Source: an uncultured Acidaminococcus sp.
GTDB taxonomy: Bacteria; Bacillota; Negativicutes; Acidaminococcales; Acidaminococcaceae
Assembly (NCBI GenBank): GCA_902796945.1
Contig: CADBQR010000040.1
Coordinates: 1 to 36,456 of the forward strand
Reading direction: 5' to 3'
DNA: 36,456 nucleotides
The position numbers were made by a program, and so were the translations under genes. Positions 1 to 36,456 of the stretch are shown one piece after another. The notes under the pieces are model-generated. The model saw only the letters and a program-made list of their open reading frames with translations, was not told the DNA's origin and ran no database searches. The stretch's first letter is position 1. Every line of letters starts with the position of its first letter.

Positions 1-2
1 CG

Positions 3-620
3 GCTGGGGCATTGGGGATAAACAAAAAAAATAACGGTGTGCTTCTTCTCGTGGCAGTCAAGAGTCGGAAAATGCGGATTGAAGTGGGATACGGCCTGGA
101 AGGTGCGATTTCTGATACGGCGGCCGGGTCAATTCGTGACAGGTATCTCATACCGGCTTTCAAAAAGAGTGACTATGATGGCGGTATTCTAAAAGCTTAT
201 AACGCCCTTGCCCGCCGGGTCATGGCTGAATATAAAATCAAGGAAGCCGATCTTAACCTTCCTGCCGAAATAAAAGGGAATGTGGAAAAGTCAACGTCAT
301 CAGGCGGTAAGGCAAAGAAAGAGAACAGTCCTGGAATGATTGCGCTGGGGTTGGAATCGCTCTCTTATTGCTGGTGCTTCTTGTGCTTGCTAATCCGTCG
401 CTTTGCGAAGGCGATGACAGGGCTTTTCAAAGCAGTGACCCGTCGGAGTAAGCTTTCTGGCCGTTATAAAGGCGGTGGAAACCGTAGCAGCTACTATCAT
501 GACGACGGCCATAGCCACCGCAGCCGCTATCATGGCGATGACGATAGCAGCAGTAGCAGCGATAACGATAGCTATGGCGGCGGCAGCGGCGGTGGCGGCG
601 GTGCCAGCGGCGAATGGTAA
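3..620 (+). CDS. TPM-domain (YgcG-type) protein, 5' end outside window
   Basis: The gene enters from the left edge; the TTG at 12 is an internal codon and not a credible start. The stretch NNGVLLLVAV...RIEVGYGLEGAISD is the core of the TPM domain, found in exported or membrane-anchored proteins of the YgcG/Psb32 type whose biochemical role is poorly known. The C-terminus is Ser/Asp/His-rich and ends in GGGSGGGGGASGEW, the usual Gly-rich tail of this family. Where the family has a membrane helix (about 340-410) this frame reads LESLSYCWCFLCLL. The -1 frame reads GIALLLLVLLVLANPSL, so the gene probably carries a one-base loss in the G-run at 347-350 and a second shift before 450. The family is fairly certain; the integrity of the reading frame is doubtful. 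Confidence 0.72.
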   Translation, partial: AGALGINKKNNGVLLLVAVKSRKMRIEVGYGLEGAISDTAAGSIRDRYLIPAFKKSDYDGGILKAYNALARRVMAEYKIKEADLNLPAEIKGNVEKSTSSGGKAKKENSPGMIALGLESLSYCWCFLCLLIRRFAKAMTGLFKAVTRRSKLSGRYKGGGNRSSYYHDDGHSHRSRYHGDDDSSSSSDNDSYGGGSGGGGGASGEW

Positions 621-654
621 GTAGCTGGTTCAAGGATAAAAAGGAGGGAAGGAT

Positions 655-1755
655 ATGAAGCAATGGAAAAAAGTGATTTCTGCCTGTCTGCTCGCGGCAG
701 GAATCCTGATGACAGGACAGGCGGCCTATGCCCAGGCGGGGAAAGAGGCGCCTCCCGTCATCCTCGATACGGATATGGTGGACTGGCTGGACGACGGCGC
801 AGCGATGCTGATGCTCGCCAAATCGCCGCGGACCGATCTTATCGGAGTGACCGTGGTGCTGGGCAATACCTGGGTGGAAACCGGTACGGCCAGCGCGATT
901 CGGCAGCTCGAAGCCATCGGCAGCAAGGACATCCCTGTGTATATGGGCGTCAATGAACCCATCCGGAAGGATCGCTTCAAGACAATTGCTGATGAACCGA
1001 AAAAATTCGGACGCGGCAAGGACAGCCATAATGGAGCGGCCGGTTATCCGGAACCAGCATCCTGGCAGGCGGAATATCGGACTCGTTATGGGGCAGAGCC
1101 GCAGCTTGCTCCGGAAAAAGAAAGTGCCCCTGACTTTATCATCAAGACCGTGAAAGCCCGCCCCAACGAAGTGACGATCGTGGCTATCGGCAGCGGGGCC
1201 AACCTGGCAGCCGCAGTCAAAAAGGACCCGTCCATTGCACCGCTTGTGAAACGCGTCATTTATATGGGTGGAAACTTCTTCCAGCAGGGGAATGTCATGC
1301 CCTATGCGGAATTTAATGTGTGGATCGATCCGGAAGCAGAAAAGACCGCGTTTCGGGCTCCTTTCGGCGAGCAGGTCATTGTGCCGCTCGATGCGTGTGA
1401 AAAAATCCATATTACCCGGGACCGTTATTTTTCCATCAAGGAAATGATGAAGAACCCGGTCATGAAGGATCTTTTGAAAAAGCACTGGATGACGCCGTTC
1501 TTTGAAGAAAATAAACCTTTGGCCGATAATTATGTTTGGGATGTACTCTCTGCCGCGATTGCCATTGACCCGTCCGTCATCACGGAAGAAGTGACGTATC
1601 CAGTAGATGTCATCGACCAATATGGCCCGGCGTACGGGACGACCATGGCCTATAAAGGGGTGGGTCCTGAAGGAACGCAGAAGGCACGCATCATCCTATC
1701 TGTCGATGAAAACAAGATCTGGAATATGCTTTATACCTTGTGCCGCAGTCTGTAA
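655..1755 (+). CDS. Exported nucleoside hydrolase (inosine/uridine-preferring type)
   Basis: This 366-residue protein would hydrolyse the N-glycosidic bond of a ribonucleoside to base and ribose. A signal peptide (MKQWKKVISACLLAAGIL...AYAQA, cleavage near residue 26) places it in the periplasm. Residues 37-47, ILDTDMVDWLDD, match the Ca-binding Asp cluster at the start of the nucleoside hydrolase fold (family form DTDMGNDVDD), with unusual V and W inside it. Further family signs are TVVLGNTW, TIVAIGSGANLA and YMGGNF near residue 200, followed by EFNVWIDPEA, the usual Asn/Asp active-site region. AAGGAGGGAAGG just upstream supports the ATG. Length is slightly above the cytosolic enzymes because of the signal peptide. 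Substrate range cannot be read from the sequence. The small exported gene at 1786 follows closely and may be co-transcribed. Confidence 0.85.
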   Translation: MKQWKKVISACLLAAGILMTGQAAYAQAGKEAPPVILDTDMVDWLDDGAAMLMLAKSPRTDLIGVTVVLGNTWVETGTASAIRQLEAIGSKDIPVYMGVNEPIRKDRFKTIADEPKKFGRGKDSHNGAAGYPEPASWQAEYRTRYGAEPQLAPEKESAPDFIIKTVKARPNEVTIVAIGSGANLAAAVKKDPSIAPLVKRVIYMGGNFFQQGNVMPYAEFNVWIDPEAEKTAFRAPFGEQVIVPLDACEKIHITRDRYFSIKEMMKNPVMKDLLKKHWMTPFFEENKPLADNYVWDVLSAAIAIDPSVITEEVTYPVDVIDQYGPAYGTTMAYKGVGPEGTQKARIILSVDENKIWNMLYTLCRSL

Positions 1756-1785
1756 AAAAAGATGACAGCCCGAAAGGAAAAAATT

Positions 1786-2295
1786 ATGAATGGTCAAAAA
1801 TATCGTTTCACCGCTCCGCTTATGGTTGTTTTTGCTACGTTTCTGCTGCTGACAGGGACGGCAGAAGCCAGGATTGACACCAGCCGCATCGGGGTCGGGG
1901 CACTGACCCCCTCTACCTCCGTCGGTTATATGAAAGAAGTCTACGGTGAACCCGGTGAAGTCACTCATAAGCCTTTTTTCAACAACCTGACAAGGGCCAC
2001 GTATCACTACGGATCGACGGTCACGGTGAATGCCATCTTCGGTGAAGGTGAGGAAGCACGTGCCAAAACCCGTAGCGCTACTGTTACGGCCAATAATGGA
2101 TGGGCGACCCCGGACGGAGTCAGGGTCGGGATGCGCAAGGAGGTATTGGAAAACACCTATGGACCGGCAGACTCCGTGCAAAGTGAAGAGGGCGGAACCG
2201 TCTGTAATTATACCGATGAGTACGGTGTCCGTGCGTTATCTTTCCTGGTCAAAAACGGTGTGATCTGTGCAATCAGCTATGCAACGGAAATTTGA
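1786..2295 (+). CDS. Small exported protein with two BamE-like repeats, function unknown
   Basis: I chose the ATG at 1786 over the in-frame ATG at 1762 because AAAGGAAAAAATT precedes it and a signal peptide (MNGQKYRFTAPLMVVFATFLLLTGTAEA) begins there. The mature part of about 140 residues contains two similar units, TPSTSVGYMKEVYGEPGEV and RVGMRKEVLENTYGPADSV. The pattern G-hydrophobic-x(2)-V-x(3)-YG-P resembles the helix-turn of BamE/SmpA-type periplasmic domains. Nothing catalytic is visible. It lies 30 bases after the nucleoside hydrolase and ends just before a terminator hairpin, so the two probably form one transcript. The BamE-like suggestion rests on this short pattern only. Confidence 0.6.
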   Translation: MNGQKYRFTAPLMVVFATFLLLTGTAEARIDTSRIGVGALTPSTSVGYMKEVYGEPGEVTHKPFFNNLTRATYHYGSTVTVNAIFGEGEEARAKTRSATVTANNGWATPDGVRVGMRKEVLENTYGPADSVQSEEGGTVCNYTDEYGVRALSFLVKNGVICAISYATEI

Positions 2296-2308
2296 GAAAG
2301 GAAGCGAT

Positions 2309-2345
2309 AAACAGGGGCCCGTCACAGCAGGCAGCCCCTGTTTCT
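2309..2345 (+). terminator. Rho-independent terminator after the 1786 gene
   Basis: A perfect 10-bp stem, AAACAGGGGC (2309-2318) with GCCCCTGTTT (2334-2343), with a 15-nt loop and TTTC at its foot. It ends the nucleoside hydrolase transcript and lies just upstream of the YARHG gene. Confidence 0.75.
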
Positions 2346-2379
2346 GAAAGCCAAAACCAAGGAAAGAAAGGAAGCTGCT

Positions 2380-2907
2380 ATGGACAGAGAGTTACGAATA
2401 CGGGCTTCATTGATTCACTTGCTTTGTGCCGTGCTGGTACTTTGCGCAGGAATCGCAGGCGGACGGTGCCAGGTTGTCAGTGCCGCGGCTGCGTGGTCGG
2501 AGCTCCGGCAGTATGAAAAAGGGTGGACGGAGGCACAGATCATCGAAGAAACCAATAAAAGACGCGACTATTATGAGCAGTGCCCCTTTGTCGGGAAAGT
2601 CGTTACTTTCCGGGAGCAGCAGGGAATCCTTGACACGTCCGGCACCCTGCGCCCCTTATTCAAGACGGACCAGAAAGTTTACGACGCTGACACTTTTGCC
2701 GGCGTACCGCCGCTTATCATCAATCTCGCCCGAAATGAAATCTATGCGCGGCACGGCTATGTTTTCCGGGATGACGATCTGCGGAACTATTTCCTCGGGC
2801 AGCTCTGGTATCTGCCCACCGTCCCGGCTGACGAATTTGACAGCAGTGTATTCAACGACTGTGAAAGAGCCAATCTGGAGCTGCTGGTCAAATTGGACGT
2901 GGAGTAA
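2380..2907 (+). CDS. Exported YARHG-domain protein
   Basis: This 175-residue protein has an N-terminal hydrophobic segment (SLIHLLCAVLVLCAGIAG, residues 6-23) acting as signal peptide or anchor. Near residues 112-135 it has the YARHG motif, NLARNEIYARHGYVFRDD, followed by LRNYFLGQLWYLP. YARHG is a short extracellular domain found in many bacterial surface proteins with no assigned activity. The central part has no feature I recognise. GAAAGGAAGCTGCT precedes the ATG. The gene follows a terminator, so it either has its own promoter in the 2345-2380 gap or depends on read-through. Localisation outside the cytoplasm is well supported; the role is unknown. Confidence 0.75.
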   Translation: MDRELRIRASLIHLLCAVLVLCAGIAGGRCQVVSAAAAWSELRQYEKGWTEAQIIEETNKRRDYYEQCPFVGKVVTFREQQGILDTSGTLRPLFKTDQKVYDADTFAGVPPLIINLARNEIYARHGYVFRDDDLRNYFLGQLWYLPTVPADEFDSSVFNDCERANLELLVKLDVE

Positions 2908-2923
2908 CCTCCAAAAGAGGTTA
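2905..2923 (+). other. Short stem-loop overlapping the stop codon of the YARHG gene
   Basis: TAACCTC (2905-2911) and GAGGTTA (2917-2923) form a perfect 7-bp stem with a 5-nt loop; the stop codon TAA is the first part of the stem. There is no T-run after it, so it is more likely a 3'-end stabiliser than a terminator. Confidence 0.4.
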
Positions 2924-3021
2924 TCGTAAAATGCAAAAGGCGGCTTCTTTCGTGTGACGACAGGCCGGTGTCCGCAGCCCGTCAATGGAAAGGCTGTAAA
3001 AAAACAGGATCTTGAGAAAAA

Positions 3022-3061
3022 GAAGGGCTTTCGATTCGCAGGAATCGGAAGTCCCTCTTTT
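3022..3061. terminator. Bidirectional terminator-like hairpin
   Basis: The arms around GATTCGCAGGAATC (3034-3047) extend outward as AGGG-CTTTC and GGAAGTCCCT, with an A-rich run on the left (3016-3024) and CTCTTTT on the right. Such symmetry suits a terminator read from both sides, between the YARHG gene and leftward transcripts from the 3.4 kb gene. Confidence 0.65.
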
Positions 3062-3243
3062 GTAGCCAAATTGTTCTGGAGCAAAAAGGCAAAATGCAGG
3101 CTGTGAAAAGCGGGTTCCTTGTTTTTCCTATTTCCTTTTTGTATATTTTTTTACAGGTATTTTTCACGTTTCCACGTTAAATGTACAATTGTCCACTCAA
3201 TACAAAACATCAGCGATTTCTTTGTTATAGTTGGACAATTCTA

Positions 3244-3272
3244 TTGACATCATTCGGTAATTGATGTATAAA
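3244..3272 (+). promoter_or_regulatory. Strong sigma-A-like promoter with no gene behind it
   Basis: TTGACA (3244-3249), exactly 17 bases, then TATAAA (3267-3272). Transcription would start near 3280, at the left arm of the inverted repeat 3280-3337. No open reading frame follows on this strand before the convergent gene ends at 3442. Confidence 0.6.
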
Positions 3273-3401
3273 TAAAAACGTGCAATATATGAACAATTAA
3301 ACTGAAAAGATAAAATTTGTTCAATTTATTATTGCACAATCTTCATCGTAAAAGGCCAAATGAGGGGTTACGAGGCGTACGACGGAAGAAAAAACAAAAA
3401 G

Positions 3402-3426
3402 TCTCCCCTTTCTTGGAAAGGGGAGA
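3402..3426 (-). terminator. Terminator of the NERD-like gene
   Basis: TCTCCCCTTT (3402-3411) pairs perfectly with AAAGGGGAGA (3417-3426) around a 5-nt loop. Read on the minus strand the stem is followed by CTTTTTGTTTTTT, a classic rho-independent terminator 16 bases after the minus-strand stop codon. Confidence 0.85.
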
Positions 3427-3441
3427 ACCTGGTTTCTTATT

Positions 3442-4098
3442 TCAGGGAATCCTGTCATCGGGAATCAGGACATCCCGGCAGGCCCGCTTGACCGAAGTGA
3501 AAATCTGCTTTTCGGCCTGTTTCTTCATTTCCTTCCGTGTCTCTTTCTCTAATTCGGCTGTGGTCGTGACAAAGGGAAGCACTTCTTCTTCTGTATAAAA
3601 GGTCGGTTCCGCGTAGTTATCGGCAAAGACCGCCTTGAAATGAATGGGGAAGGAAGGGCAGCCTGCTCTGTCCAGCGCCCTTTTCAGTTCTTCCGCAGCG
3701 GGTTCCAGTTCCCGCAGCGGGTTAGGCACGATTTCACTGGATGCATTATCGCTGATCCGCCATGTGGATTCGTTCAGGTGGCCGTGAATGCGGTACCCTT
3801 TATGGTAGATCTTTAGCAGCAGGATCCCGGTCGGCAGGACGGCAATCAAATCGCCATACGACGGCATTCCTTCTTTGGCCGTAAAGAAGTAGACTTGTTT
3901 GCCGGAGCTTTTCCAAAGCATTTTCCGGACCCGCTCCGCTGCTTTTTCCGGCGTGCGGCTGCTTTTCATTCGCTTGATGATGAAGCGAAAAACAAAAATA
4001 CCCGTGGCGGCAAGCAGCAAAAAAAGCAGGTACTGTTTGGGGGTATGAAGTTTCCAGGCCGTAAAACCCGGCAGAATATGAATAAAGACTTCGTCCAT
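3442..4098 (-). CDS. Membrane-anchored NERD-like domain protein
   Basis: A hydrophobic segment (YLLFLLLAATGIFVFRFII, about residues 23-41) is followed by a basic stretch and a cytoplasmic domain of about 170 residues. The order GDLIAVLPTGILLLKIYHKG...IHGHL...W, then NPLRELEPAAEELKRALDRAG, then FKAVFAD matches the nuclease-related NERD domain. The acidic and lysine residues usually seen in its central strand (the IETKN region) are replaced by LKIYHK, so catalysis is doubtful. An in-frame ATG also exists at 4113, but GAGGA sits better before 4098. A TGCTATAAT extended -10 on the minus strand (4144-4149) probably drives it. The gene stands alone. The NERD assignment is from pattern memory and moderate. 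Confidence 0.55.
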   Translation of the reverse strand: MDEVFIHILPGFTAWKLHTPKQYLLFLLLAATGIFVFRFIIKRMKSSRTPEKAAERVRKMLWKSSGKQVYFFTAKEGMPSYGDLIAVLPTGILLLKIYHKGYRIHGHLNESTWRISDNASSEIVPNPLRELEPAAEELKRALDRAGCPSFPIHFKAVFADNYAEPTFYTEEEVLPFVTTTAELEKETRKEMKKQAEKQIFTSVKRACRDVLIPDDRIP

Positions 4099-4170
4099 GC
4101 TTCCTCGCTCCATTTCCTGTCCAGAATCGATTGATACGGATTTATTATAGCATGGCCGCCTGATTTTTTG

Positions 4171-4200
4171 TTGGCAGGGGAAGAAAAGAAATGGTAAAAT
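4171..4200 (+). promoter_or_regulatory. Putative promoter of abgT
   Basis: TTGGCA (4171-4176), 18 bases, TAAAAT (4195-4200), in the 208-base gap between the divergent NERD-like gene and abgT. A leader of about 100 nt would follow. The match is moderate. Confidence 0.45.
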
Positions 4201-4306
4201 AGGAATGAGGTTTGAAAATTCTGAAAAAACGCTTTCTTATGGCGATCCACCTGTAAGGTAATATCATATATGGGATCACAAGAACTTTTTAAAGGAGGAA
4301 ATCATT

Positions 4307-5851
4307 ATGACAGGTACAAATGAAAGAAATCAGTCATGGGTGGACCGATTTCTGAACGCGATTGAGCGTGTGTGCAACAAATTACCGCCTCCCGCCATCT
4401 TATTCTGTATTTTATTCATGATTGTCGCGGTAATTGGCTTTTTCTTCACGAATTCCGGATTCGGTCTGATGAACCCGGCCACGAAGAAGATGGTCTACTC
4501 CCAGAACCTCTTCACAAAGGCCGGCGTACAGTGGTTCCTGACCAGCATGGTCAAGAACTTCACCGGATTTGCCCCCTTGGGCCTCGTTATCACCATGACC
4601 ATGGCCATCGGGTTCTGCGAAGAATCGGGCATGCTGGTGGCCATGCTGCGCCGCAGCATGAAGAATGTGCCTCCTAATATTGTTCCCTTCCTGATCGCCT
4701 TTGTCGGTACGGTTGGCAACATTGCCTCCGATACGGCCATGGTTGTTATTCCGCCCCTGGCGGCACTGGTCTATATTGGCGTCAAGAAACATCCTGTCGT
4801 TGGCATGATTGTCGGTTATGCCGGCGCCCAGGCCGGGTTCACGGCAAACCTCATGATTGCCGGTACGGACTCCCTGCTTCAGGGCCTTACGAACCAGGCG
4901 GTGGATGCGTTCCTCGGAAAACCGGGTGCCTTTGTCGTCGATGTTACCTGCAACTGGTATTTCATGATTGCGTCTACCTTCCTGTGCTCCCTGGTCATCG
5001 GCCTCGTTTCCGTAAAAATTGTGGAACCCCGGTTCCCTGTCTATGAAAGCAAGGAAACGGAAGGGACCATCGAAGAAGTCACGCCTCTCGAAATCAAGGG
5101 ACTCCATCGGGCTGGACTGGCTGTCGTGCTTTATGTCATTGTCCTGGCAGTCGGCTTCTTTACGGGAATCCTTTCCAAGGATGGTCATACCCTCGTTGGC
5201 TCTCTCCTGCTGAAGGGCCTGATTCCAATCCTGTTCTTCATGTTCAGTATTGCCGGTCTTACCTATGGGTACACGACGGGCGCTTTCAAGAATATCCGTG
5301 ATGTCAACAAGGCCATGGTCAAGCAGATGAGCGGAATGGGCGCATATGTCGTGTTCTGCTTCTTCTGCGGGCAGTTCCAGTCCCTGTTCAACTGGACCCA
5401 TCTGGGCACGTTGATGGCGATTTCCGGTGCGGATTTCCTGCGGGGAATCGGATTTACCGGTCTGCCGATGTGCATTGCCTTTATCCTCATTACGGCGTTC
5501 ATCAACATCTTTGTATCGTCCGGGTCCGCCAAGTGGGCCATTCTGGCACCTATTTTCGTCCCCATGTTCATGCTGCTTGGTTATCACCCCGGTTTTACCC
5601 AGCTGATTTATCGTCTTGGCGACTCCCCGGGGAACTGCTTTACCCCGATGAGCCCGTATATCTGGATGATTCTCAGTGTGGCTCAGGAAAAGTATATGCC
5701 TGACATTGCTATTGGTACGCTGATCTCCAATATGATCCCCATTGCGGTGGTCCTGCAGATTGCCTGGATTATCTTCCTGATCATCTGGGAAACCCTGGGC
5801 CTGCCCATTGGTCCTGGTGTTGGCATGCAGCTGCCACCCGGTGTGCTGTAA
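4307..5851 (+). CDS. abgT: AbgT-family transporter (p-aminobenzoyl-glutamate type)
   Basis: This 514-residue polytopic membrane protein belongs to the AbgT family, whose E. coli member imports p-aminobenzoyl-glutamate and some of whose members export sulfonamides. It has about 12 hydrophobic segments. The N-terminus WVDRFLNAIERVCNKLPPP with ILFCILFM, the segment GNIASDTAMVVIPPLAALVY, the segment FVSSGSAKWAILAPIFVPM and LGDSPGNCFTPMSPY are family hallmarks. AAAGGAGGAAATCATT gives an ideal ribosome-binding site. The gene converges on an M20 amidohydrolase gene. In E. coli abgT lies beside M20 genes (abgA, abgB), but here the M20 enzyme is of the N-carbamoyl amino-acid class, so the imported substrate may be an amidated or ureido amino acid rather than folate debris. 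The family call is secure; the substrate is inference. Confidence 0.9.
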   Translation: MTGTNERNQSWVDRFLNAIERVCNKLPPPAILFCILFMIVAVIGFFFTNSGFGLMNPATKKMVYSQNLFTKAGVQWFLTSMVKNFTGFAPLGLVITMTMAIGFCEESGMLVAMLRRSMKNVPPNIVPFLIAFVGTVGNIASDTAMVVIPPLAALVYIGVKKHPVVGMIVGYAGAQAGFTANLMIAGTDSLLQGLTNQAVDAFLGKPGAFVVDVTCNWYFMIASTFLCSLVIGLVSVKIVEPRFPVYESKETEGTIEEVTPLEIKGLHRAGLAVVLYVIVLAVGFFTGILSKDGHTLVGSLLLKGLIPILFFMFSIAGLTYGYTTGAFKNIRDVNKAMVKQMSGMGAYVVFCFFCGQFQSLFNWTHLGTLMAISGADFLRGIGFTGLPMCIAFILITAFINIFVSSGSAKWAILAPIFVPMFMLLGYHPGFTQLIYRLGDSPGNCFTPMSPYIWMILSVAQEKYMPDIAIGTLISNMIPIAVVLQIAWIIFLIIWETLGLPIGPGVGMQLPPGVL

Positions 5852-5894
5852 GCTTGAATCCTGTAAGGGCGACGGACCGTTTCAGGATCCTGAA

Positions 5895-5935
5895 AAAGAA
5901 GGGGTTCCCGCGTTTTCTGCGGAAACCCCTTTCTT
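5895..5935. terminator. Bidirectional terminator between abgT and the M20 gene
   Basis: GGGGTTCCCGC (5901-5911) pairs with GCGGAAACCCC (5919-5929) with one mismatch. The stem is extended by AAAGAA on the left and TTTCTT on the right, giving a T-run on either strand. It serves both convergent genes. Confidence 0.8.
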
Positions 5936-5955
5936 CATGCCCGGTTCCGGGGAAT

Positions 5956-7185
5956 CTATGCCCCTTCTCCGAGGCTCCTCATCGCGCTTTCCAGAACGGA
6001 AAGCGCTTTTTTGATGGCGTCATCATCCGTGGACTCCTTCGGACTGTGGCTGATGCCGCCAATGCTGGGGACAAAGAGCATTGCCGTTGGCAGGTGCCGC
6101 CCCATGATCATGGCGTCATGCCCGGCCCAGCTGGGCATCTTTTCATAGGGAACCTGCTCTTTTTCGGCCGCTTTTTCGAAAATCTCCATCAGGTGGTCAT
6201 TCATGGGTACCGGGTCGATGCGGTCCAGTTTTTCAATCGAAGCACTGACGCCATAGGTTTTTTCAACGCGCCCCATTTCCTGGCGGAAGGCTGCCATGGC
6301 GGCTTCCATGGTGGCCAGGGTTTCACTGCGCAGTTCCAACGTGAAAACAACCTTGCCGGGAATGACGTTGGCTGCTCCCGGTGTTACGGTCAGCTCTCCG
6401 ACTGTGGCGACGTATTTGCGATTATGGGCAAGGGCCCGCTTATACAAGGCCACGATGCTGTCGGAAGCAGCCGCCAGGGCGTCATGGCGCAGTTTCATTT
6501 CCGTTGTTCCCGCGTGATTGGCCTGTCCTGTTACGGTCACAATGAAGCGGTCGATGCCAACAATGGCAGAAACAATTCCCAGAGGAAGGCCATCCGCTTC
6601 CAGCGTGCCGCCCTGTTCGATGTGGAATTCCAGGAACGCCCCCTTTGCGTCCAGGCGTGGCTGGAAGGGATTACCGCTCAGACCGGCTTCCCGGAGCCAT
6701 TGGGCGAGGGATTTGCCGCCTTTTTGGATGCTTTCGGGATCCCGGTCCTTCAGTTCGCCGGAAATAGCCTGGCTTCCTAAGCAGCACAGGCCGAAGCGGG
6801 TTCCTTCTTCCTCGGCAAACCCGATGGCATGGACCGTCCGCCTGGGCGCAAATCCGGTCCGTTTCCAATGGATCAGGATGGCCAGGGCCGACGTGATGCC
6901 AAGGGCGCCGTCAAAGGCTCCGCCGGAAGGCACGGTGTCAACGTGGGAACCGATATAAAGGGGAGGCAGGCTTTTATCCGTTCCCTCAAGCGTCACCCAC
7001 AGGTTTCCCATAGCGTCAATTTCGGAAGCCAGCCCTTCCTTCTGTGTCATTTCCATCAAGGTATGCTGGGCCTTCATGAATTCCTCCGACCAGGAAAGGC
7101 GCTCCATTCCCCTGGTCCCCTGGTTTCCATAAGAGGCGAGCGTCGTAAAGATTGATTTCCATAAACTGAACAGCGTTGTATCCAT
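5956..7185 (-). CDS. M20-family Zn amidohydrolase (N-carbamoyl-L-amino acid / ureido hydrolase type)
   Basis: This 409-residue cytosolic metalloenzyme belongs to the M20 subgroup of N-carbamoyl-L-amino acid hydrolase, beta-ureidopropionase and allantoate amidohydrolase. The two-metal site is complete: H81 in GSHVDTV, D92 in GGAFDG, E126/E127 in AEEEGTRF, H188 in FHIEQG and the late His in GGISHSP. GQANHAGTTEM is the lid-domain dimer and substrate motif of this subgroup. Such enzymes split a ureido group to amine, CO2 and ammonia. The gene starts 8 bases after the IclR gene and shares its transcript; AAGGATAA precedes the ATG. N-carbamoyl-L-cysteine amidohydrolase, the last step after 2-amino-thiazoline-4-carboxylate hydrolase, also hydrolyses an N-carbamoyl amino acid, and a homologue of that hydrolase lies at 10.5 kb. 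The exact substrate is unknown. Confidence 0.87.
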   Translation of the reverse strand: MDTTLFSLWKSIFTTLASYGNQGTRGMERLSWSEEFMKAQHTLMEMTQKEGLASEIDAMGNLWVTLEGTDKSLPPLYIGSHVDTVPSGGAFDGALGITSALAILIHWKRTGFAPRRTVHAIGFAEEEGTRFGLCCLGSQAISGELKDRDPESIQKGGKSLAQWLREAGLSGNPFQPRLDAKGAFLEFHIEQGGTLEADGLPLGIVSAIVGIDRFIVTVTGQANHAGTTEMKLRHDALAAASDSIVALYKRALAHNRKYVATVGELTVTPGAANVIPGKVVFTLELRSETLATMEAAMAAFRQEMGRVEKTYGVSASIEKLDRIDPVPMNDHLMEIFEKAAEKEQVPYEKMPSWAGHDAMIMGRHLPTAMLFVPSIGGISHSPKESTDDDAIKKALSVLESAMRSLGEGA

Positions 7186-7193
7186 GATTATCC

Positions 7194-7967
7194 TTATCCT
7201 TTCTGCTGGGACGCTTGCCAGTACAGCACGGCTTTCTTCAGGTCCTTTGTCAATGCGGCCATGGCCTTTGTCAGATCCTTTTCAAAGGCTGTGGCGCTGA
7301 TGGTCAGGGCCAGACGCCCATCCGAATCATAAATGGGGACGGCCACGCTGCCCACGTCGTTGGCGTATTCTTCCTCTTCCGTGGCGTAGCCGTTGCGTTC
7401 GACCCGCCTGAGTTCCCTGATAAGCTCTTCCTTGGATTTCAGGGAGTTTTCCGTAAAGATCTTGAATTGGATGTCTGTCAGGGCAGCTTCCCCTTTTCGC
7501 CGGTATTCATCGAGGAGCAGCAGTTTGCCGGAACTGGTGGCATGCTTGGGCAGGCTGGTGAATTCGGACAGGACAATATAGTATCCCCGGTTGGTGGGGT
7601 AGGCACAGTAAATACTGAATACCTGGTTCATGTTGACGAGCTGCAGGCTGGAGGCAAAATGATACCGCTCCGCGATGCCATCGACAATGGGCTTGAAGAG
7701 GGTCACATAGCCGTCAATATTGTTGCGGATCATTTCGGACTTACCGAGAAAGTACATGCCCAGGGAGTAGGTCATGGTTTCCGGGTCGCGGATGAGCAGG
7801 TTGTTTGCCATCAGCGTGTTGACAATTCCCCGTGTCGTGTTGATGTTCAGTCCTGTTTTCTCACTGATTTCAGCCAGTGTCAGGGCGGGGCGGACGCTTT
7901 CAAAGCAGTCCAGGATATCAATCGCCCTCTGGACGGATTGAATGGGTTTGAACTTGGGAATTTTCAT
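7194..7967 (-). CDS. IclR-family transcriptional regulator
   Basis: This 257-residue regulator has an N-terminal winged helix (SVQRAIDILDCFE, then TLAEISEKTGLNINTTRGIVNTL, residues 10-55) and the C-terminal IclR effector domain (residues about 80-250). The effector domain has SLPKHATSSGKLLL and GYATEEEEYANDVGSVAVPIYDSDG, which is very close to the family pattern. I chose ATG 7967 because AAAGGACAATTT precedes it; the open frame runs 66 bases further without a better site. It lies first in an operon with the M20 hydrolase and is divergent from the Nramp-like permease operon. The near-perfect palindrome at 8048-8078 in the shared gap is the obvious operator. IclR proteins usually sense a small acid or a pathway metabolite, so this one probably controls both arms of the cluster. 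Confidence 0.92.
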   Translation of the reverse strand: MKIPKFKPIQSVQRAIDILDCFESVRPALTLAEISEKTGLNINTTRGIVNTLMANNLLIRDPETMTYSLGMYFLGKSEMIRNNIDGYVTLFKPIVDGIAERYHFASSLQLVNMNQVFSIYCAYPTNRGYYIVLSEFTSLPKHATSSGKLLLLDEYRRKGEAALTDIQFKIFTENSLKSKEELIRELRRVERNGYATEEEEYANDVGSVAVPIYDSDGRLALTISATAFEKDLTKAMAALTKDLKKAVLYWQASQQKG

Positions 7968-8026
7968 AAATTGTCCTTTCTGTAATGACAGATGTTCATA
8001 ATCTATCGTAAAATAAAATATTTTTC

Positions 8027-8055
8027 TTGACAAATATTCATGGTATTGTTATAAC
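8027..8055 (+). promoter_or_regulatory. Promoter of the Nramp-like / ureohydrolase operon
   Basis: TTGACA (8027-8032), 17 bases, TATAAC (8050-8055). The -10 box lies inside the left arm of the palindrome described in the next entry, so the operator would block it. Confidence 0.7.
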
Positions 8056-8078
8056 TATCGTATCAACGATATTATAAC
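8048..8078. promoter_or_regulatory. Palindromic operator, probably for the IclR regulator
   Basis: GTTATAACTATCGT (8048-8061), the spacer ATCA, then ACGATATTATAAC (8066-8078). The inner TATCGT/ACGATA arms are perfect and the outer GTTATAA/TTATAAC arms are perfect apart from one extra base on the left. A further single TATCGT occurs at 8004-8009. Position over the -10 box and beside the iclR gene suggests repression. Confidence 0.65.
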
Positions 8079-8154
8079 ATAAAAAACGACAATGTAACAA
8101 CTTAAAACCGAATCCTACCAGAAAATGCCAAAGAACCAAAGGGGGAGAGTTACA

Positions 8155-9393
8155 ATGTCAGAAGTAGAAAAGAAGGCGGAGAGACAGTTTACGTGGGGTG
8201 AGAAGCTTCGTTCCCTGGGACCGGGCTTCCTGATTGTCGGTTCTTTCATTGGACCGGGCACGGTAACCAGTTCGACCAAGGCCGGTGCTGAATACGGCTT
8301 CATGCTGTTCTGGTGCGTCATTTTCTCGGTCATCGCTGTTATTGTCATGCAGGGCATGTCGGCAAGGCTGGGCATCATTACGCAGATGGGGCTGGCAGAA
8401 AACCTGGTCAAGGATTTCGAGGACCGTCCGATGCTGCGAAACCTGCTGTGCGGGCTGGTCGCTGTGGCTATTACCATCGGCGGCTTTGCTTATATGAGTG
8501 GCGACCTGACAGGGACGGCAATCGGCATCAGTGCCCTGACGGGTATTTCGACCCGCGTCATTGCTCCTATTTGGGGCTTCTGCATTCTGTTGATCCTGAA
8601 CTTCGCCGGTGATGCCGTCAAGTACCTGGAAAAGCTCCTGGGCATCTGCGTCATCATCATGGCCGTTGTTTTCCTGGTAACGATGTTTGCTGTCCGCCCG
8701 AACCTGGGCGAACTCCTGCAAGGCTGCATTCCCCATGTACCGAATGGCGGTCTCATGACCTGCCTTTCCCTGATTGGGACGACGGTCGTGCCGTATAATT
8801 TCTTCCTCCATGCCGCTTCTGCAAAACGCACCTGGCATTCTCCGGAAGAACTGCCGCTCTGCCGGTTCGGTACCAATATTCCCATGATCATCGGCGGTAT
8901 CGTTACGGGGTCCATCATGGTCACTTCTGCTACGGTTATGCGCGGCATGCCGGTTCGCAATGCCATGGATATGGCCGTTCAGCTGGAACCGACGCTGGGA
9001 CAGTATGCCCAGCCCTTTATGGCTGTCGGTCTGGTAGCAGCCGGTATTTCCAGCGCCGTATGTTCCCCGATGGGCGTGTCCTATGTTCTGGCCGGCCTCT
9101 TCAACTGGAAGACGGACCGCAGCGATAAACGCTACACCATTACGAACTTCCTCGTCCTGATTACGGGCATTATCATTGCCGGCTATGGCTTCAACCCCAT
9201 TGCCCTCATTATGGCAGCACAGGGCGTCAATGGTATCGTGCTTCCTGTCGTCGTCGGTGTGACCATTTACCTGACGAACCATAAGCGTGTCATGGGACCC
9301 TATGTCAACAGCACACTGGAACGGATCCTGGGATTTGCCATTTTCATTATTTCCCTGATCCTTGGCATCAGCAGCGTTATCAGCCTGTTCTGA
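8155..9393 (+). CDS. Nramp-fold (SLC11-like) permease lacking the canonical metal-binding motif
   Basis: This 412-residue membrane protein of about 11 helices clearly has the Nramp/SLC11 layout. LGPGFLIVGSFIGPGT is helix 1, QGMSARLGIITQMGLAENL follows, and GTTVVPYNFFLHAASAKRTW is helix 6. In metal-transporting Nramps helix 1 carries DPGN and helix 6 carries MPHN, and the Asp, Asn and Met bind the metal. Here they read GPGT (residues 33-36) and VPYN, so all three ligands are gone. It therefore probably carries something other than Mn or Fe, perhaps an organic cation or zwitterion. GGGGGAG precedes ATG 8155; a longer in-frame start at 8125 has no site. It is the first gene of an operon with a ureohydrolase and an ATC-hydrolase-like gene. 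The fold is secure; the substrate is open. Confidence 0.85.
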   Translation: MSEVEKKAERQFTWGEKLRSLGPGFLIVGSFIGPGTVTSSTKAGAEYGFMLFWCVIFSVIAVIVMQGMSARLGIITQMGLAENLVKDFEDRPMLRNLLCGLVAVAITIGGFAYMSGDLTGTAIGISALTGISTRVIAPIWGFCILLILNFAGDAVKYLEKLLGICVIIMAVVFLVTMFAVRPNLGELLQGCIPHVPNGGLMTCLSLIGTTVVPYNFFLHAASAKRTWHSPEELPLCRFGTNIPMIIGGIVTGSIMVTSATVMRGMPVRNAMDMAVQLEPTLGQYAQPFMAVGLVAAGISSAVCSPMGVSYVLAGLFNWKTDRSDKRYTITNFLVLITGIIIAGYGFNPIALIMAAQGVNGIVLPVVVGVTIYLTNHKRVMGPYVNSTLERILGFAIFIISLILGISSVISLF

Positions 9394-9401
9394 TGGAAAA
9401 A

Positions 9402-9432
9402 GAAAGCGATGATTCCCTGAATCGTCGCTTTC
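9402..9432 (+). other. Stem-loop between the permease and ureohydrolase genes
   Basis: GAAAGCGATGATTC and GAATCGTCGCTTTC pair over 14 positions with one G-T wobble around CCT. No T-run follows, so it is more likely an intercistronic processing or stability element than a terminator. A separate promoter for the next gene cannot be excluded. Confidence 0.5.
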
Positions 9433-9490
9433 CCTATGGATATCATCTGTCATCAATGAACTTTGTTACATTATAAAGGAGATGTGCGAC

Positions 9491-10477
9491 ATGAAAGAAA
9501 GCAAACCTTGTATCTATGATCCGAATTTCCTGCCCACCAATATCTACAGCGGGGTTCCTTCTTTTCTGAATCTTTCCGTGGTTGAAAAGAAGGAAGAACT
9601 GAAGGACCTTGATGTGGCAATCCTTGGTGTGCCCTGGGAAGGCGGCTGCACCATCGGCGGCTATTCCTCCTGCACGGACGGTCCTAAAGCCATTCGCTCC
9701 GCTTCCATTCGGTATACGGGGTATCTGCCTGACTTTGACCTGGACTGCTTTGATGTCCTGAAAGCCGGCGACTATGGCGACTGCGCTGTCCAAAACGGTA
9801 ACTATGATTTTACTTTTGAACAGATCTGTAAGTGCTATGGCGACATTGTCGACGCCGGAGCGGTTCCCATTGTCTTTGGTGGGGACCATGGCATTGCATA
9901 TCCGCTGATCAGCGAAATGGCCAAACGCCATCCGAAACGTGTCGGTGTACTCCACTTTGATGCCCATCTGGATAACTATTCCCATTTCGGTGACGATGAA
10001 CTGTCCCGCTGCTCTCCTTTCTATCGCCTGTACAACGATCCGAACATGGATCCGACCAAGATTGTTCACATTGGCATCCGCGGGCCCAGAAACCATAAGG
10101 AAGAACGGCAGAATGCCAAGAAATATGGCGCTACCGTCATTCCCTGCATGGAGGTCAAGAAGAATGGCTGGGAAGCAGCCATCAAAAAAGCCATTGCGGT
10201 CGCTTCCAAGGATACGGACGTCATGTACGTTACCATCTGCGCGGACAGCCTGGATGCTGCCTTTATGCCCCAGGGACCTCAGGATATGTGCGGCCTGACC
10301 AGCTTTGAGCTGATGATGATGGTCCATGAAGCCGGTCTGGCAGGGGCTTCTTCCCTGGATTTCGTTGAAATCTATCCGGATACGCTGACCCTGCAGCCAG
10401 CGGCCCATGTCGGATGCTGGGCAGCCCTGTACTTCCTGAATGGCGTTGCAGAACACCGCCTGAAAGCCGGTAAGTAA
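9491..10477 (+). CDS. Arginase/agmatinase-family ureohydrolase with one altered metal ligand
   Basis: This 328-residue protein has the arginase fold, whose members hydrolyse a guanidino or formimino group to urea or formamide using two Mn ions. Metal-site motifs are FGGDHG (H133), HFDAHLD (D157, H159, D161) and SLDFVEIYP near the C-terminus. The third motif is normally SFDIDxLDPAFAPGTGTP. Here it reads TICADSLDAAFMPQGPQ, so the first bridging Asp is Cys250 while D252 remains, and the substrate-loop GTGTP is missing. It may therefore use another metal, have a changed reaction, or be inactive. ATG 9491 is chosen because AAAGGAG lies 9 bases upstream; ATG 9482 is too close to it. The neighbours suggest a guanidino or amidino substrate rather than simple agmatine breakdown. 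Confidence 0.85.
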   Translation: MKESKPCIYDPNFLPTNIYSGVPSFLNLSVVEKKEELKDLDVAILGVPWEGGCTIGGYSSCTDGPKAIRSASIRYTGYLPDFDLDCFDVLKAGDYGDCAVQNGNYDFTFEQICKCYGDIVDAGAVPIVFGGDHGIAYPLISEMAKRHPKRVGVLHFDAHLDNYSHFGDDELSRCSPFYRLYNDPNMDPTKIVHIGIRGPRNHKEERQNAKKYGATVIPCMEVKKNGWEAAIKKAIAVASKDTDVMYVTICADSLDAAFMPQGPQDMCGLTSFELMMMVHEAGLAGASSLDFVEIYPDTLTLQPAAHVGCWAALYFLNGVAEHRLKAGK

Positions 10478-10512
10478 ACCTGGATGGCCGGCGCATAAAA
10501 ACAAAGGGGGGA

Positions 10513-10989
10513 TTGAAAATAAAGCCGCTGAAATTGGAAGAACCTGTTTCCATGTTTGTGCTGTTTGCCCGTTTTTTCTCCATTCTGGCTAAAAACCTGG
10601 AGAAGGAGTTTGGCGAAAAAGGGCTGGCCGTGCTGAAACAGAGCGTCATTGACTGGGGGATTGCCCGTGGCAAGGATATGGCCAACCGGGCCGCCAAAAA
10701 CGGGAATAAGAACGACCTGGAAGCCTACCTGCCCAGTTATGATATGGAACGGAGCGAACTCTTTGGTTACGATACCCAGTATGGCAAGGATGCAATCACT
10801 CAGGATTTTACCCGCTGTGTCTTTGCTGAAACCTGGATGAAAGCCGGCGAGGATAAATATGGACGCATCTACTGTGAAAATATCGACCCGGCCATTGTCA
10901 AAGGGTACAACGATCAGATGGAATGCATCCATGATCACATCATGTATAAGGATGGTCATTGCACCTTCTGTTTCCGTATGAAAAAATAA
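10513..10989 (+). CDS. L-2-amino-thiazoline-4-carboxylate (ATC) hydrolase-like protein
   Basis: This small protein of 158 residues resembles the ATC hydrolase family, known from Pseudomonas, where it opens the thiazoline ring of L-ATC to N-carbamoyl-L-cysteine. The pattern GIARGKDMANRAAKNG, DFTRCVFAETWMKAG, IYCENIDPAIVKGYN and the end KDGHCTFCFRM is typical: a conserved Cys in the middle, a D-x(4)-GYN step and a final GHCTF strand. Most family members are uncharacterised, so substrate assignment is weak. The start is TTG at 10513 right after AAAGGGGGGA; the first ATG (10552) has no ribosome-binding site and would remove conserved-looking residues. It is the last gene of the permease-ureohydrolase operon and is followed by a strong terminator. 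A cyclic amidine substrate would fit its neighbours. Confidence 0.68.
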   Translation: MKIKPLKLEEPVSMFVLFARFFSILAKNLEKEFGEKGLAVLKQSVIDWGIARGKDMANRAAKNGNKNDLEAYLPSYDMERSELFGYDTQYGKDAITQDFTRCVFAETWMKAGEDKYGRIYCENIDPAIVKGYNDQMECIHDHIMYKDGHCTFCFRMKK

Positions 10990-11001
10990 GAAAAGGCACG
11001 C

Positions 11002-11036
11002 AAAGGGGCCGCCGCAGATAATGCGGCGGCCCTTTT
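11002..11036 (+). terminator. Terminator of the permease-ureohydrolase operon
   Basis: GGGCCGCCGCA pairs perfectly with TGCGGCGGCCC around GATAA and is followed by TTTTC; an A-run precedes it. This is a strong rho-independent terminator 13 bases after the stop codon. Confidence 0.9.
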
Positions 11037-11171
11037 CGCGGCTGGCGGACAGGGAATCAGGGACGGTTTGTCTGTCCTATACGGAACCGGTTCCCCCGGT
11101 TGCATAGGACCCGGTCCACCGCTTTCCCATCTTTTTTCCTGACCCTGTCACGTTGCGGAACAGAACGTCCA

Positions 11172-12328
11172 TCATGCAAAAAAGGACTGCCATTGGCAGC
11201 CCTTTTTGGTTTTTAGCTGAGAATTTGTCCGATAGAACCGGGTAATCCTGTCAAAGGGAATGACATCCATTTTGTAGTACAGGTCGGTATGGACCGCTCC
11301 GGGAATGATGACCAGTTCCTTATTGGTCCCCTTCAGTTTCCTGAAGGCGTCCTCACTGAAGTAGCGGGAATGGGCCTTTTCACCATGGATCATGAGTACG
11401 GGCGTTTCAATTTCATCGGCCCGGGCCAGCAGCGGCATATTCATAAAGGCCTGCAGGGAACTGTACGTGGCACCCGTGGTGGAGCCGAAGGAGCGGGGAC
11501 TGTATCCCAGCCGGGTCTGGTAATAGTCGTGGTAATCTTTTACAAACCAGGGCGTATCACCGGTTACTTTTTCCGGTACACCGCCGGTCATTTTATAGGT
11601 GCCGGTCCGGTAATCTTCGGTCCGTTGCTCACTGACGGCCTTGCGGGCAGCCATGCGTTCCTTTTTCAGTGTGGCCTCGTCCTTTTCATAATCAAAATAG
11701 CCGTTGGCAATGACCCGACTCATGTCGTACATCGTGGATGTCACAGTGGCCCTGATCCGGGTGTCATTAGCGGCCGCGTTCAGGGCAAAGCCACCCCAGC
11801 CGCAGATCCCGAGGATGCCAATCTTTTTTGGGTCCACGTTGTCACGGGTGGAAAGGTAATCCACCGCTGCCGAAAAATCCTCCGTGTTGATTCCCGGGGA
11901 AGTGGTATTACGGGGCTGCCCGGCGCTTTCACCGGTAAAGGAAGGGTCAAAGGCCAGGGTCATGAAGCCGCGGGCAGCCAGTTCCTGGGCGTAGCGGCCG
12001 GAAACCTGTTCCTTGACCGCACCATAGGGGCCGGCGATGGCAATGGCAGCATATTGATTCTCCGATTCATTTCTGGGGGTATAGAGATCACCGACCAGGG
12101 TAATACCAAAACGGTTGTGGAAGGTGACTTTTTTATGGACAACCCGGTGGTCTTCCGGAAAGGTCTTATCCCATTTTAGGGAAAGGGAAGCAGGACGGAT
12201 CGTTTCAGTCGGGGCCCTGGCAGGTCCCGGATCCGCCTTTGCAGTCAGCACGGGGATTGTACCCAGCGCCATGAAGGCGCCAGCCATGATTGAAGTCAGG
12301 ACGGCTGTATAAAAGTTGTTTTTTTCAT
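11172..12328 (-). CDS. Exported alpha/beta hydrolase (dienelactone-hydrolase-like), start out of frame by one base
   Basis: The mature protein has the alpha/beta-hydrolase order. KVTFHNRFGITLVGDLYTP comes first, then an oxyanion region, then GILGICGWGGFALNAA (nucleophile turn, with Cys or an altered residue instead of the common Ser), then PVLMIHGEKAHSRYF and IIPGAVHTDLYY with the catalytic His. AGGAGGTGG (12337-12345) precedes an ATG at 12328 that reads MKK but meets a stop 10 codons later. The main frame enters just after the run of seven A's there. With eight A's the two would join as MKKNNFYTAVLTSIMAGAFMALG, a perfect signal peptide. The open main frame extends to 12404 with an unconvincing N-terminus. 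The 3' end also runs through the terminator hairpin. Either the assembly lost a base or the gene is switched off. Confidence 0.75.
11178..11207 (-). terminator. Terminator hairpin inside the 3' end of the alpha/beta hydrolase frame
   Basis: On the minus strand AAAAAGGGCTGCC pairs with GGCAGTCCTTTTTT around a short AAT loop. The coding frame continues through it (KGCQWQSFFA) to a stop at 11172, which is unusual and suggests that the original stop codon was lost. Confidence 0.75.
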
Positions 12329-12454
12329 GTCGATTCCACCTCCTGGGAACAGCATAAAGAAAGGAGGGGAAAATGACAAATACTTCCTTCGTATGCCTGA
12401 CCATGCAGGGAAAGCATGCCTCGTTTCCGGCCCAGGTGGGGGACCGGTCTTTAT

Positions 12455-12484
12455 TTGACGCTTATGGGTAAACCAATATATAAT
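12455..12484 (+). promoter_or_regulatory. Promoter of the ecfA1-ecfA2-ecfT-truA operon
   Basis: TTGACG (12455-12460), 18 bases, TATAAT (12479-12484). A very short leader, about 15 nt, leads to the ribosome-binding site CGGAGGAAATT of ecfA1. Confidence 0.75.
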
Positions 12485-12504
12485 AAAAGTTCACGGAGGA
12501 AATT

Positions 12505-13341
12505 ATGGAACCTATTATAGAAGCCAGGCACCTGTCCCATACCTATGTGGACGGGCAGAATCAGGAAATGACCGCGCTGAAGGACATCAATCTGTCCATC
12601 ATGCCCGGTGAATTTATCGCCATCATCGGCACGAACGGCAGCGGCAAATCAACGCTGGCGCGTCATTTCAATGCACTTTTGACGCCGACGGAGGGAAAAT
12701 GCCTTGTCGGCGGACTGGACACATCGGTGGAAGCCAACTTGTGGCCTGTAAGGCAGACCGTGGGAATGGTATTCCAGAACCCCGATAACCAGATCGTGGC
12801 AGCCATTGTGGAAGAGGATGTGGCTTTCGGGCTGGAAAACATAGGCGTCCCCGGGCCGGAAATCCGCCCCCGCGTGGAGGCAGCCCTGGAAACGGTAGGG
12901 ATGACGGCCTATGCAAAGCACGCTCCCCATCGTCTTTCCGGAGGCCAGAAACAGCGCATTGCCATTGCCGGGGTCCTCGCCCTGGAACCGAAATGCATTG
13001 TCTTTGATGAGCCGACGGCCATGCTTGACCCGAAGGGGCGCAAGGACATCGTTGAGACGGTCCTGAAGCTGAATAAGGAAAAACAGATTACCATCATCTA
13101 TATTACCCACAAGATGGAAGAAGCGATTCTGGCTGACCGGATCATTGCCATGAATCAAGGTCATATTGAAATGGAGGGAACCCCGAAAGAGGTCTTTACC
13201 CAGGTCGATCGGATCCGGAAGCTGGGACTGGAATGTCCCCTGGCAGCGGAAGTCGCCAATGCCCTTCAGAAGGGAGGGCACAAGCTGCCGCCTATTCTTA
13301 CGCATGAGGAGTTGTGTCAGGCATTATGTCCATCGAAGTAG
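12505..13341 (+). CDS. ecfA1: Energy-coupling factor transporter ATPase EcfA1
   Basis: This 278-residue ABC ATPase belongs to the cobalt/vitamin ECF type. It powers vitamin or metal uptake together with EcfA2, EcfT and exchangeable substrate-binding S components. Walker A is GTNGSGKST (residues 36-44), the Q-loop is VFQNPDNQIV, the signature is LSGGQKQR and Walker B is CIVFDEPTAMLDP, with the switch His in YITHKMEE. The C-terminal region with GLECPLAAEVANAL is the usual ECF ATPase tail. The gene heads a four-gene operon and overlaps the start of ecfA2. No S component is beside it, so this is a shared (group II) module; the BioY gene at 26.2 kb is a candidate partner. Confidence 0.95.
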   Translation: MEPIIEARHLSHTYVDGQNQEMTALKDINLSIMPGEFIAIIGTNGSGKSTLARHFNALLTPTEGKCLVGGLDTSVEANLWPVRQTVGMVFQNPDNQIVAAIVEEDVAFGLENIGVPGPEIRPRVEAALETVGMTAYAKHAPHRLSGGQKQRIAIAGVLALEPKCIVFDEPTAMLDPKGRKDIVETVLKLNKEKQITIIYITHKMEEAILADRIIAMNQGHIEMEGTPKEVFTQVDRIRKLGLECPLAAEVANALQKGGHKLPPILTHEELCQALCPSK

Positions 13342-14189
13342 ATCATATCTCCTACACCTATATGGCTCACACCAGCCTCGAAAACAAGGCCCTGGAAGAT
13401 GTGAGCTTTCGTGTGGATAAGGGGGAATTTGTGGCGCTGATTGGCCATACCGGCAGCGGTAAATCAACCCTGGCCGAACACCTGAATGGACTGCTGCATC
13501 CGGATGAGGGCTGTGTCCGTGTGGACGGGGTTGACCTGAAGGGAAAGGACCGGGCAGCCAAAGAGGCCCGCGGCAAGGTGGGGATGGTATTCCAGTACCC
13601 GGAGCATCAGCTGTTTGCCGAAACCATTTATGAGGATATTGCCTTTGGCCCCCGCAATCAGGGAAAGAGCCCGGAGGAGGTCGACGCAGCGGTCCGCAGC
13701 GCAATGGCCTTTGTTGATCTGGATTACGATGTCTTTGCCAGCCGCTCTCCCTTCCAGCTGTCCGGAGGGCAGATGCGCCGCGTCGCCATTGCCGGCGTCG
13801 TGGCCATGGAGCCGGATTATCTGATCATGGATGAGCCCAGTGCCGGTTTGGATCCGGTCAGTCGGGACAATATTTTTTCCCAGCTTATGAAGATCTTCCA
13901 TAAACGGCAGATGGGGGTCATCCTGATCACCCATTCCATGGAAGAAGCTGCCCAATATGCCGACCGCCTGCTGGTCATGAGCGGCGGGAAACTGCATCTG
14001 GACGGACCGGCGCGGGATATTTTCACACACGACCGGGAAACCCTGGAGAAGCTCTCCATGGATGTACCGGAAAGTGTCAAGCTGGCCGATGAACTGCGCC
14101 AGCAGGGACTTTCTCTCAAGGGAACGCCCCTGACCGAGGCCGAACTCATCAGGGCCATTGAACGTGCAAAGGGGTGGAAGGCATGCTGA
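13326..14189 (+). CDS. ecfA2: Energy-coupling factor transporter ATPase EcfA2
   Basis: This is the second ATPase of the ECF module, 287 residues from ATG 13326 (MSIEVDHISYTY). A GTG at 13314 lies only two bases after AGGAG, so it is possible but less likely. Walker A is GHTGSGKST, the Q-loop is VFQYPEHQLFAETIYEDIAFGPRN, a stretch typical of EcfA2, the signature is LSGGQMRR and Walker B is YLIMDEPSAGLDP. The coding region overlaps the end of ecfA1 by 16 bases and its own stop overlaps the ATG of ecfT (ATGCTGA), so the three are translationally coupled. It would form an asymmetric ATPase pair with EcfA1 on the inner face of the cytoplasmic membrane. Confidence 0.95.
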   Translation: MSIEVDHISYTYMAHTSLENKALEDVSFRVDKGEFVALIGHTGSGKSTLAEHLNGLLHPDEGCVRVDGVDLKGKDRAAKEARGKVGMVFQYPEHQLFAETIYEDIAFGPRNQGKSPEEVDAAVRSAMAFVDLDYDVFASRSPFQLSGGQMRRVAIAGVVAMEPDYLIMDEPSAGLDPVSRDNIFSQLMKIFHKRQMGVILITHSMEEAAQYADRLLVMSGGKLHLDGPARDIFTHDRETLEKLSMDVPESVKLADELRQQGLSLKGTPLTEAELIRAIERAKGWKAC

Positions 14190-14989
14190 CAGAGATTACA
14201 TTAGGCCAATACTACCCTGGCGAGTCCGTTGTCCATCATCTGGACCCGCGCACGAAGATCCTGGGCGTCCTGTTTTATATGGTCATGGTCTTCCTGGCAA
14301 ACAGCCCTCTCAGCTACGGGCTCCTCATTGCCTTTCTTATTGCGGCGACGGCCCTGGCAAAACTTCCGCCGGGACTTTTGTTGAAATCCATCAAGCCCCT
14401 GTGGATCATCATTCTCCTGACCCTTGTCCTGCATTTCTTTACGGATCCAGGGGAAGTGCTGTGGCATTGGAAGGTCTTTACGATTACCAAGGAAGGAATT
14501 ATCATGGGCATCAAAATGTCCCTTCGCCTGGTGCTGCTCCTTCTCGTATCGTCCCTGATGACGTTTACGACGTCCCCGATTGTATTGACCGACGGGATTG
14601 AAAGCCTGCTGCGCCCCTTCAAAAGGGTCGGTGTGCCGGCCCATGAACTGGCGATGATGATGACCATTGCCTTGCGTTTCATTCCGACGCTGCTGGAGGA
14701 AACGGACCGCATCATGAAGGCACAGATGTCCCGGGGGGCCGATTTTTCGTCGGGAAATATCGTGCAGCGGGCTAAGAACCTGCTGCCCATCCTGATTCCG
14801 CTTTTTATTTCTTCCTTCCGCCGGGCCGACGAGCTGGCCCTTGCCATGGAGGCCCGCTGCTATCACGGCGGCGAAGGGCGGACCCGGATGCATGAACTGG
14901 TATATCAAAAACGGGACGGCGCGGCCGCTTTTATTCTGGTGCTGCTTTTTGCGGTCCTTGTTTTCCTGCGTTGGGGTATGCCGGCATGA
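14183..14989 (+). CDS. ecfT: Energy-coupling factor transporter transmembrane protein EcfT
   Basis: This 268-residue protein is the membrane scaffold that couples the two ATPases to the S component. It starts GQYYPGESVVHHLDPRTKIL, a family hallmark. Five or so hydrophobic segments follow (ILGVLFYMVMVFLA, LLIAFLIAATALA, PLWIIILLTLVLHFF, LRLVLLLLVSSLMTF and a C-terminal helix). The two coupling helices carry the Ala-Arg-Gly type motifs, seen here as MKAQMSRGADF and LALAMEARCY. Start ATG 14183 overlaps the ecfA2 stop; the upstream GTG at 14174 is not needed. The stop overlaps the truA start (ATGA). Confidence 0.94.
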   Translation: MLTEITLGQYYPGESVVHHLDPRTKILGVLFYMVMVFLANSPLSYGLLIAFLIAATALAKLPPGLLLKSIKPLWIIILLTLVLHFFTDPGEVLWHWKVFTITKEGIIMGIKMSLRLVLLLLVSSLMTFTTSPIVLTDGIESLLRPFKRVGVPAHELAMMMTIALRFIPTLLEETDRIMKAQMSRGADFSSGNIVQRAKNLLPILIPLFISSFRRADELALAMEARCYHGGEGRTRMHELVYQKRDGAAAFILVLLFAVLVFLRWGMPA

Positions 14990-15726
14990 CAAAACGAACA
15001 ATTAAGGCAGTGGTAGCCTATGATGGCACCCACTATCAGGGATTCCAGCGGCAGAAGCGGGGTGTAGGCGTTCAACAGGTCCTGGAATCGGCACTGACGA
15101 AAGTCCTGAAGGAACCAATCCTGATCAAGGCGGCCGGGCGGACCGATGCCGGTGTCCATGCCCTGGGACAGGTCATTTCCTTCGAAACGAGTTCTCCCAT
15201 CCCGCCTGAAAATTACCGCCGCGCCCTGCAGCCCGTCCTTCCGGAGGACGTGGCCATACGGGAAGCGGAATTTGCACCGGAAGGGTTTCATGCCCGTTTT
15301 GATGCCGTGGAAAAAACCTATCAATACCATGTCCTTTATTCCCCGCTTCCCAATCCGTGCATGCGGAATTATACCTGGCAAATCCGGGAGCCTCTTGATG
15401 TGGAAGCCATGAACCGGGCGGCGGCCCTGCTTCTGGGAACCCATGATTTTACTTCCTTCCGCAATCACGGCAGTGAGGAGACGTCCCCGGTAAGGACCAT
15501 GACGGAAGCGCGTTGGACCACCTGCGGGGATGCATATATCTTCACCATTACGGGGGATGGGTTCCTGTACCGGATGGTGCGGAATCTTGTAGGATGCCTA
15601 GTCAAGGTCGGGTTGGGGAAATGGACCGTCGATGATTTTAAGCGGGTTATGGATGAAAAGAACCGGAAAAAGGCAGGCATGGCTGCTCCGGCAGGAGGGT
15701 TGTGCCTGGTAAGGGTACGGTATTGA
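14986..15726 (+). CDS. truA: tRNA pseudouridine(38-40) synthase TruA
   Basis: TruA converts uridines 38, 39 and 40 in the anticodon arm of many tRNAs to pseudouridine. The 246-residue protein has the family start VVAYDGTHYQGFQRQ and the catalytic Asp in AAGRTDAGVHALGQV. It also has FHARFDAVEKTYQYH, the middle motif HDFTSFRNHGSEETSPVRTM, and near the end FLYRMVRNLVGCLVKVGLGK. Length is normal for bacterial TruA. ATG 14986 overlaps the ecfT stop. The arrangement ecfA1-ecfA2-ecfT-truA is the common Firmicute order, which supports all four calls. Confidence 0.97.
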   Translation: MTKRTIKAVVAYDGTHYQGFQRQKRGVGVQQVLESALTKVLKEPILIKAAGRTDAGVHALGQVISFETSSPIPPENYRRALQPVLPEDVAIREAEFAPEGFHARFDAVEKTYQYHVLYSPLPNPCMRNYTWQIREPLDVEAMNRAAALLLGTHDFTSFRNHGSEETSPVRTMTEARWTTCGDAYIFTITGDGFLYRMVRNLVGCLVKVGLGKWTVDDFKRVMDEKNRKKAGMAAPAGGLCLVRVRY

Positions 15727-15774
15727 AGCAGCGTGGCCGGCTGCCTTCTTCCAGATCCGGATTCAAAAGATCTT

Positions 15775-15828
15775 ACCTTCCCTATGGTTATGGAAAGCAA
15801 ACCTTCCCATGACCATAGGGAAGGTTTT
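15775..15828 (+). terminator. Terminator of the ecf-truA operon
   Basis: A 19-bp stem with one G-T pair: the left arm starts ACCTTCCCTATGGT at 15775 and the right arm ends ACCATAGGGAAGGT at 15825, with a loop of about 13 nt and TTTTC at the end. It is unusually long and stable. Confidence 0.85.
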
Positions 15829-15972
15829 CTGTTTCCTGATGCCATTTTTCCTTTGGCTTTTTCAATGCAGGTCATTCTGGAAAAAGCGGCCAATCCCTTT
15901 TTCTTCCCTGGAAGGCCTGAAACGGGCCCATTTTCAGACATGAATCATCTTGGCGACTCATCAAATAGGAAC

Positions 15973-16002
15973 TTTACAGCTCTAAAATGGCAGTGATATA
16001 AT
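15973..16002 (+). promoter_or_regulatory. Promoter of the AGCS symporter leader
   Basis: TTTACA (15973-15978), 18 bases, TATAAT (15997-16002). Transcription would start near 16009, giving a 5' leader of about 360 nt. Confidence 0.7.
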
Positions 16003-16054
16003 TAATTAGAAAGTTGCAATACATGTCTTTTCTTAAAAAACAAATGAGGAAAGG

Positions 16055-16133
16055 GGGCAGCCGTTTTCATAAAGACATGGCCGGATAACTCTGTGGGACA
16101 TAAAACGACTGTCCGGCAGAGTGTCTGTTTTTT
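16055..16133 (+). promoter_or_regulatory. Candidate structured RNA leader (pseudoknot plus T-run)
   Basis: GGGCAGCCGTTTT (16055-16067) can pair with AAAACGACTGTCC (16102-16114), 13 positions with one G-T and one C-A. The loop segment ACTCTG (16088-16093) is complementary to CAGAGT (16117-16122) just 3' of that stem, which is an H-type pseudoknot. CCGGA (16081-16085) and TCCGG (16112-16116) give a competing hairpin. TTTTTT (16128-16133) follows. This layout suits a riboswitch or protein-controlled attenuator. It does not match the glycine riboswitch consensus that I know. Confidence 0.45.
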
Positions 16134-16371
16134 GTTTCTGCATCGTTCATCAATCAATTTTTGGCGTTTTTTCTCAGGTCATTTTTTTGTATCCCCTGCG
16201 GTCCTGCCAGTTCTGGAAAACTTGCGGGAAACGCATGAAAAGAAGGGGAGCCTGGTTTTATGACCAGGCGGGGCAGGAAAACAGGTATCATCATTTTATA
16301 TAAGGATTCCCGTTGAAAAATGAATTGCGGAAAACAAAGATGGCGTGCAGCAGAGAAGGAGGGAGTTATCT

Positions 16372-17781
16372 ATGAATCTTGCAAATGATATTGTCAATGC
16401 CATCAGTGGTTTTATGTACAGTAAACTGTTGATTTTCATTCTGTTAGGCGGTGGTCTTTACTTCACCATTGCCACCAAGTTTGTCCAGCTTCGTCTTTTC
16501 GGGGAATCCCTCAAGGTCGTAATGGAAAAACCGACAACAAAGGGCAGTATTTCTTCTTTTCAGGCATTGATGGTCTCCACGGCTTCCCGCGTCGGGACCG
16601 GTAACATTGTCGGTGTTTCTACGGCTATCTGCCTGGGCGGCTATGGCGCTGTATTTTGGATGTGGCTGATTGCCCTGATCGGCGGCGGCTCTGCTTTTAT
16701 TGAAAGTACCCTGGCCCAGATCTACAAGAAGCGGGATCCGGAAGGCGGCAGCTACGGCGGTCCTGCCTATTATATCGAACAGGGGCTGAAGAGCCCGGCC
16801 ATAGCCACGGCTTTTGCCCTGAGTATGCTCTTTACCTATGCCGGCGGTTTCAATATGCTGGCTTCCTACAACCTGCAGTCAACGTTCAGCGTTTACAGTT
16901 TCTATAACCCTTCAACGACGCCGGTCATTATCGGTGCAATCCTGGCCATCACGGTGGGCTACTGCCTGATGGGCGGCGGCAAACGTATTGTGGCTGCTAC
17001 TTCCACCCTTGTGCCGATCATGGGCTGCTTGTATGTGATCGTTGCTTTATACATCACCCTTACGCACCTTTCCCTGCTCCCTGGTGTCCTGGGTCGGATC
17101 TTTACGGAAGCTTTTGATACAAAGGCTATTTTTGCCGGATTCTCCGGTTCCTGCGTGATGTACGGTATCAAACGCGGACTGTTCTCCAATGAAGCGGGTG
17201 TCGGTTCTGCACCGAACGCGGCGGCTGCTGCGGATGTCAGCCATCCGGTCAAGCAGGGTCTGGTACAGATGCTCTCCGTATTTATCGATACCCTGCTGCT
17301 CTGCACCTGCACGGCCATGATGTGCCTCTGCTCCGGAATCGTTCCTGATCCCAAGATGGCCGGTGCCCCTTACGTTCAGGCTTCCGTACAGGCCACGCTG
17401 GGCAGTTTCGGACCAATCTTCATCACCATTTCGATGGTCCTGTTTGCCTTTACGACCCTCCTGGGCAACTTCTACTATGTTGATAACCTGCTGATTTACC
17501 TCCTGAAGAGGATTCCCAGCAAGCAGTTCATGTTCCGGTTCCGCATTGTCGCTTCCCTGATCATTTTCTTCGGGGCTGTATTGAGCCTTGACTTTGTATG
17601 GAACCTGGCCGACGTCCTGATGGGTGTTATGGCCATTATCAACATTCCTTCGATCCTGATGCTGCACACCTGCTCCATTAAGTGCCTGGATGATTACTGC
17701 GCACAAAAAGCGGAAGGCAAGAATCCTGTATTCAAGGCTTCGACGGTTGGCCTGCAGGGGAAAGTGGATTTCTGGAATTAA
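16372..17781 (+). CDS. AGCS-family sodium:alanine/glycine symporter
   Basis: This 469-residue protein has about 11 membrane helices and belongs to the alanine/glycine:cation symporter family (AgcS, AlsT, DagA). Family signs are TKFVQLRLFGESLKVV, then ALMVSTASRVGTGNIVGVSTAICLGGYGAVFWMW, then AFIESTLAQIYK, then GGPAYYIEQGL, and MYGIKRGLFSNEAGVGSAPNAAAAA. The ribosome-binding site AAGGAGGG lies 8 bases before ATG 16372; the longer open frame to 16345 is ignored. It imports small neutral amino acids with Na ions. A leader with candidate regulatory structure precedes it and a terminator follows. The next gene is an alanine/ornithine-type racemase, which may act on the same amino acids. Confidence 0.93.
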   Translation: MNLANDIVNAISGFMYSKLLIFILLGGGLYFTIATKFVQLRLFGESLKVVMEKPTTKGSISSFQALMVSTASRVGTGNIVGVSTAICLGGYGAVFWMWLIALIGGGSAFIESTLAQIYKKRDPEGGSYGGPAYYIEQGLKSPAIATAFALSMLFTYAGGFNMLASYNLQSTFSVYSFYNPSTTPVIIGAILAITVGYCLMGGGKRIVAATSTLVPIMGCLYVIVALYITLTHLSLLPGVLGRIFTEAFDTKAIFAGFSGSCVMYGIKRGLFSNEAGVGSAPNAAAAADVSHPVKQGLVQMLSVFIDTLLLCTCTAMMCLCSGIVPDPKMAGAPYVQASVQATLGSFGPIFITISMVLFAFTTLLGNFYYVDNLLIYLLKRIPSKQFMFRFRIVASLIIFFGAVLSLDFVWNLADVLMGVMAIINIPSILMLHTCSIKCLDDYCAQKAEGKNPVFKASTVGLQGKVDFWN

Positions 17782-17804
17782 AAAGTTCTCACCTGATGAT
17801 ATGG

Positions 17805-17846
17805 AAAACGGTGGTCCTGCAGCACATGGCAGGACTGCCGTTTTTT
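17805..17846 (+). terminator. Terminator of the AGCS symporter gene
   Basis: AAAACGGTGGTCCTGC pairs with GCAGGACTGCCGTTTT, 16 positions with only one wobble and one mismatch, followed by TTTTTT including the stem foot. Confidence 0.88.
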
Positions 17847-17868
17847 AGCCCGGAGAAAGGGAGGGATA

Positions 17869-18951
17869 ATGATGTATCCTCTTTTGACTGTGAATCTGCC
17901 TCATTTGAGGGAAAATGTGCGTGTCATGCGGGAACTCTGCGCTTCCCATGGGATTGAAATCACTGCCGTCACAAAAGTGTTCGGAGCGGATCCCCAAATT
18001 GCGAAAGTGCTTACCGATGGCGGGATTAAGATTCTCTGCGATTCGCGGGTGGCCAATCTCAAAAACCTGAAGGACCTGCCCGCTGAAAAGTGGTTGATCC
18101 GGCCTCCCATGCTCTCGGAGGTCCCGGATCTTGTGCAGTATGCGGACGCGTCCCTCAATTCGGAAATCGCCGTCATCCGCGCCATTGACGAGGAAGCAGG
18201 GCGCCAGGGACGCCGTCATAAGATTATCCTGATGGCGGATTTGGGGGATATCCGTGAAGGCTATGTTGATTATGATGAACTGGTTGCGGTTTCCCGGGAA
18301 GTGGAATCCCTGCCCCATGTGGATATGTACGGCGTAGGTGTCAATCTGACCTGTTTTTCCTTTATTCAATATGATACGGAAAAGCTGTCCCAGCTGGTAA
18401 AGATCCGTGACCGGGTTGCCAATGCCGTGGGTCACGAAATTCCTGTCATCAGCGGTGGGAACTCAGCGGCCATTTACCTGATGCTGCACAATGGAATCCC
18501 GAAGGGCGTGAATACCCTCCGGCTCGGGGAATCGGTCCTCTTCGGCAGGGAGAGATCCCATTATACCTACCTGCCGGGAACTTATAATGATGTGTTTATG
18601 CTGGATTGTGAAATTGTTGAATTGAAGTATAAACCATCCCTTCCCTGGGGAACCGTCGGAGTTGACTCCTATGGAAAGAAACCGGAATTTATTGACCGCG
18701 GCCCGCACCGGCTGAAAGCCATCTGTGCCCTGGGAAAACAGGATTTTGACGTGGAAACCACGGCGACTGTCGATCCGGACATCTACCTGCTGGGTGCCAG
18801 CTCGGACCATTTGATGATCGATGTGACGGACAGCAGGGAAACATACCATGTAGGTGATGTCATCAGGCTCCGTCTGGGCTACTTCTCGACCATGCGGGCA
18901 TTTACGTCAAAGTACGTGACCAAACAATATATTGAATGTTCCTCTAAGTGA
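17869..18951 (+). CDS. PLP-dependent alanine/ornithine racemase family enzyme
   Basis: This 360-residue protein has the alanine-racemase N-terminal TIM barrel with PLP lysine in ITAVTKVFGADP (residue about 38). It belongs to the subgroup that includes ornithine racemase Orr of Clostridium and E. coli YhfX. Subgroup signs are CDSRVANLKNL, KIILMADLGDIREGY, GVGVNLTCF, SGGNSAAIYLM, NTLRLGESVLFGRE and the short C-terminal beta domain. GGAGGGATA precedes tandem ATGs at 17869 and 17872; either could be used. It would interconvert L and D forms of an amino acid such as alanine or ornithine in the cytosol. The preceding symporter has its own terminator, so they are neighbours rather than a proven operon. 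The substrate cannot be decided from sequence. Confidence 0.87.
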   Translation: MMYPLLTVNLPHLRENVRVMRELCASHGIEITAVTKVFGADPQIAKVLTDGGIKILCDSRVANLKNLKDLPAEKWLIRPPMLSEVPDLVQYADASLNSEIAVIRAIDEEAGRQGRRHKIILMADLGDIREGYVDYDELVAVSREVESLPHVDMYGVGVNLTCFSFIQYDTEKLSQLVKIRDRVANAVGHEIPVISGGNSAAIYLMLHNGIPKGVNTLRLGESVLFGRERSHYTYLPGTYNDVFMLDCEIVELKYKPSLPWGTVGVDSYGKKPEFIDRGPHRLKAICALGKQDFDVETTATVDPDIYLLGASSDHLMIDVTDSRETYHVGDVIRLRLGYFSTMRAFTSKYVTKQYIECSSK

Positions 18952-18966
18952 AGAAACGGAATACTC

Positions 18967-19009
18967 CACCAGCGGGCCCTGCTTCAGCCGTCCCGCTGGT
19001 GATTTTTTG
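18967..19009 (+). terminator. Terminator of the racemase gene
   Basis: CACCAGCGGG (18967-18976) pairs perfectly with CCCGCTGGTG (18992-19001), followed by ATTTTTTG. Confidence 0.88.
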
Positions 19010-19071
19010 TCCTGGCAGCCCCCTGGCAAGAGCTGCTTCAAAGCAGGACTTCAAAGAAATAATTCTATATA

Positions 19072-19100
19072 TTGTATTTGACATGACCTTGTAGTACAAT
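19072..19100 (+). promoter_or_regulatory. Promoter of the TonB-dependent receptor gene, inside an inverted repeat
   Basis: TTGTAT (19072-19077), 17 bases, TACAAT (19095-19100). The boxes lie in a 7-bp inverted repeat, TATTGTA and TACAATA. A perfect TTGACA lies between them but has no -10 at a usable distance. No convincing Fur box or cobalamin riboswitch is visible. Confidence 0.5.
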
Positions 19101-19185
19101 AGGTTGTGCTTCAAGCATATTGTTGAGGAATTCCTTCGGGGTATTGAACGGGAACTTCCTGACCTGGAATGAGAGGAGATCGTTT

Positions 19186-21105
19186 ATGCTGGATTTTGGG
19201 AAAAAGAAAGTCACTGCCGGAGTATTGGGTTTGCTCCTGATGGGAGGCCCCCTGACCGGAATGGCGGCGGAGGCTGCCGAGGACAATGAAGGGGTACAGG
19301 ATATTGTCATTACGGCCAACCGGATTCCTAACAGGAAAGTGGATACACCGGCCAATGTGAGCATTGTGACGGCTCAACAGATCGAGGACTGGAACAGCCG
19401 CAGTGTGGCCGATGCCTTGGAGAATGTGCCCGGTGTGCGCGTAATGCGAAGCGGCGCGGGAGCTCTTGAGCAGCATATCCTTTTGAATGGGGACGATCGC
19501 GTCCTCATGCTTGTTGACGGGCGCCGGGTCAATGGTGGCATGGGTCAGAATTTTGGTAAGGCGACGTTTGATGCCAACACGCTGCCTCCTGTTGAGATGA
19601 TCGATCATGTGGAGATTATCAAGGGTGGGGCCTCGACGGTTTACGGTGCTGATGCGGTTGGTGGTGTCATCAATATCATTACCAAGACACCGGAAAAGGC
19701 TTCTGGCAAGGTTCATGCCGGTTATGGCTCCTGGGGCAGCCAGCAGTGGGGTGTCGACTTCACGGACAAGGTGGGCAAGACCGGTATTGTAATGGGTGCC
19801 GGACGGGAAAAAGTTTCCCATATGAAATATAAGGACGCGGATGGGAACATGAAGCAATGGAATTATGCTTCAAACTATACCCAGGATCGCCTGTCCCTGA
19901 AGTTGACACAGGATTTTACAGATGCTGAGGGCCTGACGCTGGCCTATGATTATTCCAATTTGGATGGAATCAACCCGAATTTCCTGGGGAGCATGAACTG
20001 GTATGATTTGGGTAAAGTTACAAATAATGTAGGCCTGACCTATGATTGGAATCGAAACCAGAAAAACAGCGGTTTCCTCCGGGCCTATCGTAATTACTAC
20101 CGGTACAGTTCCATTGGTTATGGCCCCTATGCCACGGCTGGCGATATGAAGTCCGTTGACTGGGCTGTGGAGGGACAGCAGAATTTTGTCCTTTCCGATA
20201 CGAATACGCTGGTTGCAGGACTCGAGTACCGCCGTTCAGCGGCTGAAAACAGCGCAACCTACAGCGGCAGCAGGAATTTCCACAATCGCGCCGTATTCTT
20301 GCAGGATCAATGGGAATTTGCCCCGACCTGGCAGCTGAATACGGGCGTCCGCTATGATAATCATAGTAAGGCGGGAAGCCGTACAACCGGAAGCGCTGGT
20401 CTCAATAAAAAATTTAACGAAAACAGCCATGCCTATTTTTCCTGGAACCAGGTATTCAGGACACCGACCATGGATGATTTGTATTACTGGAATCCTTCCT
20501 GGATGATGTATGGCAATGAAAACCTGAAGCCGGAAACCGGGAATGTCTATTCACTTGGCTACAACTTCAAGTCTTCGCCGGCAACGGAATGGAATGTGAA
20601 CGCCTTTTACAGCAATCTGCATGATGCCATTCGCTGGACCAGCTTTCCTGATTATTCCTGGCGGGTACAGAATATCGACAAACAGAAAAAGCGCGGTATG
20701 GAGCTTTCCGTAAACCACAAACTGAATGATCACTGGGACCTGAATGCTTCTTATACTTATGTGAAAGTAGACAATAATACCAATGATGGTCACGGATACG
20801 TGCGGGATCTCAATTATGCCCCGAATTATTACCAATTCGGCATCCGGTACCATGATGATTCCTGGAATATCAATCTTGTTGGTCGTGCTGCCAATGGTCT
20901 TTCCAGGGAGCGGTTTGGCGAAAACCGCTATCTGACGATGGACCTGAATGCCCGGTACACCTTTGACAAGCATTGGACCGGCTTTGCTTCCGTCTATAAC
21001 TTGAATAATGCGGCCTATACCGAATATGGTGGCGTCATAAACGGACAGGATCTGTATCCGATGCCAGGTCGCCGTTTTGTTGTCGGTGCTGAATACAAGT
21101 TCTGA
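19186..21105 (+). CDS. TonB-dependent outer-membrane receptor
   Basis: This 639-residue protein has a signal peptide ending near GMAAEA, then a short TonB-box-like VQDIVITANRI. A plug domain follows (SIVTAQQIEDWNSRSVADALENVPGVRV, then HVEIIKGGASTVYGADAVGGVINIITK, residues about 45-165), then a beta-barrel ending RFVVGAEYKF with the terminal Phe of outer-membrane barrels. GAGAGGAG precedes ATG 19186. Size and plug resemble the BtuB/siderophore group. The gene heads a cluster with a binding lipoprotein, an ABC ATPase and exbB-exbD-tonB, so it imports a scarce ligand such as cobalamin, haem or an iron chelate. The ligand cannot be read. It shows that the organism has an outer membrane. Confidence 0.95.
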   Translation: MLDFGKKKVTAGVLGLLLMGGPLTGMAAEAAEDNEGVQDIVITANRIPNRKVDTPANVSIVTAQQIEDWNSRSVADALENVPGVRVMRSGAGALEQHILLNGDDRVLMLVDGRRVNGGMGQNFGKATFDANTLPPVEMIDHVEIIKGGASTVYGADAVGGVINIITKTPEKASGKVHAGYGSWGSQQWGVDFTDKVGKTGIVMGAGREKVSHMKYKDADGNMKQWNYASNYTQDRLSLKLTQDFTDAEGLTLAYDYSNLDGINPNFLGSMNWYDLGKVTNNVGLTYDWNRNQKNSGFLRAYRNYYRYSSIGYGPYATAGDMKSVDWAVEGQQNFVLSDTNTLVAGLEYRRSAAENSATYSGSRNFHNRAVFLQDQWEFAPTWQLNTGVRYDNHSKAGSRTTGSAGLNKKFNENSHAYFSWNQVFRTPTMDDLYYWNPSWMMYGNENLKPETGNVYSLGYNFKSSPATEWNVNAFYSNLHDAIRWTSFPDYSWRVQNIDKQKKRGMELSVNHKLNDHWDLNASYTYVKVDNNTNDGHGYVRDLNYAPNYYQFGIRYHDDSWNINLVGRAANGLSRERFGENRYLTMDLNARYTFDKHWTGFASVYNLNNAAYTEYGGVINGQDLYPMPGRRFVVGAEYKF

Positions 21106-21121
21106 AAAACCGTGTTATAAT

Positions 21122-21152
21122 AAAGGAATCGCTTTTGGGCGATTCCTTTTTC
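21122..21152 (+). terminator. Attenuating terminator between receptor and binding protein
   Basis: AAAGGAATCGC (21122-21132) pairs with GCGATTCCTTT (21139-21149), with a 6-nt loop and T-run. Placed 17 bases after the receptor stop, it would lower expression of the downstream ABC and TonB genes relative to the receptor. Confidence 0.8.
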
Positions 21153-21188
21153 AATAGGAAAGATTACGTTTTAGGAGCAGGGACGCTT

Positions 21189-22163
21189 ATGAACAGACGA
21201 CGTTTTCCAGGCCTGATCCTGTTGGTTCTTTTTACCTGGCTGTGTATGCTCCTGACTGGCTGCAGCCATAAAGCGCAAACCGGCGCCTATACGGTGGTGG
21301 ATGCCCGGGGCAGGAAAGTAGCTTTCAAGGCTGAACCGAAAAAAGTGCTGACCGATTCCCTCCATCTTGACGAAACGGTACTGACCCTGGTGCCGGCTTC
21401 CCGTCTTGCCGCGGCCTACTACTTGTCAGGCGAGCCGGGGATTTCCTTTGTGGCAGAGGAAACCAGGGCGCTGCCTAAACTGCGTCAATATACACCGGAA
21501 GCGGTCGCCTCGTACCATCCGGATGTGTTTTTTGCTTCTGACTGGTCCGATCCGCTTCTGCTCCGCAAGGTTGAGGAAATGGGCATCCCTGTTTTTATCT
21601 GTCATGGTCCGGTGACCGTGGCCGAAGTGGAGGATAATGTCCGTCTCATGGCAGCGGTCCTGCATCAGGAAGAAGTGGGGCGTCGTGTAATCCGGATCAT
21701 GGAACAGGAACTGGGACAGATTGATGCGGCCATAGGAAAGGAACACGGACGTAAGCCGGTGGGACTGCTTTTATCCCTCATGAGTCAGTATGGCGGAGCG
21801 GGATCGCTTTTTGACGAACTGGCGGCCCGGGGTGGCTGGATCAATGGATTGGCCAAAGGGGGGCTGAAAAACGGAATGCCCCTTACGGAAGAAGCCGTAC
21901 TTGCCGCCCAGCCGGACTTTTTCCTTGTGTCCCAGCCATATGAGGAAGAAAAAGAAGCCTACGAGGCTTTTCAAAAGGATTTTTTCAGCCAGCCCGCCTA
22001 TCGGGACCTTGCCAGGACCTGCCGCATGGAAGCCCTGCCGGACCGCTATGTGTATGATGCTTCCCCGCAATTGGTCTATGGAATCAAGGCCATGGCCAAT
22101 TGTGCGTATGGCAGGACGATTTTTCCCAGGGAACCGGAAAATGTGTTGAAAGGATTTGAATGA
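21189..22163 (+). CDS. ABC transporter substrate-binding lipoprotein (BtuF/FhuD-like)
   Basis: This 324-residue protein has a lipoprotein signal (LLVLFTWLCMLLTGC, lipobox LTGC). The fold is the helical-backbone class used for cobalamin and iron chelates. TVVDARGRKVAFKAEPKKVLT is the entry strand, YTPEAVASYHPDVFFASDW is the usual E-x-I-x(4)-PDLVI-type motif, and QPDFFLVSQPYEEE comes near the second lobe. The chosen ATG 21189 follows AGGAGCAGGGA; the upstream in-frame start at 21135 lies in the terminator. Its stop overlaps the start of the ATPase gene (ATGATG), so the two are coupled. It would hand the ligand released by the receptor to a membrane permease, but no permease gene follows. Confidence 0.87.
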   Translation: MNRRRFPGLILLVLFTWLCMLLTGCSHKAQTGAYTVVDARGRKVAFKAEPKKVLTDSLHLDETVLTLVPASRLAAAYYLSGEPGISFVAEETRALPKLRQYTPEAVASYHPDVFFASDWSDPLLLRKVEEMGIPVFICHGPVTVAEVEDNVRLMAAVLHQEEVGRRVIRIMEQELGQIDAAIGKEHGRKPVGLLLSLMSQYGGAGSLFDELAARGGWINGLAKGGLKNGMPLTEEAVLAAQPDFFLVSQPYEEEKEAYEAFQKDFFSQPAYRDLARTCRMEALPDRYVYDASPQLVYGIKAMANCAYGRTIFPREPENVLKGFE

Positions 22164-22975
22164 TGTTAACCGTAACCTCGTTGTGTCTTGGCTACGGCCC
22201 CCAGGATGTGCTGCGGGACGTATCCTTATCGCTGCAGGAGGGGGAATTTGTCGGGCTCATCGGCCCCAACGGCAGTGGGAAAAGTACCCTTTTACGGGCC
22301 CTGGCCGGGATCCTGCGGCCCCGGACCGGAACGATTTTTGTTGATGGCAAGGACCTTTCCCATTGCAATCGGAAGGGGATTGCCCGCACCATCGCCTATT
22401 TACCGCAGGACCGGCATATCCCTTTTTCCTATTCCGCCCGTAACCTGGTCCTTGCCGGGCGCTATGCCCGCCTGTCCTGGTATGAGCAGGAATCGGATTC
22501 CGACCGGCAAAGGGCCGAGTTGTGCCTCTCCCTGGTAGGGGGGCAGTCATTTGCCGACACGCCGGCAACGGAACTTTCCGGAGGGCAGAGACAGCGTGCC
22601 CTTCTTGCCCGGACCTTCATGCAGGGCGGCAAGGTGTACCTCCTTGACGAGCCGACAGCGGAACTGGATCCTATATTTGAAAAACGTGTTTTCGTGCTGC
22701 TGCGCCAACTGGCGGGAAAAGGGCGCATCGTCGTGACGGCCCTCCACGACCTGAACCTGGCGGCCAGATACTGCAGCCGATTGATCCTTTTGGGGGACCA
22801 TCGGGTGGTCGCTGACGGAAGGGCGGAGGCAGTTCTTTCGGATGGGCCGGTCAGCAGGGCCTATGGAACGGCCTGCCACGTGCTGCACCGCGGTGAAGGA
22901 ATCGTGCTTTCGGAAGCGGACGAAGCCGCCTTGGAACGTGAGCGGAACATCGTGTTGGACCGGATCCTGCGATAA
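22160..22975 (+). CDS. ABC transporter ATPase, FecE/BtuD type
   Basis: This 271-residue ATPase belongs to the iron-chelate/vitamin B12 uptake class. Walker A is GPNGSGKST (residues 36-44), the class-specific Q-loop is IAYLPQDRHIPFSYSARNLVLAGRYA, the signature is LSGGQRQRALLARTF and Walker B is VYLLDEPTAELDP, with switch His in TALHDLNLAARYC. Tandem ATGs at 22160 and 22163 overlap the stop of the binding-protein gene. In the standard order binding protein, permease and ATPase genes lie together. Here the FecCD-type permease is absent, so the ATPase must work with a permease encoded elsewhere. An 82-base gap separates it from exbB. Confidence 0.9.
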   Translation: MMLTVTSLCLGYGPQDVLRDVSLSLQEGEFVGLIGPNGSGKSTLLRALAGILRPRTGTIFVDGKDLSHCNRKGIARTIAYLPQDRHIPFSYSARNLVLAGRYARLSWYEQESDSDRQRAELCLSLVGGQSFADTPATELSGGQRQRALLARTFMQGGKVYLLDEPTAELDPIFEKRVFVLLRQLAGKGRIVVTALHDLNLAARYCSRLILLGDHRVVADGRAEAVLSDGPVSRAYGTACHVLHRGEGIVLSEADEAALERERNIVLDRILR

Positions 22976-23057
22976 ACCGCCGGCCCTGTCAGATTTCAGC
23001 CATCTTCGGTCCCTGACCGATTCCTGTATGTTGCATTGTCAGTAAGGAGCGATAGCC

Positions 23058-23684
23058 ATGAATATCCTGCAGAATGGTATTTCCTATTTCTTAAAAGGGG
23101 GGCTGATCATGTGGCCCCTGCTTGCCTGTTCGATTGCTTCCGCGGCCCTGATCCTGGATCGTCTGGCCTTCTTTCATCGGGCCGAGACGGACCGGAAATT
23201 TACCGGGCTTTTTTGTGCGGCCCTGCGGAAGGATGACTGGCAGGAGGCACGCAACCTGGCTCAGTCGACCAAGGGTGGGGAAGCAGCCCTTGCCATTCGC
23301 CTGCTGGATGCGCCGGAAGCAGTCCGTTCCCAGGATGCCTTCATCGTCAGCGAGAGCACGCAGATCATTGATAAATATGAACAGGGGTTATCCTATATGC
23401 AGGTCATTGTCACACTGGCACCCCTGCTGGGCCTTCTTGGCACGATTACCGGAATGATGGCCTCTTTCCATGCCCTGAGTTCCCGCTGGGAAAACCCGCT
23501 GGCGGTAACGAGCGGCGTCGGGGAAGCCCTTATTACGACTGTCTTTGGCCTGGGAATTGCCATTGTGACCATTTGTTTCCATGCCTATTTTTCCCAGCGT
23601 GTCCATCGGATTGCCATGGATATGGAAAATATCGCCAATACGTTCAGTGAAGCCGTTTTGAGGCAGAAAGGCAACAAGCAATGA
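23058..23684 (+). CDS. exbB: MotA/TolQ/ExbB-family proton channel ExbB
   Basis: ExbB forms the pentameric inner-membrane channel that, with ExbD, uses the proton gradient to power TonB. This 208-residue protein has three hydrophobic segments: MWPLLACSIASAALILDRLAFF, then VIVTLAPLLGLLGTITGMMASF (the conserved LAPLLGLLGTVTGMI-type motif), then EALITTVFGLGIAIVTICFHAYF. GTAAGGAGCGATAGCC precedes the ATG. The stop overlaps exbD (ATGA), so the two are coupled. Its position behind the receptor and ABC genes makes a dedicated energy supply for this receptor likely. Confidence 0.93.
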   Translation: MNILQNGISYFLKGGLIMWPLLACSIASAALILDRLAFFHRAETDRKFTGLFCAALRKDDWQEARNLAQSTKGGEAALAIRLLDAPEAVRSQDAFIVSESTQIIDKYEQGLSYMQVIVTLAPLLGLLGTITGMMASFHALSSRWENPLAVTSGVGEALITTVFGLGIAIVTICFHAYFSQRVHRIAMDMENIANTFSEAVLRQKGNKQ

Positions 23685-24091
23685 TTCGTCTTACCCCGCA
23701 TCAGGACAAGGAACCTTTTGTACAGATCAGCCCCATGATTGACCTGGTTTTTCTGCTCCTTGTCTTTTTCATTGTCAGTACCATGTATATGAACCAGGCC
23801 TATACGGTTCCGGTCGATGTTCCGGAAGGCGCCGCGAGCGTGGTCCAGCAGAAAGCCGTGGACGTGGCCATTTTGCAGGATGGAACCTTGTATTATGAAA
23901 GCAGGCCCGTTTCCCCGGCGGAACTGGAACAGCTGGCAAAGGGCAGGATGGAGGAAGAACCAAATGCTTCCTTTATCATTCGGGGTGATAAAAATGTTTC
24001 CTACGGCCGCGTGGTGGGAACCTTGGAAATCCTGAAAAAGGCCGGCGTCCGGGATTTTTCCCTTGCCGTCGAAGCAGGTGGTCAGTCATGA
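23681..24091 (+). CDS. exbD: Biopolymer transport protein ExbD
   Basis: This 136-residue ExbD/TolR protein has a single N-terminal membrane helix preceded by FVQISPMIDLVFLLLVFFIVST, which contains the essential Asp of the proton path (ID in PMIDLVF). The periplasmic domain follows (VDVAILQDGTLYYESRPVSPAELEQL, then FIIRGDKNVSYGRVVGTLEILKKAGV), matching the ExbD C-terminal fold. It overlaps exbB at its start and tonB at its end, both by ATGA, which points to strict co-translation. Confidence 0.94.
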   Translation: MIRLTPHQDKEPFVQISPMIDLVFLLLVFFIVSTMYMNQAYTVPVDVPEGAASVVQQKAVDVAILQDGTLYYESRPVSPAELEQLAKGRMEEEPNASFIIRGDKNVSYGRVVGTLEILKKAGVRDFSLAVEAGGQS

Positions 24092-24810
24092 AGCGGCCGG
24101 ACTGGGGAGGTTCCCTGGGTGGGGCACTCCTGATCCATGGAGTGCTCCTGGCCCTTGTTGGCTGGGGCGTGCGTCAGCAGGCTGTCCAGACAAGGCCCAA
24201 TTTGATTCCTGTGAAACTGGCTGTATCCATGGGAAAAACAGGTACTGAAACACCGGCAGGGGGCAGTCCGGCCAGAATGCCGGCCAGGGATACTGCGGAA
24301 CAGGCGGTCCCGGAAAAAGAAGGCTCCTCCCTGATGGAGGCAATGCTGCAGGAAGCTCCCCGGAGCAACCACGTTCCGGTCAGTGAATCGGCTGGATTAT
24401 CTTTTTCCGGAAGCCTGGCAAAGCAGGGCGGCGAAGGAAACGGCAGCGAAGGACTTGGCGGAGGAAACGGAACCGGGGAAGGACGCGGTTCCGGAGAAGG
24501 CAGCAGCGGCCAGGAGGGGAACGGTACAGTGGATCATTCACGACGGGCCGTGCTTTCCTCGTACCGTAAAATTTATCCTGCTTCTTCCCGCAGTGCCGGC
24601 GAAGAGGGGATTGTCATCGTCGGTGTCACAATAAGCCCGTCAGGAAGTGTTACGGAGGCCTGGATTATCAGCGGCTCCGGATACGGCCGCCTCGACCAGG
24701 CGGCTCTGGATTCGGCTTACCAATGGCGGTTTGAACCGGCCCTTGATGCCCATGGAAATCCAGTTGAAGGATCGGCCAAGGTTCGTGTAAACTATATTAT
24801 AGAGAAGTAA
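24088..24810 (+). CDS. tonB: Energy transducer TonB with a glycine-rich linker
   Basis: This 240-residue protein has an N-terminal membrane anchor (GGALLIHGVLLALVGWGV, residues 8-25) with the His that TonB proteins use. It also has a periplasmic linker of about 110 residues and a C-terminal TonB domain: SSYRKIYPASSRSAGEEGIVIVGVTISPSGSV, SGYGRLDQAALDSAYQWRFEPA and VRVNYIIEK. The linker is rich in Gly, Ser and Glu (GGEGNGSEGLGGGNGTGEG...) and nearly free of the Pro-Glu/Pro-Lys repeats typical of TonB. It carries energy from ExbBD to the receptor encoded at 19.2 kb. ATG overlaps the exbD stop. Confidence 0.92.
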   Translation: MKRPDWGGSLGGALLIHGVLLALVGWGVRQQAVQTRPNLIPVKLAVSMGKTGTETPAGGSPARMPARDTAEQAVPEKEGSSLMEAMLQEAPRSNHVPVSESAGLSFSGSLAKQGGEGNGSEGLGGGNGTGEGRGSGEGSSGQEGNGTVDHSRRAVLSSYRKIYPASSRSAGEEGIVIVGVTISPSGSVTEAWIISGSGYGRLDQAALDSAYQWRFEPALDAHGNPVEGSAKVRVNYIIEK

Positions 24811-24815
24811 GGATG

Positions 24816-24842
24816 AGCCCGTCCCATTTTGGAACGGGCTTA
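24816..24842 (+). terminator. Terminator-like hairpin after tonB
   Basis: AGCCCGTCCC and GGAACGGGCT pair over 10 positions with one mismatch around ATTTT; the tail TTATG is poor in T, so termination may be partial. Confidence 0.5.
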
Positions 24843-24886
24843 TGTTGAAATCACATGGGAAGATCTTGAAGGGGAGGTTGGCGGAG

Positions 24887-25633
24887 ATGAAAAAGAAACA
24901 ATGGATGCCGGCGCTTTTACTGGGGGTTCTGCTGCTGGTCCATAGCACCGCGGCCGCAGGGGCAAAACAGACGGTGGACCTTGCGGAAGCCGCACACCTG
25001 ACGGCGGAACAGAAACTGGAAGGGACGGTCCATAATCAGGTTGTCTATGCCCAAAACGGGGTAATCATATGGGACCAGATCATCAAGGAAGATGCCCTTG
25101 TCTACCATTATCCCAGGATTCACCTGAAAAACCGGCACCGCGCGGCAGCTGCCATCAACCACTATTTCAAAAGCCGGGCCTCTGCTTCCCGGCAGGCCTA
25201 CCATAAGGCGAACCGCAGCCAGGAAACGCTGACTTCCCAGGTCAATTACATCCTGTCCTACCATGGCGACCGCTATCTGTCCCTGCGGGAATATGGCATT
25301 GATTATTATGAACGGGCCGCTCACCCCTCGAGCTGGGAACAGGGGACCACGTTTGATTTGAGAAATGGCAGCCGTGTAACCTGGCAGGAACTGATGCACA
25401 GCGAAGGACTGAAACCGTATGACCTGAAAAGGATCAACGAAAAACTCCTTGCCTCCCCTTATGGGCTGCATCACGCATTTTATTCGGATTTCAAAGGATT
25501 GAACAGGCTTCCGGAAAATTACTACCTCGATGAAAAAGGCGTCATTCATTTTGTTTTCCAGCAATATGAGATTGCGCCTTATGCAGCCGGAATCATTGAC
25601 CTTCCGATGTGTGAAGACAAGGAGGAGCGGTAA
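24887..25633 (+). CDS. Exported DUF3298/DUF4163-type protein (RsiV-like sensor domain)
   Basis: I start this 248-residue protein at ATG 24887 (MKKKQWMPALLLGVLLLVHSTAAAGA), which gives a signal peptide. The mature part has an N-terminal region with VVYAQNGVIIWDQI...VYHYPRI, then helix and strand segments. It ends in the DUF3298 signature YYERAAHPSSWEQGTTFDLRNGSRVTWQEL, with NYYLDEKGVIHFVFQQYEIAPYAAG close to the end. These domains occur in anti-sigma factor RsiV (lysozyme binding) and deacetylase PdaC, but here no transmembrane or catalytic domain is attached, so it is a free periplasmic protein of unknown ligand. It follows the tonB gene after a weak hairpin and may be read with it. A second, more distant member lies at 32662. 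Confidence 0.75.
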   Translation: MKKKQWMPALLLGVLLLVHSTAAAGAKQTVDLAEAAHLTAEQKLEGTVHNQVVYAQNGVIIWDQIIKEDALVYHYPRIHLKNRHRAAAAINHYFKSRASASRQAYHKANRSQETLTSQVNYILSYHGDRYLSLREYGIDYYERAAHPSSWEQGTTFDLRNGSRVTWQELMHSEGLKPYDLKRINEKLLASPYGLHHAFYSDFKGLNRLPENYYLDEKGVIHFVFQQYEIAPYAAGIIDLPMCEDKEER

Positions 25634-25662
25634 CGTACCTCCGGGTCGTCCATCCGGGATTT

Positions 25663-25694
25663 GCGTTAACCTGATTGCAAAATTAGTTGAACAA
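25663..25694. promoter_or_regulatory. BirA-like biotin operator
   Basis: GCGTTAACC (25663-25671), 14 bases, GTTGAACAA (25686-25694). The known BirA box of Firmicutes is TTGTTAACC, 14-16 bases, GGTTAACAA; each half here matches at 7 of 9 positions and the spacing is right. It precedes bioY and the yhfS/yhfT-type genes, which in Bacillus subtilis belong to the BirA regulon. The right half overlaps the -35 box. Confidence 0.7.
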
Positions 25695-25716
25695 TTGGAA
25701 AGGATGCATTACTATA
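25688..25716 (+). promoter_or_regulatory. Promoter of the bioY cluster
   Basis: TTGAAC (25688-25693), 17 bases, TACTAT (25711-25716). The -35 box lies inside the right BirA half-site. The start of transcription would fall near 25723, at or beside the first ATG of the hot-dog gene, so the leader is very short or absent. Confidence 0.55.
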
Positions 25717-25722
25717 AAAGCC

Positions 25723-26424
25723 ATGAACAGAATGAAGGACTATACAGAAGCCCTGGCCCACTATCAGGGAAACCGCTATGATAACAGTTATATCGGGCGG
25801 TTGAGCTATGCCCGTTGGGAAGCGGAAACCGAGGATACGCGCTTTACGACAAAATGCGTAAAGAACGGTTCCGAAGTGCAATGCCTTCAGGTCGAAGCCT
25901 GGAACGATTCCCACCGGGTCGGACTGCTTGAAGCATGGATCTTTTTTGCCGACTTCAAGGGTACCGGCCATACGGATGAGGAAGCAGGAGAAAACAGCTC
26001 TGGGACGTACTGGAGAACCTTCCATCGCGACGAGGTCATGGCTTTCGCCAGACGGACGGGGGATTTCAACCCCATCCACCTGACTGCTCAACCGGTGGTA
26101 CAGGGGCTTCTGATCATGAGTGCCTTGGCTGAGACATGGCATTCTCCCGATTTTCTATCCATCAATTTCCGTAAGCCCGTTCATGCGGACGAGCCCGTTT
26201 TCCTGAAGGAGGAAACCGATTATGACAGAACCAAACTCGTTGCATCCTGCTGCTCCCGAAGTTTCCGGCGCAGTATCCCCGGTAAGACGTATGACGATGA
26301 CTGCCGTTTGTGTAGCGCTGTTAGCCGTTTCGGCGTACATCTCTTTTCCGCTGCCGTTCACCCCTGCCATGGTGACGGCCCTGACCATCATGGTGAATTT
26401 TGTGGCCTTTGTCATGGAGCCTAA
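25723..26424 (+). CDS. MaoC-like hot-dog protein, 3' part overlaps bioY
   Basis: The clear part is RDEVMAFARRTGDFNPIHLTAQPVVQGLLIMSALAETW, residues about 105-145, the hydratase motif GD-x-NP-I-H of MaoC-like dehydratases with both catalytic residues. Compared with the family about ten residues are missing between the His and the VVQGLLIM helix. The N-terminal 90 residues (TTKCVKNGSEVQCLQVEAWND) look like the last strands of a preceding hot-dog unit. After FRKPVHADEPVFLKEE (to about 26215) the frame runs 200 bases into bioY in another phase, giving Cys/His-rich nonsense, so the final strands of the fold are missing. Starts at 25723 or 25732 are possible. It may act on an acyl thioester in the pathway of the next three genes, or may be decaying. 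Confidence 0.6.
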   Translation: MNRMKDYTEALAHYQGNRYDNSYIGRLSYARWEAETEDTRFTTKCVKNGSEVQCLQVEAWNDSHRVGLLEAWIFFADFKGTGHTDEEAGENSSGTYWRTFHRDEVMAFARRTGDFNPIHLTAQPVVQGLLIMSALAETWHSPDFLSINFRKPVHADEPVFLKEETDYDRTKLVASCCSRSFRRSIPGKTYDDDCRLCSAVSRFGVHLFSAAVHPCHGDGPDHHGEFCGLCHGA

Positions 26425-26803
26425 ACAGGCCGGTATGACGATCCTGATCTATCTCCTGATCGGAATTGCCGGCGTTCCGGTGTTTGTCGGCGGTACCAGC
26501 GGCATTGCCAAGATCATCGGACCAACCGGCGGCTTCAATGTCGGCTTCCTGGTGGCTGCCATGGCCATGAGTGCATGCCGGGGCCATTCCCATCATTTCC
26601 GCAAACTGGTGATGCTGGGCATCTGCGTTGGTATGCCTGTTATCTATATCGGCGGCTGCATCAGCATGTATGCTGTAAATCGCGTCGGTGTCATGGCGAC
26701 GCTGTGGACGGCTGTCATTCCTTTTCTCTTTGGCGATGTTGTCAAGGTGGTCATTGCAGCCATGATGGCCTCCAAACTGTCTCGTTATGGAATCGGTGAC
26801 TGA
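26222..26803 (+). CDS. bioY: Biotin transporter S component BioY
   Basis: BioY is the membrane protein that binds biotin and joins an ECF module (EcfA1-EcfA2-EcfT, encoded at 12.5-15.0 kb) or works alone. The 193-residue protein has six hydrophobic segments and the family stretches TAVCVALLAVSAYISFPLPFTPAMVTALTIMVNF, then LIGIAGVPVFVGGTSGIAKIIGPTGGFNVGFLVAAM, and AVIPFLFGDVVKVVIAAMMA. AAGGAGG stands 8 bases before ATG 26222, a strong site. The thiolase gene begins in its stop codon (TGATG). The N-terminal 20 residues before the first helix are longer than usual. Given the neighbours, a biotin precursor such as pimelate might also be the substrate, as has been supposed for the second BioY of Bacillus. 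Confidence 0.94.
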   Translation: MTEPNSLHPAAPEVSGAVSPVRRMTMTAVCVALLAVSAYISFPLPFTPAMVTALTIMVNFVAFVMEPKQAGMTILIYLLIGIAGVPVFVGGTSGIAKIIGPTGGFNVGFLVAAMAMSACRGHSHHFRKLVMLGICVGMPVIYIGGCISMYAVNRVGVMATLWTAVIPFLFGDVVKVVIAAMMASKLSRYGIGD

Positions 26804-28020
26804 TGGAATCTGAAAACCAAGTCTTTATCCTGGGCGGGCTGCGCAGCCATATCGGGCTGACCGGCGGCCAGTTCAGTCATATTCGTCCGGAGGAATTGGG
26901 CGCTGCCCTGCTCCGGGCGATTTTTGCCATTTGGCCGGAAGCCAGTAAGGCGGAAGAACTGATTGGCGGCAATGCGGTGGGAAGCGGCGGCAATATCATG
27001 CGGCTGACCGCTCTGCTGGCGGGGCTTCCTCCTTCGATGCCGGCCCTTACCGTGGATATGCAGTGTGCCTCCGCAGCTGCTTCCATTGCCATTGGCTATG
27101 CCAAGATCAAAAGCGGGCTGGCCGATCTGCTGCTCTGCGGGGGCGTGGAATCGACTTCCCTGCAGCCACGGCGAATCTATCAGCCTGCTGATCCCCGTTA
27201 CACACCGGAAGGGTACATGGTAGCACAGTTTTCCCCGGATACCGCCAGTCCCCGGGCGATGCTGGAAGGGGCTGAACGGACGGCGCAGCATTATGGTGTG
27301 GGCCGTGAGGAACTGGATACCTGGCCTGTTCGCAGCCATCAGCTGGCAGCAGCTTCGGTTTCTCTTTTGGCGCCCTGTGTGGCCAGCCTTTTTGGCAGCT
27401 GCCGGGATGAAGGAATCCGCCGCATGACGCCTGCACTGGCTCGGCGTATGCCTACGCTCTTTACGGCGGAGGAAACCGGGAACCTCCTGGCGGCAGAAGA
27501 AAAAGGGGAGGGAAAGGCATGGACCCCGACCCTGACGGCGGCCAATTCCTGCCTGACCCATGATGGAGCCGCCTTCGTTATTCTTGTTTCCGGACGGCTG
27601 CTGGAAAAATGGAAAGGAGAAGGGAATGCCAAACGCCCTTGGGCACGGCTGGTGAATGTCGCTGAAACCGGGGTCAATCCGCGGTATAGCCCCTTGGGAG
27701 CCCTGAAAACCGGAGATATCCTGCTGGCTAAAACCCGCCTTTCCTACGCGGATGTGGATGTGTTTGAATATAATGAAGCCTTTGCGGTCATCAGTGCCCT
27801 CTTTGCACGGGAGCACCCGGATTGCCTGTCCCGCTACCTGACTGCCGGCGGTGCTCTTGCCTATGGCCATCCCTATGGGGCCAGCGGTGCCATTCTTTGT
27901 CTTCATGCCCTGATGCGGCTCCGGCAGGAGGGCGGAAGATATGGCTTATGTTCCATCGCCGGCGCAGGAGGAACGGGAGGCGGTTTTCTGCTGGAACGCT
28001 GCCAGGACGTGTGTTCCTGA
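26803..28020 (+). CDS. Thiolase-family enzyme, YhfS-like
   Basis: This 405-residue protein has the full thiolase set. The nucleophile Cys is in VDMQCASAAASIA (residue about 88), followed by GGVESTS, then FEYNEAFAVI, then the catalytic His in GGALAYGHPYGASGA and the second Cys in LCSIAGAGGTGGG. Such enzymes condense or cleave acyl-CoA thioesters. The order bioY, thiolase, AMP-dependent ligase matches B. subtilis yhfU-yhfS-yhfT, a set under BirA control whose chemistry is not established. A role in making the pimeloyl moiety of biotin or degrading a related diacid is inference. It overlaps bioY by one base (TGATG) and ends directly before the ligase frame. Confidence 0.88.
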   Translation: MESENQVFILGGLRSHIGLTGGQFSHIRPEELGAALLRAIFAIWPEASKAEELIGGNAVGSGGNIMRLTALLAGLPPSMPALTVDMQCASAAASIAIGYAKIKSGLADLLLCGGVESTSLQPRRIYQPADPRYTPEGYMVAQFSPDTASPRAMLEGAERTAQHYGVGREELDTWPVRSHQLAAASVSLLAPCVASLFGSCRDEGIRRMTPALARRMPTLFTAEETGNLLAAEEKGEGKAWTPTLTAANSCLTHDGAAFVILVSGRLLEKWKGEGNAKRPWARLVNVAETGVNPRYSPLGALKTGDILLAKTRLSYADVDVFEYNEAFAVISALFAREHPDCLSRYLTAGGALAYGHPYGASGAILCLHALMRLRQEGGRYGLCSIAGAGGTGGGFLLERCQDVCS

Positions 28021-28110
28021 GTGATTTTCCTGGTTTTCGGAAGAAATCGGGAAAAAACGGCAGCCGGTTCCCGGAGCAGGAAGCGTTTTATCGGTTCCAA
28101 CCGGTCTATC

Positions 28111-29436
28111 ATGAATGAAAAGAGGAATCTTACGGTGGATTATTCACAGCTTCTGACCCAGTGGGCGCTGGTACAGCCGGAAAAGCCGTGCCTGATTGCA
28201 GATGGCCGGGTCTATACCTATGCGGATGTCGATGCCAGGGTGGAAAGCTATGCCCGGCAGCTGCAAAGGGTACTGCCTGAGCGGGGAACCATTCTGATTG
28301 TTCGCCGGGGACCTTTTGAACAGCTGGTTTGTTTCCTTGGTGCTGAAAAGGCGGGGCTGGTACCCGTACTGGGGCATCCGGACATGACGGACACCATGGC
28401 ACGGCATCTTGCCAGGGTGCGTCACATCCGGTACCTGGATACGGGAAGTATCGAGGCCGGAAGTGAAGAAACCATGGACCTGAGGGATCTCTGTATGGGG
28501 GTCCTGAGTTCCGGGACAACGGGACTTCCCAAATTGATGTTCCGGACCTATGAAAGCTGGGCGGGCTTTTTTCCTGAACAGTGCCGTCTTTTTGGAATCC
28601 AGGCCGGCACGGTGGCCTTTACCGAAGGCAGTATGAGCTTTACGGGAAACCTGAATGTGTGGGCCTCCATCCTTTATGCCGGGGCGACCCTGGTCATGGA
28701 GAACGTGCTGCGTCCGAAGCGTTGGGCTGAACGGATGAAACGCCATGGCGTGACGTATCTTTATCTTGTACCGGTCAAACTTAAATTGCTCCTTCGCACC
28801 CTGGATTGCGCCTTTCCCGCTGTCAGGACTGTCATGGCTGGATCACAGCTGCTGGATGGGATGACGGCTATGCGGTTGAAACGGGTGTTTCCAGAAAGCG
28901 AGATCTATTTATACTACGGCGCCAGCGAACTGAATTACATTACCAGCCTGACCTATGAGGAACTGCTGCAGCATCCGATGAGTGTGGGTCGGCCCTGCAA
29001 GGGTGTACGGGTCTTTATCCGGGACGGGCTGATCTATATCGATTCGCCGTACCATGTGCAGGGGATGCCGCGTCCCTGTACACTGAATGATGCCGGATAT
29101 TTCGACCCGGATGGGTATCTGATCTTTGAAGGGCGACGCGGCAATGTGGTCAATAAAGGTGGCCTCACGATCAGCTGTGCCAAGGTGGAACAGGCCCTTA
29201 TGGCCCTGCCTTTTGTCAGTGACGCGGTTGTCCTGCCCTGTGAGGACAGGGAGCGCGGACAGGAAATGGCGGCTTTCCTTGTCCTTAAGGACGCCCACGG
29301 TCCTGCTGAAATCCGCTCCGCACTGCTGCAGCGTCTATTGCCCGCTGAAATTCCCCGCTATTTCCGCAGGGTGGAACAATTACCGCTCCTTGGCGTTGGG
29401 AAAGTGGATGATCAGGCGCTGCGGAAACTGCTCTGA
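28111..29436 (+). CDS. AMP-dependent acyl-CoA synthetase/ligase family protein, YhfT-like
   Basis: This protein of about 441 residues belongs to the adenylate-forming ligases. The P-loop motif is GVLSSGTTGLPKLMF, followed by SMSFTGNLNVWASILYAGATLV, then YLYYGASELNYI (A5) and GYFDPDGYLIFEGRRGNVVNKGG (A7/A8 hinge). The C-terminal catalytic Lys lies in LPLLGVGKVDDQALRKLL. It would activate a carboxylic acid as acyl-adenylate and pass it to CoA or a carrier. The size is at the short end of the superfamily. The start is uncertain: ATG 28111 lacks a ribosome-binding site, GTG 28135 has AGAGGA at a good distance, and the frame is open back to the thiolase stop at 28020. It is the last gene of the BirA-box cluster, with a terminator 110 bases on. 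Confidence 0.85.
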   Translation: MNEKRNLTVDYSQLLTQWALVQPEKPCLIADGRVYTYADVDARVESYARQLQRVLPERGTILIVRRGPFEQLVCFLGAEKAGLVPVLGHPDMTDTMARHLARVRHIRYLDTGSIEAGSEETMDLRDLCMGVLSSGTTGLPKLMFRTYESWAGFFPEQCRLFGIQAGTVAFTEGSMSFTGNLNVWASILYAGATLVMENVLRPKRWAERMKRHGVTYLYLVPVKLKLLLRTLDCAFPAVRTVMAGSQLLDGMTAMRLKRVFPESEIYLYYGASELNYITSLTYEELLQHPMSVGRPCKGVRVFIRDGLIYIDSPYHVQGMPRPCTLNDAGYFDPDGYLIFEGRRGNVVNKGGLTISCAKVEQALMALPFVSDAVVLPCEDRERGQEMAAFLVLKDAHGPAEIRSALLQRLLPAEIPRYFRRVEQLPLLGVGKVDDQALRKLL

Positions 29437-29549
29437 CTGTTCCTCCTGCCGGTAAGGCGCCGGCTCCTTTATCCCCGGCGGGCACAGTCCAGTGTACGCC
29501 TTGGATTCCCTGCAGAAAGAAAATAATGATCATCCCGATTGTTGGAAGA

Positions 29550-29584
29550 GGACCGATTGCCAAAGATGCGACGGTCCCTTTTTC
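29550..29584 (+). terminator. Terminator of the bioY cluster
   Basis: GGACCG (29550-29555) pairs with CGGTCC (29572-29577) around a 16-nt loop, followed by CTTTTT. The remaining part of the 300-base gap (29437-29736) holds a GC-rich hairpin region (CCGGTAAGGCGCCGG) and the next promoter. Confidence 0.6.
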
Positions 29585-29634
29585 TATGAAAAGGAGGATT
29601 TTGTTACAAAAGACTGAAATTTTTCCTTCCTGTT

Positions 29635-29663
29635 TTGTCTATCCCGGCAAAAAAAGGTATACT
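29635..29663 (+). promoter_or_regulatory. Promoter of the beta-helix protein gene
   Basis: TTGTCT (29635-29640), 17 bases, TATACT (29658-29663), with an A-run in the spacer. The leader is about 65 nt and ends in AAGGAGAAACAATCT before ATG 29737. Confidence 0.7.
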
Positions 29664-29736
29664 ATAAATTAATGAACCAGAGACTATTATGGCGGACCGG
29701 GGTGAATGAGGCCCGTCAGGCAAGGAGAAACAATCT

Positions 29737-31125
29737 ATGAAGATGAACAGATCGATCGTGATAGCGGTCCTCATGGCCGTATCGGCTTCGTCCCTGGCAT
29801 TTGCCGCTGAACCGACTGCCACGCCGCAAGCTGCGCCGGCGGCCCGGACTGCAGGAACAGAAACGGCTAAGGTTCCGGCGGAGCCCGTGATTCCGCCAGA
29901 GGAAAATGGAGAAGTCCTGGCTGTGGAAAACTTCAAGAGCGTCAAAAACGTTTCCGGGGAGACCGTTTCCCTTGGTGACGGGTATGCCGCTTCCCAGGCG
30001 GACCAGAACGCACTCCTGATCCAAAATGGGGCGAATGTAACCGTAACCCATAGCAATCTCAGCAAACTGGGCCATACGACAAGTATCAAGGGCAGCCGCC
30101 TGAACGGACAGAATGCAATCGTGGCGGTCATCAACAGCACGGCTTCCCTTGAGGGTTGTGTGCTGAACTCCCAGGCTGACGGGTCGGCGGCCCTCTTTTC
30201 TGTCGGCGCCCAGTCTTCCGTGAAGACCCATAACAGCAATATCCGCACGGCCGGCCTGTGGTCCCCCGGCATTGGAGCCAGTAAGGAAGGTAAAGCCGTG
30301 GCCAATAATGTCAACATTGGCACGGCCGGTGCCCATTCGGCCGCAGTCAGTGCTGCTGGCGGCAAATCGAGTGTAACCGTTACCCAGAGCACGCTTTCGA
30401 CCAGCGGCGTGGAAAGCCCGATTGTCTATTCCGGCGGGGATATTTCCTTATCCGAGATCCGCGGAGGTGCCGGAAATTCCAATCTTGTTGTCGTGGAAGG
30501 GAGCAACGTGGCGCGCCTGGAATATGCTGACCTGACCGGCGGCGGGGCGGAAGGAATCCTTCTTTACCGTCAGCTGAATAAGCCCGCCGAAGCCGACCAT
30601 GTATCCCGTTTTTCTGCCAAGCATTGCATCCTGCGTCACGTCGGCGCAGGGCCCATGTTCTTTGTGACGAATACGAATGCCCGCGTTTATGCGGAATTGA
30701 CGAGCTTCCAGCACGAAGGGGATGTATTTGCCCGGGTGGAAGGAAGCAAATGGGGCAAGGAGGGCGATAACGGGGCCCATTTTGAATTCATGGGAAACCA
30801 GCAGCCCGTAAGCGGCAATTTTATTGTCGACAACCTGAGCACGGTTTCCATTGACCTGCAGAACGAAAGCCACTGGTATGGGACGGTCAACAAGGAGCGG
30901 ACGGCCAGGGAAGTGAAGGTCGGACTTGATGCCAAGTCCACCTGGAACCTGACGGATGACGCCTATGTGGATGTCCTGGCCGATGCGGACCAGACCCTGG
31001 CAAACATTACCGGAAACGGGCACAATCTGTATTATGATGCCCAGAATACGGCCAATCAGTGGCTGGGAGGAAAGACCCTTGCCCTGACCGGCGGTGGCAG
31101 CGTCATGCCGGCCCCGGCCAGGTAA
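29737..31125 (+). CDS. Exported right-handed beta-helix protein
   Basis: This 462-residue protein has a clear signal peptide (MKMNRSIVIAVLMAVSASSLAFAAEP), an Ala/Pro/Thr-rich linker (residues 24-60) and about 380 residues of short repeated strands. They have small side chains and Asn/Ser/Gly turns (NALLIQNGANVTVTHSNLS, AALFSVGAQSSVKTHNSNIRTAG, SAAVSAAGGKSSVTVTQSTLSTSG). This is the pattern of a parallel beta-helix as in pectate lyases, haemagglutinins and autotransporter passengers. No autotransporter barrel, LPXTG, SLH or other anchor is seen at the C-terminus, so it is periplasmic or released unless a partner exports it. No catalytic residues could be assigned. It stands alone with its own promoter. 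Confidence 0.68.
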   Translation: MKMNRSIVIAVLMAVSASSLAFAAEPTATPQAAPAARTAGTETAKVPAEPVIPPEENGEVLAVENFKSVKNVSGETVSLGDGYAASQADQNALLIQNGANVTVTHSNLSKLGHTTSIKGSRLNGQNAIVAVINSTASLEGCVLNSQADGSAALFSVGAQSSVKTHNSNIRTAGLWSPGIGASKEGKAVANNVNIGTAGAHSAAVSAAGGKSSVTVTQSTLSTSGVESPIVYSGGDISLSEIRGGAGNSNLVVVEGSNVARLEYADLTGGGAEGILLYRQLNKPAEADHVSRFSAKHCILRHVGAGPMFFVTNTNARVYAELTSFQHEGDVFARVEGSKWGKEGDNGAHFEFMGNQQPVSGNFIVDNLSTVSIDLQNESHWYGTVNKERTAREVKVGLDAKSTWNLTDDAYVDVLADADQTLANITGNGHNLYYDAQNTANQWLGGKTLALTGGGSVMPAPAR

Positions 31126-31223
31126 CCTGAAATTGTGGGGAAGCATTTCGGGACAATTTGACCGAACCCGTTGGGGAATTCGATGAAACCGTGGAATCTG
31201 GTTTCGTACAGGAGGCGTTTGCT

Positions 31224-31832
31224 ATGAAATTATTCAAGAAAATCACCATGCTTGTACTGGCCCTGCTCCTCATCAGCATGCCGGCCCTGGCGGCTTCCTC
31301 CCGCTCGGAAGAAAAAAAGGAACAGCAGCGGCAGGAATTGAGGACGAAGACCTATAAAGTGCTGAAAGACCTTTATGAAAAGAAACCGAAATCCAAACGG
31401 GCCATTGAACATGCTTACGGATATGCCGTTTTTGTGGATACCAGCTATACGGCCCTCTTTTTAGGAGGGGGACATGGCCGGGGACGTGCCGTGAATCAGT
31501 CCAATGGCAAGGAAGTTTTCATGAAGATGGCAGAAGGCAAGGTCGGACTCGGCATTGGGGTCCGCCAGTCCAATATTGTCTTTGTCTTTGATACCATTGA
31601 TGCCTATACCAATTTCATAACCAAGGGTTGGACTTTTGGCGGGCAGGCCGTTGCCGCGGCTACGGACGACGTGCACGGCGATTCCCTCGAAGGGTCCTTC
31701 CAGGTAGCGCCGGGCATGTGGATGTACCAGACGACTACAAAAGGCCTGGCCGCCGAACTGACGGCCAAGGGAACCCGCTTCTACGTGGATAATGATCTCA
31801 ATGAAACGAAAATCCCGAAGGTGAAGGACTGA
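31224..31832 (+). CDS. Exported YSC84/SYLF-domain lipid-binding protein
   Basis: This 202-residue protein starts at ATG 31224 behind ACAGGAGGCGTTTGCT, with signal peptide MKLFKKITMLVLALLLISMPALA. After a charged helix (SEEKKEQQRQELRTKTYKVLKDLYEKK) comes the SYLF (YSC84) domain: AIEHAYGYAVFVDTSYTALFLGGGHGRGRAVNQSNGKEVFM, then GVRQSNIVFVFDTIDAYTNFITKGWTFGGQA. SYLF domains bind phosphoinositides in eukaryotes; in bacteria they are periplasmic and of unknown role. The stop overlaps the trmO ATG (TGATG), an odd coupling of an exported protein with a tRNA enzyme. Confidence 0.82.
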   Translation: MKLFKKITMLVLALLLISMPALAASSRSEEKKEQQRQELRTKTYKVLKDLYEKKPKSKRAIEHAYGYAVFVDTSYTALFLGGGHGRGRAVNQSNGKEVFMKMAEGKVGLGIGVRQSNIVFVFDTIDAYTNFITKGWTFGGQAVAAATDDVHGDSLEGSFQVAPGMWMYQTTTKGLAAELTAKGTRFYVDNDLNETKIPKVKD

Positions 31833-32521
31833 TGCCCATGACGGAACCTGAAGAAACCCTGACCCTGAAGCCGATTGCCCACTACTATGGCCCGGTTACG
31901 GAGAAATTTGGACTGCCGCGGCAAAGCGGCCTGGTTCCGGAACTGAAGGGCCGGATTGTCTTTACCCAGGAGTATCGTATGCCGGAGGCCCTGCGGGGCC
32001 TCGACGGCTTTTCCCACATCTGGCTGATCTGGGGTTTTTCAAAAAATCATACCTGGTCTCCCATGGTGCGGCCACCCCGGCTGGGAGGCAATGAACGGCG
32101 GGGCGTGTTTGCCACGCGGTCGCCTTTCAGACCGAACCCGCTGGGCCTTTCCGTGGTCCGCCTGGAACGGATCCAAACCGACACGCCGGAAGGAAGTTGC
32201 CTTATTGTCAGCGGGGCGGACCTGATGTCGGGAACTCCCGTGTATGACCTCAAACCCTATGTGCCCTATGCCGATATCCGGAAAGAGGCAACGGGCGGTT
32301 TTGCGGCGGCTCCGGATTCAGTCCTGCCGGTCCACTGTCCCGATGCATTCCTGGCTCTTTTCAGTGAAGAAGCAGCCCGTGTTTTGCTGAAACTGCTTTC
32401 CCTGGATCCGCGCCCCCATTACCAGACGGATCCCGGGCGGGTCTATGGAATGGCCTATGAAGGACGGAACGTAAAATTCAGGGTCACCCCATCGGGAGTC
32501 GAAGTTGTCGGAGTGGAATGA
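31832..32521 (+). CDS. trmO: tRNA (adenine37-N6)-methyltransferase TrmO
   Basis: TrmO (formerly TsaA/YaeB/VirR-like) methylates N6 of t6A at position 37 of ANN-decoding tRNAs. The 229-residue protein has the family set: PIAHYYGPVTEKFGLPRQSG, LRGLDGFSHIWLIWGFS, the SAM-binding VFATRSPFRPNPLGLSVVRLE and YDLKPYVPYADI, with the C-terminal VYGMAYEGRNVKFRV. Length is in the normal range. The start is ATG 31832 overlapping the previous stop, with AAGGA upstream; ATG 31838 is an alternative. A terminator follows at 32576. Confidence 0.93.
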   Translation: MPMTEPEETLTLKPIAHYYGPVTEKFGLPRQSGLVPELKGRIVFTQEYRMPEALRGLDGFSHIWLIWGFSKNHTWSPMVRPPRLGGNERRGVFATRSPFRPNPLGLSVVRLERIQTDTPEGSCLIVSGADLMSGTPVYDLKPYVPYADIRKEATGGFAAAPDSVLPVHCPDAFLALFSEEAARVLLKLLSLDPRPHYQTDPGRVYGMAYEGRNVKFRVTPSGVEVVGVE

Positions 32522-32575
32522 ACCTGGCAGCACCCTGTCAGTGAAAGAAAATCAATAAATGATTGCCTGTCATAT

Positions 32576-32605
32576 GGACCGGGTCTTTTTCCGGTTCTTT
32601 CTTTT
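32576..32605 (+). terminator. Terminator after trmO
   Basis: GGACCGG (32576-32582) and CCGGTTC (32591-32597) pair with one wobble around an 8-nt loop, followed by TTTCTTTT. A second perfect 7-bp hairpin, GAACCGC-CCG-GCGGTTC (32618-32634), lies between it and the next gene and could be an operator or mRNA 5' structure. Confidence 0.7.
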
Positions 32606-32661
32606 ATCGATACGGTTGAACCGCCCGGCGGTTCCCTAACTTGATTCAGGAGGTATGTTCT

Positions 32662-33288
32662 ATGAAGAAAAAAGGATTGCTGGCTGCCCTGGCTGTCTGC
32701 CTTACTGTTGCGGGCCCGGCTTTTGCCAAGATTGAATCCAGGGAGGCGGCCATTGCCAGCATCGAGATGCAATGGCCTTATATCAAGGCAGATAACAAAG
32801 CGGCTACCAAGGCTATCAACGCGGATATCCGCGGGTATATGGACGATTTCCGCTATGATTATATGGGCCATAAATTCGAAAGCGGCAGAACCTGGTTTGA
32901 AACTGCCTATGAGGATAAGGACCTGGCAGCGGTTATCCTTTATGACCTGCGGAACGATGGAAAAGAAAACAAGACACTCCTTCATGCCATGGTTTATGAC
33001 ATGAAAACGGGGCAGCGCATTCCTTTGCAGAATGTCTGCAAGCTGACGGTCCAGGACCTTGTTGACCGGGCCAATACCAATTTCTATCGCGATGGATATG
33101 TCAGGATCAAACCCAAGAAAATGCCTGCCCGGGTTCCTGAGGATTATGTCCTGAACAACGATGGCGGGATTTCCGTTTATTTCCAGGTCAATGAAGTCGG
33201 TGACCTGTTGGATGGCAATGTAACGGCGCGCTTTACGCCAGAAGAAATCAGGGAGATCAATGCAAAGCATACGGCGGAAGCAAAGTGA
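32662..33288 (+). CDS. Exported protein with RsiV/DUF3298-like domain
   Basis: This 208-residue protein starts at ATG 32662 behind CAGGAGGTATGTTCT, with signal peptide MKKKGLLAALAVCLTVAGPAFA. The body has the order seen in DUF3298-type proteins: a helix with IKADNKAATKAINADIRGYM, strands, YDMKTGQRIPLQNVCKLTVQDLVDRAN, and the end DYVLNNDGGISVYFQVNEVG. It is shorter than the protein at 24887 and lacks the GAAHP motif, so it is a distant relative at best. No enzyme motif is visible. It overlaps the lipase gene that follows by 29 bases, so the two are probably made together. Confidence 0.68.
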   Translation: MKKKGLLAALAVCLTVAGPAFAKIESREAAIASIEMQWPYIKADNKAATKAINADIRGYMDDFRYDYMGHKFESGRTWFETAYEDKDLAAVILYDLRNDGKENKTLLHAMVYDMKTGQRIPLQNVCKLTVQDLVDRANTNFYRDGYVRIKPKKMPARVPEDYVLNNDGGISVYFQVNEVGDLLDGNVTARFTPEEIREINAKHTAEAK

Positions 33289-34825
33289 GCGTGAAACGAT
33301 AAAAAAGATAATGGCGGTCCTGCTCCTTTCGGGGAGTTTGGGCTTTCCCCTGTCAGTACGGGTAGCAGAAGCTGCGGCAAAACCCGTCGTGAAGCAGGAG
33401 CCAGCTGCCATGCAGCAGCCGGCTCCTGTCCAAAAGGACGTTCCGGCAGCATCACAGCCTGCGGTGGACGCGGAGGCCCTGCGTCAGGCTGTCCAAAAGG
33501 ATATGAATACGGCAGCAGCGGCCCTCATGTGTGCCGGTACGTATCATATGTACGGAACCAGTCAGGAACATGAGCTTTTCTCCGATTATGGTTGGGAAGT
33601 AACTCCCTGTACCTTCTCAAAAGGGAAAACGCAGGTCAATTTTGCCATTGCCGTAGGCAAGAAGAAGGTAAATGGCTTCAAACCGACCATTTTGGCCTTC
33701 CGCGGCAGTCAGAGCCGGAAGGACTGGAACGTCAACCTCAGTACTTCCCTTGTCCCGTTCAAGGAATCCAGGAAAGGCACCAATAGCCAAAAGGATCAAT
33801 CCATTCCCAGTATCCATGAGGGTTTTGACCGCTATGCCCGTACCGCCCTGGACTGCCCCATGGATATCGACGGGGACGGAAAACCGGATGAACTTGTTTC
33901 CTACCTGAAAAAGCACCCGGAACGCCATTTGCTGATTACGGGACATAGCCTGGGCGGTGCCGCGGCAACCCTTTTTGCCGAACGTCTGGTGGAGGCAGGG
34001 GTTCCTGCCAATCAGGTCCCGGTCATTACCTTTGGGGCACCTGCGGTTGGCAATAAGGCCTTTGCCGAAAAGTACGGATCTTCCATCGACCTGCTGCGGG
34101 TCGTCACTTCCATCGACCCGGTTCCCGGCAGTCTTCAGACCTTCTTTGGCGGTGGCTTCACCCAGTTCGGGAAGGTGGAAAAATTCGACTTATCCAAGAA
34201 ATACACGGATTACCAGCATCCCGTATCCTTTTATCTGGACCTGGCGGTCCGGAAATTCTACGATTCCCTGGATGCGGCCGTCGCTGCGAAAGCCCTGCCG
34301 CCACTGCCCGAATCCCGGACGGAAGGGGACGAACCCATGGCTGCACTGGCGGTATATCATGCCAACAGTGGGTTTGATGACCGTTTTTCCCCGGACCTGG
34401 GGCGTTTTGTAGCGGACGAATACAAGTCGCTCCTGCCTCGTTTTACCATGGTCGGCAATCAGGCCTATGCGGGGAAGGAGCCAATCGTGATCGATGAAGA
34501 ACAGCTGACCCGGAAAGCCCGTGAGGCTGGGGCCAAATACCTCATTATAGCCATTGTTGATCAACAGCGGCTGGGACAGACACGACAGTGGTATCTGACG
34601 CTTTCACAGCGGATCAGGACGCTGGAAGGACCGACGCTTTCAACCATGAACATGGGAAGTGCCAATGTAACCTTTGATCGCGGCGTCACGCAGGCTACCC
34701 TGGCGCTCCTGGAAGACCAGAAAAAGCAATTGAAGACGATGCTTCCCTTTGCCCTTGACGGGAATCAGCTATGGAACTGGGGATCCGGAGCAGGAACGGC
34801 TGCCGTAAAGGAAGACGGACGCTGA
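33260..34825 (+). CDS. Exported class 3 lipase with a second C-terminal domain
   Basis: This protein is 521 residues long from ATG 33260, which has AGGGAG upstream; ATG 33311 is an alternative. Signal-like segment MAVLLLSGSLGFPLSVRVAEA is followed by a Pro/Gln/Ala-rich linker (residues 40-75). The lipase domain (about 80-350) has FAIAVGKKKV...ILAFRGSQSRKDWNVN (oxyanion region), nucleophile GHSLGGAAATLFA, Asp in VVTSIDPVPGS and His in DYQHPVSFYLDL. DIDGDGKPDE near residue 198 is an EF-hand/dockerin-like calcium loop inside the domain. The last 150 residues (SLLPRFTMVGNQAY...AGAKYLIIAIVDQQRLG...) form a separate domain resembling the TolB-N/CsgG type of periplasmic fold, a guess. It would cleave lipid esters in the periplasm or outside. 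Confidence 0.82.
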   Translation: MQSIRRKQSERETIKKIMAVLLLSGSLGFPLSVRVAEAAAKPVVKQEPAAMQQPAPVQKDVPAASQPAVDAEALRQAVQKDMNTAAAALMCAGTYHMYGTSQEHELFSDYGWEVTPCTFSKGKTQVNFAIAVGKKKVNGFKPTILAFRGSQSRKDWNVNLSTSLVPFKESRKGTNSQKDQSIPSIHEGFDRYARTALDCPMDIDGDGKPDELVSYLKKHPERHLLITGHSLGGAAATLFAERLVEAGVPANQVPVITFGAPAVGNKAFAEKYGSSIDLLRVVTSIDPVPGSLQTFFGGGFTQFGKVEKFDLSKKYTDYQHPVSFYLDLAVRKFYDSLDAAVAAKALPPLPESRTEGDEPMAALAVYHANSGFDDRFSPDLGRFVADEYKSLLPRFTMVGNQAYAGKEPIVIDEEQLTRKAREAGAKYLIIAIVDQQRLGQTRQWYLTLSQRIRTLEGPTLSTMNMGSANVTFDRGVTQATLALLEDQKKQLKTMLPFALDGNQLWNWGSGAGTAAVKEDGR

Positions 34826-34856
34826 TAAACGTTTTTTTGTAATCGAGGTCCTTTTT

Positions 34857-35750
34857 ATGAAAATCATTGATGCGCATATGCATTTTGCCCATTTTCCCGG
34901 TTTTGATGCGGTTGCCAGGGAAGCGGGCCATGAGAATACAGTGGAGCATTATCTGGCAGCGTGCCGCGAAAATGGAGTGGTCATGTCCATCGTGATGGGA
35001 AATGCTTCCGGCGGGGCACCACAATACGGCGGTATCGTTCCAGAAGTTCCCGACCTGGCAGGACCTTTTGACGTGACCCATTATAACCAGCCCCGGGAAA
35101 TTGCATACTGCGCCGGGATCCAGAGTGAAAAACTGACGCTGGAAAACTGCGAGGCCACGGCCAGGGAAACGGAGCGCTTTGTCAGGACACCGCAATGTGT
35201 TGGCATCAAGATTTACCTCGGATACAACCGGGTTTATGCGGATGATCCGCGGCACGAACCCCTTTATGCCCTGGCTGAACAATACGATGTTCCCGTTGTT
35301 TTTCACACCGGTGAAACGGCTGGCGGCTGGGGACTCCTGAAATACGCGCACCCCCTGACCATTGACCCCGTTGCCGAACGGCATCCGAAGGTCCGTTTTG
35401 TAATGGCCCATTGCGGGAATCCATGGGTCCTGGATGCCCTGGAGGTCATGGCGAAAAATGAAAATGTCTTTGTTGACCTGTCCGGACTGCTTGAAGGCAG
35501 ACTGAGCGGTGAGACCTATTTCAGAAAGCAGAAGGCCTATTTTGATTATCTGCGCATGTGGCTGGACTATGCCGACCGTTACGATAAGGTCCTGTATGGC
35601 ACGGATTGGCCCCTTATCAACATTCGCAGCTATATTGATGTGATGAAGCAGCTGATTCCCCAGGAACACCAGGCGGAATTCTTTTATCAAAACGCGCTGC
35701 GGGTTTTTCCGAAGCTTGCAGCCCTGCTCCCGAAGGAGGAAAAACGATGA
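34857..35750 (+). CDS. Amidohydrolase-family TIM-barrel metal hydrolase (amidohydrolase 2 type)
   Basis: This 297-residue cytosolic enzyme has metal ligands DAHMHF (H7, H9), VVFHTGE (strand 5 His), VMAHCGNPW (strand 6 His) and YGTDWP (strand 8 Asp). These are the pattern of the ACMSD/dihydroxybenzoate-decarboxylase/lactonase-like branch of the amidohydrolase superfamily. CVGIKIYLGYNRVYADDP is the strand-4 stretch, with the Lys-containing motif seen in sugar-lactonase relatives. The substrate is unknown. It overlaps the YhcH-family gene by ATGA, so the two products probably act on one substrate or pathway; YhcH proteins are often tied to sialic acid or sugar-acid metabolism. Confidence 0.85.
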   Translation: MKIIDAHMHFAHFPGFDAVAREAGHENTVEHYLAACRENGVVMSIVMGNASGGAPQYGGIVPEVPDLAGPFDVTHYNQPREIAYCAGIQSEKLTLENCEATARETERFVRTPQCVGIKIYLGYNRVYADDPRHEPLYALAEQYDVPVVFHTGETAGGWGLLKYAHPLTIDPVAERHPKVRFVMAHCGNPWVLDALEVMAKNENVFVDLSGLLEGRLSGETYFRKQKAYFDYLRMWLDYADRYDKVLYGTDWPLINIRSYIDVMKQLIPQEHQAEFFYQNALRVFPKLAALLPKEEKR

Positions 35751-36211
35751 TCACCGGAACCCAGAAGGAAATTGAACGATTGCTGCCACAGGTGGCGGGC
35801 CCTGTAAAGGAAGCCCTGGCTGCCGTTGCAAAAATTGACCTTGACGCAATCCCCGTGGGGAAGACGCCCATTGATGGCGACCGTATCTACGCCAGTGTCA
35901 ATGAGTACCAGACGGAACCCGTACAGGACCGGCGTCCTGAAAAGCACTTCCGCTATATCGACATCCAGATTGTGGCGGCAGGACGTGAACGGATTGGGTT
36001 CACGGATGTGGAAAACGTTTCCGACCTTACGGAAGATTGCAGGGAAACGAAGGATGTCGTTTTCTTTGGCAGAACGGCAAAGGAGAACTTTATCCGTCTC
36101 GAGAAGGGGGACTTCGTTATCTTCTTCCCCTGGGAAGTCCATCGTCCCAACTGCTTCTATGATACAAAAGCGGAACACGTTAAAAAAATCGTCGTGAAAG
36201 TAGCCTTGTAA
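35747..36211 (+). CDS. YhcH/YjgK/YiaL family (DUF386) cupin-like protein
   Basis: This 154-residue protein has all family marks. IYASVNEYQTEP comes first, then RPEKHFRYIDIQIVAAGRERIGF, with the His/Glu/Asp residues of the cupin metal site, then FFGRTAKENFIRLEKGDFVIFFPWEVHRPN, with the second metal His, ending KKIVVKVAL. Characterised relatives include anomerase-like proteins of sialic acid catabolism (YhcH) and the beta subunit of evolved beta-galactosidase (EbgC). It overlaps the amidohydrolase by four bases. No sugar kinase or transporter is adjacent in the window, so the substrate stays open. Confidence 0.92.
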   Translation: MITGTQKEIERLLPQVAGPVKEALAAVAKIDLDAIPVGKTPIDGDRIYASVNEYQTEPVQDRRPEKHFRYIDIQIVAAGRERIGFTDVENVSDLTEDCRETKDVVFFGRTAKENFIRLEKGDFVIFFPWEVHRPNCFYDTKAEHVKKIVVKVAL

Positions 36212-36291
36212 GAGTCCATTTCGGAAGGTCCACTGTGACGAAAAAGAAGGCACGACGTCCCTTTGAAAGGCCATCTTTCAGGAAAAAGCCG

Positions 36292-36319
36292 TTGACAATT
36301 TTTTTTAATTTTGTATAAT
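36292..36319 (+). promoter_or_regulatory. Strong promoter of a tRNA operon
   Basis: TTGACA (36292-36297), 16 bases rich in T, TATAAT (36314-36319): both boxes are consensus. Transcription would start about 25 bases before tRNA-Asn. Confidence 0.88.
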
Positions 36320-36352
36320 ATTATTCGTGACCGCGTCAGAGACGCATAACAT

Positions 36353-36428
36353 TCCCCGATAGCTCAATCGGTAGAGCACTCGACTGTTAATCGAGTTGTT
36401 GTAAGTTCGAGTCTTACTCGGGGAGCCA
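36353..36428 (+). tRNA. tRNA-Asn (GTT)
   Basis: Acceptor TCCCCGA (36353-36359) pairs with TCGGGGA (36418-36424). The D arm is AGCTCAATCGGTAGAGC. The anticodon arm is CTCGA-CTGTTAA-TCGAG with anticodon GTT. The T arm contains GTTCGAGTC. Discriminator G is followed by an encoded CCA. Confidence 0.97.
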
Positions 36429-36430
36429 AT

Positions 36431-36456
36431 GGCCGGGTGGTCAAGCGGTTAAGACA
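36431..36456 (+). tRNA. Partial tRNA, probably tRNA-Glu, cut by the window end
   Basis: GGCCGGG could be the 5' acceptor strand, then TG and a D arm GTCAAGCGGTTAAGAC, a form typical of tRNA-Glu in Firmicutes. The anticodon lies beyond the window, so identity is not proven. Confidence 0.7.

Follow-up and report, generated by a model that had tools for sequence, protein, structure and literature searches.

The gene at 8155-9393 of the window, by which we mean the whole 36,456-nucleotide stretch of a contig from an uncultured gut Acidaminococcus sp., encodes a member of the Nramp superfamily (PF01566) that has lost most of its canonical metal ligands. This protein is probably a secondary importer with the LeuT fold that belongs to the Nramp-related "orphan outgroup"; instead of a metal it would carry a small organic nitrogen compound, which the enzymes encoded by its neighbours would process. 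To our knowledge, all proven substrates of the Nramp superfamily are metal ions, and the one pointer to an organic substrate is the genetic evidence from PxpT. This distant Nramp-family member of Corynebacterium glutamicum is required for growth on 5-oxoproline (PMC13274462), and the majority of Nramp-related groups have been described as entirely uncharacterized (PMC12873925).

Operon layout

The transporter and its neighbours are arranged as follows.

5899-5931, minus strand: terminator-like hairpin 3' of the M20 gene (pattern scan)
5956-7185, minus strand: M20 hydantoinase/carbamoylase-family amidohydrolase, on the strand of the IclR gene (TIGR01879, over cut-off)
7194-7967, minus strand: IclR-family regulator, divergent from the transporter (profile match and neighbourhood)
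7968-8154, no strand: intergenic region between divergent genes, promoter-like sites on either strand (pattern matches only)
8155-9393, plus strand: Nramp-fold (PF01566) transporter without canonical metal ligands (Pfam, residue mapping and fold)
9482-10477, plus strand: ureohydrolase-like protein of arginase fold (PF00491), carrying Cys, Arg and Asp where Asp, His and Glu are conserved at catalytic positions
10513-10989, plus strand: PF14196 L-2-amino-thiazoline-4-carboxylate (ATC) hydrolase-like protein (profile match)

The longest open reading frame at the transporter locus extends from 8125 to 9393 (422 amino acids). Since a strong RBS-like AGGGGGAGAG lies immediately 5' of the ATG at 8155, the start chosen in an earlier sequence-only reading is probably the true one, and 8155-9393 the true gene. 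The intergenic gaps are short (88 bp between the transporter and ureohydrolase-like genes, 35 bp between the latter and the ATC-hydrolase-like gene), and the pattern scan listed no plus-strand terminator-like hairpin at 9393-9482 or 10477-10513.

An Nramp fold without its metal ligands

The protein matches the Pfam Nramp profile with E=3.5e-82 over residues 47-396, covering the whole LeuT-fold core, and the best matches of its predicted fold are DraNramp (TM 0.81), EleNRMT and BfraNramp, so that profile and fold both place it in PF01566, with the fold intact as had been read from the sequence. The predicted structures are of moderate confidence; the mean pLDDT of the transporter model is only 65.6, and because it falls to about 50-70 at TM1 and TM6, the geometry of the binding site is unreadable from it.

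Residues were mapped onto DraNramp with 12 aligned clade sequences, transporter residues being given in P0001 numbering. The mapping bears out that TM1 reads GPGT in place of DPGN and TM6 VPYN in place of MPHN: in 12 out of 12 sequences DraNramp D56 is replaced by G43, N59 by T46, M230 by V222, H232 by Y224 and A227 by T219. Instead of the canonical SLC11/MntH signature (TM1 DxxN, TM6 A/CxxM and the His of MPH), all twelve thus carry GPGT, TxxV and Tyr. The claim that every canonical ligand had been replaced nevertheless went too far: Asp56, Asn59, Met230 and His232 are lost, but the TM10 Gln is kept (DraNramp Q378, here Q366), TM3 Glu134 has become Asp127, and both prolines are retained. Asp127 and Gln366 could still bind a cation. 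The canonical proton pathway (E124, D131, E134, R352, R353) is likewise not preserved, D131 being replaced by Met124 and E124 by Thr or Ala, while the charge of the Arg pair is partly conserved (R352 to Lys335, R353 to Arg336). The nearest relatives, 74-93% identical and found in seven other genomes, have identical motifs, and the loss of ligands is therefore not a sequencing accident.

A probable sub-branch of the orphan outgroup

The GPGT/VPYN motif is not new, since it marks a published "orphan outgroup" of PF01566, whose helix 6 carries V-Y and helix 3 Y-N (Cellier, 2022, 2023; PMC9606685, PMC10606218), with Thr at the Ala position of TM6 and, in TM3, Tyr and Asn with a conserved Gly. The mostly uncharacterized "G-motif" groups of Nramp-related proteins were described more recently (Ray 2026 preprint, PMC12873925). 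Like both, the transporter has Gly for the TM1 Asp, T...V-P-Y in TM6 and the TM3 Tyr (T219, V222, Y224 and Y123), and lacks the canonical metal and proton residues; it differs in that the TM3 Asn is Asp127 and a following Gly is Thr, and in being linked to an arginase-fold gene, not to pxp or hyu genes. On the tree, the hydrolase-linked transporters form a fully supported sub-branch (100/100), grouped with sequences that carry the full orphan-outgroup pattern. All 12 members of this sub-branch have TM3 Asp127, where the 12 pxp/hyu relatives compared all have Asn.

Homologs about 35-42% identical to the transporter share IGPGTVT and VPYN with it and sit in pxpA/DUF1445/pxpB/pxpC operons; haloarchaeal homologs, which read VGYN, have hyuA/hyuB as neighbours and in some cases a racemase-family gene as well. 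The expectation that the GPGT/VPYN clade would always adjoin ureohydrolases is not supported for the motif as a whole; the tie to the ureohydrolase-like gene is confined to the sub-branch with TM3 Asp127. The transporter was first filed with YcsG and PxpT, which are Nramp-family proteins of nitrogen-compound operons in Bacillus subtilis and C. glutamicum, on account of the pxp operons in which its outgroups lie. Membership of that group was rejected: YcsG/PxpT-type proteins on pxp-operon plasmids have other motifs (GPGFLTQT and GGTVGGY) and are only 21-23% identical to the transporter, and the YcsG model 9a52 is 18% identical.

Acidaminococcus genomes G001-G008 (L024-L042, L073, L074) hold several more motif-deviant Nramps, of GPGFLTQT and GPGAITTA types and often in tandem; one lies in a DUF1445/pxpB/pxpC operon and another beside a DHDPS-like gene.

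Linkage to an arginase-fold gene

All 12 genomes found to carry the Nramp sub-branch, down to 47% identity, have it in one cluster with the arginase-fold gene. These are five Acidaminococcus, two Oscillospiraceae, one Clostridiales MAG and, at 47-55% identity, four more genomes; MAGs are included in the survey. An IclR gene is usual in the clusters, and the ATC-hydrolase-like, M20 carbamoylase or racemase-like genes are variable. In the four genomes at 47-55% identity the order is ureohydrolase-like, EutA/racemase-like and Nramp, with IclR upstream. Four additional genomes that belong to the same order as G458 proved, on a repeat search, not to be new. The ureohydrolase-like gene was found in 15 genomes in total (12 with Nramp and three with a Liv-type importer), and the ATC-hydrolase-like gene adjoins it in nine of them. 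Among 63 searched genomes of the order to which the window belongs, eight have the arginase-fold gene, five with Nramp and three with an ABC importer. We found nothing in the literature on Nramp proteins with agmatinase or hydantoinase clusters, and the coupling of this sub-branch to an arginase-fold gene appears to be its unreported part.

At L125:7462-13858, an operon of Nramp, racemase-like, ureohydrolase-like and IclR genes is directly divergent from pxpA-pxpB-pxpC, which suggests a tie to 5-oxoproline metabolism.

Divergent partner enzymes

Two amidine/guanidine-type hydrolases had been read in the operon of the transporter, and two putative ones were recovered downstream of it, as PF00491 and PF14196 proteins. 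The first matches the ureohydrolase/arginase family (E=1.8e-57) and keeps H136, D160, H162, D164 and D255. In arginases, a conserved Asp bridges the metals as a ligand and a His acts as proton shuttle. All 15 members have Cys253 for the bridging Asp, Arg176 for the His and Asp268 for the Glu, and the full set of six metal ligands with catalytic His and Glu is absent. The best sequence and fold matches of this protein, GdmH guanidine hydrolase, 3-guanidinopropionase and metformin hydrolase, have the arginase fold in common with it but not these three substitutions. Its reaction can therefore not be called guanidine hydrolysis, and the earlier designation of guanidine-type hydrolases stands at family level, with the guanidine chemistry unproven. 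By its residues this partner is a distinct subfamily; with an invariant Cys where the bridging metal ligand is expected and Arg in place of the catalytic His, it may represent a new enzyme chemistry.

The ATC-hydrolase-like protein scores 94.7 bits against PF14196 (cut-off 28.1). The M20 enzyme belongs to the L-carbamoylase/hydantoinase-family amidases (TIGR01879, 353.6 bits, cut-off 204) and just exceeds the cut-off of the allantoate amidohydrolase subfamily NF006771 (403.1 bits, cut-off 399), while the ErtE profile does not recognize it. In Pseudomonas, DL-ATC is converted to L-cysteine by an ATC racemase, an L-ATC hydrolase and an N-carbamoyl-cysteine amidohydrolase. The comparable families here are the racemase-like, PF14196 and M20 carbamoylase proteins; unlike in that route, no operon found here combines them, and they are joined by an arginase-fold enzyme and an Nramp importer.

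Exchange with a Liv-type ABC importer

In three genomes (G021, G037 and G040), the module of ATC-hydrolase-like and ureohydrolase-like genes carries LivK-H-M-G-F in place of the Nramp gene, and no close Nramp homolog was found in any of these genomes. The order in G021 is M20 and IclR (reverse), then LivK, LivH, LivM, LivG, LivF, ATC-hydrolase-like and ureohydrolase-like (forward); in G037 an IclR gene accompanies the same Liv-to-ureohydrolase run, and the contig of G040 starts within LivM. By profile score, the Liv components resemble branched-chain amino acid/urea ABC proteins but stay below the equivalog cut-offs. On the tree of the ureohydrolase-like proteins the ABC-bearing genomes fall in two places, and the starred branches force at least two transporter changes. 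Two unrelated transporters in one slot are the strongest evidence that the Nramp protein would carry the organic substrate of the module. Together with the lost ligands and the neighbours, the swap favours import of an organic solute over that of a metal, as does the 12/12 hydrolase linkage, in line with the organic-substrate branch that had been proposed.

The transporter might still be a metal importer that, in the manner proposed for MumT and urea carboxylase, provides the metal-dependent ureohydrolase-like enzyme with Mn2+ or Ni2+; its site would then be a rearranged one, made up of TM3 Asp127, TM10 Gln366 and backbone carbonyls. We keep this rival, which we regard as unlikely, because two Nramp-related proteins of nitrogen-compound operons, YcsG (PMC10448178) and MumT of Acinetobacter baumannii (PMC5050338), are reported Mn importers that raise cell Mn. 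MumT, encoded in a urea carboxylase operon, resembles the transporter by description in being Nramp-related and in a ureido-compound operon, and differs by description in its reported Mn import and its operon enzymes. Furthermore, Mn in BfraNramp contacts the equivalent of the TM3 Glu (PMC12873925), and no canonical DPGN Nramp/MntH was seen in the nine Acidaminococcus genomes examined. Against a metal speak the loss of Asp, Asn, Met and His in every sub-branch member, the arginase-fold enzyme that itself lacks a bridging metal ligand, the local regulator (IclR, not MntR), a PF01297 (ZnuA/MntC-type) binding protein elsewhere in each genome, and the filling of the Nramp slot by an importer of Liv type, for which amino acids and urea are the annotated substrates.

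Still less probable is an exporter or exchanger of a pathway product, such as urea, an amine or an amino acid: direction is unreadable from sequence and LeuT-fold APC antiporters exist, among them AdiC, a weak fold match to the transporter, but the Liv system that takes its place is an importer, given its substrate-binding protein. An Mg2+ transporter of NRMT type is very improbable, since EleNRMT, a good fold and sequence match and likewise a motif-deviant Nramp relative, keeps the TM1 Asp, and the NRMT motif DxxG-TxxA/T is replaced here by GxxT-TxxV.

Candidate substrate and significance

Under the preferred reading, organic solute import, the 8155-9393 protein would take up a small organic nitrogen compound; the fold, the ligand loss, the conserved linkage, the phylogeny and the transporter exchange are shown, and we infer the direction, the organic nature and class of the substrate and the coupling ion. 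In Acidaminococcus, the compound would be processed by the divergent arginase-fold protein, the ATC-hydrolase-like protein and the M20 N-carbamoyl-amino-acid amidohydrolase, and in distant relatives by the arginase-fold and EutA/racemase-like proteins; the IclR regulator probably senses it. The enzyme families and the 5-oxoproline/hydantoin context of the outgroups suggest, as a tentative guess, a ureido/amidino acid that is either open or a five-membered ring, the ring being perhaps a 2-aminothiazoline-4-carboxylate or a hydantoin-type acid by analogy. The set of accessory enzymes differs from lineage to lineage, so the members may not all share one substrate. The neighbour enzymes do narrow the list, and the ABC-importer operons offer an independent handle through their binding protein.

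The broader picture, in which gut anaerobes have a catabolic operon, so far unreported, that joins an Nramp branch importing organic amidino/ureido acids to a new arginase-fold subfamily with a metal site rebuilt around Cys, seems to us evenly balanced between right and wrong. If true, the automatic annotation "Nramp family divalent metal transporter" would be wrong for the sub-branch, and gut Firmicutes would have a new degradation route.

Other elements near the operon

No guanidine riboswitch or other cis RNA was found at the operon, and no substrate clue from such an element was seen there. Between the IclR and transporter genes, an imperfect palindrome, GTTATAACTATCGT-atca-ACGATATTATAAC, lies at 8048-8078; it is absent from relatives and was rejected as a conserved IclR operator. 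An AbgT-family transporter gene is located nearby (4307-5851), but its position varies among relatives and it was not retained as a fixed part of the operon; in G002 (L076), three tandem AbgT genes adjoin the operon.
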